48,097 bases of DNA from an uncultured Pelagibacteraceae bacterium (GTDB taxonomy: Bacteria > Pseudomonadota > Alphaproteobacteria > Pelagibacterales > Pelagibacteraceae), in the NCBI GenBank assembly GCA_902616145.1, contig CACMRM010000007.1:1-48097 (forward strand). Reading direction: 5' to 3'. The notes under the pieces were generated by a model. It saw nothing but the letters and a program-made list of their open reading frames with translations, ran no database searches and had not been told where the DNA came from. The stretch's first letter is position 1. Each line of letters begins with the position of its first letter. A program made the position numbers and the translations under genes. Shown in pieces: positions 1 to 48,097 of the stretch.

Positions 1-39
1 TAAACGGTCATAGATGGTGTTTTTTTTGAAATCATTCAT
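1..39 (-). CDS. Possible 5' end of a gene leaving the window
   Basis: On the minus strand an ATG at 39 opens a frame that stays open to the window edge and reads MNDFKKNTIYDRL. Only 13 codons are visible, so neither the protein nor the reality of the gene can be established. No strong Shine-Dalgarno sequence precedes it. The 83 bases between this start and the next gene would hold its promoter. Confidence 0.25.
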   Translation of the reverse strand, partial: MNDFKKNTIYDRL

Positions 40-61
40 TTCAGAGTACAACTAACCGGTG

Positions 62-70
62 TGTGGATAA
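62..70 (-). promoter_or_regulatory. Perfect DnaA-box 9-mer
   Basis: The plus strand reads TGTGGATAA, the exact complement of the consensus DnaA box TTATCCACA. It lies 23 bases upstream of the possible minus-strand start at 39. There is only one copy and no cluster is visible, so it may be an isolated regulatory site or chance; an origin is not supported by what is in the window. Confidence 0.25.
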
Positions 71-122
71 AAAAACAGTGAAATAGGGGTCAATAGACCC
101 GATCGCCCGTCAAATAACAATT

Positions 123-398
123 TTAGAGCTTAATACCCTCTTTTTTTAATAAAAATCTCTTTGTTTTTACGCCTCCTTTGCCTGAATAGCCTCCAAGCGA
201 TCCATCAGATCTAATAACTCTATGGCAAGGTATTTTAGGAGCATTTGGGTTTTTTCCTATGGCATTGGCCACAGCGCGTATAGCGAGCGGTTTTCCTATA
301 TCTTTTGCCACTTGAGAGTAGGTTCTAACGCTTCCACGAGGTATTTTCCTTAAATAAGCCCATACTTTTAGCTGAAATTCAGTTCCTATTAACTTCAT
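123..398 (-). CDS. ogt: Methylated-DNA--protein-cysteine methyltransferase, C-terminal domain only
   Basis: This 91-residue protein has the active-site signature PCHRVI (residues 57-62) of the Ogt/Ada/MGMT family, whose cysteine takes an alkyl group from O6-alkylguanine in a suicide reaction. The helix-turn-helix segment is recognisable before it (PRGSVRTYSQVA and RAVANAIGKNP). Only the DNA-binding/transferase domain is present. The N-terminal RNase H-like domain of full-length Ogt (about 160-180 residues) is absent, as in stand-alone MGMT-domain proteins. Because the cysteine is kept this is probably a true transferase; the related ATL proteins have tryptophan there. The stop of the upstream membrane-protein gene overlaps this start as TAATG, so the two are probably translationally coupled. 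Confidence 0.85.
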   Translation of the reverse strand: MKLIGTEFQLKVWAYLRKIPRGSVRTYSQVAKDIGKPLAIRAVANAIGKNPNAPKIPCHRVIRSDGSLGGYSGKGGVKTKRFLLKKEGIKL

Positions 399-589
399 TA
401 GTCAAAAATCAGGTAAGTTGTTAAAGATATGCCCACTATAAGGCCTATTATTAAGCCTAAAGCTATCGTTTTTTTGCCCTTTGAGCTTGAGTTAGTCCAA
501 AAGTACGAAATTCCATAAACAACAGCTATAAATACTATTAAGGGAAGAATAAATTTAATCATTAGCTTTAAAATTATATGTATTGACAT
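398..589 (-). CDS. Small two-helix membrane protein, function unknown
   Basis: This 63-residue protein has two hydrophobic segments (about residues 5-30 and 42-60) joined by a short Ser/Lys-rich loop (SSSKGKK), so a helical hairpin in the inner membrane is likely. I do not recognise a family. The first ATG is taken as start, but the ATG at codon 10 (MIKFILPL) would fit equally well; neither has a clear ribosome-binding site. Its stop overlaps the ogt start by one base, suggesting a two-gene operon. It is divergent from the recombinase gene across a 55-base gap occupied largely by an inverted repeat. Confidence 0.6.
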   Translation of the reverse strand: MSIHIILKLMIKFILPLIVFIAVVYGISYFWTNSSSKGKKTIALGLIIGLIVGISLTTYLIFD

Positions 590-606
590 CTAAAATCACT
601 TAATAT

Positions 607-641
607 ATTACTAATGATAATTAATTGTTATCAATAGTAAT
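607..641. repeat. Inverted repeat with 14-base arms and 7-base spacer; candidate recombinase site
   Basis: The left arm at 607-620 reads ATTACTAATGATAA and the right arm at 628-641 reads TTATCAATAGTAAT. They pair at 13 of 14 positions (mismatch 614/634) around a 7-base spacer TTAATTG. The right arm ends three bases before the recombinase ATG. Core sites of tyrosine recombinases have two inverted arms of about 11-13 bases around a 6-8 base crossover region, and dif has inner ends ATAA and TTAT as here. Alternatives are an operator controlling the divergent pair, or an mRNA hairpin covering the recombinase start region. Confidence 0.5.
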
Positions 642-644
642 TAC

Positions 645-1598
645 ATGAATGAGTTAGTTACAGATATAAAAAAGCTTCATGAGGAAACTTTAGAAAACCT
701 CAAGAGCTCAAAAGCTAATAACACGCTAAGGGCGTATAAATCTGATTTTAAAGATTTCGGGGCTTTTTGCGCAAAACACGGATTTAACTCAATGCCAACA
801 GAGCCAAAAATTGTATCTTTATACCTCACACATCTATCTACTAGCACAAAATTAAGCACTCTAAGACGCAGGCTAGTATCTATAGGAGTGGTTCATAAGC
901 TAAAAGGCCATTATTTGGACACCAAGCATCCAATTATAATTGAAAACTTAATGGGTATAAAAAGAAAAAAAGGCAGCATTCAAATTGGTAAAAAACCTAT
1001 ATTAATCAATCACTTAAAAGAAATAATTAATGTAATAGATGATCAAAAAATAGAAAAAATTAAAAAATTGAGAGATAGAGCTCTTATACTCATAGGTTTT
1101 GGTGGAGGTTTTAGACGGACAGAATTAATTTCTATTGATTATGAAGATTTAGATTTTGTAGAAGAAGGTTTAAAAATAACCCTAAGAAGATCTAAAACGG
1201 ATCAATTTGGAGAAGGATTGGTCAAAGGAATACCCTACTTCAGCAATGAAAAGTATTGCCCAGTTATAAGTTTAAAAAATTGGATAAATCTTTCTAAAAT
1301 AAAAACAGGGGCAATTTTTAGAAGATTTGCAAAAGGTTCAATACTAACTAGTAACAGATTAACAGATCAATCAGTGGTGCTAATAATTAAACATTGTTTA
1401 AAATTAGCAGGAATAGAAAATAAAAATTTTTCGGGTCACAGTCTAAGATCAGGTTTTGCAACAGTAGCTGCAGAATCTGGAGCAGACGAAAGAAGTATTA
1501 TGGCAATGACAGGTCATAAAACTACACAGATGGTAAGGCGTTATATAAAGGAAGCTAATATATTTAAAAATAATGCATTAAACAAAATCAAATTATGA
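645..1598 (+). CDS. Tyrosine recombinase / integrase
   Basis: This 317-residue protein of the phage-integrase family breaks and rejoins DNA through a 3'-phosphotyrosine intermediate. An N-terminal SAM-like core-binding domain (about 10-105) precedes the catalytic domain (about 115-305). The full catalytic set is visible: Arg157 (GFRRTEL), Lys184 (RRSKTD), His265 and Arg268 (HSLR), His291 (GHKT) and the nucleophile Tyr300 (RRYI), so it should be active. Length matches XerC/D, but the C-terminal motif (HSLRSGFAT) is closer to stand-alone integrases than to Xer proteins. No excisionase, relaxase or phage gene lies beside it. It is the only mobility gene seen and sits at the left end of the accessory region. 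A 35-base inverted repeat lies directly upstream. Confidence 0.92.
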   Translation: MNELVTDIKKLHEETLENLKSSKANNTLRAYKSDFKDFGAFCAKHGFNSMPTEPKIVSLYLTHLSTSTKLSTLRRRLVSIGVVHKLKGHYLDTKHPIIIENLMGIKRKKGSIQIGKKPILINHLKEIINVIDDQKIEKIKKLRDRALILIGFGGGFRRTELISIDYEDLDFVEEGLKITLRRSKTDQFGEGLVKGIPYFSNEKYCPVISLKNWINLSKIKTGAIFRRFAKGSILTSNRLTDQSVVLIIKHCLKLAGIENKNFSGHSLRSGFATVAAESGADERSIMAMTGHKTTQMVRRYIKEANIFKNNALNKIKL

Positions 1599-1621
1599 AT
1601 AAATTTAAAGAAGAATAAAAT

Positions 1622-2320
1622 TTAATCTCTAAAATTATTATTAATAAAAACTAAATCAGAGTGAAGTATGTTTGCCAGAGTATAATTTTTTGATTTTATA
1701 AGTTTATATATTTCTGATTTAATAATATTATTAATATTTAAATTTTTTATTTCCAATTTTTTTAATGATAAATCTAAATACTCAACAACAATAACCTTGG
1801 GCGAATATTTTATAAAATCGAAATTCTTTAATATAGCCAACTCTGAACCCTCTACGTCTACAGATAAAAAATCAATTTTTTTATCTTTAAACGGAGAATT
1901 TTCTATAATCTTGTTAATCGTTTGAGTTTTAATTTTTTTAATTGCAGAGACCTTAGCTTTTTGAAAATCTGCATTATCCTTACTAATTGTATTTAATGCT
2001 GATTTGCTGTGGTAAAAATATAGTTCTGTCTCCCCTTCTTTATCAGAAACTGCAGTTGCTAAATTAACATCTTTTTTTCGATAAGAATTGAATAAATCAA
2101 TATTATCCACGTCTAAGTCTATATTTATACCGCTCCAACCTTTTTTATTTAATAAGTAAGTGTTGTTATTTTTAATTGGATGACCGCAACCTATATCTAA
2201 GTAAAACCCTTCTTTTTGATCCTTAAAAATATTCAAAACCAAAGAATCTATTCCTCCATAGGAGTAAGAAACTTTTTTATGAGTAAGAGATTTTATAAAA
2301 ACTTTAATAAATTTAAGCAT
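1622..2320 (-). CDS. FkbM-family SAM-dependent methyltransferase
   Basis: This 232-residue protein has a class I methyltransferase fold of the FkbM type. The SAM-binding motif YLDIGCGHP is near residues 40-48, an acidic strand end (NIDLD) near 70, and the family block DFLSVDVEGSELAIL near 150-164. FkbM enzymes O-methylate sugar or polyketide hydroxyls and are common in O-antigen and capsule loci. It is the last of a minus-strand group with two glycosyltransferase genes, and its start overlaps the upstream glycosyltransferase by 8 bases. I infer that it caps or decorates a surface glycan; the acceptor cannot be read from the sequence. It converges with the recombinase gene across 23 bases. Confidence 0.8.
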   Translation of the reverse strand: MLKFIKVFIKSLTHKKVSYSYGGIDSLVLNIFKDQKEGFYLDIGCGHPIKNNNTYLLNKKGWSGINIDLDVDNIDLFNSYRKKDVNLATAVSDKEGETELYFYHSKSALNTISKDNADFQKAKVSAIKKIKTQTINKIIENSPFKDKKIDFLSVDVEGSELAILKNFDFIKYSPKVIVVEYLDLSLKKLEIKNLNINNIIKSEIYKLIKSKNYTLANILHSDLVFINNNFRD

Positions 2321-3164
2321 TTTTTTTATATAAAATTGAGTGAAACGCGTATGCTACTTTACATTTTGCTAAATCATAATAATACATAGGACCTTTATAA
2401 GGCTCTGTTAACGGACCATTAAATGGAGTGTCAGATTTAAGATAATATTTTTTGAAAAATTTTATACTCACACCCCATTTGAGTAAAAACATTTTAGCAC
2501 CGTTATTCCATGCTTTTTTTCTAAGTGATATTGAAGAGAAATGATAAACTCTACTATTGCCTAATCCTTTGAATAATCTGACACCCATTTTCCACAATTT
2601 CATATTAAAATCTGGATCAGATCCTAAGCCAGGACTAAATTCTTCGCTAAAGCCCCCTGCTTTATCCCATGTGCTTTTTGGGACCAACGAAGGTTGCCAA
2701 TGAGTTCCCTGAAAATCCTCAAATTTTAATTGATTAACATTCTTCAGTAATTTTTCTTCATCAAAATCTTCTAATGTCTTTCCACAATCAAATTTTAGAT
2801 AAGACTCAAAAGGTTGAACCATCGTTCCTGATAAAAAAAAGTCAGAATTATGAGGTATTTTGTCTAACTCTTTAGAAAAAACGTCATCCCAACCTGGACA
2901 AAAATACATATCATCATGCGCTAGAACTATAAAATTTCTTGAAGATTTTCTGACTGCTTCATTAAATGCCACGCAAACACCTGAATTAATTTTACTATAG
3001 GTAAAGAAATAATTTTCATTTTTCAAAAAATCTAAGGTACCGTCTTTACCCTCATTTACATGTATAATTATTTCATGATTATATTTAGAATTCTTTTTTA
3101 TACTTTTTAAACAAAGTTTAAGATAATCAATATTGTTAAAAGTTGGGATTATTATTGAAAACAT
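2313..3164 (-). CDS. Glycosyltransferase family 2 (GT-A fold)
   Basis: This 283-residue protein begins with the GT2 hallmark FSIIIPTFNNIDYL. A nucleotide-sugar-binding acidic triplet DDM is at residues 84-86 (VLAHDDMYFCPGW), in the place of the usual DXD. A later block (GGFSEEFSPGLGSDPDFNMK, about 172-191) resembles the acceptor-side region of family members. No membrane segment is seen, so it is a soluble or peripheral cytoplasmic enzyme. It lies directly downstream of the 709-residue glycosyltransferase with no gap and overlaps the FkbM gene, so the three form one operon. Donor and acceptor sugars are unknown. Confidence 0.85.
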   Translation of the reverse strand: MFSIIIPTFNNIDYLKLCLKSIKKNSKYNHEIIIHVNEGKDGTLDFLKNENYFFTYSKINSGVCVAFNEAVRKSSRNFIVLAHDDMYFCPGWDDVFSKELDKIPHNSDFFLSGTMVQPFESYLKFDCGKTLEDFDEEKLLKNVNQLKFEDFQGTHWQPSLVPKSTWDKAGGFSEEFSPGLGSDPDFNMKLWKMGVRLFKGLGNSRVYHFSSISLRKKAWNNGAKMFLLKWGVSIKFFKKYYLKSDTPFNGPLTEPYKGPMYYYDLAKCKVAYAFHSILYKKNA

Positions 3165-5294
3165 TTAGTTTTCCCAATAATATTTCTTTTTATTCTTAAT
3201 ATTTAAAGATTTATCAATAATATATTCTGCAACCAAATTTGAATTAAAATATTTCATGTATTTTTCCTTACCTTTTTTGGCAATCATTTTTCTTTTTTTA
3301 TCGTCACTAGAAATTTCCAAAATTTTCTCAGATAAATCGTTTATATTTTTATAGAAGATCATTTCTTTATCGTTAAAAAAATTTCTATATTGAGTTTTTT
3401 CATCGATTAAACAAACTAATCCATTTCCTACAATTTGTGTAATTCTATCGCTGCTATAATATTTAATAGCTTCGCCCCTACTTAAATTAAGTCCCATTTT
3501 TGCGTTTGAAATAGTTTTAAAATAATGGTCAGCCCAAATTGGTTGAATTTTATCAATTCCATATAAATCAAACTTAACGTCTGGTGTTTTTTTTGTTAAA
3601 TCTTTTAAAAAAGTAATCCTATCATCTACTTTGCCAGATTTTAATACTCCCCTGTGCACTCCGTGACTTAATGCAAAGAAAACATCTACATTACATGATT
3701 TTTTATAGTTATCTAATATTTCAAATGATTTATCTGACGGATTAGGAATATAAAAACTATTCTCATTTTTCAAAAATTTTAAAACATCGGGACTTGTTGT
3801 TAAAAAAGTTGAGTCAACTACTTTTATCTTATCTAGAATTCTTTTTTTATTTCTTTCATAATCTGGGCCCTTCTTGTTGAGAGGATCTAAAAACCATTGG
3901 CTAAATTTTGCATTGGGGTAATCATTTTTCAACTCTGCTAATTGTTCGGATGAAATTAAATCTGCGTGACCCAATACAATTAGATCAGGCTTATAATTAT
4001 AACAGGTCTTTTTTAATTTATCATTGAGAGTTTTTGCTCCTTTGATATCACCAAAACCTCTATAGTATTTTTGAATATCTCTATCGCTAAATCCTAATAC
4101 ACTATGCCCTAATCTTATAAAACCGTTATTAATTCTTCTTCCAGTATTAAAAAAAAGTCTTCCATCTAATCTTTCATTAAAGTTTGTTATATGAAGTACT
4201 CTTAAGTTTTTATTAATCTTTCTAGTGAAGAATTTACTGGCTGATTGAAGTTTCTCTGATCTATAATTGTCCATTTTTGAGGCAACGAATTCATGAGTTA
4301 AATAAAAATTATTTAATGATAATTTTTGTAATCTTTTTCTGATTTTCTCTTTTTCAATTAATTGACGAATTGTTTTTTCTAAATTTTTAACATTTAATTT
4401 TTTTAAAATTCTAGCGTTTGTGACTGTTTCTGGAAGACCACCTTTATCTGTAATTATTACGGCACAACCATTTGCAGATGCCTCTAAACTTGTTCTACCA
4501 AAAGGCTCCTCCCACCTTGAGCAAGCTACTGCTATACTTGTTTTTTTAAATATTTCTAAAACTTTTTCATGATTTTGAAATCCTAAAACATCTGCATTTT
4601 TATGTTTTAAAATTATTTTTTCCCTTTTTTCATCTCCTATAATTTTCGCTTTCCAATCTGGATATCTTTTAAGGATTTTTTTAATTGATTTTGCAAAAAC
4701 ATCATAACCTTTTGCAGTATTAAGCTTTCCAACAAACGTGATCCATTTCTTTTTATTTTTTAAAATTGATTTATTATTTTTTTTTGCTGATTGAAAAAAA
4801 ACTACTAATTTTTCACTATTTACAAATTTATTTTCCAAACCATTTAAAAATCTTTTTTTTGACCAATTACTATTAAATATTATTTTATAACAACTTTTTA
4901 AAAGATTTTTTCTATCTTCAACAGTTTTTGATCCGTCCATAGATAATGGATCATTATGAAAATATAAAGATAAAATTTTATCCGGAAGTTTACCTTTTAA
5001 AATATTAATATAACTTGGCCTATTATGAATTTCTAATATAGAAAAATTAAATTCCTTTTGTAAATCTAAAAACTTATTGACATATAGTTTTGTTTGGCTT
5101 CTTAATGGATTGTTAAATAATTCTATATTTTTGTATTTTATTTTGAATTTCTTTTTGTATTTTGTGCTTCCGAATACAGTTATATTTTTTTTATATTTAC
5201 TTCTTAAACTTGTTTCGTAAACAAACAAGGATACAGCTCCAGGGTAATCCGGTGAGAAATTTTCTTTATAGGGTAACAAAATTCCAATTTTCAC
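3165..5294 (-). CDS. Two-domain glycosyltransferase: GT4-like N-half plus CgeB-like C-half
   Basis: This 709-residue protein appears to join two GT-B glycosyltransferase units. The first (about 1-345) has the retaining GT4 signature: WITFVGKLNTAKGYDVF (about 184-200) and an EX7E pair at Glu263/Glu271 within WEEPFGRTSLEA, followed by DKGGLPETV. The second (about 360-700) restarts with LRVLHITNFNERLDGRLFF and resembles CgeB/family-1 glycosyltransferases, with YIPNPSD and a late block around YYSSDRITQIVGNG. Two active sites could add two successive residues to one glycan. Its start overlaps the GIY-YIG gene as ATGA. The second half is assigned from overall pattern and is less certain than the first. 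Confidence 0.75.
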   Translation of the reverse strand: MKIGILLPYKENFSPDYPGAVSLFVYETSLRSKYKKNITVFGSTKYKKKFKIKYKNIELFNNPLRSQTKLYVNKFLDLQKEFNFSILEIHNRPSYINILKGKLPDKILSLYFHNDPLSMDGSKTVEDRKNLLKSCYKIIFNSNWSKKRFLNGLENKFVNSEKLVVFFQSAKKNNKSILKNKKKWITFVGKLNTAKGYDVFAKSIKKILKRYPDWKAKIIGDEKREKIILKHKNADVLGFQNHEKVLEIFKKTSIAVACSRWEEPFGRTSLEASANGCAVIITDKGGLPETVTNARILKKLNVKNLEKTIRQLIEKEKIRKRLQKLSLNNFYLTHEFVASKMDNYRSEKLQSASKFFTRKINKNLRVLHITNFNERLDGRLFFNTGRRINNGFIRLGHSVLGFSDRDIQKYYRGFGDIKGAKTLNDKLKKTCYNYKPDLIVLGHADLISSEQLAELKNDYPNAKFSQWFLDPLNKKGPDYERNKKRILDKIKVVDSTFLTTSPDVLKFLKNENSFYIPNPSDKSFEILDNYKKSCNVDVFFALSHGVHRGVLKSGKVDDRITFLKDLTKKTPDVKFDLYGIDKIQPIWADHYFKTISNAKMGLNLSRGEAIKYYSSDRITQIVGNGLVCLIDEKTQYRNFFNDKEMIFYKNINDLSEKILEISSDDKKRKMIAKKGKEKYMKYFNSNLVAEYIIDKSLNIKNKKKYYWEN

Positions 5295-5539
5295 TTATAT
5301 TTCTCTTTTAGCTTTTTTCTTAAACTCCTGTTATTCTTTATATAATATTCTCTAGAAATTGCCTCATTTTTAGTTTTAATTTTTTCTTTATAAATAAGTT
5401 TCCATTTTCTCCCTTTTGTAAATTTAGCTCCCTTACCCGCATTATGTAAGGTTATTCTTTTCTTAATATTATTGGTATAACCCACATAGGTCACCGGCTT
5501 ACTATTTTTTGATTTGAGCATATACACAAAATAGCTCAT
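5291..5539 (-). CDS. GIY-YIG domain protein (YhbQ/UvrC-N type)
   Basis: This 82-residue protein is little more than one GIY-YIG nuclease domain. The two signature strands read YFVYML and TYVGYT, followed by an arginine in KKRITLHN and a glutamate in SREYYIK that match the catalytic Arg and Glu of the superfamily. Stand-alone members (COG2827-like) are frequent in bacteria and mostly uncharacterised; some cut DNA. It overlaps the start of the 709-residue glycosyltransferase by four bases and so reads as first gene of that operon, although a functional link to glycan synthesis is not obvious. It could be a passenger from transfer. Confidence 0.85.
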   Translation of the reverse strand: MSYFVYMLKSKNSKPVTYVGYTNNIKKRITLHNAGKGAKFTKGRKWKLIYKEKIKTKNEAISREYYIKNNRSLRKKLKEKYK

Positions 5540-5547
5540 TAAAGTAT

Positions 5548-6339
5548 TTAATAACCTTTTCCAGAGTCTTTGTTTTGATCTTTTTTTAACTTGCTTAGCG
5601 CAGCTTTTGAAGCAGCCGTCATATATCTTTGGTCTGAACCTATAGTTACAAGTTGAAAACCTTTTTTTATCATTTTTTCTGCGTATTCAGGTTGGCCATT
5701 TTGTATTCCAGCAATTATATTGTTTTTTTTTGCGTGTTCTAAAATTTTCATTATTTCTTCATAAACAGGATCACCATCTGGCTTGTCAAAACTAGGTTTT
5801 TGACCGATTGCAAGACTTAAATCAGCAGGACCTATGTAAATTCCGTCTAAACCAGGAGTTTTCATTATTTCGTCTAAATTTTCCAATGACTCTTTTGTTT
5901 CAATCATTGCAAATTTTAACAATTCAGCATTAGCTTTATCAGCATAGTCAGGACCACCATAAACTAGTCCTCTGATAGGACCGTAGCTTCTATAACCATC
6001 TGGTGGATACATGCAGGCTTTAACGAAATTGTTTGCCTCTTTCTTATTACTAACCATTGGACATATAATTCCATAAGCACCTGCATCAAGAATTTTCATT
6101 ATTTGACCTGGTTCATTCCAGTTGACTCTTGCCATAGGTACAACTTCAGTAGTGGAAATAGCCTGAAGCATTCCAACAGCGCTACTGTAGTCGATCATTC
6201 CATGCTGCATATCTAATGTTAAAGAGTCCCAGTTTTGATTTGCCATCAATTCAGCTGTAAAGGAATTAGGAATTTGTAGCCAACCATTAACTGCAGCTTT
6301 TCCTGATTTGAATATCTCTTTTAACTTATTTTTCCTCAT
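5548..6339 (-). CDS. HpcH/HpaI-family class II pyruvate aldolase
   Basis: This 263-residue protein belongs to the metal-dependent HpcH/HpaI/GarL aldolases, which split 4-hydroxy-2-oxo acids to pyruvate plus an aldehyde. Conserved residues are visible: His46 (LDMQHG), Arg71 (MARVNWNEP), Glu147 (AMIETKE) and Asp173 (GIYIGPADLSLAIG), the last two being metal ligands. Its start overlaps the stop of the upstream aldehyde dehydrogenase gene as ATGA, so the two are co-transcribed and translationally coupled. Next to inositol genes, a substrate such as 4-hydroxy-2-oxoadipate is conceivable, but that is inference; 2-keto-3-deoxy-glucarate or 4-hydroxy-2-oxoheptanedioate are the known substrates of relatives. 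Confidence 0.88.
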   Translation of the reverse strand: MRKNKLKEIFKSGKAAVNGWLQIPNSFTAELMANQNWDSLTLDMQHGMIDYSSAVGMLQAISTTEVVPMARVNWNEPGQIMKILDAGAYGIICPMVSNKKEANNFVKACMYPPDGYRSYGPIRGLVYGGPDYADKANAELLKFAMIETKESLENLDEIMKTPGLDGIYIGPADLSLAIGQKPSFDKPDGDPVYEEIMKILEHAKKNNIIAGIQNGQPEYAEKMIKKGFQLVTIGSDQRYMTAASKAALSKLKKDQNKDSGKGY

Positions 6340-7781
6340 TCGTAAGAAATACCAAAATGAGTATATTTTATATTTAAATAATCTTTAATTGCCATAGAAC
6401 CTCCTTCTCTTCCGTAGCCAGTTTGTTTTATGCCACCGAATGGTGCTTCCGCAACTGCTACAACAGGTGTGTTAACCGCTACACATCCAGTTTCTAATTT
6501 TTCGGATGCTTGGTTTGCTTTTTTTAAATCAGTTGTGTAAACATAACTTGCCAAACCTAAATCATTATCATTAGCCCTTTTCATAACTTCATCAAAATCT
6601 TTAAAACTTAAAATTGGAACTATTGGACCAAAAGGTTCCTCTCTCATGACTGTAAAATTATCTTTGATATTATCAAAAATAGTTGGTTCGTAATAATAAC
6701 CTTTATTAAAATTAGCAGCTCTTTTACCTCCTAAAAGAACTTTCCCACCTTCTTTCTTTGTCGTTTCAACTAATTTTTCAACACCCTCTAACCTCTCTTT
6801 TGTGCACAAAGGACCGAGTAAGGTATCCTTATCCATACCGTTGCCCATTTTTAATTTTTTTGTTTTTTTAACCATTAAGTCAGCAAACTCGTCTTTCTTT
6901 TTCTCATGAATATAAAATCTATTTGGAGATATACAAACTTGACCATTATTTCTAAATTTTGCTGTAATAGCCATATCTGTGACTTTGTTTAAATCGACGT
7001 CATCAAAAACAATAAAAGGAGAATGACCACTTAATTCCATCGTTACTCTTTGTACTTTATCTGCAGCTTGTTTAAGAATAAGCTTACCCACTCTTGTTGA
7101 TCCTGTAATTGATATTTTTTTTACTATATCCGATTGAATTAATTCAGATGAAATTCCTGCTGGATCTCCAGATAATAAATTTACTACACCAGGAGGAACA
7201 CCAGCCTCTTTACAAATATTAACAATTTCCATGACACTACCCGGAGTAATCACGTCAGGTTTTACTATAACTGAACATCCAGCAGCTAAAGCGGTAGAAA
7301 TCTTTCTTGATGCTAAAATAACAGGAAAATTCCAAGGAACTAGCGCTGCCACTACGCCAACGGGCTGATAAATCACATGTATTTTTGTGTTTGGAAAACG
7401 ACTTTGGTTTATTTCACCAAAAATTCTTTTTGTTTCTTCTGAGTTCCATTCAAATATGTCAGCTGCACCGCCCACTTCGCCCGCACCTTCAGTAAGAGGT
7501 TTACCTACTTCTAAAGTTAACCATTTTGATAATGTATCTACTTTTTTTCTCATTAACTCAGAAATTTTTCTAATAACTTTTGATCTTTCCCATGGCGAGG
7601 TGTTTCTCCAAATTTCCAAACCTTTTTCTGCTGATTTAAGAGCTCTCTGAATATCTTTACTATTTGCCTTCGACGCTTTTCCAATTATTTCTTCGGTAGC
7701 TGGATTAATAACTTCATAAGTTTCACCACTAGATGATTGTTGCCATTTACCGTCAATAAACTGACCAAATTTCTCGTACAT
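6336..7781 (-). CDS. NAD(P)-dependent aldehyde dehydrogenase
   Basis: This 481-residue protein is a full-length ALDH-superfamily enzyme oxidising an aldehyde to a carboxylate. Visible residues are Asn151 (PWNFP), Lys174 (VKPD), the general base Glu249 (MELSGHSP) and the nucleophile Cys283 (NNGQVCISPNR). The overall pattern is that of succinate-semialdehyde/glycolaldehyde dehydrogenases rather than the CoA-acylating MmsA/IolA. It is divergent from iolD across 56 bases holding a 12-base palindrome, and its downstream neighbour is an HpcH-type aldolase. I infer oxidation of an aldehyde in the cyclitol pathway, for example 5-deoxyglucuronate or a semialdehyde released by the aldolase. The substrate cannot be fixed from the sequence. 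Confidence 0.9.
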   Translation of the reverse strand: MYEKFGQFIDGKWQQSSSGETYEVINPATEEIIGKASKANSKDIQRALKSAEKGLEIWRNTSPWERSKVIRKISELMRKKVDTLSKWLTLEVGKPLTEGAGEVGGAADIFEWNSEETKRIFGEINQSRFPNTKIHVIYQPVGVVAALVPWNFPVILASRKISTALAAGCSVIVKPDVITPGSVMEIVNICKEAGVPPGVVNLLSGDPAGISSELIQSDIVKKISITGSTRVGKLILKQAADKVQRVTMELSGHSPFIVFDDVDLNKVTDMAITAKFRNNGQVCISPNRFYIHEKKKDEFADLMVKKTKKLKMGNGMDKDTLLGPLCTKERLEGVEKLVETTKKEGGKVLLGGKRAANFNKGYYYEPTIFDNIKDNFTVMREEPFGPIVPILSFKDFDEVMKRANDNDLGLASYVYTTDLKKANQASEKLETGCVAVNTPVVAVAEAPFGGIKQTGYGREGGSMAIKDYLNIKYTHFGISYE

Positions 7782-7797
7782 AAATTATATATAATTA

Positions 7798-7826
7798 TTG
7801 AATATATTAAGTTAATTAACTATCTT
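7798..7826 (+). promoter_or_regulatory. Candidate iolD promoter
   Basis: A -35-like TTGAAT at 7798-7803 and a -10-like TATCTT at 7821-7826 are separated by exactly 17 bases. The predicted transcription start would lie only a few bases before the ATG at 7838, so the leader would be very short. No clear Shine-Dalgarno sequence is seen. In DNA this AT-rich such matches can arise by chance. Confidence 0.35.
7810..7821. promoter_or_regulatory. 12-base palindrome in the ALDH/iolD divergent promoter; candidate operator
   Basis: AGTTAATTAACT is a perfect palindrome lying in the putative spacer just before the -10 element of iolD, where a bound repressor would block transcription. The half AGTTAATTA recurs in the iolG/iolE divergent gap at 15757-15765. 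No regulator gene lies in the accessory region, so any protein acting here would be encoded elsewhere. Confidence 0.35.
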
Positions 7827-7837
7827 ATAAAGAATTT

Positions 7838-9682
7838 ATGAAAAACATTCAACTTACTTGTGCTCACGCACTAGTTAAATTCCTTACAAAACAAAAAATT
7901 TTAATTGATGGAAAGAAAGAACCATTATTTCCAGGTGCATTTGGAATTTTCGGTCATGGTAATGTAGCGTGCTTGGGGCAAGCGCTTCAAGAAAATCAAA
8001 AAGAACTTCCTACATGGAGAGGTCATCATGAGCAAAATATGGCTCTTACAGGAATAGCTTATTCTAGAGCAAAGAGGAGAAAGCAAATTTTTATTGCAAC
8101 AAGCTCAGTAGGACCTGGTTCTACAAATATGATTACAGCGGCAGCTGTTGCAATGAGCAATAGACTTCCAATATTATTTTTACCTGGAGATACTTTTGCG
8201 AATAGAATGCCAGATCCAGTATTACAACAAGTTGAACATTTTAATAATCCTGGGATTACGCAAAATGATGGATTTAAACCGGTAGTTAGATACTTTGATA
8301 GAATTACTCGTCCTGAGCAAATAATTTCTACTTTACCTCAGGCAATTGAAGTTATGCTTGATCCTGCAGACTGTGGTCCTGCATGTATCTCTTTAAGTCA
8401 AGATGTCCAAGGCGAAGTTTTCGATTATCCCGTAGAATTTTTTGAAGAAAGAGTTCATTCTATTAGACGTCCACGTCCAGATGATTATCAAATAAAAAAA
8501 GCAGCTGAGGCAATCAGATCCTCAAAAAATCCAATAATAATTTCAGGAGGAGGAGTATTTTACTCTGATGCAATGGATGAATTATCCGATTTTGCAAAAA
8601 AACATAATGTACCAGTAACACAAACCGTTATGGGTTATTCTACTATGAAACGAGACCATTCTCATTTTTTAGGACCAATAGGTGGTCTTGGAGGTAAAGC
8701 TGCAAATAATATGGCTAAAAAAACAGATTTAGCTATAGCAGTAGGTACAAAGCTAGCAGATTTTACTACAGGATCTTGGGCAAACTTTGAAAATCCAAAT
8801 TTCAAACTTGTATCTATAAATGCAGCTAGATTCGATGCAAATAAACATATGGCACAAGCTGTTGTTGGTGATGCTAAGGTTTCATTATCTGAACTATCTT
8901 TAGTTCTAGGAAGTTGGAAAGCAGAGGATAGCTGGAATAAAAAAGCACAATCAGAATTAAAAAGTTGGAATGAATATGTAGACAAAGAAAGCGGTCCCAC
9001 TAATCAAAAATTACCTAGTTATGCTCATGCAGTTGGTGCAATATATAGAAATTCTGATCCATCAGATATAGCAGTTACTGCAGCAGGTGGTTTAGTAGGA
9101 GAAGTTGTGCAAGTTTGGAGACCTAGGGAATTAAATACTCATGAAACTGAATGGGGTTTTAGTTGTATGAGTTATGAAATTTCAGGGGCTCTAGGGATTA
9201 AAATGGCAAACCCAAATAAAGAAGTTATAGCATTTGTTGGAGACGGATCGTATTTGCTTTATAATTCAGATATTTACAGTTCGGTAATTACTAATAATAA
9301 ATTGATTATAATAGTTTGCGATAACGGCGGTCATGCAGTTATTAATAGACTTCAATTGTATAAGGGAGGCAAAGAATTTAATTGTTTGTTAAAAAGTTCG
9401 AAAACTCCAAATCTTGTTCCAGTTGATTTCGCGTCGCATGCAAAGAGCATGGGGGCAGATGGAGAACAAGTTAGCTCAATATCTGAACTAGAAGAAGCTT
9501 TTAAACGAGCAAAAAAATCAAAAAAAACATATGTTATTAGTATCCATACTGATGGTTATCAATGGCTAGAAGGCTCCGCATATTGGGAAAGCCCGACTCT
9601 TTCACTGCCAACAACCGAGGAAAATAAAAGAGCCCTAAAAGAACACCTTGATGGGAAGAAAAAACAAAGAAAAGGTGTATAA
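7838..9682 (+). CDS. iolD: 3D-(3,5/4)-trihydroxycyclohexane-1,2-dione hydrolase (IolD)
   Basis: This 614-residue thiamine-diphosphate enzyme opens the ring of the diketone made from inosose, giving 5-deoxy-D-glucuronate. The N-terminal Pyr domain carries the cofactor-activating Glu65 (RGHHEQNMA). The C-terminal PP domain has the ThDP/metal motif starting GDG at 468-470 (VGDGSYLLYNSDIY) and the IolD-like block GGHAVINRLQLYKGGKEFN. Length and motif order match IolD better than acetolactate synthases. It is divergent from the ALDH-aldolase pair and is followed after 8 bases by a Gfo/Idh/MocA gene in the same operon. IolE and IolG, the two preceding enzymes of the pathway, lie 5-6 kb downstream in the window. 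Confidence 0.93.
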   Translation: MKNIQLTCAHALVKFLTKQKILIDGKKEPLFPGAFGIFGHGNVACLGQALQENQKELPTWRGHHEQNMALTGIAYSRAKRRKQIFIATSSVGPGSTNMITAAAVAMSNRLPILFLPGDTFANRMPDPVLQQVEHFNNPGITQNDGFKPVVRYFDRITRPEQIISTLPQAIEVMLDPADCGPACISLSQDVQGEVFDYPVEFFEERVHSIRRPRPDDYQIKKAAEAIRSSKNPIIISGGGVFYSDAMDELSDFAKKHNVPVTQTVMGYSTMKRDHSHFLGPIGGLGGKAANNMAKKTDLAIAVGTKLADFTTGSWANFENPNFKLVSINAARFDANKHMAQAVVGDAKVSLSELSLVLGSWKAEDSWNKKAQSELKSWNEYVDKESGPTNQKLPSYAHAVGAIYRNSDPSDIAVTAAGGLVGEVVQVWRPRELNTHETEWGFSCMSYEISGALGIKMANPNKEVIAFVGDGSYLLYNSDIYSSVITNNKLIIIVCDNGGHAVINRLQLYKGGKEFNCLLKSSKTPNLVPVDFASHAKSMGADGEQVSSISELEEAFKRAKKSKKTYVISIHTDGYQWLEGSAYWESPTLSLPTTEENKRALKEHLDGKKKQRKGV

Positions 9683-9690
9683 GCTTTTGA

Positions 9691-10848
9691 ATGGGGAAAA
9701 TTTTTAAAGTCGGCTTGATCGGCTGCGGTCATATAGCTGAAACTTATTTTAGGGCACACAAATATTTCAATAATTTTAAGATTATTAAATGTGCTGATAT
9801 AAATAATTTTGCAGCTAAAAAGTGTGCAAAAACTTATAAGATAAGATCAACTTCAGTAAACGAACTCTTTAAAGATAGAGAAATTCAAGTAATTCTTAAT
9901 TTAACAATACCAAATGCTCATTATCTAATAGCTAAAAAATCATTACTTAATGGTAAACATGTTTATTCCGAAAAGCCCTTAGCCGTTTCATTTAAAGATG
10001 GAAAAGAGCTTATAAGAATAGCAAAGAGAAAAAAACTTTTTATTGGAAATGCTCCTGATACATTTTTAGGTGGAGGAAATCAAAAAGCAAGAGAACTTTT
10101 AGATAAAAAAATAATAGGTGAAGTAAAGTTTGGCACAGGTATATTTGCTTACCCAGGAATACAATCATACCATCCTAACCCTGAACCTTGGTTTGCTAAA
10201 AAAGGAGGTGGGCCTGTTATAGACATGGGTCCTTATTATTTAACTGCTTTAGTAAATCTATTAGGTCCGGCTAAAGAAGTAACAAGTATAAGCTCAAAAG
10301 GAGCGAACAAACGAACTATCGGTATAGGACCAAAAAAGGGTAAAAAATTTAAAGTGGAGTGTCCCACAACTTACTTTTCTACTATAAAATTTCATAATGG
10401 CACAATAATTAGATTAACTTTATCTTTTGATGTTATTTCTCATCTAAGAAACCACATAGAGCTTTACGGAGACAATGGTTCTATGATAGTTCCAGATCCA
10501 AATATGTTTGGTGGATCGGTTTTAATTAGTAAAAAATTAGGTAGCTCATGGAAGGATCATCAAACAAACAAAATGTCATTGGGAAAAATTAATATAAGAA
10601 CCCAAAGTTCCAGGGCAAATGAGTCTCCTACTAATGCAAATTATAGAGGTGTTGGATTATCGGAGATGATATATTCAATTCAAAATAAGAAAACACATAG
10701 ATGTAACGGAAATTTATCTCTTCACGTGCTAAATATTATAGAGGCAATACATTTATCTGCAAGAAATAATAGAAAACAAACAATTTCTGTTAAATGTGAA
10801 AAACCAAAGCCATTTTTAAATAAAGAGATTAATTCAATACTTAAATAG
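9691..10848 (+). CDS. Gfo/Idh/MocA-family NAD(P)-dependent oxidoreductase
   Basis: This 385-residue protein has an N-terminal Rossmann fold (VGLIGCGHIAETYF, residues 7-20), the family catalytic lysine motif EKP at 94-96 (YSEKPLAV) and a C-terminal alpha/beta substrate domain (GGGPVIDMGPYYL). It oxidises or reduces a sugar or cyclitol hydroxyl, but the substrate is not readable. It lacks the D-x3-H-D pattern seen in the IolG copy of this window, so it is not a simple duplicate. Being 8 bases after iolD it is co-transcribed with it; epimerising scyllo- or another inositol, or acting on a pathway side-product, are possible roles. It converges with the ROK kinase gene, overlapping by 8 bases. Confidence 0.85.
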   Translation: MGKIFKVGLIGCGHIAETYFRAHKYFNNFKIIKCADINNFAAKKCAKTYKIRSTSVNELFKDREIQVILNLTIPNAHYLIAKKSLLNGKHVYSEKPLAVSFKDGKELIRIAKRKKLFIGNAPDTFLGGGNQKARELLDKKIIGEVKFGTGIFAYPGIQSYHPNPEPWFAKKGGGPVIDMGPYYLTALVNLLGPAKEVTSISSKGANKRTIGIGPKKGKKFKVECPTTYFSTIKFHNGTIIRLTLSFDVISHLRNHIELYGDNGSMIVPDPNMFGGSVLISKKLGSSWKDHQTNKMSLGKINIRTQSSRANESPTNANYRGVGLSEMIYSIQNKKTHRCNGNLSLHVLNIIEAIHLSARNNRKQTISVKCEKPKPFLNKEINSILK

Positions 10849-11740
10849 AGCTTTGCCTACTCAAAATAGCAGCACCTCTTACTCCACTTGCATCTCCGTA
10901 CTTTGGTTTTAAAAATACTGTTTTAAGATTAGGTTCATTTATAAATGATGATGTTTTTTTTTTAACTTGATCTAAAAAATCTATTTCATTAGAAATTCCA
11001 CCACCAAAAACAATTGCATCTGGATCAAGAGTTGTTACTATTAATACCAAACATCTTGCTAAAATATCCTTATACTCATTTATAAATAAAATTGAATTTG
11101 AATCCTTTTTTCTATATCTGTTAAAAATTTCTTTTGCTGAAATGTTCTCATTAAATTGTTCATTAAATCTTTTTTCTATTGATTTACCAGATAGATACCC
11201 TTCCAATCTATTTGAAAAATCTAATATTTTATCTGATTTTAAGTTTGGTGTATTTGTAAGCGGCATTTGATTTAAGCTCCATTCTCCTCCTAAACCATTT
11301 GCTCCGGATATTATCTTTTTATTTATTACTAATCCACCACCACAGCCTGATCCCAATATAATTCCAAATACAGTTTCATAATGGCTAGCTGATCCATCAA
11401 AAGCTTCGGATAAACAAAAACAATTAGCATCATTCTCTGAAAAAAAATTATTATCCATTTTTAATTTCAAATCTTTAATTAAATTTCTTTTATTTAACCA
11501 CTGAGAATTATGTGCATTTTTAATTAACCCTGTCGTTTTATCTACTGCTCCAGGATGACATATACCTACATTAAATTTACCGGAATTTTTTTCTAATTTC
11601 TTAACGATTTCACTTATTGTAATTATTGTCTTTTCATAATCTTTAGGTGTTTGAACTCTGTCTCTTTTTAATTCGATATTATCATTATCTAAAAGAACGT
11701 ACTCTATTTTAGTTGCGCCTAAATCAATTCCTATTTGCAT
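10841..11740 (-). CDS. ROK-family sugar kinase lacking the zinc motif
   Basis: This 299-residue protein has the ROK/ASKHA phosphate-1 motif IGIDLGATKIE (3-13), a catalytic aspartate at 104 (SENDANCFC) and the glycine-rich LGSGCGGGLVIN (129-140). ROK kinases phosphorylate hexoses such as glucose, fructose or N-acetylmannosamine with ATP. The usual zinc-binding stretch (His plus CXCGX2GCXE) is not kept: the region reads GGEWSLNQ and DFSNRLEGYLSG, without the cysteines. A zinc-free ROK subtype or an altered substrate is likely. Its start overlaps the ABC ATPase stop as TAATG, so it belongs to the transporter operon and probably phosphorylates the imported sugar or a derivative. Confidence 0.82.
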   Translation of the reverse strand: MQIGIDLGATKIEYVLLDNDNIELKRDRVQTPKDYEKTIITISEIVKKLEKNSGKFNVGICHPGAVDKTTGLIKNAHNSQWLNKRNLIKDLKLKMDNNFFSENDANCFCLSEAFDGSASHYETVFGIILGSGCGGGLVINKKIISGANGLGGEWSLNQMPLTNTPNLKSDKILDFSNRLEGYLSGKSIEKRFNEQFNENISAKEIFNRYRKKDSNSILFINEYKDILARCLVLIVTTLDPDAIVFGGGISNEIDFLDQVKKKTSSFINEPNLKTVFLKPKYGDASGVRGAAILSRQSSI

Positions 11741-12534
11741 TAATTAGCTGAAGACCTATTCATTTCTCGAAGCTCTACCTCTAATTTATTTAACTCTTCT
11801 CCACCTGCCATCATACTTAAAAGTTTTTCTCTAGAAATATCTTTTTTTTCATATGTGCCTAAACTTTTTCCCCTATTTAATACTGTAAAACTATTTCCAA
11901 CTGGATAGGCATGATGAACGTTATGTGTTATTAAAATTACTGCTAATCCCTGAGAAGCAGCTTTCACTATATATTTTAAAACAACTGAAGCTTGGTGAAC
12001 TCCTAGAGCAGAGGTAGGCTCATCTAAAACAAGTACTTTTGCTCCAAAGTATATAGCCCTACTTATTGCTAAACATTGTCTTTCACCACCCGACATCGTT
12101 CCGACTGCCTGAGATGGATCTCTAACATCAATACCTATCTGCCCCATTCTCTCTGCTGCTATCTTATTTGCTTTTTCTATATCAAATGTTTTAAAAAATG
12201 GTGGACCTTTCATTGGTTCTCTTCCCATGAAAAAATTTCTTGTTACACTCATTAAAGAAACTAAAGCTAGATCTTGATACACAGTAGCTATTCCCATATC
12301 CAATGCATCTTTTGGGCTGTCAAATATTGTTTTCTTCCCCTCGACAATAATTTCACCTTCATCAGGTCTATGAACTCCAGCCAATGTTTTTATTAAGGTT
12401 GATTTGCCTGCGCCATTGTCACCAAGAAGACACATAATTTCACCTTTTTTTAATTTCATTGTTACATCTTTCAAAGCAATAACCTTTCCAAAAAATTTAC
12501 TAATATTATTAAATTGAACTAAATAGTCAGACAT
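11740..12534 (-). CDS. Sugar ABC transporter ATP-binding subunit (FrcA-like, single domain)
   Basis: This 264-residue protein is one ABC ATPase domain. Visible motifs are Walker [10 protein letters not shown] (38-46), the Q-loop glutamine near 87, the signature MSGGERQ (147-153), Walker B VLVLDEP (167-173) and a switch histidine in ITHNV. Most CUT2 (ribose/xylose/inositol-type) importers use a duplicated ATPase of about 500 residues; the single-domain form matches the FrcA type of alphaproteobacteria and presumably works as a homodimer. It abuts the permease gene by a TAATG overlap and the ROK kinase in the same way, so the complex and the kinase are made together. Confidence 0.9.
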
Positions 12535-13661
12535 TATTTGCTCTCTGTCACTTTCCTTCTTATATAATTATTAAAGATTACAGCAATCAACATCATTGCT
12601 CCTAAAAAAACTTTAAACCAGTCTGTGTCTACATCGGTATAAAATATTCCCATTGAAACCGTTCCAAATATCAAAGCTCCAAATGCTGCTCCTATAGCTG
12701 AACCATATCCGCCAGTTAATAAACAACCGCCAACAACTGCTGCCGCAATGGCTTCTAACTCCTTTAAAGTTCCACGCATTGTATCAGCTGAACCAGCGTC
12801 TAAAACTTGAATAGTAGCAAAAATGGTTGCTGCAACTGCAGTACCTATAAATAAACTTATTTTTACTCTACCAACTGGTACTCCAACATTGTTAGCGCCA
12901 TTTTTATCCCCTCCAGATGCAAATATCCAATTTCCGTATCTTGTTTTCATTAGAATCCATGTTGTAATGATTGCTAAGGCTATGAACCATATTACAGACG
13001 GTGGAATACCTGTGGCGAGTGGAGTTCCATCAGTTCTCAATGCAATTAGATTCATCGAACCTAACCAAGTAAAAACCCATTTAAATGTATCAGTAGCAAA
13101 TATCCATGCTAATGGATCATCTTCGATTAAAACTCTTAGGCCTGGAACTTGTGTTCGACCAGTAATCAGTCTTGTTATAGCTAAAGTTGCTCCTCTTAAA
13201 ATAAAAAGCATTGCAAGAGTTACAATAAATGATGGTAGACCTGTTCTTACCACTAATATTCCGTTAAAATATCCAACAAGAACTGCCATTGAAAATGCAA
13301 AAATTATACTCATCCATAATGGCCATCCCCAATAAATTGCTGGAATAGCTATACAAATGCCTGCAAATCCTATCATAGATCCAATTGATAGATCAAATTC
13401 TCCACCTATCATTAACATTGCAGCTGCAATAGCTATTATTCCAAGATTTGCAGAAACATCTAGGAAATTCAAAACTCCATAAGCACTGAACATCCCCGTG
13501 TCTCCAGCGACGATACCAAAGAATATGAAAACTAGTATTGCTCCACCTAGAGCACCAAGTTCGGGTCTATTTAACAATAATCTTAATTTGGAAACTTTTT
13601 TGAGTCTTTCATCCTGATTGAAATCAGTTTTTGTTTCAATACTTTTAGACTTTGTAGACAT
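12534..13661 (-). CDS. Sugar ABC transporter permease (CUT2, RbsC/FrcC-like)
   Basis: This 375-residue integral membrane protein has about eight to ten hydrophobic segments after a polar N-terminus of about 30 residues. The block [14 protein letters not shown] and the C-terminal [16 protein letters not shown] with FGALIFG are hallmarks of the BPD_transp_2 permeases of ribose/fructose/xylose importers. It would form the channel as a homodimer with the adjacent ATPase. Upstream lies the substrate-binding protein gene, separated by 60 bases containing a strong hairpin that should reduce permease expression relative to the binding protein. Confidence 0.9.
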
Positions 13662-13680
13662 ATAAAAAAACTTAAAAAAA

Positions 13681-13708
13681 AAGGCCTAGTGATTATTCAC
13701 TAGGCCTT
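13681..13708 (-). terminator. Intra-operon terminator/attenuator after the binding-protein gene
   Basis: A perfect 12-base-pair stem (AAGGCCTAGTGA at 13681-13692 with its complement at 13697-13708) closes a 4-base loop. It is flanked by a run of A on the left and T on the right in plus-strand reading, so on the minus strand it ends in a U-tract. It sits 13 bases after the stop of the binding-protein gene and before the permease start. A leaky terminator or 3'-stabilising hairpin here is typical where binding protein is needed in excess over membrane subunits. Confidence 0.88.
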
Positions 13709-13721
13709 TTTAATATTAATC

Positions 13722-14645
13722 TTATCTATAACCTTGAGCAGCCCATTTTATTACGTCCTTCGCATTGTTAGGAGTAACAAAACCAGGTCCTGTCATAACA
13801 ACACCAGCTGGCATTGTTCCATATCTCATATATTGAGAAAATATAGCTATAGGTAAATAACCTTGTAGATACTGTTGTTGGTCAATTAAGAACTCAACTT
13901 TTCCAGCAGCAGCAGCTTTTAGCATACCTGGTGACATATCAAATGTACCAAGTTTAACGCTTCCAACTTTACCAGCAGACTCTAATGCTTTTAGAGCAGC
14001 TTCTCCCGCAAGACCAGCTCCTAAAGTAAGAATAGTGTCATATCCACCACCTAATTTAGCAGCTACAGCTTTTTGAATTTCAGTCGGGTCATTTGATGTA
14101 CCTAATATATCTACAGATCCACCAAACCCTTTTTTGAAACCAGCACATCTTCTATCTAAAGCGACGTTACCTACTTCGTGGTTAACACATAGTGCTTTTT
14201 TACCACCAGCAGCTTTCATCTTTTGTCCGCCACCTACGCCAGCTTCAAACTCTGTTTGACCTACGTGAGCACTTATACCTAGTTTCATGTAGTCGTCTGA
14301 ACCTGAATTCATAGAGATTACTGGGATACCTGCAGATATTGCAGCTTTAACAGATTTACCTAAAGCGGCAGCATCTGGAAGAGTTATTACAATACCTTTT
14401 GGTTTTTGAGAAACAGCGTTGTCAATAAGTTTTGCCATCTCTACCATGTCAAATGTTGCTGGAGCAGTGTATTTGCAAGATACTTTCATATCTTTACAAG
14501 CTTTATCAACTCCATTTTTTGCAACAGACCAGAAAGGGTCGTTTGCTTGTCCATGAGACACAACAATAATATCAACTGCTAGAGCAGCTACTGACATCAT
14601 TGCCCAGCTCATTAGAGCAGCAACTGTTAAGTATACTTTTTTCAT
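13722..14645 (-). CDS. Periplasmic sugar-binding protein of the ABC importer
   Basis: This 307-residue protein starts with a Sec signal peptide (MKKVYLTVAALMSWAMM, cleavage likely after AALA), followed by a mature type I binding-protein fold (DIIVVSHGQANDPFWSVAKN), as in the RbsB/FrcB family. It captures the sugar in the periplasm and delivers it to the permease encoded next. An ATG five codons further upstream is also open, but the chosen start has an AGGGA ribosome-binding site at 14653-14657 with 7-base spacing and gives a normal signal peptide. Ligand is unknown; the iol genes beside it make myo-inositol or a related cyclitol/sugar the best guess. Codon use is more Ala/Gly-rich than its neighbours, in keeping with high expression. 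Confidence 0.92.
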   Translation of the reverse strand: MKKVYLTVAALMSWAMMSVAALAVDIIVVSHGQANDPFWSVAKNGVDKACKDMKVSCKYTAPATFDMVEMAKLIDNAVSQKPKGIVITLPDAAALGKSVKAAISAGIPVISMNSGSDDYMKLGISAHVGQTEFEAGVGGGQKMKAAGGKKALCVNHEVGNVALDRRCAGFKKGFGGSVDILGTSNDPTEIQKAVAAKLGGGYDTILTLGAGLAGEAALKALESAGKVGSVKLGTFDMSPGMLKAAAAGKVEFLIDQQQYLQGYLPIAIFSQYMRYGTMPAGVVMTGPGFVTPNNAKDVIKWAAQGYR

Positions 14646-14680
14646 GATTATTTCCCTCATTTGTTTGTTAAATTTGCGTA

Positions 14681-14709
14681 ATTAAAACAAAAAATTTGTG
14701 AAAATACAA
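14681..14709 (-). promoter_or_regulatory. Candidate promoter of the sugar ABC operon
   Basis: On the minus strand TTGTAT (complement of 14704-14709) and TTTAAT (complement of 14681-14686) are 17 bases apart, giving a leader of about 30 bases with an AGGGA ribosome-binding site. The 102-base gap between the iolG stop and the binding-protein start holds nothing else that I recognise. Confidence 0.4.
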
Positions 14710-14747
14710 AAGGAAAAAAAATACATACAACTAGAGGTAGTTAAAAA

Positions 14748-15743
14748 TTACTTTAATTTTACCACCTTTTTTTGTTTTAGAGATTGATATGCAGCATTAG
14801 CAATTTTTAAAGCAAAATAACCATCTTTAAAAGTTGATCTAGGTTTTATTCTATTTTTATGAAGAGAAATTAGTTCATTCAATTGCAAATTATAAGCCTC
14901 TTTGTATCGTTCAATAAAAAAATTTAAAAAAGGTTTTTGTGAATGGGATTGATTTGAATTAAATATCTCTGTGGCCGTACTCTTTTGATTGCCTGATAAA
15001 AGCATTCCTTTTTTTCCAAATAACTCAACCCTTTGATCGTATCCAAAAGAACAATGTCTAGAATTTGTGATTACACATATAACACCTTTCTTTGATTTCA
15101 TAGTAACAGTAGCTAATTCATGATCTTTGATTTTTTTGTAAAAATTCTCAAATGAGCTTACAGATGAACTTATTTCAGAAATTTCATCATTATTTAAATA
15201 ATACCTACATAAATCAAAATCATGAATCATCATGTCTCTGAAGATACCTCCAGAAGATTTAAGATAACTCTTTGAAGGAGGTGCTGGATCTCTACTTGTG
15301 ATTATTATTTTTTCCAATCTTCCTATTTTACCTTTATCTAAATCTTTTTTAATTGAGTGGTGGCTAGGATCAAATCTTCGATTAAACCCCATCTGTATCT
15401 TCGAATTATTTTTTTTAACTTTTTTGAAAGTTTTAACAATTTTATTTATATTTAAGTCTAAAGGTTTTTCACAAAAAATAGTTTTATTGTATTTGATGCC
15501 CTCTTCGATAAATCTGATGTGAGTATTTGTGGGGCTAGAAATAAAAATAATATCTACTTTTTCGTCTGAAAATATTTTTTTATAATCTTTTTCAATTATA
15601 CAATTGTAAAGATTTTTAGCTTTTTTTCTAAGTTTATCAACCTTTTCATATACATATAACAAATTAAGCGTTTGATTTAGATATATATTTTGAGCATGCA
15701 TTTGCCCAATTCTACCAAAACCCAAAAGTGCTACATTGATCAT
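14748..15743 (-). CDS. iolG: myo-Inositol 2-dehydrogenase (IolG)
   Basis: This 331-residue Gfo/Idh/MocA enzyme oxidises myo-inositol to 2-keto-myo-inositol with NAD+, the first step of inositol catabolism. The Rossmann motif ALLGFGRIGQMHA is at 5-17 and the catalytic lysine at 93 (FCEKPLD). Asp170 and His174 form the active-site pattern RDMMIHDFDL, and MGFNRRFDP near 118-126 is characteristic of IolG. Length is usual for the family. It is divergent from iolE across 57 bases, and its leader shares TAATTAACT and AAAGAATTTATG with iolD. The ABC importer operon follows on the same strand. Confidence 0.9.
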   Translation of the reverse strand: MINVALLGFGRIGQMHAQNIYLNQTLNLLYVYEKVDKLRKKAKNLYNCIIEKDYKKIFSDEKVDIIFISSPTNTHIRFIEEGIKYNKTIFCEKPLDLNINKIVKTFKKVKKNNSKIQMGFNRRFDPSHHSIKKDLDKGKIGRLEKIIITSRDPAPPSKSYLKSSGGIFRDMMIHDFDLCRYYLNNDEISEISSSVSSFENFYKKIKDHELATVTMKSKKGVICVITNSRHCSFGYDQRVELFGKKGMLLSGNQKSTATEIFNSNQSHSQKPFLNFFIERYKEAYNLQLNELISLHKNRIKPRSTFKDGYFALKIANAAYQSLKQKKVVKLK

Positions 15744-15755
15744 AAATTCTTTTGT

Positions 15756-15765
15756 AAGTTAATTA
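15756..15765. promoter_or_regulatory. Repeat of the iolD-promoter half-site in the iolG/iolE divergent gap
   Basis: AAGTTAATTA here is identical to 7809-7818 in front of iolD. On the minus strand it reads TAATTAACTT, 13 bases before the iolG start codon. It is the only such shared word I found in the two divergent iol promoters, so it may mark binding of a common regulator. Confidence 0.3.
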
Positions 15766-15800
15766 TTTATAATATAAAATATTATTACTTTCTTAAAACT

Positions 15801-16700
15801 ATGTCGATAAGATTAGGAATAGCACCCATTGCATGGAGTAACGACGATATGCCTGAATTAGGTGGAAAAACTACATTGGAACAATGTTTAAAAGAAGCAA
15901 GTATGGCAGGTTTTACTGGAATTGAATCTGGTGGAAAATTTCCAATGAATTCGAAAGAACTTATTCCTAAACTTCAAAAAGAGAACCTTAAATTATGTTC
16001 AGGTTGGTATGGAGCTCAACTATTAAAAAGATCACCTAAAGAAGAATTTAAACTTATGCAAAAACAACTTAAATTATTCAAAGATTGTGAAGCACCTTGC
16101 ATGGTTTTTGCTGAGGTTACAGACTCCGTCCAAGGAGATCCTATAACACCGTTATCAAAAAGGCCTAAATTAGATAAAGATGATTGGAATAGATTTATTT
16201 ATTCAATAAATGAAATTAGTAAAATGATGATAGATGAAAATATGCCACTAGCTTATCATCATCACATGGGAACTATAATAGAAACTGAGGAAGATACTTC
16301 TAGACTTATAGAAAATACAAAGGATACAGTTAAATTATTAGTAGATACTGGTCATATGTTGTTTGCTCAAGGCGACTCTATTAAATTAGTAGAAAATTTT
16401 TACGAACGGATAATTCACGTTCATTGCAAAGACATTAGAAAAGATATTTTAGAAAAATCACTGAGAAATGATGCAACATTTAGACAAGCATTTTTAGATG
16501 GAGCATTTACTGTGCCAGGTGATGGGTGTATTGACTACGTCCCTTTCTTAAATACTTTGAAGAAAAAAAATTATTCAGGATGGCTTGTAGTAGAAGCTGA
16601 ACAAGATCCTGCTAAAGCAAATCCATTTGAATATGCAAAAATTGGTTTCGATTATTTAAGTAAAACTGCAAAACAATGTGGTTTTGAAATTATTAATTAA
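15801..16700 (+). CDS. iolE: Inosose dehydratase (2-keto-myo-inositol dehydratase, IolE)
   Basis: This 299-residue TIM-barrel protein of the xylose-isomerase-like/AP-endonuclease-2 superfamily converts 2-keto-myo-inositol to the cyclohexane-dione that IolD hydrolyses. The opening GIAPIAWSNDDMPELGG is characteristic of IolE. Metal-site blocks are visible: YHHHMGTIIE, VDTGHMLFAQGD and HVHCKDIR. The frame is open further upstream to 15690, but that extension would run into the iolG start region and has no family similarity; the ATG at 15801 gives the normal IolE N-terminus. It converges with the pilin-like gene, overlapping by 4 bases. Confidence 0.93.
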   Translation: MSIRLGIAPIAWSNDDMPELGGKTTLEQCLKEASMAGFTGIESGGKFPMNSKELIPKLQKENLKLCSGWYGAQLLKRSPKEEFKLMQKQLKLFKDCEAPCMVFAEVTDSVQGDPITPLSKRPKLDKDDWNRFIYSINEISKMMIDENMPLAYHHHMGTIIETEEDTSRLIENTKDTVKLLVDTGHMLFAQGDSIKLVENFYERIIHVHCKDIRKDILEKSLRNDATFRQAFLDGAFTVPGDGCIDYVPFLNTLKKKNYSGWLVVEAEQDPAKANPFEYAKIGFDYLSKTAKQCGFEIIN

Positions 16701-17206
16701 CGATATACAGAGACTAATTCATTATTACCCGCAGCTACGCAAGGTGACTTTATGCAAGTTCCAACTACCCATTCTGAGCCTGCCTCTGACTCAAAGTTAT
16801 TTAAAGAAACAAAAATTATACCTTTATCTGTGGATTGACCAGCTTTACCTTCGGCCTGAATTCTGGGATCTTGAGAGGTTTGTATTAAAGGTTTTTTAAT
16901 TGAATATGGGTTTTTAAGATAGATATTATTTAATACATAATTTACGATTTTATCTGAACTCCAAACAGAATTGCATTTCTCACCCCAAGACGTTGAGCCC
17001 TCCTCATTTGAGCTGCAACTATTTACCTCGTCATTAATGAAATCAACCACAGACTTATGATTTGATTTTATATCGTTTGCTTTTTGTAATACTTCTGATC
17101 TGGTAGAAGCCGTCCATAATAACATTACAACTACATATGTTATAGAACTTAATACTAATGCTTCTAATGGACCAAAGTTTTTTAATTTTCTATTTATGTC
17201 TATCAT
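16697..17206 (-). CDS. Membrane-anchored pilin-like protein, function unknown
   Basis: This 169-residue protein has one hydrophobic helix (about 15-32) close to the N-terminus, then a polar helix and a probable extracytoplasmic domain with four cysteines (64, 78, 151, 156) that could form two disulfides. The layout, with ANDIKSNHKSVVDFINDEV (43-61) after the helix and a closing C-x4-C, resembles type IV pilins. However, the prepilin cleavage motif G/FTLIEL is not present; the nearest is FGPLEALVL. I cannot assign a role. Its start overlaps the stop of the hydroxyacid dehydrogenase gene as ATGA. Confidence 0.5.
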   Translation of the reverse strand: MIDINRKLKNFGPLEALVLSSITYVVVMLLWTASTRSEVLQKANDIKSNHKSVVDFINDEVNSCSSNEEGSTSWGEKCNSVWSSDKIVNYVLNNIYLKNPYSIKKPLIQTSQDPRIQAEGKAGQSTDKGIIFVSLNNFESEAGSEWVVGTCIKSPCVAAGNNELVSVYR

Positions 17207-18159
17207 AATTTTACAATCATAGATTTATCAATCTTATTCTCAAAAAAATCAATTATATTTTTAGTAGTCTCTAAAGACATTCTAGATTTACACTCATTTG
17301 TAAATGTTGCTGAATGTGGACTTAATAAGACTTTTTTATTTGATAATAGAGGATGGGATTTATCTATAGGCTCTCTTTCAAAAACATCTAACCCTGCTCC
17401 AAAAATTATATTCTCTCTCAATGCCTTATCTAAATCGTTTTCGTTGATAATTCCACCTCTTGCAGTATTGATTATAATTACTTCTCTTTTCATATTCTTA
17501 AGTTTAGAATAATCAATTAAATTTTTAGTTTTTTCATTTAACGGAACATGTAAAGAAACATAGTCACAAATTTTTAATCCATCATCGAGATTTTTGATTT
17601 TTTGTCCTCCAAATCTTTCAATAGTCTCTTTATCAACAAAAGGATCAAATACTTTTACTTTCATCTCGAAAGCTTTACATCTTTTGATTAAACTTTGACC
17701 TATCCTTCCAAATCCAACTATTAGAATCTCTTTTTTAAAAAGTTCTAAAGTAGTAATAGTAGATGCATTTTTTTTAAAATTTCCAATTCTAACTTCCTTG
17801 TCGTATTGATTAATACTTTTAGATATTGATAGCATCATGTAAATTACATGTTCTGCTACAGCTACTGCATTCGCAGTAGCGGTTATTAATAAAGTTATTT
17901 TGTTTTTTTTAATGTAATTTAAATCGACATTGTCATATCCAACACCATGTCTAGATATAACTTTTAAATTTTTACATTTAGATAGAATTTTTTCATTTAA
18001 TTTTGAAACTCTAAGTGTACAAGCATCAAAATTAGGTAGTACTTTTATTAAATTTTCTTCAGAAGCATCTTCAATTATTTCAAATTCAAACGCTGGATTA
18101 TTTTTTAATAGATTTATTCCGTCTTGGTGAATTTTTTCTATAATTGCAACTTTATACAT
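17203..18159 (-). CDS. D-isomer-specific 2-hydroxyacid dehydrogenase (SerA-like)
   Basis: This 318-residue enzyme has the NAD-binding motif VGFGRIGQSL (148-157) and the catalytic triad Arg234 (NTARGGI), Glu263 (VFEREP) and His282 (SPHSAT) of the family that interconverts 2-hydroxy acids and 2-oxo acids. It has no C-terminal ACT domain, so it is not a regulated SerA; glyoxylate/hydroxypyruvate reductase or phosphoglycerate dehydrogenase activity are both possible. The frame is open to a GTG 11 codons upstream; the ATG used here has a GGAAG ribosome-binding site about 8 bases upstream and a normal family N-terminus (YKVAIIEKI). It may process a hydroxy acid from the neighbouring sugar pathway. 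Confidence 0.85.
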   Translation of the reverse strand: MYKVAIIEKIHQDGINLLKNNPAFEFEIIEDASEENLIKVLPNFDACTLRVSKLNEKILSKCKNLKVISRHGVGYDNVDLNYIKKNKITLLITATANAVAVAEHVIYMMLSISKSINQYDKEVRIGNFKKNASTITTLELFKKEILIVGFGRIGQSLIKRCKAFEMKVKVFDPFVDKETIERFGGQKIKNLDDGLKICDYVSLHVPLNEKTKNLIDYSKLKNMKREVIIINTARGGIINENDLDKALRENIIFGAGLDVFEREPIDKSHPLLSNKKVLLSPHSATFTNECKSRMSLETTKNIIDFFENKIDKSMIVKL

Positions 18160-18201
18160 TTTTTTGGCTTCCTGAACAAATGACTCAACCACTTAAATAA
18201 A

Positions 18202-19050
18202 TTATTTATAGTTTAAATTCTTTATAAATTCTAGATTTAGCTTTTTATTTGTCCATAAAATTAAATTATTTTTATCATGTCTTTCTGAAAAATTTTTTAA
18301 GTTTTCATTATCAAAAAGATTAAGAAAAGAATCTGTTTTATTTTGATTATCAAATATTTTCTCAAAAAATTTTTTTTGAAAATAAAAAATATGGTCTATT
18401 TTTCTAGCTCTGCGTTTAATATTTTGAAGATCCTGATTACCTTCAGGGACTTCGATAAAATAATGTGTATCAGTATGTGATAATTTACTAAAAACCTCTA
18501 ATGTTTCCTTTAACTTAGTTGTATGTTCTAAGCTATGTGATGCATAAATCAAGTCAAATTTTTTATCAGAAAGAATTGTCAAATCATTTGTAAAAAAAAT
18601 ATCTTTATCGAAATACGTATCTTCTTTGTTTTTCAAATCAACTTCCGTGACAGTTGCTCCCATCAATTTACACAGATAAGAAAACCCACTTTTTCCAGAT
18701 CCAAAATTTAAAATTTTTTTATTTTGGAAATTGTATTTTTTTTTCAAAAAAAGTATCTGAGAAAATTCTCTATCAGAAATTTTAAATTCTGTATTTTTTC
18801 TGGAAATGCTATAAAGGTTCTTGTAAAGGTTTTTAATCTCATTTTCACCGGGAATTGGTGAAAAGTGATAAAATAAATCTTGATAATTTTTAATTGATAA
18901 ATCTTTAAATTTTTTTATCTCCTTATGAGTCGTAAGTGCCATTTGAACGCTTTCATGTGCTTGATTTATTATAGAACTTTTAGAGAATAAAAGCTTCATC
19001 ATACCTAAAGTGATCTTTTTAATCAGTAAAGAAATATATATTTTTGACAT
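18202..19050 (-). CDS. SAM-dependent class I methyltransferase
   Basis: This 282-residue protein has a methyltransferase domain from about 110 to 220. The SAM-binding motif reads ILNFGSGKSGFSYL, the second strand ends in TEVDLKN, and the post-I block FDLIYASHSLEH with the proline-containing FIEVPEGN matches Methyltransf_11/23-type enzymes. The N-terminal 100 residues are of no known family. Such enzymes occur in glycan and natural-product loci; the acceptor is unknown. It is the gene nearest the 3' end of tRNA-Glu, the presumed edge of the accessory region, and is separated from the tRNA by 69 AT-rich bases. Confidence 0.78.
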   Translation of the reverse strand: MSKIYISLLIKKITLGMMKLLFSKSSIINQAHESVQMALTTHKEIKKFKDLSIKNYQDLFYHFSPIPGENEIKNLYKNLYSISRKNTEFKISDREFSQILFLKKKYNFQNKKILNFGSGKSGFSYLCKLMGATVTEVDLKNKEDTYFDKDIFFTNDLTILSDKKFDLIYASHSLEHTTKLKETLEVFSKLSHTDTHYFIEVPEGNQDLQNIKRRARKIDHIFYFQKKFFEKIFDNQNKTDSFLNLFDNENLKNFSERHDKNNLILWTNKKLNLEFIKNLNYK

Positions 19051-19119
19051 TTTAAAACTCTGGATATTGAGTAATAAATTACCTTAAAAATAATTTTTAG
19101 TCTAGCTTCACTGAAGAGT

Positions 19120-19194
19120 TGGCGGTCCCAAGGGGAATCGAACCCCTCTTTGTTGGATGAAAACCAACTGTCCTAACCGATAGACGATGGGACC
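19120..19194 (-). tRNA. tRNA-Glu (anticodon TTC)
   Basis: The minus strand folds as a complete cloverleaf of 75 bases. The acceptor stem GGTCCCA pairs with TGGGACC, the D-arm contains GGTTAGGA, the anticodon arm is GTTGG-TTTTCAT-CCAAC with anticodon TTC, the T-arm contains GGGGTTCGATTCCCC, and the discriminator G is followed by an encoded CCA. The first 22 bases also encode the last codons and stop of recJ. Its 3' end faces the accessory region, as expected for a tRNA used as an integration or recombination border. Confidence 0.97.
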
Positions 19195-20960
19195 GTTTTT
19201 TTGATTGTCTTATTAACAGAAATATCATCGATAATAAACTCCACATTTGATTGCCCTTGCCACTCATTTAAGGATAATTTACCAGCAATATTAAATAATT
19301 TTTTATCCTTTTTAAGCAAATAAGCTCCAATTTCATTTTCGACGCAGTTGAATGCTATAGATTTGACACTAGATCCATCCAATCCAACTAAAACTGATTT
19401 TATATGTTTTTCCTTTATAATCTTACAATTTACAGATTTCATATTTTCTAAAACAAACTTTGGCTCTGGGTTTCCTGAACCGAAAGGAGCAAGTGAATTA
19501 ACCTTATTATAAAATTGAAGATTTAATGCGGTCGGGGCTATTATACTATCTAAATATAAAGGTTTTATATTCATTTTACTATTACTTAATCTTTCGAATT
19601 TTTTTAAGATAAATTTTTTAAATTTGTCAATATTTTCAATTTTTATTGTAAATCCTCCAGCCATTTTATGCCCCCCACCTTTAATTAAGATTTTTTCTTG
19701 AACAGCGGCAATAATTACTGAGCCAATATCAAAACCTACAATAGATCTAGCTGATGCTTTTCCTATGCCATTATCGTCTATTGATATAATTATTACCGGT
19801 TTATTGAATTTATCTTTAATTCTAGATGCAACTATTCCAATTATACCCTCATGCCAATTTTTTCCAAAAATGACCATTACTGATTCATGTGTTTTATTTT
19901 CTAAATCTTTCAAGATTTTGTCCATTAGGTCTTTTTCTAAAATTTGCCTCTCTTTATTAAAATGATCTAGCTCAGTTGCAATTTTAAAAACATCTTTAGG
20001 ATTATTACTAATTAATAAATTTGCTCCATGAGATGACTTTCCTACTCTACCTCCAGCATTAATTCTTGGTCCTAGTTGATATCCAATATGATAAACATTT
20101 GGTTTGCTTTTGATATCACAAATATCAAATAAGGTTTTTAATCCAAGATTTTTTTTTGATTTTAAAATTTTTAATCCTTGTGAGACGATTGCTCTATTTA
20201 GACCCACTAAAGGAACAACGTCACAAACAGTTCCTAAAGTTACTAAATCTAAATATTCAAGCAAATTTGGCTCTGTGATTTTTGATTTAATAAACCAATC
20301 TGTTGATCTAAGTTCTTTATTTAAGGAAATTAAAAACATAAAAGTAACTCCAGCGGCGCATAAATATTTTAAATCAGATTTATCATCTAGCCTATTTGGA
20401 TTTACTATTGAGTGAGCTTTAGGTAAATTTATTTCCGATTGATGATGATCAAGAACAATTACATCAATTTCATTATTAGATGCGAAATCTATAGCATCAA
20501 ATGATAGTGTTCCACAATCAACTGTAAAAATCAATTTAGTTCCGTTATCTATCAACTTTTTAAAAGACCCTACAGAAGGTCCGTAGCCATCTTTTTTTCT
20601 ATCTGGTATATAAATTTCGTAAGGAACATTTATTGATTTAAAAAAATTTGCAAGTAATGCTGTTGCTGAAGCCCCATCGACATCATAATCTCCAAAAATT
20701 CCAATTTTATGCTTTTGAGAGATTGCGTGTATTGTTCTTTTTGCTGATTTTTGCATATCTTTTAAAATCTCAGGATTGGGTAAGAAGTTCTTTATAGAGG
20801 GGTTTAAAAAAGCTTGAACGTCATCTTTTTTAATGTTCCTAATTGATAAAAGCTTAGATGTTAATTCATCTAATGAATAATTTTCTTTATAAAATATAAC
20901 ATCTTGTTCATTGTATTTTTTAAAAATCCAGTTTTTGTTACTTACTGAATTTGAAATCAT
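19173..20960 (-). CDS. recJ: Single-stranded-DNA 5'-3' exonuclease RecJ
   Basis: This 595-residue protein of the DHH phosphoesterase family degrades single-stranded DNA in recombination and mismatch repair. Motif I GDYDVDGASAT lies at 90-100, motif II in FTVDCG, the DHH motif in VLDHHQSEI, and the DHHA1 motif GGGHKMAGGFTI follows at about 430. The C-terminal OB-fold region is present, so the length is normal. The last codons (ACG GTC CCA TCG TCT ATC GGT TAG) are also the acceptor stem and D-arm of tRNA-Glu. The start overlaps the glpX stop as ATGA, making recJ the last protein gene of this operon. Confidence 0.96.
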   Translation of the reverse strand: MISNSVSNKNWIFKKYNEQDVIFYKENYSLDELTSKLLSIRNIKKDDVQAFLNPSIKNFLPNPEILKDMQKSAKRTIHAISQKHKIGIFGDYDVDGASATALLANFFKSINVPYEIYIPDRKKDGYGPSVGSFKKLIDNGTKLIFTVDCGTLSFDAIDFASNNEIDVIVLDHHQSEINLPKAHSIVNPNRLDDKSDLKYLCAAGVTFMFLISLNKELRSTDWFIKSKITEPNLLEYLDLVTLGTVCDVVPLVGLNRAIVSQGLKILKSKKNLGLKTLFDICDIKSKPNVYHIGYQLGPRINAGGRVGKSSHGANLLISNNPKDVFKIATELDHFNKERQILEKDLMDKILKDLENKTHESVMVIFGKNWHEGIIGIVASRIKDKFNKPVIIISIDDNGIGKASARSIVGFDIGSVIIAAVQEKILIKGGGHKMAGGFTIKIENIDKFKKFILKKFERLSNSKMNIKPLYLDSIIAPTALNLQFYNKVNSLAPFGSGNPEPKFVLENMKSVNCKIIKEKHIKSVLVGLDGSSVKSIAFNCVENEIGAYLLKKDKKLFNIAGKLSLNEWQGQSNVEFIIDDISVNKTIKKTVPSSIG

Positions 20961-21898
20961 TTATTGTATATATTTTTAATAATTTTGTTGATTTTTTTAC
21001 TTTTATGCAATGCAAAAGTCGTAACTTCAAATTCATTTCCTAGATCTTTTACTCCTTTAGTTAAATCTCCATCTGTTACACCAGTTGCGCAAAATATAAT
21101 ATCTCCTTTTACCATATCTTCGATATTATATTTTTTTTTAAAATCAGTAATCCCAAGTTTTTTTGCTCTAATTTTTTCTTCTTCGTTTAAAACTAAACGA
21201 CCTTGTATTTGACCTCCAAAGCAAGATAGCGCTGATGCTGCTAAAACTCCTTCTGGACCTCCACCAGTGCTATAGTAAATATCATTTTTTGGTTTATCTC
21301 CTATTACACTCAAAACACCAGCTATATCACCATCTGTTATAAAATTTATAGTCACCCCTAATTTGTTCATTATATCAACGATTTCATCGTGTCTTGGTCT
21401 TTTCATCACACATGCATTTATTTCAGAAACTTTTTTCCTTTTTGCTTCAGCTAGTTTTCGAATATTTTTTTCTACTCCATTATCGATATCTAATAAATTT
21501 TTAGGTAAATCTGATCCTATTGCTATTTTTTCCATGTATGTGTCAGGAGCTGATAATAAATCACCTTTTTTAGCGACTGCTATAACAGAAAAAGCGTTTG
21601 GTTCATTGTTTGCTGTGAATTTTGTTCCTTCTAATGGATCTACTGCTATATCAAATTTAGGTCCATTCAACGTTCCTAATCTCTCACCAATGTACAACAT
21701 TGGAGCTTCGTCCATTTCTCCTTCACCGATAACAATCGTTCCTTCCATATTGATTTTGTTTAACTCTCTTCTCATTGGATCAACAGCACCTTTATCAGCG
21801 GCAATTTTATCATTTTTACCAATAAATTTTGAAGCTCCTATTGCCGCCTTTTCAGTGGCTTTAATGAATAAATTTAAAAATTTTTGGTCTATTGACAT
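20957..21898 (-). CDS. glpX: Class II fructose-1,6-bisphosphatase (GlpX)
   Basis: This 313-residue enzyme hydrolyses fructose-1,6-bisphosphate in gluconeogenesis. The lithium-sensitive phosphatase motifs are visible: VIGEGEMDEAPM near 56-67, AVDPLEGTKFT near 86-96, and GDIAGVLSV and TGGGPEGVLAA in the second half. SAR11-type cells depend on gluconeogenesis, and no class I FBPase is seen here. It lies 3 bases after hom and overlaps recJ. Confidence 0.95.
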   Translation of the reverse strand: MSIDQKFLNLFIKATEKAAIGASKFIGKNDKIAADKGAVDPMRRELNKINMEGTIVIGEGEMDEAPMLYIGERLGTLNGPKFDIAVDPLEGTKFTANNEPNAFSVIAVAKKGDLLSAPDTYMEKIAIGSDLPKNLLDIDNGVEKNIRKLAEAKRKKVSEINACVMKRPRHDEIVDIMNKLGVTINFITDGDIAGVLSVIGDKPKNDIYYSTGGGPEGVLAASALSCFGGQIQGRLVLNEEEKIRAKKLGITDFKKKYNIEDMVKGDIIFCATGVTDGDLTKGVKDLGNEFEVTTFALHKSKKINKIIKNIYNK

Positions 21899-21901
21899 TT
21901 A

Positions 21902-23185
21902 TTAGTCATCTATTCTTATTAATTTAGATCTTTTTTTCACATAAGATCTTTTATTAATAGTCTGAATAATCTTGTTTAATGATTTGTCTTTTGAGGGATG
22001 AGTTATGATTATAATTGATGATGATCTCGTATTTTTATTTGGGTCTTGAACTAATCTTTTTATAGAAACTTTATTTCTTGAAAAAATTTGAGTGATATTT
22101 GACAAAACACCAGGCTTATCAGTTACATTGAATCTAAAGTAAGCAGAAAAAAAACGCTCTGATATATCTTTAAAATTTAAATTTTTTCTTTCTTTATTTG
22201 ATATTGAAAAAGGAAATTTAATGTTTCCTCTTAAAATAGATGAGATATCTGAAATTAAAGCAGATGTTGTTGCGGAAGGACCTGCTCCTTCGCCTTGAAT
22301 TATGCTTTGGCCAACCGGATTTCCGTCAATAATAACAGCATTCAAAACTCCATCAATACTTGCCACATAAGAGCTGTCTCTAATTAATGTAGGGTGAACT
22401 CTTTGAAAAATATTTTTCCCTATAAGTTCTGCATAACCAAGTAATTTGATTTTATAACCAAGTCTTTTAGCGTAATTTATATCTTCTTTGTCTATATCTT
22501 TAATTCCCTCAATATGGATATTTTTATTTAAAAATGAGTTAAAACATAATGACGACAAGATTTGTAATTTTGCTGCTACATCATCTCCATTTAAATCAGC
22601 TGTAGGATTTGACTCTGCATAACCTAATTTTTGGGCATTTTTCAAAACTTCTTTAAAAGTTTTATTTTCCTTATCCATCGAAGAAAGTATATAATTTGAA
22701 GTCCCATTAAATATTCCAAAAACTTTATTAATTTTGTTGGCTATCAGTCCTTCTTTTAAAGATCTTATAATTGGCACGCCGCCGCAAACTGACGCCTCAA
22801 ATTCTAAATTCACTTTATTTTTTTCAGCGATTTTTGATAACTGATCTCCATATTTAGCAATTAAAGCCTTATTGGCTGTTACTACATGTTTCTTATTTTT
22901 AAGTGCGTTAAAAACCAAATTTTTAGCAGGGCCTTCAGCGCCACCTATTAATTCGATTATTAAATCTACTTTTTTATTTTTTGTTGTATCAAGATAATTT
23001 TTAAGCCAAAGTTTTTTATCTACTTTAAATCTTCTTTTTCTTTTAATATTTTTTGCTGATAAAAAAATAACATTTGGAATACAATTATTTTTTTTAGATA
23101 AAATTTTTTTGTTCTTTTTTAGAAATTGATATAAGTAACTTCCTATATTTCCAAGTCCAACTATTGCTATGTTTAATTTTTTCAT
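21902..23185 (-). CDS. hom: Homoserine dehydrogenase
   Basis: This 427-residue enzyme reduces aspartate semialdehyde to homoserine, the branch point to threonine and methionine. The NAD(P)-binding motif IAIVGLGNIGSYL is at 6-18, catalytic-domain blocks (ANKALIAKYG, FEASVCGGVPII, GIFNGTSNYILS) follow, and a C-terminal ACT domain (about 350-425, VTDKPGVLSNITQIF) would give feedback control by threonine. The signature GEGAGPSATTSALISD is typical. It lies 5 bases downstream of a lipoprotein gene and 3 bases upstream of glpX. Confidence 0.95.
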   Translation of the reverse strand: MKKLNIAIVGLGNIGSYLYQFLKKNKKILSKKNNCIPNVIFLSAKNIKRKRRFKVDKKLWLKNYLDTTKNKKVDLIIELIGGAEGPAKNLVFNALKNKKHVVTANKALIAKYGDQLSKIAEKNKVNLEFEASVCGGVPIIRSLKEGLIANKINKVFGIFNGTSNYILSSMDKENKTFKEVLKNAQKLGYAESNPTADLNGDDVAAKLQILSSLCFNSFLNKNIHIEGIKDIDKEDINYAKRLGYKIKLLGYAELIGKNIFQRVHPTLIRDSSYVASIDGVLNAVIIDGNPVGQSIIQGEGAGPSATTSALISDISSILRGNIKFPFSISNKERKNLNFKDISERFFSAYFRFNVTDKPGVLSNITQIFSRNKVSIKRLVQDPNKNTRSSSIIIITHPSKDKSLNKIIQTINKRSYVKKRSKLIRIDD

Positions 23186-23190
23186 TATCT

Positions 23191-23739
23191 TTATTGTCTT
23201 ATTGTAATATCAGGAAATTTTTTTTTCTTTCCTTGTTTAATTAAATACTTTGATATTTCTTCAATATTACATTTTTCAACTATTGAACAAATATCTACTA
23301 CATTGTGCTTTTTCTTTTTTTTAAATAAATTATCGTTTTCTCGTTTCCTTGAATTTATATCTATATTTTTATCAGTATTTATTTTCTTTGCATGTTTTTT
23401 TTCAATATTGTTTTTATTTGCTTTTTTCTTAACCTTAGTTTTTATTTTTTTTATTTCATCATCAGAGAGAGATCTTAATTCTTTATTAGGTTTTTCCTTG
23501 TTAATTAATATAACTTCTTTTTTAAAAGTGTCCTCATTCTTTAAATTGAGTTCAACTAAATTAATCTGATCTTTTTTTTCATTTTTCAAAATTTTTACTT
23601 CTAAAGATAAATTTTCTTCAAAATATTGTTCAGCTTCATCTTTATTAACACATATATGATTTCCACAGATTAAAACCACTTTAGGCTTTGAGCAAGAGAT
23701 AATAGAAAAAAGAATTAATAATAAAAATGTTTTAATCAT
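23191..23739 (-). CDS. Lysine-rich lipoprotein of unknown function
   Basis: This 182-residue protein has a short signal sequence ending in a lipobox (FSIISC, Cys16), so it should be lipidated. After a small N-terminal domain with a CGNHICVN motif (two cysteines) comes a highly charged central segment very rich in Lys/Asn/Asp (about 95-145), probably disordered. A short C-terminal region follows (VVDICSIVEKCNIEEISKYL) with two further cysteines. I recognise no family. Its start overlaps the argC stop as ATGA and hom follows after 5 bases, so it is co-transcribed with amino-acid genes, though an envelope role is more likely. Confidence 0.7.
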   Translation of the reverse strand: MIKTFLLLILFSIISCSKPKVVLICGNHICVNKDEAEQYFEENLSLEVKILKNEKKDQINLVELNLKNEDTFKKEVILINKEKPNKELRSLSDDEIKKIKTKVKKKANKNNIEKKHAKKINTDKNIDINSRKRENDNLFKKKKKHNVVDICSIVEKCNIEEISKYLIKQGKKKKFPDITIRQ

Positions 23740-24773
23740 TTTAAACCAAATTGTTCTGGAAAATTAAATAATAAATTCATGTTTTGAACGGCCTGTCCAG
23801 ATGCTCCTTTTACAAGATTATCAATGGCTGAGAAGATTATTAATTTATTTTTAACTCTTGTTTCGCAAATTGATATTTCACAATTATTTGTATTCAATAC
23901 ATTCCCGGATCCGAGATGAGAATTTAATTTCATTATTTTTATAAATTTTGAATTTTTATAAAATTTTTTTAATTCATTTCTTATTTTCATTGCATTAACT
24001 TTATGATTCGTCTTTACATAAATTGAGGAAAGTATTCCTCTAAAAGTTGGCAACAAATGAGGGTTAAAAGTAAATAATGTTACTTTTCCTGTAAGCTTTA
24101 GTATTTCTTGTTCTATTTCACAGACGTGTCTGTGATTCATAGGGCTATAAGCAAAAGTTGATTTAAAAAGATTTTTGTGCCTGAATTTTTTTTCAAATTT
24201 TTTACCGGCTCCTGAATAACCTGACTTTGAATCAATTATGATATCATTAGTTTGTATTAATCTTTTTTTAATCAATGGTACTAAAGGTAATTGTATCGAT
24301 GTCGGGTAACATCCTGGATTAGCAATTATTCTATAGTTTTTTATTTTATCTTTATTAAATTCGCTTATTGAATAAAGAGAGTGCTTTATTAAATTTGTTG
24401 CTTTATGAGTCGTTTTATAATTTCTTAAATAAATCTTAGGTTTTGTAATTCTGAAGTCAGAAGATAAATCGATGTATTTTAGTTTTTTAAATTTTATGAA
24501 AGTTTGTTTAATAATTTTTTGTGCTCCTCCATTAGGAAGAGATAGAAAAACTAGATCTATATTATTCCAATTGATATCTTTAATTGAAGAAATCTTTGGT
24601 AATTTATTTTTTATTCTTTTATCAAAATAGTTGATTTTTTTTCCAATATTTTTAGTTGCACAAAGATTTAAGATTTTTACTCTTGGATGCTTTGAGAGAA
24701 AAAATACTAGATCCAAACCAGTAAATCCAGTGGCTCCTATAACAGCAACTTTTATTTTATTTTTTACCGACAT
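23736..24773 (-). CDS. argC: N-acetyl-gamma-glutamyl-phosphate reductase
   Basis: This 345-residue enzyme makes N-acetylglutamate semialdehyde in arginine synthesis. The NADP-binding motif VAVIGATGFTGLDL is at 9-22, the catalytic cysteine is Cys155 in NPGCYPTS, and a typical SGYSGAGKKF and NPHLLPTFRGI follow, so the protein is complete (type 1, long form). It is downstream of rpsI by 48 bases. An AGGAG element lies about 17 bases before the ATG, which is far for a ribosome-binding site. Confidence 0.95.
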   Translation of the reverse strand: MSVKNKIKVAVIGATGFTGLDLVFFLSKHPRVKILNLCATKNIGKKINYFDKRIKNKLPKISSIKDINWNNIDLVFLSLPNGGAQKIIKQTFIKFKKLKYIDLSSDFRITKPKIYLRNYKTTHKATNLIKHSLYSISEFNKDKIKNYRIIANPGCYPTSIQLPLVPLIKKRLIQTNDIIIDSKSGYSGAGKKFEKKFRHKNLFKSTFAYSPMNHRHVCEIEQEILKLTGKVTLFTFNPHLLPTFRGILSSIYVKTNHKVNAMKIRNELKKFYKNSKFIKIMKLNSHLGSGNVLNTNNCEISICETRVKNKLIIFSAIDNLVKGASGQAVQNMNLLFNFPEQFGLK

Positions 24774-24821
24774 AATAAATTATATCATTCTCCTAACTAG
24801 ATAGAAATTAATTTTAAATGA

Positions 24822-25262
24822 TTATCGTTTAGAAAATTGGAAGCTTCTTCTTGCTTTTCTGTGCCCGTATTTTTTTCTCTCGACAACTCTTGAGTCTCTG
24901 GTGGTGAGTTTATCTTTCTTTAGATTCTTTTTAAAATTACTATCGTGGGCTATTAATGCTTTCGATATGCCTAGAATTATTGCACCTGCTTGACCAGATA
25001 AACCGCCTCCCTTAACAGAACATTTTACGTCATATGATGTCGATGCTTCAGAAATCTCAAGTGGTCTAGTAACAATTATTTGATGGATTGGCCTTTTAAA
25101 ATATTCGTTCATTCTTAATCCATTCACATGGATAATACCTGAGCCCTTTTTAACCCAAACTCTTGCAACTGATCTTTTTCTTCTTCCAGTAGCGTATTTA
25201 CTATCTTTAAAATCTAATTTTATTTTTTTTTGGGTATTTTGATTTATGTTTACACTGCTCAT
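24822..25262 (-). CDS. rpsI: 30S ribosomal protein S9
   Basis: This 146-residue protein has the uS9 signature GRRKRSVARVWVKKGSG, the central GGGLSGQAGAI and the conserved basic tail ending in HRKARRSFQFSKR that reaches the P-site tRNA. A 20-residue N-terminal extension is common in alphaproteobacteria. It follows rplM by 5 bases, the usual rplM-rpsI pair. Confidence 0.98.
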   Translation of the reverse strand: MSSVNINQNTQKKIKLDFKDSKYATGRRKRSVARVWVKKGSGIIHVNGLRMNEYFKRPIHQIIVTRPLEISEASTSYDVKCSVKGGGLSGQAGAIILGISKALIAHDSNFKKNLKKDKLTTRDSRVVERKKYGHRKARRSFQFSKR

Positions 25263-25267
25263 TTTGA

Positions 25268-25726
25268 TTATCTAACAAAATTTTTCTTATTTAATTTACT
25301 AAAATCTATTATCTTTGGATTTTGAGTGTTGTGAGGATGATTTTCCCCACTGTAAATTTTAAGATTTCCTAATTGTTTTTTGCCTAAAACACCACTAGGA
25401 AGCATTCTTTTTACGGCAAGCTTAAGAATTTCGTTAGATTTATTTTTCTCATGTAAAATTTGAGGCGAAGTTTCTTTAATTCCACCAGGATGACCTGTAT
25501 GCCTAAAATATTTTTTATTTTTAAACTTTTTTCCAGTAAATTTAATCTTATCTGTATTTGTAACAATAACAAAATCACCATTATCCATATGTGGGTTAAA
25601 AGTTGGTTTATTTTTTCCTCTTAATACAATTGAAATGTAACTAGCTAACCTTCCCACAGCTAGATTCTGCGCGTTAATCAATATCCAGTCTTTTTTAATT
25701 TCTTTTTTTTTAATAAATGGTGTCAT
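25268..25726 (-). CDS. rplM: 50S ribosomal protein L13
   Basis: This 152-residue protein has the uL13 patterns WILINAQNLAVGRLAS, GDFVIVTNTDKIKFTGKK, RHTGHPGGIKE and RMLPSGVLGKK. The frame is open seven codons further upstream to an ATG at 25747, but similarity begins at the chosen start (MTPFIKKK). Neither start has a clear ribosome-binding site. A likely promoter lies only a few bases upstream, so the mRNA may be almost leaderless. Confidence 0.97.
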   Translation of the reverse strand: MTPFIKKKEIKKDWILINAQNLAVGRLASYISIVLRGKNKPTFNPHMDNGDFVIVTNTDKIKFTGKKFKNKKYFRHTGHPGGIKETSPQILHEKNKSNEILKLAVKRMLPSGVLGKKQLGNLKIYSGENHPHNTQNPKIIDFSKLNKKNFVR

Positions 25727-25738
25727 TGCGATGGGCGA

Positions 25739-25767
25739 TACATACAAAGATTGTATATAAAAGTCAA
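25739..25767 (-). promoter_or_regulatory. rplM: Candidate rplM-rpsI promoter
   Basis: On the minus strand TTGACT (complement of 25762-25767) and TATGTA (complement of 25739-25744) are separated by exactly 17 bases. The -35 begins just after the ctaA stop codon. Predicted transcription would start about 5-7 bases before the rplM ATG at 25726. Confidence 0.4.
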
Positions 25768-25768
25768 T

Positions 25769-26794
25769 TTATTTTGCAAAGCAATAATATAAATTTACAG
25801 CACTTATTACAAGAATTACACCAAATATTTGATGAGATAATGCTACAAAAATATTTAAGTTTGAGATTAAAGTAATAACCCCTAAGAATATCTGAATAAG
25901 TATCAAAAAATTAAAATAAGAAACCGGCTTATAAAGTGAAGTATATTTTTTTCTAAATATAAAAGTATTCAAAATAATAGCGTATCCGAAAATAAAGTAA
26001 GCTATGTTTCTGTGATAAAATTGAACTAATGAATGATTGTTAAAATCAAAAAATTTGTCAATTGAATCTAAATTAATATCATTTGGAATATAAGAAACAC
26101 CCATAAGTGGCCATGATTGATATAACCTACCAGCGTCTAAACCTGAAACAAATGCACCAAAGATAATTTGTAAAAATACTAAGAGTAATAAAACTAAAAT
26201 TGGAATATTTCGTTTAGTTATATTAAAAAATTTTTTTGAAGTTTCGTTTTTAAAATTCAATGCTATCCAAAAAATAGTCGTTAAAATTACAATTGCAGTC
26301 GTCAAATGTAAAGATAACCTAAAATGACTGACAGTTACATCATTCGTTAAACCACTTTGTACCATCATCCAGCCGATTATTCCTTGGGTTATTATTAAAA
26401 ATAAAACTAAGTAACAGGGTATTAATAAATCTGTACGAATTTTTTTTGAAAAATGGAAGTATATCAGTGGAATAAGAAAAAAAATACCAATTATTCTACC
26501 CAAAACTCTATGGAAATATTCCCAATAAAAAATTACTTTAAATTGACTCAGAGTCATTTCAAAATTAATTAATTTGTATTGAGGTATTTGTTTGTATAGC
26601 AAGAAATACTCTTCCCATGAATCTTGTGTTAGTGGCGGCAACACACCTTTAAATAATTCCCATTCAGTAATTGATAGACCAGAATTTGTTAGTCTGGTTA
26701 ATCCGCCTATCAAAATGATGAAAAATACTAGTAGCATTGAAATTATAAGCCAGTGGTAAAATAAAGAGTCTTGTTTTTTGTTGTGTGCAATCAT
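25769..26794 (-). CDS. ctaA: Heme A synthase (COX15/CtaA)
   Basis: This 341-residue inner-membrane enzyme oxidises heme O to heme A for cytochrome aa3 oxidase. About eight hydrophobic helices are visible, and four histidines occur in the expected places: EYFHRVLG, SHFRLSLH, QFYHRNIAY and ALSHQIFG. The N-terminal GGLTRLTNSGLSITEW is the family hallmark, and the length is that of the alphaproteobacterial/mitochondrial type. It is divergent from the chorismate mutase gene across 52 AT-only-like bases, and rplM follows with its own promoter. Confidence 0.95.
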   Translation of the reverse strand: MIAHNKKQDSLFYHWLIISMLLVFFIILIGGLTRLTNSGLSITEWELFKGVLPPLTQDSWEEYFLLYKQIPQYKLINFEMTLSQFKVIFYWEYFHRVLGRIIGIFFLIPLIYFHFSKKIRTDLLIPCYLVLFLIITQGIIGWMMVQSGLTNDVTVSHFRLSLHLTTAIVILTTIFWIALNFKNETSKKFFNITKRNIPILVLLLLVFLQIIFGAFVSGLDAGRLYQSWPLMGVSYIPNDINLDSIDKFFDFNNHSLVQFYHRNIAYFIFGYAIILNTFIFRKKYTSLYKPVSYFNFLILIQIFLGVITLISNLNIFVALSHQIFGVILVISAVNLYYCFAK

Positions 26795-26846
26795 TAAAAT
26801 AATATATATATCTTATTAAATTTTCTTATATGAATTAAATGTCGCT

Positions 26847-27128
26847 ATGCCTAACAAAGAGATACTAAAATTAAGAAAAAAATTAGATCTATTAGATGAT
26901 CATTTTTTAAATATTATCAAAAAAAGAACAGTTCTAGTGACACAAGTTTTGAAAAACAAAAAATATAAAAAGGACATTATCGATCATAAGAGAATAAAAA
27001 TAATTTTAAAAAATATTAAAAATAAATCTATCAAAAGAAAAATTGATACAGAGATAACTAGGAAAATATGGAGTTCAATGATACGAGCTTATATTGATTT
27101 TGAATACAAAAACTTCAAAAAAAAATGA
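26847..27128 (+). CDS. Chorismate mutase, AroQ type
   Basis: This 93-residue all-helical protein matches the AroQ (type II) fold. Helix 1 carries LRKKLDLLDDHFLNIIKKR with the conserved first arginine and lysine/arginine, then a basic residue set (VTQVLKNKK) and DHKRIKIIL, and a C-terminal helix IWSSMIRAYIDFE. It converts chorismate to prephenate for Phe/Tyr synthesis. It is a monofunctional form, without fused prephenate dehydratase. Its TGA stop is immediately followed, with no gap, by the complement of the rpmG stop codon. Confidence 0.85.
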   Translation: MPNKEILKLRKKLDLLDDHFLNIIKKRTVLVTQVLKNKKYKKDIIDHKRIKIILKNIKNKSIKRKIDTEITRKIWSSMIRAYIDFEYKNFKKK

Positions 27129-27320
27129 CTATTTGCTGTGAGGAGGTAACTTTTTTTCAACAAAATACTCGTGCTTACGAGTATTAGGATTATATTTTTT
27201 TAATTTTAATTTATCTTTAGCTTTCTCTCCTTTTGTAGGTTTTTTCGCATAATAAATAAATTTACTATCTGGGTTACTTTCAGGAACCATTCTTACTTTA
27301 ATGTGAGATTTTTTTGCCAT
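27129..27320 (-). CDS. rpmG: 50S ribosomal protein L33
   Basis: This 63-residue basic protein matches bL33: it begins MAKKSHIKVRMVPES and ends with LKLKKYNPNTRKHEYFVEKK, the conserved C-terminal block. It lacks the zinc cysteines of the C+ form. It overlaps the end of the MerR gene by 23 bases in another frame, so its ribosome-binding site lies within merR. Confidence 0.93.
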   Translation of the reverse strand: MAKKSHIKVRMVPESNPDSKFIYYAKKPTKGEKAKDKLKLKKYNPNTRKHEYFVEKKLPPHSK

Positions 27321-27678
27321 AATCTTTTAATCTATTAACTCTTTCTAAAACGGACTTACTTTTTTCTTTAATTTTTTTTTTTAAATAAATTTCTTGTAAA
27401 CTATATGAATTAGACACGTCAAGCTTATTTATTTTCTTTTTAAGAAGTTTTTTAACTCCGCTCACTGTCATTCTCTTGTCATACAACATAAATTTAATTT
27501 TTTTGATTAATTCAACCTGGTCTTCTGAATAGTATCTCCTATTATTTATAATTTTTGGCTTTATTTCTTTAAACTCTTTTTCCCAGTATCTTATGATGTG
27601 ATTTAACGGTTTTTTATCTTTTTTATTTACGAGATTTAATAATCTAGATAACCCAGATATATTTAAAAGTTTTTTCAC
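27298..27678 (-). CDS. MerR-family transcriptional regulator
   Basis: This 126-residue protein has a MerR-type winged helix at the N-terminus (HIIRYWEKEFKEIKPK, then NNRRYYSEDQVELIKKI), with the characteristic RxYxxxDV-like pattern, and a short C-terminal coiled segment (about 85-120) for dimerisation. No cysteine-rich metal site is seen. A MerR-like gene directly after ihfA is a conserved arrangement in alphaproteobacteria; the target genes are not known to me. It starts 1 base after the ihfA end. Confidence 0.85.
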   Translation of the reverse strand: MKKLLNISGLSRLLNLVNKKDKKPLNHIIRYWEKEFKEIKPKIINNRRYYSEDQVELIKKIKFMLYDKRMTVSGVKKLLKKKINKLDVSNSYSLQEIYLKKKIKEKSKSVLERVNRLKDYGKKISH

Positions 27679-27679
27679 T

Positions 27680-27970
27680 TTAAGCGTTTAAATTACTAAT
27701 TAATTCTTTTGATGGAACAAACTTTACAGTTCGTCTGCTTTTAATTAAAACTTCTTTCATTGTTTTGGGGTTTCTTCCGACTCTTTCTTTTTTGTTAATA
27801 ATGTTAAAAGAACCGATTTTTTTTAGGTTTAATTTATTTTCCTTAATTTCTTGTATGATAGACTCTAATAAGTTATCAATTAATTTTTTTGAAAATAATT
27901 TAGAATAACCTTTTTTTTTAACTAAATGTTCAACAATATCGTCTTTGGTAAAATTAATTTTCTTTTTCAT
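27680..27970 (-). CDS. ihfA: Integration host factor alpha / HU-like DNA-bending protein
   Basis: This 96-residue protein has the HU/IHF fold: N-terminal helices (FTKDDIVEHLVKKKGYSK) and the beta-arm with KKERVGRNPKT carrying the DNA-intercalating proline, then VKFVPSKEL. The position after plsX and before merR is the usual place of ihfA in alphaproteobacteria, which favours IHF-alpha over HU. Its start lies 17 bases inside plsX. Confidence 0.9.
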   Translation of the reverse strand: MKKKINFTKDDIVEHLVKKKGYSKLFSKKLIDNLLESIIQEIKENKLNLKKIGSFNIINKKERVGRNPKTMKEVLIKSRRTVKFVPSKELISNLNA

Positions 27971-28994
27971 TTAAGTGAACTAAATTTTTTTTAATTTCAT
28001 CCATTAAATTACCTTTGATTATTTTGTAACATAAATCAATTGAATAATAGAATCCTAAAGCATCAGTTCCCCCATGGCTTTTTACAACTGGGCCGTTTAA
28101 TCCTAAAAAAATAGCACCATTGTATTTCCTTGGATCTAGTTTTGACTTAAATTTTTTTAGTGAAAAGTAGGAAAAGATTAATGAAATTCTACTATAAAAT
28201 GTTTCTGTTAACGATTTTTTCAAATTTTTTGTAATAAATTTTGCTGTTCCCTCAGCAGTTTTCAAAGCTATATTTCCAGTGAATCCATCTGTTACTATAA
28301 CATTTGTATCGCCTTCCATTATTTTATCACCTTCGATATATCCGTTAAAAATAAAGTTATTTTTTTTACTTAATTCTTTTAATCTATTAAAGGTTTTTTT
28401 TAAAATATCTGTTCCTTTAATTTCTTCTGAGCCGATATTTAATAATGATACTTTTGGAATTTCATTTTCAAATAATGATTTATACAAAGCTGCTCCCATT
28501 TCAGAAAAATCAACAAGGTTATTATCATTGCACTCAATATTCGCACCTAAATCTAAAACAACACTCATACCAGATTGATTTGGCCAAAGAGCAGCTAAAG
28601 CTGGTTTACTTACATCTTTCATCATCTTTAAAATCATCTTAGAAATTACAAGCAACACGCCTGTATTACCTGCCGATAAACTTATATCCGATTGCCCTGT
28701 AACTTGTGACTGAATACAATTCCACATGCTTGTATTCTTTGAATTTTTTATGGCTGTTAAAGGTGTTTCTTTATCAGATACAACTGAAGGTGAGTCAATT
28801 AAATTTATATTTTTACTTGATATTCCATATTCTTTAATTTTACCCTCTAGAATTTTTTTATCACCATATAAGTTTATATAGAAATCATCGTTTAAATTAT
28901 TTTTCTTTAAAAAAATACTAACTCCTTCGACAGTTTTATCTGGAGAATTGTCGCCACCCATTGCATCAATAGCAATAGTAATTTTTTTACTCAT
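27954..28994 (-). CDS. plsX: Phosphate acyltransferase PlsX
   Basis: This 346-residue enzyme converts acyl-ACP to acyl phosphate for phospholipid synthesis. Family patterns are AIDAMGGDNSPDKTVEG at the N-terminus, SAGNTGVLLVISKM, and near the C-terminus FLGLNGPVVKSHGGTD. It follows rpmF after 8 bases. In many alphaproteobacteria fabH comes next, but here plsX overlaps ihfA directly. Confidence 0.96.
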   Translation of the reverse strand: MSKKITIAIDAMGGDNSPDKTVEGVSIFLKKNNLNDDFYINLYGDKKILEGKIKEYGISSKNINLIDSPSVVSDKETPLTAIKNSKNTSMWNCIQSQVTGQSDISLSAGNTGVLLVISKMILKMMKDVSKPALAALWPNQSGMSVVLDLGANIECNDNNLVDFSEMGAALYKSLFENEIPKVSLLNIGSEEIKGTDILKKTFNRLKELSKKNNFIFNGYIEGDKIMEGDTNVIVTDGFTGNIALKTAEGTAKFITKNLKKSLTETFYSRISLIFSYFSLKKFKSKLDPRKYNGAIFLGLNGPVVKSHGGTDALGFYYSIDLCYKIIKGNLMDEIKKNLVHLNEKEN

Positions 28995-29002
28995 TTAAAA
29001 TA

Positions 29003-29176
29003 TTAGACGTCTAAGATCTTTTTACCGTTATAGTAACCAGATTTTAAATCAATATGATGTGATAATTTATATTCACCACTTTTTTTATCTTCTGCAATAT
29101 TCACACCAGAAATTCTATGATGAGATCTTCTCATCTTTTTTCTTGATACAGAAGTTTTTCTTTTAGGAACTGCCAT
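29003..29176 (-). CDS. rpmF: 50S ribosomal protein L32
   Basis: A 57-codon frame translates to a protein starting [20 protein letters not shown], followed by [20 protein letters not shown] and ending [11 protein letters not shown]. This is bL32, which needs this Arg/His-rich N-terminus. The stop TAA is at 29003-29005. Its first 14 bases overlap the end of the cytochrome chaperone gene in another frame, and plsX follows after 8 bases, the conserved rpmF-plsX order. Confidence 0.95.
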
Positions 29177-29672
29177 AATTATTAAATTTTATTGCACCTC
29201 TTAACACATTATCAAGTGGTAATTCAAAGCAAAATTTATAAAAATTTGCTAAATATTGTTTAAAATCTAGGTATTTATCTTTTTTTTCACCTTTTAGTTC
29301 ATTGAAATACTTAAAAATTAAATCATCATTAATGATAAATTCATTTTCTTGTTTAATTTCAAGTTTAAGCAAAATATCATATAGAATTTTATTTAGATCT
29401 TTCATTTTCTTATTTACGGCTACATCGCCATACCCTAGCTCTCTCATATTATTTTCGATATTTTTGAATAGCGAGTCATATAAATCTTGATTAAATTTTG
29501 TACTCTTCTTTTTAAAGATGATAAGTAAAATAGAAAAATGCAAAAACATTAGATAAATTCTTGTTTCGAAATTATCTTTCAAACCTATTTTGTTGTAAAA
29601 AAAAATATTTCGGGATAATAATAATAATGTATTATATAAATTAGTATCATGTTTTTTAAATTTAAATATCAT
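29163..29672 (-). CDS. Ubiquinol-cytochrome c chaperone (CBP3-like)
   Basis: This 169-residue protein belongs to the family of mitochondrial CBP3/UQCC1, which assists cytochrome b synthesis and bc1 complex assembly. The diagnostic block [18 protein letters not shown] is near 76-93. No signal or membrane helix is certain. Its 5' end overlaps the 5' end of the divergent bamE gene by 24 bases, and its 3' end overlaps rpmF by 14 bases. The order bamE / this gene / rpmF / plsX is known from other alphaproteobacteria, where a YceD/DUF177 gene often lies between; none is present here. Confidence 0.82.
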
Positions 29673-30119
29673 AATAATAAATTTTTAGTTTATTTATTTA
29701 TTATTTTAGTTAATTGTCAATTTCAAGAGCCAACTAAAAATCATGGTATTTTATTCCTAGAAAATAGATCTAATCAATTAAAGGTAGAAGTAAACAATAA
29801 AAATGACGTTGTTAGGTTATTAGGACAACCGCACACTAAATCAATATCAAACGTAGATGATTGGATATATATTGAAAGAGTCATGACTAAAGGGTCCTAT
29901 CATAGGCTTGGGCAAAATGTTTTAAAATCATCTAATGTTTTAGTGCTAACGTTTGATAAATACGGTGTTCTAAAAGAAAAAAGATTTTTAAACAAAAACG
30001 ATATAAAAAAAATGACTTTTTCTAAAAAGGAAACTGAAAATAATTTATCAAAAAAAAGTTTTGTTGAATCTTTTCTCTCTAGTGTAAAAACCAAAATGTA
30101 CGGGAATAGAAAAAAATAA
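29649..30119 (+). CDS. bamE: Outer-membrane assembly lipoprotein BamE (SmpA/OmlA)
   Basis: This 156-residue lipoprotein has a signal sequence with lipobox ending at Cys23 (IILVNC) and a BamE domain: the conserved DVVRLLGQPHTKS and DDWIYIER patterns near 53-78. BamE is an accessory subunit of the BAM machine that inserts outer-membrane beta-barrels. The C-terminal extension (about 125-156) is charged and specific. No later ATG exists before the domain, so this start is needed for the signal peptide. The gene converges with hppA, with 3 bases between the stops. Confidence 0.85.
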   Translation: MFFKFKYHNNKFLVYLFIILVNCQFQEPTKNHGILFLENRSNQLKVEVNNKNDVVRLLGQPHTKSISNVDDWIYIERVMTKGSYHRLGQNVLKSSNVLVLTFDKYGVLKEKRFLNKNDIKKMTFSKKETENNLSKKSFVESFLSSVKTKMYGNRKK

Positions 30120-30122
30120 ATA

Positions 30123-32228
30123 TTAGTGAGCTATTATTGCTAGGAGAAGTAAAGCAACTATATTTGTAATTTTAATCATTGGATTTACTGCTGGACCAGC
30201 TGTATCTTTATATGGATCTCCAACAGTGTCTCCTGTAACGGCAGACTTATGTGCCTCTGATCCTTTCCCGCCGAAATTTCCATCCTCAATATATTTTTTG
30301 GCATTATCCCAAGCTCCTCCGCCAGCAGTCATTGAAACAGCAACGAATAGTCCTGTAACGATCACTCCCAATAACATGGCTCCTAAGGATGATAAAGCTG
30401 CCTCTAATCCACCAATTTGAAATATGATAAAATATAAGATAATTGGCGATAAAACTGGTAATAAAGATGGGATTATCATTTCTTTAATTGCTGCTTTTGT
30501 TAATAAATCTACTAGTCTACCGTAATCAGGTTTTCTTTTTCCTTTCATGATACCAGGAATTTTTTTAAATTGTCTTCGAACTTCTATTACAACTGCGCCG
30601 CCTGCCCGACCTACGGCTTGCATTCCCATTGAACCAAATAAATATGGTAACATTCCTCCGATTAATAGCCCAGCCACAACAAAAGGATTAGATAAATCAA
30701 ACGTAACATTTACACCCTCTAGTGCGGATCCTTTTACTTTTGAAAAATATTTTATGTCTTCAGTGTAAGCTGCGAAAAGAACTAGAGCGCCTAATCCAGC
30801 TGATCCAATAGCATAACCTTTTGTAACAGCTTTTGTAGTATTTCCTACTGCATCTAAAGCATCCGTAGTTTTTCTAACATTTTTTGGCAGCTTTGACATC
30901 TCTGCTATACCGCCCGCATTATCTGTAACTGGGCCGTAAGCATCCAAAGCAACAACCATACCAGTAAGTGCGAGCATTGCTGTTACGGCTATAGCGATTC
31001 CATAAAGACCAGCCAAGCTATTAGTATATAAAATACCTGCAACAATTATTAGAGCAGGTATTGCTGTAGCTTCCATTGAAATAGCTAAACCTTGAATTAC
31101 ATTCGTTCCATGACCTGTTGTGGAGGATTTTGCTACAGTTTTAACTGGCCTATAATCAGTGCCAGTATAATATTCTGTAACCCATATAAGAAGTCCTGTA
31201 ATAACAAAACCAACTATTCCACATATGTAAAGATCTAAACCGTTGAAATTTGCGCCAGCATTATTAATGTAATCATTATTTAATCCAATTAACTTATCGG
31301 TCACTGGATACATAATAATTAATGATGTAATTGCTGTAACTATAAAGCCTTTATAAAGTGCTCCCATAATATTCTTGCTTTTCCCCAGCTTAACAAACCA
31401 TGTACCGATTATAGAAGTAATTATGCAAGCTCCCCCTATAGCTAAAGGGTAAATCATTAAATTATATTCTTGAGGTGAAAAAATTGATGCAAGAACCATA
31501 GTGGCAACTATTGTCACTGCATATGTTTCAAATAAATCAGCCGCCATACCCGCACAATCACCAACATTATCTCCAACGTTATCTGCAATTACAGCAGGGT
31601 TTCTTGGATCATCTTCTGGAATGCCTGCTTCAACCTTACCAACTAAGTCAGCTCCCACATCTGCTCCTTTAGTAAAAATTCCACCTCCTAATCTTGCAAA
31701 AATTGAGATAAGTGATGCTCCAAAACCTAAAGCGACTAATGCGTTAATTATTTCTCTATTATCTACTTCTAAGTTAATTAGTATTATATAGTAAATTGTA
31801 ATAGCAAGTAGTGCCAAACCAGCCACAAGAAGACCAGTGATAGCGCCAGATTTAAATGCAATAGTCAAACCTGATTGTAAATCATTTCTAGCTGCTTCTG
31901 CGGTTCTAACATTAGCTTTAACAGAAATCAGCATACCTACATATCCTGCGACACCAGATAAAAAAGCACCAATAAAATATCCAAATCCAACCAAATAATT
32001 GAAAAAATATGTAACTATAGCTAAAACAATTACACCAACAACTGCTATCGTTTTATATTGTCTATTTAAATATGCTTTAGCTCCAATTTGTATAGCCTCG
32101 GCTATTTCTTGCATTCTAGAGTTTCCAGGACTTGAGGAAATAATTTGTCCAGAAAGTAAATAACTGTAAGCAACGGCAAGAATACCTGTGAAAGAGATTA
32201 AGTATAAGAGTTCTAAATAATTACTCAT
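30123..32228 (-). CDS. hppA: Membrane H+-translocating pyrophosphatase, K+-independent type
   Basis: This 701-residue protein with about 16 membrane helices couples pyrophosphate hydrolysis to proton pumping. Signature motifs are [39 protein letters not shown] and, near the C-terminus, [14 protein letters not shown]. The stretch [18 protein letters not shown] has lysine where K+-dependent enzymes have alanine, marking the K+-independent class. The frame extends to a TTG 14 codons upstream, but the ATG at 32228 ([11 protein letters not shown]) is the natural start. An energy-conserving pyrophosphatase fits an oligotrophic marine cell. Confidence 0.96.
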
Positions 32229-32297
32229 TTTAATAAAGGGATAAATGCCAAATATGTAATAAAAACGCAAGCTAAACTTGATGTATTTTTAAAAAAT

Positions 32298-32699
32298 TTA
32301 CTCATCTTTTCTTAATACTTTAGATATTTTGTCTAAAATTGCGTTTAAATAACCTATTTGTACTTTTTCTAAAAAATATTCAGAAGCTAAAACATACTCA
32401 TTTATAATCACTTTTTTAGGATTTTTATGCTTGAATAAAAGTTCATAAATAGCTGCGAAAAGTATTATTTTCAATAACTTGTCTGTCTTTTTTAAATTAA
32501 TGTCTTTACTTAAATGGTTAGTGATGGTCTCTTCAATAAGCTCTGATCTCTCAAGAGTTCCAGAAACAACTTCTTTAATGAATTTTCTGTATTGATTTTT
32601 AGGATAATTAATTTCTGACTGGGGATTTAGTAAAAAATTGTAAATTTTTTGAATAACTTTTATTCTTGGAGACGGGTTTTTAAATTTTTTTTGGTCCAT
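32298..32699 (-). CDS. nusB: Transcription antitermination factor NusB
   Basis: This 133-residue all-helical protein matches NusB (SPRIKVIQKIYNFL at the start, INEYVLASEYF and LNAILDKI near the end). It binds boxA RNA with S10 and promotes rRNA antitermination. It overlaps ribH by 20 bases, a common ribH-nusB pairing. The thiL gene often found next is absent. Confidence 0.9.
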   Translation of the reverse strand: MDQKKFKNPSPRIKVIQKIYNFLLNPQSEINYPKNQYRKFIKEVVSGTLERSELIEETITNHLSKDINLKKTDKLLKIILFAAIYELLFKHKNPKKVIINEYVLASEYFLEKVQIGYLNAILDKISKVLRKDE

Positions 32700-33105
32700 T
32701 AGACAATATAGATATAACTGCTTGTGCAGCTTCCAGTCCTTTATTTGGTTTATTTGATTTTATTTTACCAGACCTTTCGTATGCTTGACTTTTATTATTC
32801 GCTGTAATTATTCCATTGCCAATCGGTTTATTATATTTAATTGAAAGATCTAAAATTGCTTTAAAAGAGGACTTGCAAATAAAATCGAAGTGAGATGTTT
32901 TTCCTTTTATTACACAGCCTAAAATGACAAAAGCATCAAACTTTTCAATATTTTTTCTTATGGCGATTGGTGTTTCGAACACCCCAGGAACTTTGATTAA
33001 ACTTATTTGAAAATTTTTATTTTTTAAAACTTTTTTTGCAGCGTTTTCAAGATTTTTTGTTATGTCCTTATAATAATTTGCGTTTATAATAAGTATTTTT
33101 TTCAT
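32680..33105 (-). CDS. ribH: 6,7-Dimethyl-8-ribityllumazine synthase
   Basis: This 141-residue enzyme condenses the DHBP and pyrimidine intermediates in riboflavin synthesis. Motifs visible are PGVFETPIAI (substrate loop), LGCVIKGKTSHFDFI with the catalytic histidine, and GIITANNKSQAYERSG. It overlaps ribB by 4 bases and nusB by 20 bases. Confidence 0.95.
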   Translation of the reverse strand: MKKILIINANYYKDITKNLENAAKKVLKNKNFQISLIKVPGVFETPIAIRKNIEKFDAFVILGCVIKGKTSHFDFICKSSFKAILDLSIKYNKPIGNGIITANNKSQAYERSGKIKSNKPNKGLEAAQAVISILSNGPKKI

Positions 33106-34157
33106 TTTATAATTATTTGTTTTTTAATTTTTAAACCAAATCCTTCTAAACCGATTATTTTTTTCTTTTTACGAGAAATTAGTATCATATTTTTCACTTT
33201 TAAATCTTTGATAATTTGCGCTCCTATTCCATAATATCTTAAAGTTATTTCAGCATCATTATTACCTCTACTAATTTGATTATTAATGATAATTAGTAAA
33301 TACTTTTTGTATTTTGCTAAAAGCCTTATATTTTTTTTGATCTCTTTATCTTTAAAGAGATTAATTTTTTTTATCTTTTTAGATAAAACTCTTACCACTA
33401 TTGGTTGGTTTTTTAAAAATTTCCCTTTTGAAATTGCAAAACTTTCAGATAGATTGATTTTATTTTTATAAATGTGAAGAGTGTTCCTAAAATTATTATT
33501 TAAGGTTATATTTTTTATATTTGTTTTGTAGATAAGTTTTTCATTTTTCAATCTGTGAGCAATTATATCAGCTATAGATGCGATCTTTATTTTATGTTTT
33601 TTTGAAAAATTAAATAAATCATCTAATCTTGCCATTCGTCCATCCTCATTCATTACCTCGCAAATAACAGAGCTAGGGTTTAGTTTAGATAACTTTGAAA
33701 TATCTACGGATGCTTCTGTGTGACCCGCTCTTTCTAAAACTCCTCCGTTTCTCGCAACTAACGGAAACACATGTCCAGGTGAAACAATATCATTTTTTTT
33801 GGATTTAGGATTTATAGCTACTCTAATAGTTTTTGCCCTATCAAAAGCTGAAATCCCAGTTGAAATTCCTTTTTTGGCTTCTATAGATATAGTAAAAGCT
33901 GTTTGCATTCTTGATTTATTAATCTGTGACATTAACGGAAGTCTTAGTTTTTCAATTTGTTTTTTTGTCAAAGCTAAACAGATTAGGCCTCTTCCATGTT
34001 TAGCCATAAAATTAATTATTTTTGAATTACATTTTGATCCAGGTATTACTAGATCACCCTCATTTTCTCTATTTTTATCATCTACTAAAATAAACATTTT
34101 ACCTTTTTTAGCATCTTTTATAATTGAAGAAATTGAAGAGAATTTTTTTGATGCCAT
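33102..34157 (-). CDS. ribB: 3,4-Dihydroxy-2-butanone 4-phosphate synthase with degenerate GTP cyclohydrolase II domain (RibBX-like)
   Basis: This 351-residue protein has an N-terminal DHBP synthase domain (about 1-205) with the catalytic acidic loop DDKNRENEGD (26-35) and GHTEASVD-like RAGHTEASVDISKL. The C-terminal half has remnants of GTP cyclohydrolase II (RYYGIGAQIIKDLKV, GLEGFGLKI), but the zinc-binding cysteine cluster is absent, as is the GTP-binding loop. So only the ribulose-5-phosphate to DHBP reaction is expected. Similar non-functional C-terminal domains (RibBX) occur in other proteobacteria, with a separate RibA elsewhere. It lies between ribE and ribH. Confidence 0.88.
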   Translation of the reverse strand: MASKKFSSISSIIKDAKKGKMFILVDDKNRENEGDLVIPGSKCNSKIINFMAKHGRGLICLALTKKQIEKLRLPLMSQINKSRMQTAFTISIEAKKGISTGISAFDRAKTIRVAINPKSKKNDIVSPGHVFPLVARNGGVLERAGHTEASVDISKLSKLNPSSVICEVMNEDGRMARLDDLFNFSKKHKIKIASIADIIAHRLKNEKLIYKTNIKNITLNNNFRNTLHIYKNKINLSESFAISKGKFLKNQPIVVRVLSKKIKKINLFKDKEIKKNIRLLAKYKKYLLIIINNQISRGNNDAEITLRYYGIGAQIIKDLKVKNMILISRKKKKIIGLEGFGLKIKKQIIIK

Positions 34158-34158
34158 T

Positions 34159-34746
34159 TTAAGTCTGATATTTATATATATATTTACCCAAAATATCTAA
34201 TTCAACATTTACAAGATCATTTAATTTCAGCTTTCTCAAATTTGTAAGACTTAAGGTATGCGGGATTATATTTAACTGAAAATATTTATCTGAGACTTTA
34301 GAAATAGTTAACGATATACCATTTATAGATATTGATGCTTTTTCCTCCAAATATTTCATAAATTTTTTATTTTTGAATTCTAATTTTAAAACCCATGAAT
34401 TATCAATTATAGAGATTTTTTTTACTTTAGCTGTAGTATCTACGTGACCTTGTATAAAATGACCAGACAATTTTTGTCCATATATTAATGACTTTTCTAG
34501 ATTTACTAATTGATCTTTCTTAATATTTTTAAAATTTGATCTTTTAAGAGTTTCATCAGATAAATAAAAATAAATCAATTTACCAGAAATTTTAGTAAGA
34601 GTTAAACAAACGCCATTACAGCAGATTGATGATCCTAAATCTTTTTTATTTAAACTTAAATTTGTTTTAACAACTAAAGTAATACTTTTATTCTTTTTTT
34701 TAATTAATTTTACCTTGCCTGTATTAAAAATAATCCCGTTAAACAT
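34159..34746 (-). CDS. ribE: Riboflavin synthase alpha subunit
   Basis: This 195-residue enzyme dismutates two lumazine molecules into riboflavin. It is the usual tandem of two lumazine-binding beta-barrels: MFNGIIFNTGKV starts the first, with SICCNGVCLTL. The second has GQKLSGHFIQGHVDTTAKV and ASISINGISLTISKV. A good ribosome-binding site AAGGA lies 7 bases before the ATG. The 46-base gap to ribD is too small for an FMN riboswitch. Confidence 0.95.
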   Translation of the reverse strand: MFNGIIFNTGKVKLIKKKNKSITLVVKTNLSLNKKDLGSSICCNGVCLTLTKISGKLIYFYLSDETLKRSNFKNIKKDQLVNLEKSLIYGQKLSGHFIQGHVDTTAKVKKISIIDNSWVLKLEFKNKKFMKYLEEKASISINGISLTISKVSDKYFQLNIIPHTLSLTNLRKLKLNDLVNVELDILGKYIYKYQT

Positions 34747-34792
34747 ATTTAAATCCTTGCTTGAAAAAGTGAGTCTTCTTTAAGATTGACGT

Positions 34793-35809
34793 TTATTTTA
34801 CTAATTTTCTTGAGTTTTTTAAAAGAATACTCGAATTATTAGATCCCTTTTTTTTTAAATTACTATTTGACTTAAATAGATATAAATTACTTACTAAATC
34901 GAATTCTAAACATTTGGTTAAAAATTTAAGACCTGACTCAATCAAAAGTCTTCTCTTGCCAATTTTATAAATTTTTTCCAAAAGAGTCTTAAAATCATCC
35001 TTGTTATCCAATTTCTTTAGTTTTATTACCTTGATTTTTTTCGATCTGAAGAAAAGAATTTTTTTTTTATCTTGACTTGTTGTAAAAATATAAGTTTTCC
35101 TATTTTTTGAAATTTTAAAAATTCTAAGATTTTTTTTTAATTTTAAATGTCTGTCAATAATAAGTAAATCTGGCCTATTATTTTCTAAACCTTCAATCCT
35201 GCAATTCAACAATGAATTATCATTATTTATTGTTTTAGATGTTGAAACAATACTATCATATTTAGAACGTAATAAATGTCCAACTTTTCTAGATCTAAAA
35301 TTTGTAATCCATTTTGCATTGTTATTTATAGTATAATAATCATTCGAAATTGCTAATTTTGCATCTATAAAAGGTCTCTGAAATTTTCTATTTATAAAAT
35401 AACTTTCATAAAAATCTTTTTTTTTTGTGTGAATTTTGTTTACACTAATTTTAAACTTATTAAGTTTTTTTTTTGCTCTTTTATAAGATCTGTGATCAGG
35501 ATCATAAAATCCAAAATAAATTTTCTTGATACCTTTTCTTTTAATTATATTAGTGCATGGTGGGGTTATGCCAAAATGTGAGCATGGTTCTAATGTTACA
35601 TACATTGATGAGTCTTTAAAATTATATTTTTTAATTAGTGCATTATATTCAGCGTGAGGCCGACCATTTTTTGAAGTAACGCCTGAGCTTATAACAGAAT
35701 TATTTTTTACAATTACGCAACCCACAGATGGATTGTCTTTTGTTTTGCCTAAATGATGCTCTGCTAGATTAAATGCGAGATTAGAAAATAAATTATGATT
35801 TCTTTTCAT
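34793..35809 (-). CDS. ribD: Riboflavin-specific deaminase/reductase RibD
   Basis: This 338-residue bifunctional enzyme deaminates and then reduces the pyrimidine intermediate. The deaminase zinc site is visible: His52/Glu54 (PHAEYNAL) and Cys76/Cys85 ([11 protein letters not shown]). The reductase half (about 150-338) is AT-skewed and Lys/Asn-rich but keeps the substrate stretch DAKLAIS. The frame is open 26 codons upstream into nrdR; the ATG used here ([13 protein letters not shown]) gives the normal N-terminus and still overlaps nrdR by 17 bases. Confidence 0.93.
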
Positions 35810-36254
35810 CAATGTTGCCAACAAATTCCTCAAAGTCCTTTGCTTCCTTAAAATTTTTGTAAACAGAGGCAAAACGAACGTAGGCAACTTTGTCTAATGC
35901 GGAAAGACCTTCCATAATATATTTTCCTATAGTAGGAGTTGGTATTTCGCTTTCGCCAAGACCTTCTAGGTTTCTTACTATCTTTGAAATAAATTTTTCT
36001 ATCGTTTCCGAGTCTATGGGTCTTTTTCTTGTTGCTATCCTTATGGACTTTGAGATTTTATCTCTATCAAAAGGCTCTCTTTTTCCATTACCTTTAATTA
36101 CTGTAAGTTCTTGGAATTGCACTCTTTCAAAAGTAGTGAATCTCTCCTTTCTTTCACATCCACATAATCTTCTTCTACGGATAGCGGTTCCATCCTCTGT
36201 TGGACGAGAGTCTACAACTGACGTATCTTTTTCTCTACAAAAAGGACAAAGCAT
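35793..36254 (-). CDS. nrdR: Transcriptional repressor NrdR with altered zinc ribbon
   Basis: This 153-residue regulator represses ribonucleotide reductase genes via an ATP-cone. The zinc ribbon starts normally (LCPFC, Cys3/Cys6) with [15 protein letters not shown], but the second metal pair reads CGC (Cys31/Cys33) before [10 protein letters not shown] instead of the usual CxxC. That is one residue longer overall, with the cysteines closer together. The ATP-cone (about 47-137, [16 protein letters not shown]) is intact. It lies between glyA and ribD, as in many proteobacteria. Confidence 0.92.
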
Positions 36255-36264
36255 GATCGATTAT

Positions 36265-37566
36265 TTATTTCCCATATATAGGGAAAGAAGAACAAAGATC
36301 AATTATTTCTTTCTTTACTTCTTTTTCTATTTTTGAGTTATCTTCTTTATTTGTGCTTAAACCTTTTACAACTTTAAAAATTAAGTTTCCGATTAGTTTA
36401 AATTCTTCTTCACCAAAACCTCTAGTAGTACATGCAGGAGTTCCAAGTCTTATTCCAGAAGTAATCATTGGGCTTTCTGTGTCAAAAGGTATACCATTTT
36501 TATTACATGTAATATTTGCATTCCCCAATGATGCTTGGGCATCCTTACCAGTAACACCAAAAGATCTTAGATCTAAAAGCATCAAATGAGTGTCGGTTCC
36601 TCCAGAAAAGATTTTAAAACCTTTATCCGACAAGGTATTTGATAGAACTTTAGCGTTTTTGATTACATTTTGTGTATATAGTTTAAAATCATCAGAGAGA
36701 GCTTCTTTAAAACAAACTGCCTTAGCTGCAATTACATGCATCAAAGGTCCACCTTGTAATCCTGGAAAAATAGCACTGTTAAATTTTTTAATTAAATCTT
36801 CTCTATTTGTTAAAATAATTCCACCTCTTGGACCTCTTAAAACTTTATGAGTTGTAGATGTCACCACATCAGCATATTTAGTAGGATTAGGATAAGCACC
36901 CCCAGCAACTAGTCCAGAAAAATGGGCCATATCTACTAAAAAATACGCACCAACTTTATCACAAATTTCTCTAAACTTTTTAAAATCAATCACTCTTGAG
37001 TAAGCGCTACCGCCGGCAATTATTAATTTTGGTTTATTTTCTACAGCTATCTTCTCTACACTTTCATAATCAATTAAACCTGTTTCTCTATCAACCTCAT
37101 AATGTAATGCATTAAACCATTTACCGGATTGAGCTGGCTTAGCTCCGTGAGTAAGATGGCCCCCAGAGTTCAAACTCATTGCAAGTGTTGTATCACCAGG
37201 TTTTAATAATGCCAAATATACTGCACCATTAGCTTGCGCACCAGAGTGGGGTTGAACGTTTGCAAATTTACAATTAAATAATTTTTTTGCTCTTTCTATT
37301 GCTAAATTTTCTGAAAGATCAACATGTTCACATCCTCCGTAATATCTTTTTCCTGGATAGCCTTCTGCATATTTATTTGTTAAGACTGAACCTTGAGCTT
37401 CAAGCACTGCTTTAGAAACTATATTTTCTGAAGCAATCAATTCAATATGATTTTGTTGTCTTAAAAATTCGTCCTCAATCGATTTATATAAATCTTTATC
37501 TGCATCTTTAAGATTTAATTTAAAAAAACTGTTTAAGTACTTATTTAATTTTATAGCTATTGACAT
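36265..37566 (-). CDS. glyA: Serine hydroxymethyltransferase
   Basis: This 433-residue PLP enzyme interconverts serine and glycine with tetrahydrofolate. Visible landmarks are [28 protein letters not shown], and the PLP-lysine region [15 protein letters not shown]. The frame is open 14 codons further upstream into rpiB; the ATG chosen ([11 protein letters not shown]) falls 2 bases after the rpiB stop and gives the usual start. SAR11-type cells are known to depend on glycine/serine supply, so this enzyme is central; no glycine riboswitch is seen upstream. Confidence 0.97.
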
Positions 37567-37567
37567 A

Positions 37568-38020
37568 TTAAATTTTTTTAATCCTTCGTAAATGTCTTCC
37601 ACCCTCAAATTTAGTTTTTAAGAAAATTTCAACTAATTTTAAAGATAATTTTTTTTTAGTTAATCTTGATCCTAAAGCAATTATATTAGCATTATTATGC
37701 ATTCTAGACAATCTTGTAGACTTTAAATTATAGCACACCGCAGCTCTAATTTTTTTGATTTTATTGGCACTTATGGCCATTCCTGTGCCAGATCCACACA
37801 CGAGAATTCCTACGTCGCTTTTTTTAGATTTGATTCTATGTCCAAGTTTTTTTGCATAATCAGGATAATCTACAGATCCTTCGTCAAATGGTCCTAAATC
37901 AAAAATAGAAACATTTTTATCAATAAGATGATTTTTAATAACCTCTTTTAATTTAAAACCAGCGTGGTCTGAGGCAATACACGCAGTTTTGAAAATCTTG
38001 TTTAGTTTTATATTGCTCAT
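37568..38020 (-). CDS. rpiB: Ribose-5-phosphate isomerase B
   Basis: This 150-residue RpiB/LacAB-family enzyme interconverts ribose-5- and ribulose-5-phosphate. The motifs [11 protein letters not shown] (substrate Asp/His), [10 protein letters not shown] and [22 protein letters not shown] (catalytic cysteine) are present. Adjacent glyA and nrdR is the common alphaproteobacterial context. It is divergent from hemB across 77 bases. Confidence 0.95.
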
Positions 38021-38097
38021 ATTAACTAATTAAATTACACTATTTTAAAATATAATAATATATTGTCGCATTACATAATAAAATTTCAGGACTTTAC

Positions 38098-39096
38098 ATG
38101 AAAATCTTAGGCTCATACCCAAAAACTAGGCTCAGAAGGTTGAGAAAATCTAGTTGGTTGAGAAATCTCGTTTCAGAAAATAACATTTCTAATAATGATT
38201 TAATTTTACCGATTTTTATTCGTGAAGGAAAAAGCAAAATCGAACCTGTTAAGAATATGCCTGGTATTAACAGATATACAATTGATAAATTACCAATAAT
38301 CATGAATCAAGCAAAAAAATATAAAATTCCAATGGTTGCGTTGTTCCCCTATACACCACAAAATAAAAAAAATAATTTTGGTTTAGAGGCATTAAATCCA
38401 AAAAACTTAGTTTGTAGAGCTATTAAATTAATTAAAAAGAGATTTACTGGAATTGGTGTCATGTGTGACGTTGCTTTAGATCCTTACACATCTCATGGTC
38501 ATGATGGAGTAATTATTAAAAATAAAATTGATAATGACGCAACTGTAAAAATATTGGTTAAACAAGCCTTGCTTCAAGCAAGTATGGGGTGCGATGTAAT
38601 TGCCCCCTCTGACATGATGGATGGAAGAGTTGGTTTGATTAGAAAAGCACTAGATCAAAATGATTTTCACGATGTAAGTATCCTATCGTATGCAGTTAAA
38701 TACGCCTCTAATTTTTATGGACCGTTTAGAGATGCTGTTGGAAGTAAATCAAAATTAAAAACAAATAAAAAAACATATCAAATGGATTATAGAAATTTTT
38801 CAGAGGCATATAGAGAAGTTGGTTTAGATATTAAAGAAGGTGCAGATATGATTATGGTAAAACCGGGTATAATTTATTTAGATATAATAAATAAAATTAA
38901 AAATAATTTTAATGTGCCCATATTAGCCTATCAGGTTTCCGGAGAGTATAGCCTCTTAAAAAATGCTATTAACAATAAAATATTAAATGAGAACTCAATT
39001 TTAGAAAGTCTTGTTGCTTTTAAAAGGGCCGGAGCATGTGCAATTGTTACATATTTTGCTATTGATATTGCAAAAAAAATTAGATCAATTAATTAA
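38098..39096 (+). CDS. hemB: Delta-aminolevulinic acid dehydratase (porphobilinogen synthase)
   Basis: This 332-residue enzyme condenses two ALA molecules in heme synthesis. The Schiff-base lysine regions are visible (APSDMMDGRVG, MVKPGIIYLD, AYQVSGEYSL). The metal-switch segment reads CDVALDPYTSHGHDG, with aspartates where zinc enzymes have a cysteine triad, which marks a Mg-dependent type. An AGGA ribosome-binding site is 7 bases before the ATG. The gene converges with recO, overlapping by 8 bases. Confidence 0.96.
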   Translation: MKILGSYPKTRLRRLRKSSWLRNLVSENNISNNDLILPIFIREGKSKIEPVKNMPGINRYTIDKLPIIMNQAKKYKIPMVALFPYTPQNKKNNFGLEALNPKNLVCRAIKLIKKRFTGIGVMCDVALDPYTSHGHDGVIIKNKIDNDATVKILVKQALLQASMGCDVIAPSDMMDGRVGLIRKALDQNDFHDVSILSYAVKYASNFYGPFRDAVGSKSKLKTNKKTYQMDYRNFSEAYREVGLDIKEGADMIMVKPGIIYLDIINKIKNNFNVPILAYQVSGEYSLLKNAINNKILNENSILESLVAFKRAGACAIVTYFAIDIAKKIRSIN

Positions 39097-39766
39097 AATA
39101 ATTTTCAAATAAAATTCTCATTCTTGGGAAAGGAAGGTTGTTTGGTAAAAAAAATTTATTCTGTATGATGCTTCTTGTAAAATAAAGTGATTTTTTAATT
39201 AGATCTTTTGAAATTTCGTTTGGAATTTTTTTTGTAATCAAATATATTGGAACATCGTAAATAAAAGTGTCAATTTTGATTTTATTTGTGTCTAAGTTAG
39301 TATTTTCAATTTTAAACCTACTTAGATTTGGGTCATAGCCAAGATCTTTAATTAAGTTTAATTCAAAAAAAACGTACAAAATAATCCAATTTTCTAAATT
39401 TATGGATTTTATAAACTTTTCAAAAGAATTATAAATATTTTCATTCGGCTGTGACTCTGGTAGTAAAATATTTAAAATAGAACATAGTGAGATAAGTGCC
39501 GAAGTTTTTTGTTTATCATTAAAATATAAAGGTGCAATTGGTTTAATTAATTCAGTTTTAAAATATCCTAATTTATTCTCATTTTTTGAATTGTGTGAAA
39601 TAAATAGTTTGTTTGAAATCTGTAAATAATTCCTAATCTTTCTTGAATTTCCTCCATAAACAACACCTGAAACTTTGCCTTTTGTTTGTGAAAAAACATT
39701 TATAATATTTGCGTTTTCTCTAAATTTTCTTTTTGAAAGTAAATAACATTCATCTTCCCAATTCAT
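39089..39766 (-). CDS. recO: DNA repair protein RecO
   Basis: This 225-residue protein starts with the RecO OB-fold (WEDECYLLSKRKFRENANIINVFSQTKGK, GVVYGGNSRK) followed by a helical domain. RecO loads RecA on SSB-coated DNA with RecR. The zinc cysteines of the C-terminal domain are absent. The start overlaps rnc as ATGA. In most alphaproteobacteria era lies between rnc and recO; it does not here. Confidence 0.88.
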   Translation of the reverse strand: MNWEDECYLLSKRKFRENANIINVFSQTKGKVSGVVYGGNSRKIRNYLQISNKLFISHNSKNENKLGYFKTELIKPIAPLYFNDKQKTSALISLCSILNILLPESQPNENIYNSFEKFIKSINLENWIILYVFFELNLIKDLGYDPNLSRFKIENTNLDTNKIKIDTFIYDVPIYLITKKIPNEISKDLIKKSLYFTRSIIQNKFFLPNNLPFPRMRILFENYFN

Positions 39767-40422
39767 ATATTTAAGAATTTTATTAATTTTTCAGCAGCAT
39801 TTTGTTGAGCATTTTTTTTTGAAGTACCTGTCCCAATGATTTTTTTAGCCTCAGGGACTTCAACTTCAGTTTTAAATATAGGTTTATGGTGTGGTCCTGA
39901 TTTTTTGAAAAAAATATATTTTGGAAGTTTTTTAAATTTTTTAAGGCTATATTCTTGGAGCTTTGTTTTGGGGTCAATCAAAGTCACGACAGATTTATCT
40001 ATAAAGTTTTCCCAAAAATTAAGTATAAATTTCTCTGAACATTTTAAACCTCCGTCTAGATAAATAGCTCCTACAAGCGCCTCTAAGCTATCGCTTAAGA
40101 TTTTATCAGCTGATCTTTCAAAATTTTTTTGAGATGCGCCCAAATAGAGATATTTATTTAAGTTTAATTTTTTACCTATACTTACACAGGTCTTTTTATT
40201 CACTAAGTTAGCGAATTTTTTATCAATAATTCCCTCTTTTTCATCAGGAAATTTCTCTAAAAGTTTTTTAGAAATTATTAAACCTAAAACTCTATCTCCA
40301 AGAAATTCCAATTTTTCATTATTATCTTTACTGTAGCTCTTATGTGTGAGCGCTTTTTTTAGTAGGTTTTTATCTTTAAAATTATATTTGAGTATTTCTT
40401 CAAGTTCTTTGAATAGTTTCAT
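39763..40422 (-). CDS. rnc: Ribonuclease III
   Basis: This 219-residue enzyme cuts double-stranded RNA in rRNA processing. The RNase III signature KLEFLGDRVLGLIIS is near 37-51, a second acidic site is in SDSLEALVGAIYLDGG, and a C-terminal dsRNA-binding domain (about 150-218, KTKLQEYSLKK, GTSKKNAQQNAAEKLIKFL) is complete. It lies 2 bases after lepB. Confidence 0.96.
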   Translation of the reverse strand: MKLFKELEEILKYNFKDKNLLKKALTHKSYSKDNNEKLEFLGDRVLGLIISKKLLEKFPDEKEGIIDKKFANLVNKKTCVSIGKKLNLNKYLYLGASQKNFERSADKILSDSLEALVGAIYLDGGLKCSEKFILNFWENFIDKSVVTLIDPKTKLQEYSLKKFKKLPKYIFFKKSGPHHKPIFKTEVEVPEAKKIIGTGTSKKNAQQNAAEKLIKFLNI

Positions 40423-40424
40423 AA

Positions 40425-41165
40425 TTATAAGTTTTTAAATGTCCTATTAAGTCTAAATGAGTTATGTAAATTCCATAGTTTTATTAAGCTACCTTTTTTT
40501 GTATCATTAGAAAAAAAAATTAATTTGGCCTTCCCTACCAAGTTTAAATTTTTAACATAACCAATTTCCTCTAAAAAACGACTATCCTTTGAACAATCTC
40601 GATTATCTCCCATTAGAAAATAGTGTCCTTCAGGAACAATATATTTCATTGTGTTTTGCAGAGTACCGTTTGAATTATATGAAGCTAAATGTGTTGTACC
40701 GTTTGGCAAAGTTTCAATATAAGTTTTTGTCTCAAATGTAAAATTACCGCATCTTATAGGTTCAGATATTTTTTGTTCTTTTCTTAAAATTTTTTTATTA
40801 TTAATAAAGATATCACCTTTGATAAATTGAATTTCATCACCAGGTAGTCCAATTAATCTTTTGATATAGTCTGTTCTGTTATCAATTGGAGTTTTGAAAA
40901 CAACCAAATCACCTTGTTTTGGTGGTTTAGAAAAAAATCTATTTGATGAAATGTTAGGACTGAAAGGAAAGGAATGCTTGCTATATCCATATGAATATTT
41001 GGTAACAAATATTCTATCGCCAACTAATAATGTTGGTTCCATTGATGATGAAGGAATATAAAAGGGTTGGATTATTAAAGATCTTATTAATAAAGCAATT
41101 AACAAGGCCCAAAATAAAGTTTTAAAGTTATCCAAAATTGTATTTATTAATTTATTTTTTTTCAT
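40425..41165 (-). CDS. lepB: Signal peptidase I
   Basis: This 246-residue inner-membrane protease removes signal peptides. One N-terminal membrane helix (about 16-33) precedes the catalytic serine Ser41 (IPSSSMEPTL) and general-base lysine Lys102 (DYIKRLIGLPGD); the later box GDNRDCSKDSR is conserved. The start overlaps the acpS stop as ATGA. Confidence 0.96.
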   Translation of the reverse strand: MKKNKLINTILDNFKTLFWALLIALLIRSLIIQPFYIPSSSMEPTLLVGDRIFVTKYSYGYSKHSFPFSPNISSNRFFSKPPKQGDLVVFKTPIDNRTDYIKRLIGLPGDEIQFIKGDIFINNKKILRKEQKISEPIRCGNFTFETKTYIETLPNGTTHLASYNSNGTLQNTMKYIVPEGHYFLMGDNRDCSKDSRFLEEIGYVKNLNLVGKAKLIFFSNDTKKGSLIKLWNLHNSFRLNRTFKNL

Positions 41166-41545
41166 AATGAAATAGTCACAAATGCTACTGCATAATTGTC
41201 TTCATCGGTCAAAGATAATGAAATTTTAAATTTTCTTTTTTTTAATTTTTTTTCTACTACTTTTTTGGTTTTATTTAATAATTTAATAAATGGTTTTCCA
41301 TTTTTCTCATTTAATACTAAGATTTCATTCCAATTTATTCCTTTTGAAATCCCAGTGCCCAATGCTTTCGAAAATGCTTCTTTTGCAGCAAATCTTTTTG
41401 CATAACAATTAAGAGAATTTTTAATATTTTCACATTTTTTAATTTCTTCTTGATTGAATAGCCTTATCTTTAAGGAATTTTTTTTTATAGATTTCTTAAT
41501 TCTTTGTATCTTAATTATATCCGTTCCTACACCGTATATTTTCAT
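41162..41545 (-). CDS. acpS: Holo-[acyl-carrier-protein] synthase
   Basis: This 127-residue phosphopantetheinyl transferase activates ACP. The two Mg/CoA motifs are present: GVGTDIIKIQRI near 5-16 and FAAKEAFSKALGTGI near 52-66. It overlaps pdxJ and lepB by 4 bases each, the common pdxJ-acpS-lepB order. Confidence 0.95.
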   Translation of the reverse strand: MKIYGVGTDIIKIQRIKKSIKKNSLKIRLFNQEEIKKCENIKNSLNCYAKRFAAKEAFSKALGTGISKGINWNEILVLNEKNGKPFIKLLNKTKKVVEKKLKKRKFKISLSLTDEDNYAVAFVTISL

Positions 41546-42267
41546 CTTCTTATAATCTTCCTAAATTTTTTAATAGTTTTACCTAAGCCATCATATATTG
41601 ACTCTCCAATTAAAAAATGTCCTATGTTAAATTCTTTTATACCTTTAATTCGTGATAAAATTTTAGCTGACTTATAAGTAAGACCATGTCCTGCATGTAC
41701 TTCTAGCCCTAGGAAAACTGCTAAATTGACAGCGTTTTTAATTTTTTGCAACTCATTTTGGAAACTTTTTTTTTCATTTACTAATTTACAAAATTTTCCA
41801 GTATGTATCTCGATACAATCGGCTTTTAAATTTTTTGCCTCATTAATATCTTTGATCTTAGGTTCTATGAACAAACTAACTCTTGATTTATTTTTTTTTA
41901 ATCTTGAAATTAATTTTTTTAAAAAAGTTTTTCTATATTTTAGATTAAGACCACCTTCAGTAGTAATTTCTTTTCTTTTTTCAGGCACAATACAAATAAA
42001 AGGTGGTTTCCTTTTTATTGCTATTCCTAACATCTCTTTGGTTGCTGCAATTTCAAGATTGAGTGGGATTTTTAAATTTGACTTTATTTCAATCAAATCT
42101 TTTTCATTTATGTGACGCCGATCTTCCCTTAAATGGATTGTTACAGAGTCAGCTCCATTTTTTTGAGCTAATATGGCAGCTCTTAACGGACTTGGATAAA
42201 TTTCTCCCCTTGCATTTCTTACAGTTGCTACATGATCAATATTTACACCTAGCCTTACTCTAGTCAT
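41542..42267 (-). CDS. pdxJ: Pyridoxine 5'-phosphate synthase
   Basis: This 241-residue TIM-barrel enzyme closes the pyridine ring of vitamin B6. The opening RLGVNIDHVATVRNARG, the VTIHLREDRRHI loop and GLEVHAGHGLTY near the C-terminus are diagnostic. It shares one base with the pyrE stop (TAATG-type overlap). PdxJ implies the DXP-dependent B6 route; pdxA is not in this window. Confidence 0.96.
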   Translation of the reverse strand: MTRVRLGVNIDHVATVRNARGEIYPSPLRAAILAQKNGADSVTIHLREDRRHINEKDLIEIKSNLKIPLNLEIAATKEMLGIAIKRKPPFICIVPEKRKEITTEGGLNLKYRKTFLKKLISRLKKNKSRVSLFIEPKIKDINEAKNLKADCIEIHTGKFCKLVNEKKSFQNELQKIKNAVNLAVFLGLEVHAGHGLTYKSAKILSRIKGIKEFNIGHFLIGESIYDGLGKTIKKFRKIIRR

Positions 42268-42848
42268 TATAGATTTCTACTTCCAGGTTTGATGGCTTTA
42301 ATGGACGATAATTTTTTTGGTAAATCATCTTTTTTAAATGTTGGGATATCTAATTTTACTTGTGATATAATTTTTTTTTTTATTAATGATCTGCCTTCAG
42401 ATCTATCAATAATACAAGCATAACCAATTATTTTTGCTCCACTTTTCTCAACTAGTTTTGAGCACTCTAAACTTGATTTTCCAGTTGTAATTACGTCCTC
42501 AACTATAAGCACTTTTTGTTTTTTTTTTATTAAAAAATCTCTTCGAAGTTTGAACTTTCCGTTTACTCTTTCAGTAAAGATTGTTTCTTTTTTTAGGAGT
42601 CTCCCAATTTCATATCCTATAATTATACCGCCCATCGCAGGAGATAATATTAAATCAACATCTTTAAATTCATTTTTAATCTTTTCAGATAAAGATTTAC
42701 ATATTTTTTGAGCCATTTTAGGTTTGCTCATTAACTGAGCACATTGAACATATTTAGGGCTATGTAACCCAGAGGATAAAATGAAATGGCCTTCTAAAAG
42801 AGCGTTAGTTTCTTTTAAAATTTTCAAAGATTCTTTTAATGAAAGCAT
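42267..42848 (-). CDS. pyrE: Orotate phosphoribosyltransferase
   Basis: This 193-residue enzyme makes OMP from orotate and PRPP. The PRPP-binding motif KVLIVEDVITTGKSSLE and the FILSSGLHSPKYVQ segment are visible. Its first 44 bases overlap the end of the RelA/SpoT gene in another frame, a long overlap even for this genome; no later in-frame ATG gives a full enzyme. Confidence 0.94.
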   Translation of the reverse strand: MLSLKESLKILKETNALLEGHFILSSGLHSPKYVQCAQLMSKPKMAQKICKSLSEKIKNEFKDVDLILSPAMGGIIIGYEIGRLLKKETIFTERVNGKFKLRRDFLIKKKQKVLIVEDVITTGKSSLECSKLVEKSGAKIIGYACIIDRSEGRSLIKKKIISQVKLDIPTFKKDDLPKKLSSIKAIKPGSRNL

Positions 42849-44553
42849 TTTTTTTCTGTTTGTGCCGAATAATTTTAAAATTTAAATTACTTTGCTTTAT
42901 TTGACTTATCAAGTTTGTAAAATTTTTCAAATCTTTAATTTGAAGATCAAATGAAAATCTTAAATAATCATCATTTCTTTTTATCATTTCTATATTAACT
43001 ATGTTCCCTTCGTTAATTCCAATCAAAGAACTTATGTGACCTAATGCACCTGGCTTGTGAGGTAAATCCACCTCTATAGTGCAAGAATAATTTTTTTCAT
43101 CTATTTTTAAATTTTCTGTAGATTTATCTTGCCAATATCTTCGAATTGAAGATCTAGCTTTACCTGTTGTGGACGATTTTAACCAATGAAGTGACGGAGA
43201 TGCATTTTTTGAAGTTTCGATATTCACTAGATCTCCATTTTTTAAAATACTTTGGAGAGTAGCTTGTCTTCCATTTATAGTACAACCAATAGCACTATCA
43301 CCAATTTTTGTATGTACTGCGTATGCAAAATCTATTGATGTTGCTCTCTGAGGAAGTTTTATCACTGCACCTTTTGGAGTAAAACAAAATACGTTCTCTT
43401 GAAACATTTGTAATTTTGTAAATTCATAATAATGTTCAGGACTTGTACCAGCTTCAATAATTTCAACTAGATCTCTTAACCAATCATATTCTTTCCAAGA
43501 TAATTCTGAAAATTTTTCAGATGATTTATATTTCCAATGAGAAGCAATTCCTCTTTGAGCAAACTCGTTCATTTCATGAGTTCTAATTTGAATTTCTATT
43601 CGATTTTTTTTTGGGCCTATTACAGCGGTATGTATTGATTTATAATTATTTATTTTAGGTGTTGAAATGTAATCTTTAAACTTTCCTGGAATAGTTGAGA
43701 ACTTAGAATGAAAAATACCTAATGTCTTGTAACAATCTTCAACACTTTTTACTATAACCCTAAAACCAATTATGTCTGTAAGTTGCTCAAGTGAAACTTT
43801 CTTGTTTTGTATTTTTCTCCAAATTGAAAAAGGAGTTTTTTCTCTTCCGGTAATAGTTGCGATTATCCCGTTATCTTTTAAAAGATCGATCAATTCTAAC
43901 GATATATTTTTAAATGTATCATCCCTATTATTTTTAATAAAATTTAATCTTTTCAAAATAAGGTCTCTAGCTGGTTTGTTTAATACTGAAAATGAAAGAT
44001 CTTCAAGCTCATCTCTTATTCTGTTCATACCCATTCTATCAGCTAACGGCGCATATATTTCCATTGTTTCTTTTGCTTTTCTTATAATTTTTTCCTTATC
44101 CTTTACAAACTGTATTGTTCGCATGTTGTGTAACCTGTCAGCTAATTTGACCAATAACACCCTAATATCTTTGGAAGTTGCTAAAATTAATTTTCTAAAG
44201 TTTTCAGCTTTTGAGTCAATAGTTGCTTTATCTTCGAGTGCTGAAATTTTTGTTACTCCCTCTACTAAATTTGCCACTTCCTCACCAAACTCCTTTTTAA
44301 CATTTTCATAGGTTACATTAGTATCTTCTATTGTATCGTGTAAGAGGCCAGTGGTAATTGTTGCGCTATCAAGTTTTAATTCGGTTAATATTTTTGCTAC
44401 GGCTAATGGATGAATAATATATGGCACCCCTTCTTCTCTTTTTTGGTTTTGATGTGCCTCTAATGCAAAATTATATGCTTTACTTAAAGATTCAGAATTT
44501 AAAAATTTATTATATGACTTAATCTGATTAATTAATTCATTATTGTTAATCAT
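42805..44553 (-). CDS. Bifunctional (p)ppGpp synthetase/hydrolase, short RSH
   Basis: This 582-residue RelA/SpoT homologue has the hydrolase HD domain (His48, His72/Asp73 in LLHDTIEDT), the synthetase domain (GREKTPFSIWRKIQ; YKSIHTAV; EIQIRTHEMNEFA), a TGS domain (about 385-450, CFTPKGAVIKLP) and a C-terminal ACT domain (about 495-565, VDLPHKPGALGHI). The charge motif reads KFKD, equivalent to RXKD of bifunctional enzymes rather than EXDD of RelA. Typical RSH proteins are about 700-750 residues; here the helical/zinc-finger part between TGS and ACT is largely missing, which should affect ribosome-dependent control. Confidence 0.93.
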   Translation of the reverse strand: MINNNELINQIKSYNKFLNSESLSKAYNFALEAHQNQKREEGVPYIIHPLAVAKILTELKLDSATITTGLLHDTIEDTNVTYENVKKEFGEEVANLVEGVTKISALEDKATIDSKAENFRKLILATSKDIRVLLVKLADRLHNMRTIQFVKDKEKIIRKAKETMEIYAPLADRMGMNRIRDELEDLSFSVLNKPARDLILKRLNFIKNNRDDTFKNISLELIDLLKDNGIIATITGREKTPFSIWRKIQNKKVSLEQLTDIIGFRVIVKSVEDCYKTLGIFHSKFSTIPGKFKDYISTPKINNYKSIHTAVIGPKKNRIEIQIRTHEMNEFAQRGIASHWKYKSSEKFSELSWKEYDWLRDLVEIIEAGTSPEHYYEFTKLQMFQENVFCFTPKGAVIKLPQRATSIDFAYAVHTKIGDSAIGCTINGRQATLQSILKNGDLVNIETSKNASPSLHWLKSSTTGKARSSIRRYWQDKSTENLKIDEKNYSCTIEVDLPHKPGALGHISSLIGINEGNIVNIEMIKRNDDYLRFSFDLQIKDLKNFTNLISQIKQSNLNFKIIRHKQKKNAFIKRIFENFKRN

Positions 44554-45064
44554 GCTTTATTTTAACATTTTTATACAATCTTGTAATCTCAATCCGAGAT
44601 TTTTGACTTAATTTATTTATTAAAAATTGGGCGTTTTTCTTTAAAATCGGATGTGACCATTTAGGATCTATTTCCAAAATAGGATATAAAACAAAATTTC
44701 TTAAGTGTGCTCTTGGATGGGGTAAAATGAGATTATTTGTGCATTTAATTATTCCATTAAAATCAACTATATCTATATCGATTACCCTAGGTTCATTTTT
44801 CCTCGTTTTTTTTCTTCCAATTTTTTTTTGAATTAAATTAATAGTTTTATGTAACTCTGAAAGACTATATTTATAATTAGTTAAAATTCCTATATTTAAA
44901 AACTTTGGATATTTTTGATTTGGGTATGAGGGAGTTTCATAAAAATTTGAAATTTTTATAATTTTTAAATGAGATGAAATTAACAATTGTGTAGCTATGT
45001 AAATGTTGTCGTATCTAGAGCCATGAATAGAATTAAGATTTGATCCAATATTAAGATGTATCAT
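44546..45064 (-). CDS. folK: 2-Amino-4-hydroxy-6-hydroxymethyldihydropteridine pyrophosphokinase
   Basis: This 172-residue enzyme starts folate ring assembly. HPPK hallmarks are IHLNIGSNL at the start, [19 protein letters not shown] and the nucleotide/substrate motif [12 protein letters not shown] with nearby [13 protein letters not shown]. It overlaps smpB as ATGA and the RSH gene by 8 bases. Confidence 0.93.
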
Positions 45065-45534
45065 TTGTTGTTTCTGCTAAATAACCTAGCTTTTTCTCTA
45101 TTCCAATCTCTTTTTTTCTTTACTTGTCTTTTGTCATAAAGTTTTTTTCCTTTTGCAACAGCAATCTCAATTTTTACTTTACCTTTAACGAAATACATTT
45201 TGGTTGGGATAATTGTTAAACCTTCCTGATTTATTCTACCAATCAATTTATTAATTTCTTTTCTTTTTAAAAGAAGTTTTCTATCGCCTTTAGGGTTATG
45301 GTTATTATAAGATGATTGTCTAAAGAGTGGGATGTGAGAATTTATTAAAAATAATTCTCCATTATTATCTATTGCGTAGGAGTCTGCTATGCTACCTTTT
45401 CCTTCTCGCAATGATTTAACCTCCGATCCTTTTAAAGAAATACCAGCTTCTAATGTCTCTAAAAAAAAATAATTAAAGCTAGCTTTTCTATTAAAACAAA
45501 TTATTTTTCTTCCAGGTGATAGATTTTGTTTCAT
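45061..45534 (-). CDS. smpB: SsrA-binding protein SmpB
   Basis: This 157-residue protein binds tmRNA and rescues stalled ribosomes. The motifs [27 protein letters not shown] and the basic tail [19 protein letters not shown] are characteristic. The tmRNA gene itself is not in the window. Its start overlaps the dapA stop by one base. Confidence 0.96.
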
Positions 45535-46403
45535 TAAAGTAATTTTGCTACTTTAAGCGCCTCAGAAACTTTTTTTTTTGTTTCTTCTCTTATCTCAACT
45601 AGTGGTAATCTTACAGATGGATTGCACATCCCTAGCAATGATGCTGCATATTTTACAGGTGATGGATTGCTCTCAATAAATAATGCTGAGTGTAATGGTT
45701 GTAACAATTTATCTAATACTTCTGCTTCTGGTTTTTTTTGCTCACAAGCTTTTTGAAAATCAGATGATATTTTTGCAGCTACATTAGCTGTTACACCAAT
45801 AGCTCCTACTCCGCCCCGCTTATTAAATTCTAAAGCATTGTCATCGTTACCGGTTAATTGAATAAACTCTTTGCCCATTACTTTTAATTGTTGGTCTACT
45901 CTATTTAAGTCTCCAGTTGCATCTTTAACACCAATAATATTTTTTAACTCGTATAGTTTGCTCATTGTTTCAACGGACATATCTATAACTGACCTAGACG
46001 GTATATTATAAATGATGATAGGGACTCCTACACTATCATTGATTTTTTTATAGTGTTGATACAAACCTTCTTGAGTTGGCTTGTTATAATATGGTGTAAC
46101 AACTAATAGTGCATCGGAACCAGCTTTTTCTGCAAATTTAGATAGCTCGATAGCTTCATCTGTTGAATTAGACCCTGTGCCCGCTATCACCGGTATCTTT
46201 CCTTTGCACTCTTTTACTGCTATTTCGATAATTTTTTTGTGTTCACTATGAGATAATGTTGGAGATTCTCCGGTAGTACCTCCAGGAACTACTCCATTGG
46301 TACCATTATTTAAGTGATAACTAATTAATTTTCTATAAGTACCCTCATCAAGATTGTCATCTTTAAATGGGGTGATTAATGCAACAATTGATCCTTTAAG
46401 CAT
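45534..46403 (-). CDS. dapA: 4-Hydroxy-tetrahydrodipicolinate synthase
   Basis: This 289-residue TIM-barrel enzyme condenses pyruvate with aspartate semialdehyde in lysine/diaminopimelate synthesis. The Schiff-base lysine is Lys160 ([11 protein letters not shown]); Thr43/Thr44 ([11 protein letters not shown]), Tyr132 and Arg137 ([11 protein letters not shown]) complete the active site. It is divergent from the transglycosylase gene with only 31 bases between start codons, so both promoters must overlap. A dapA/slt pairing is usual in alphaproteobacteria. Confidence 0.96.
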
Positions 46404-46434
46404 AAAACAATATAAGGTAGATAATCTTAAACTT

Positions 46435-48097
46435 ATGCTTAATAGATTAATTAGTCTAGTATTTTTATTATCATTTTTGAAAATTAATATTGTTTATTCA
46501 GAAACAGGTTTCTTATTTCCTAAGCAAAAACCTTCGATTTTTAAAAAAGTGGAAAAACAAGTCAATGAAAGTATTAATAAAAATCTACCTGTTCCTAAAC
46601 CATTGTTAGAAAAAAAAGATGAAATTAAGACAAATATAACTAAAAAAAAAACAGAGCTAAGTACAAAAAAAGAAATTAAAAAAGAAATTAACGAAAAAAT
46701 AAAAGTATCCTCTTCATTTATTTATCCGCAGAAAAAACCAATTACATATAAGGTTTCCACAAAAGAGGTGCAAAGTTCAAAAGTTCTTAATAAGAAAGAT
46801 TTTGAAAGAGCAAAAGAAACTATTAGCTTTATAAAACAAAAAAAATGGAATAGTGCTTTGAAAAGTGCGCAGAAGGTAAAGGATAGTGAGTTCAGAAAGC
46901 TAATTACTTGGATGCATTTAAAGACAACTAGAAACGGAGCATCATTTAGTGAATATAAAAAATTTATAGAACAAAATGATTATTATCCAAGAATTAATAG
47001 AATAAGATATTTAGCAGAAGAAAAAATATATTTAAGAAACAATTCCCCTACTTCAATCATTAATTGGTTCGAAAAATATCCCCCCTTAGGCGGAATGGGA
47101 AAAATTAAATTAGCAGAAGCATATCTGGAGCAAGGAAAAATAGATAAAGTAAATGAATTAGTAAAAGAAGGTTGGATAACCGCCGAAATAAGAAAAAATG
47201 ATTTGGGTTATTATAGAGCAAAATTTAAAAAATTTATTACTTCAGAAGATCATATAAAAAGGGCAGATTATTTGGCATGGGAGAGGAAATATTGGGATTT
47301 AAAAAGAATGCTTAAGTATCTACCAAAAGACCAAAGAGCACTTTATAATGCTAGGCAAATTTTAATGAGTAACTCTTATGGAGTAGATAATGCAATTGCA
47401 AAAGTCCCACAATACCTAAAAAAAGATCCTGGTTTAGAATTTGACAGATTAAGATGGAGAAACCGAAGAGGAAGATTAGAAGGCTCTTTGGAGATTTTAT
47501 ATCAAAATGCAAATAAAACTGAAACACAAATGATTAGGCCAGATAAATGGTGGGAACAGCGAGAGAGCGTAACTAGGAGTCTAATTTATAAAAAAAGATA
47601 TAAAACTGCCTACAAAGTAGCTAGCGAACATTCACTTTCATCAGGACCATCATTTGCCGAAGCTGAGTGGTTGTCAGGGTGGATTGCTTTAACCTTTTTA
47701 AAATCACCCGAGTATGCTGTAAATCATTTTCAAAATTTTTATAACAACGTCGGATATCCAATCAGTTTAGCAAGAGGAGCCTATTGGTTGGGAGAGTCTT
47801 ATGAAAAATTAAATGAAAAAGAAACAGCAAAAAATTTTTTTTCAGAGGCAGCAAAATTTCCAATGACTTATTATGGACAACTAGCATTTAATAAAATTAA
47901 CCCTGGTGGAAATTTTGAACTAAAAGATGAAAGCAACTTTGATAAGGACTATGAAAAGGAGTTTAGAAAGAACAAACTTATCAAGCATGTTATTTTATTA
48001 AACGAACTCGACGCAAGCCAATATGCTAAAGATATTCTTAAACACTTAGCTGATTTGAATATTGATAAAGGAAGTGAAGTATTAGCAGCAGAATTAT
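46435..48097 (+). CDS. Soluble lytic murein transglycosylase, N-terminal part
   Basis: A frame from the ATG at 46435 is open to the window end (554 codons, truncated by the edge). The N-terminus is a signal peptide (MLNRLISLVFLLSFLKINIV). A Lys/Glu-rich linker with proline (about 25-115) follows, then a long helical region with repeat units such as AKVPQYLKKDPGLEFDRLRW, AYWLGESYEKLNEKETA and MTYYGQLAFNKINPG, typical of the doughnut-shaped alpha-superhelix of Slt. The catalytic lysozyme-like domain would lie beyond the window. It would cleave peptidoglycan glycan strands in the periplasm. Confidence 0.85.
   Translation, partial: MLNRLISLVFLLSFLKINIVYSETGFLFPKQKPSIFKKVEKQVNESINKNLPVPKPLLEKKDEIKTNITKKKTELSTKKEIKKEINEKIKVSSSFIYPQKKPITYKVSTKEVQSSKVLNKKDFERAKETISFIKQKKWNSALKSAQKVKDSEFRKLITWMHLKTTRNGASFSEYKKFIEQNDYYPRINRIRYLAEEKIYLRNNSPTSIINWFEKYPPLGGMGKIKLAEAYLEQGKIDKVNELVKEGWITAEIRKNDLGYYRAKFKKFITSEDHIKRADYLAWERKYWDLKRMLKYLPKDQRALYNARQILMSNSYGVDNAIAKVPQYLKKDPGLEFDRLRWRNRRGRLEGSLEILYQNANKTETQMIRPDKWWEQRESVTRSLIYKKRYKTAYKVASEHSLSSGPSFAEAEWLSGWIALTFLKSPEYAVNHFQNFYNNVGYPISLARGAYWLGESYEKLNEKETAKNFFSEAAKFPMTYYGQLAFNKINPGGNFELKDESNFDKDYEKEFRKNKLIKHVILLNELDASQYAKDILKHLADLNIDKGSEVLAAEL

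Follow-up and report, generated by a model that had tools for sequence, protein, structure and literature searches.

What does a near-perfect inverted repeat do directly in front of a lone tyrosine recombinase gene in a Pelagibacteraceae genome? SAR11 bacteria are among the most abundant organisms on Earth. The window, by which we mean the whole stretch of 48,097 nucleotides analysed here, is contig C7 of a 1.04-Mb draft genome that is 94% complete. Our comparisons make it very likely that the palindrome and the adjacent gene form a single-recombinase, Xer/dif-type chromosome dimer resolution module of the Pelagibacteraceae, located at the replication terminus. The features discussed are collected in Table 1.

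Table 1. Positions of the site, the recombinase gene and related palindromes (window coordinates unless a phage or contig locus is given)
Feature	Position	Strand	Evidence
TTGACA, conserved -35-like hexamer	583..588	+	by eye
Palindromic core site, proposed SAR11 dif, allele A	607..641	+	anatomy, conservation, GC-skew switch in 7/7 sampled complete relatives
Left arm ATTACTAATGATAA, proposed recombinase-binding half-site	607..620	+	13-base part TTACTAATGATAA exact in 64/80 loci, 1-2 changes in the other 16
Asymmetric central region TTAATTG, proposed strand-exchange region	621..627	+	same centre in 75/80 loci
Right arm TTATCAATAGTAAT, proposed recombinase-binding half-site	628..641	+	13-base part TTATCAATAGTAA in 73/80 loci
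Lone tyrosine recombinase, 317 aa	645..1598	+	PF00589; expected catalytic residues present (R157, K184, H265, R268, H291, Y300)
Codons of the 12-residue insertion (residues 226-237)	1320..1355	+	seen only with allele A sites
SAR11 dif-like palindromes	L209-L220		IMG/VR contigs
dif-like palindrome, HTVC100P	L221 34320-34377		
dif-like palindrome, HTVC106P	L222 35376-35435		
dif-like palindrome, HTVC035P	L224 2031-2087		
dif-like palindrome, Greip	L231 2466-2497		

The palindrome and the recombinase gene

The two 14-base arms (607-620 and 628-641) pair at 13 of 14 positions around a 7-base spacer, and three bases separate the end of the site at 641 from the recombinase ATG at 645, exactly as a sequence-only reading of this DNA had placed the repeat. 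Markov-shuffled 48-kb windows contained a repeat with arms of 14 bases, a spacer of 7 and 13 or more pairs 0.033 times per window (5 of 150 shuffles), and spacers of 5-9 bases with the same arms occurred 0.39 times per window, with 41 of 150 shuffles containing one; the real window holds three palindromes with spacers of 5-9, one each at spacers of 6, 7 and 8. Taken alone, the palindrome is a mild rarity for DNA this rich in AT, and the weight of the argument therefore rests on its position and conservation. Arm-like matches with up to one mismatch numbered 12 in the genome of origin compared with 6 in a backward control, and only the arms at 607-620 and 628-641 were among the 12 without a mismatch. 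The site has the properties of a dif site in being palindromic over about 28 bp, AT-rich, intergenic and present once per chromosome in the complete genomes searched.

The adjacent gene encodes a member of the tyrosine recombinase family (PF00589, 78.7 bits against a cut-off of 27.1), the only PF00589 match in the draft genome at its 94% completeness. The six residues named in Table 1, which we take to have the catalytic roles that they have in other tyrosine recombinases, do not vary among the 31 relatives that were aligned, in agreement with the earlier claim that all catalytic residues are present. The protein scored below the cut-offs of the named Xer families, with 74.2 bits for NCBIfam XerD (cut-off 329.6), 65.7 for NCBIfam XerC (335.15), 42.4 for NCBIfam XerS (NF003462; 267) and 68.8 for archaeal XerA (NF040815; 220).

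Orthologues were detected in 230 of 297 sampled Pelagibacteraceae genomes; the 67 genomes without a match are drafts, so that a gap or a true absence would both fit. Among genomes drawn at a completeness of at least 70%, 70 of 77 contain the gene, and the seven without a match, which include one genome at 99% and one at 96% completeness, are drafts in which an assembly gap is possible. Nearly all family genomes listed have one match. Two are listed for G007, G032, G034 and G225, three of these cases being fragments or a weak unrelated match. The lone gene is present in each of 12 genomes examined more closely (11 of them a single contig), nine of which have no other PF00589 tyrosine recombinase; G009, G017 and G063 carry a further one, which in G063 was matched in two pieces. 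The recombinases are either 317 residues long, as in the window, or about 305.

Upstream of the gene, the -35-like hexamer could pair with either of two possible -10 elements that overlap the left arm, TATATT at 604-609 (15 nt) or TATTAC at 606-611 (17 nt). By eye, all 30 close loci and 22 of 23 diverged ones keep TTGAC upstream, the 23rd being cut by a contig end; a consensus promoter scan did not call the TTGACA promoter. The site and the likely promoter start region overlap, so that autoregulation is possible as a second role. The same overlap, together with the conserved TTGAC, would also suit a palindrome that is only an operator, through which the recombinase or another dimeric regulator controls the gene while recombination takes place elsewhere or nowhere. 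We consider this very unlikely, however, as 12 phage-contig stretches that lack a SAR11-type recombinase gene contain palindromes with these arms, the centre of the site is conserved yet asymmetric, the site is positioned at the GC-skew switch, and upstream palindromes are also found in some distant plasmid and phage relatives. A dimer resolution site that may double as an operator is the reading we retain.

Conservation, alleles and chromosomal position of the site

A palindrome lies directly before the ATG in 30 of 30 closest orthologues, the window included. The diverged set comprised 29 loci from 26 genomes, of which five are cut at a contig end and one (L096) is a non-orthologue, and all 23 that remain have the site upstream. 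A larger set of 80 named loci, kept from at least 572 relatives and overlapping with the 30 orthologues, carries the site in 80 of 80 cases at 30-33 of 33 consensus matches, ending 1-9 bases before the start codon; by title, 79 of these loci belong to Pelagibacteraceae and one to Pelagibacterales, and they derive from SAR11 genomes, mostly single-cell ones. The repeat was thus conserved upstream of every orthologue inspected in these overlapping sets, and the earlier suggestion of a dif-like tyrosine-recombinase core site that belongs to the lone recombinase is very probably correct.

The site occurs in two alleles. Allele A has the long arms TTACTAATGATAA/TTATCAATAGTAA and allele B reads TTCCGATAA-TTAATKG-TTATCGGAA; the core common to both is GATAATTAATKGTTATC, and the two arms change together. 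Site allele and a 12-residue insertion in the recombinase, which forms a strand-loop-strand element in the predicted model, agree in 51 of 51 cases (A with the insertion, 32/32; B without it, 19/19), as counted from alignment columns and uncorrected for kinship. The 80 named loci, all of allele A, also have the longer form of the recombinase as judged by pattern. The insertion and allele A are both present in L068 (67% identical) and L080 (57% identical), the latter not being firmly grouped with the other allele A rows in the tree; L080 (G022, allele A) and L086 (G009, allele B) come from one genus. In G052 (L081) and G075 (L079) the promoter flank looks like the one in congeneric genomes with allele A, and the site and gene are of allele B, so that the module seems to have been exchanged as a whole.

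The agreement between site and enzyme also bears on whether the palindrome could serve an unrelated regulator, for example as a Fur-like GATAAT operator whose place beside the recombinase is incidental. GATAAT/ATTATC-like words in the site do resemble Fur boxes, but the match of site allele with the insertion in 51 of 51 cases and the single copy per complete genome searched make such a coincidence extremely improbable.

No second copy (at least 26 matches) was found near the 80 loci in stretches of up to 5 kb on each side, and none was found at up to three mismatches in 11 complete genomes, where allele A occurs once in each of eight and allele B once in each of the other three. The sequence-only reading had held that the lack of a second copy in the genome would refute its proposal; a single copy is actually what a dif site requires. 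The outcome thus favours dif and tells against the other half of that proposal, a module that inverts or exchanges the neighbouring accessory DNA, and the gene is instead widely conserved and at the replication terminus of sampled genomes.

The same data weigh on a gene that would be the integrase of an island or prophage, with the palindrome as an attachment or inversion site for exchange of the neighbouring polysaccharide-type accessory genes. Such a gene would fit the glycosyltransferase and other accessory-type genes downstream and the swapped module in G052 and G075, where an A-like flank adjoins a B site and gene; ordinary homologous recombination, however, explains that swap, and an island integrase would not be expected as a widely conserved gene with one match in nearly all genomes listed and no second site found. 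We regard it as a very unlikely explanation and have rejected an island integrase or inversion site on the grounds of the missing second site and the wide conservation of the gene. In the downstream stretch itself (window 1622-5294), the recombinase is followed directly by genes of accessory appearance, one of them for a family 2 glycosyltransferase (2313-3164), and the terminus may be a flexible region.

All seven complete genomes that were sampled, from four genera (g4, g9, g12 and g5), place site and gene at the GC-skew sign switch, the expected replication terminus, with G026, G035, G063 and G078 outside the sample; skew was taken from 20 stretches of 20 kb in five of the genomes and from 10 stretches in G005 and G022. 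In a two-arc fit, the plus-to-minus switch falls within the sampling interval of the gene in G003 (gene at 674.7 kb), G017 (524 kb), G043 (1338 kb), G009 (774 kb) and G040 (1013 kb), and the maximum of the detrended cumulative GC skew is at most one sampling step from the gene in all five, which span three genera. In G005 and G022, one of which is from the fourth genus, skew is positive just before the gene and negative just after it. The chance that a random locus falls in a given interval is about 5%. SAR11 GC skew is weak and noisy: G003 stays on a broad plateau until about 920 kb and has another high point around 860-920 kb, the detrended maximum of G043 is one stretch before that of the gene, and the positive side is weak in G022. 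In the window, the skew on the right side of the gene is -0.09, which agrees with a terminus at the window's left end; the left side lies outside the contig, and the genome is a draft. No KOPS-like octamer stands out; leading-strand skew is shared by many G- or A-rich words.

From the site, its position and its partner gene, the following mechanism can be proposed. Two identical recombinase monomers would each bind one of the inverted arms. If sister chromosomes became fused through an odd number of crossovers, FtsK, which is present and has a gamma domain, would bring the two copies of dif together at the septum, where the recombinase would exchange strands across the 7-base centre and so restore monomers. 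Bound recombinase, sitting on the likely start region of its own gene, would probably also limit transcription of that gene. Binding, cleavage, dimer resolution, FtsK control, autorepression and the plasmid capture discussed below are all steps that we infer.

Absence of the XerC/XerD pair and a possible plasmid origin

In the sister family of this order, all 16 genomes searched contain a XerD-like protein, whose 307-325 bits fall slightly short of the 329.6 cut-off, and 15 of the 16 have another Xer-like protein at 244-257 bits, which we take to be XerC. In the 12 Pelagibacteraceae genomes searched, only the lone gene was detected, at 65-82 bits, besides the extra recombinases of G009, G017 and G063, and no XerC/XerD pair was found. 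FtsK is present in 12 of these 12 genomes; that of the genome of origin has alpha, motor and gamma domains by HMM, and a gamma-like C-terminus was seen by eye in 12 translations. FtsK is not required in the archaeal XerA system. By eye, the recombinase C-terminus lacks the XerD residues reported for FtsK contact, and XerS is likewise described as lacking the FtsK-contact residues of XerD (PMC5357621).

An AlphaFold model of the recombinase (mean pLDDT 80.5, weak at the C-terminus) matched Cre or its derivatives at ranks 1-29 of a PDB structure search, followed by XerA, XerH and an integron integrase. By sequence profile, XerD and Cre were closest, and XerH structures matched more weakly than either (3e-8). 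In a 40-row tree, which was midpoint-rooted, contains some long branches and does not include XerH, XerS or XerL, the inner branch from SAR11 to plasmid and phage recombinases measures 0.73 changes per column, compared with about 4.4 to the XerC/D-like proteins of the sister family, each branch being supported at 100/100. By these branch lengths, the SAR11 recombinase is nearer to plasmid and phage recombinases, a grouping that is not a proven clade, than to XerC/D.

Some of these relatives have palindromes of their own. Exact B arms lie 27-28 bases upstream in 3 of 22 relatives on viral contigs, with a near form in one more; the three have one and the same centre and are thus probably near-copies. 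Seven plasmid relatives inspected out of 2514 records showed clear upstream palindromes in three cases, a weak one in one (a Sphingopyxis plasmid) and none in three. The arms pair at 16 of 16 positions on the Protochlamydia plasmid pPNK (L515), at 13 of 13 on plasmid 2 of Rickettsiales Ac37b (L517) and at 8 of 9 on Aureimonas pAU20g (L520), the last matching allele B at 17 of 18. These three palindromes, situated 39-113 bases upstream, look like parts of plasmid resolution modules. Separately, in high-GC contigs of about 54-118 kb (L325, L329, L330 and L431, with L431 and L329 from one contig), a related recombinase has exact allele B arms in front of it, and these are possibly phage-plasmids. 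The Cre-like predicted fold and the closeness to recombinases of plasmids and phages, some of which have a similar palindrome upstream, suggest that the SAR11 module was captured from a plasmid or phage-plasmid resolution module and displaced XerCD.

Pelagiphage sites and comparison with known systems

Sites of the SAR11 type are also found in phage DNA. Exact B sites occur in nine IMG/VR contigs and A sites in three; a SAR11-type recombinase is present in 0 of these 12 site-bearing contig stretches, which are not established whole genomes. The large terminase of L217 is 79% identical to that of HTVC106P and that of L209 61% identical to that of HTVC010P; L212, L216 and L219 were judged by eye to be tailed phages from their ORFs. 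Palindromes of A and B type stand side by side in 8 of the 12 stretches, one of them often degenerate, and by eye only, the A copy in L211 and L212 has a shortened centre.

Named isolates were scored for A-type arms out of 26, giving 25 for Greip, 24 for HTVC100P, 23 for HTVC035P and 22 for both HTVC106P and HTVC024P; for a 35-kb genome, null sequences reached 23 in 0 of 300 trials and 22 in 2 of 300. An A-type site of at least 22 is therefore present in 5 of 13 isolates, and no clear site was found in the other eight, HTVC010P among them, with 10 of the 13 scanned only over 2.3-5 kb near the terminase. The B score is 17 of 18 in HTVC106P and HTVC035P (null of at least 16, 0/300) and 15 in HTVC100P (null, 11/300). 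No integrase is annotated in the whole records of HTVC100P and HTVC106P, which have a site, or of HTVC010P, which has no clear one. In some HTVC010P-type pelagiphages the dif-like palindromes, often as an A and B tandem, occupy a non-coding gap close to the terminase genes.

A looser pattern, TTCCGATAA-N6/7-TTATCGGAA, matched at least 120 IMG/VR stretches (L401-L476 among them), and 11 of the 85 inspected have a recombinase match within 400 bases. Most of the 85 are AT-rich with no recombinase nearby, and the same centres recur in them (TTAAACG 12, TTAAATG 11, TTAATTG 9). A SAR11-type recombinase was not found in IMG/VR, where 23 relatives are 27-39% identical. HTVC010P-like large terminase (terL) genes were present in 7 of 397 SAR11 genomes (L337-L343), possible prophages whose flanks, where examined, hold no dif-like site, and a limited search of IMG/VR and the 397 SAR11 genomes found no integrated phage copy at a host dif.

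Elements that use the host Xer machinery, known as IMEX, carry a site like the host dif and no integrase of their own. The phage sites suggest mimicry of the SAR11 dif. A study by Du et al. from 2021 reportedly concerns the life strategies of HTVC010P-type pelagiphages and may already report their integration. According to PMC8163748, Greip and HTVC010P are exclusively lytic by gene content, and infection dynamics that include those of Greip are said to suggest lysogeny, chronic infection or host bistability. For such lysogeny-like dynamics of some SAR11 phages without lysogeny genes (PMC8163748), the sites offer a concrete attachment-site hypothesis.

A wider scenario, which we put forward tentatively and hold to be somewhat short of an even chance, would join these observations. 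SAR11 would have discarded XerC/XerD and would resolve its dimers with a Cre-like module of plasmid or phage-plasmid descent that settled at the terminus, and two co-evolving alleles of site and enzyme would be exchanged from one species to another. Certain pelagiphages of the HTVC010P type, whose group has members regarded as strictly lytic because they lack lysogeny genes, would have a mimic of each dif allele, one next to the other, and would rely on the host recombinase for integration into, or maintenance with, whichever SAR11 type they had infected.

Published accounts bear on the host module in several ways. A 2009 survey lists Pelagibacter ubique as without a dif/Xer system (PMC2731167), and the module proposed here is contrary to that statement; the Legionellales gap in the same survey was filled by a single recombinase (PMC9765430). 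Neighbourhood of site and gene is described as a possible hallmark of single-recombinase systems in PMC5357621. The P. ubique gene SAR11_1019, annotated xerD, is tabulated under the initial response to sulfur depletion (PMC5069961), and xerD is stated to rise in light in starved cells (PMC3090418); from its name, SAR11_1019 is probably the orthologue of the window recombinase. In the literature searched, with subscription papers and Du et al. 2021 outside it, the text that was available held no description of a SAR11 dif site or of Xer use by pelagiphages. A site defined to 35 bp and a single gene beside it bring the segregation of chromosomes in a free-living, streamlined cell within reach of a test, and the SAR11 module is a likely case of XerCD displacement by a plasmid-type module.

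The XerC/XerD-dif system of other Alphaproteobacteria shares with SAR11 the proposed task, an FtsK with a gamma domain and the inner ATAA...TTAT ends of the site, but it uses two proteins where SAR11 has one, and the SAR11 protein falls far below the cut-offs of both and is set apart from the XerC/D-like proteins of the sister family by a long branch with 100/100 support. Cre/loxP of the phage-plasmid P1 combines a single recombinase with inverted arms and a short asymmetric centre and serves in plasmid dimer resolution. It is the best structural match of the predicted SAR11 model, yet Cre is only about 17% identical to the SAR11 recombinase, and the SAR11 site is chromosomal, at the terminus, and has other arms. 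XerL/dif of the Legionellales, as described in PMC9765430, resembles SAR11 in its single recombinase, its long uninterrupted symmetric arms and a mobile element with a dif mimic, whereas in L. pneumophila the site and the XerL gene are more than 400 kb apart.

In two further systems a single recombinase acts on a site beside its gene. XerH/difH of Helicobacter and Campylobacter, according to PMC2731167 and PMC5357621, has the site by the gene in most species and near the terminus; XerH, at 354-362 residues, is longer, the arms are unlike those of SAR11, and the SAR11 profile matches XerH structures at the 3e-8 given above. XerS/difSL of streptococci and lactococci, according to the same sources (PMC5357621, PMC2731167), likewise has one recombinase with the site immediately by its gene and involves FtsK, but XerS has 356 residues and difSL, 31 bp long, has unequal arms on either side of an 11-bp centre, compared with 317 or about 305 residues, equal arms and a 7-bp centre in SAR11. 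The palindrome and its gene are best read as a module of Xer/dif type with one recombinase, which would work like XerS/difSL and XerH/difH; we assign it to neither family, and for XerS the score is below the cut-off.
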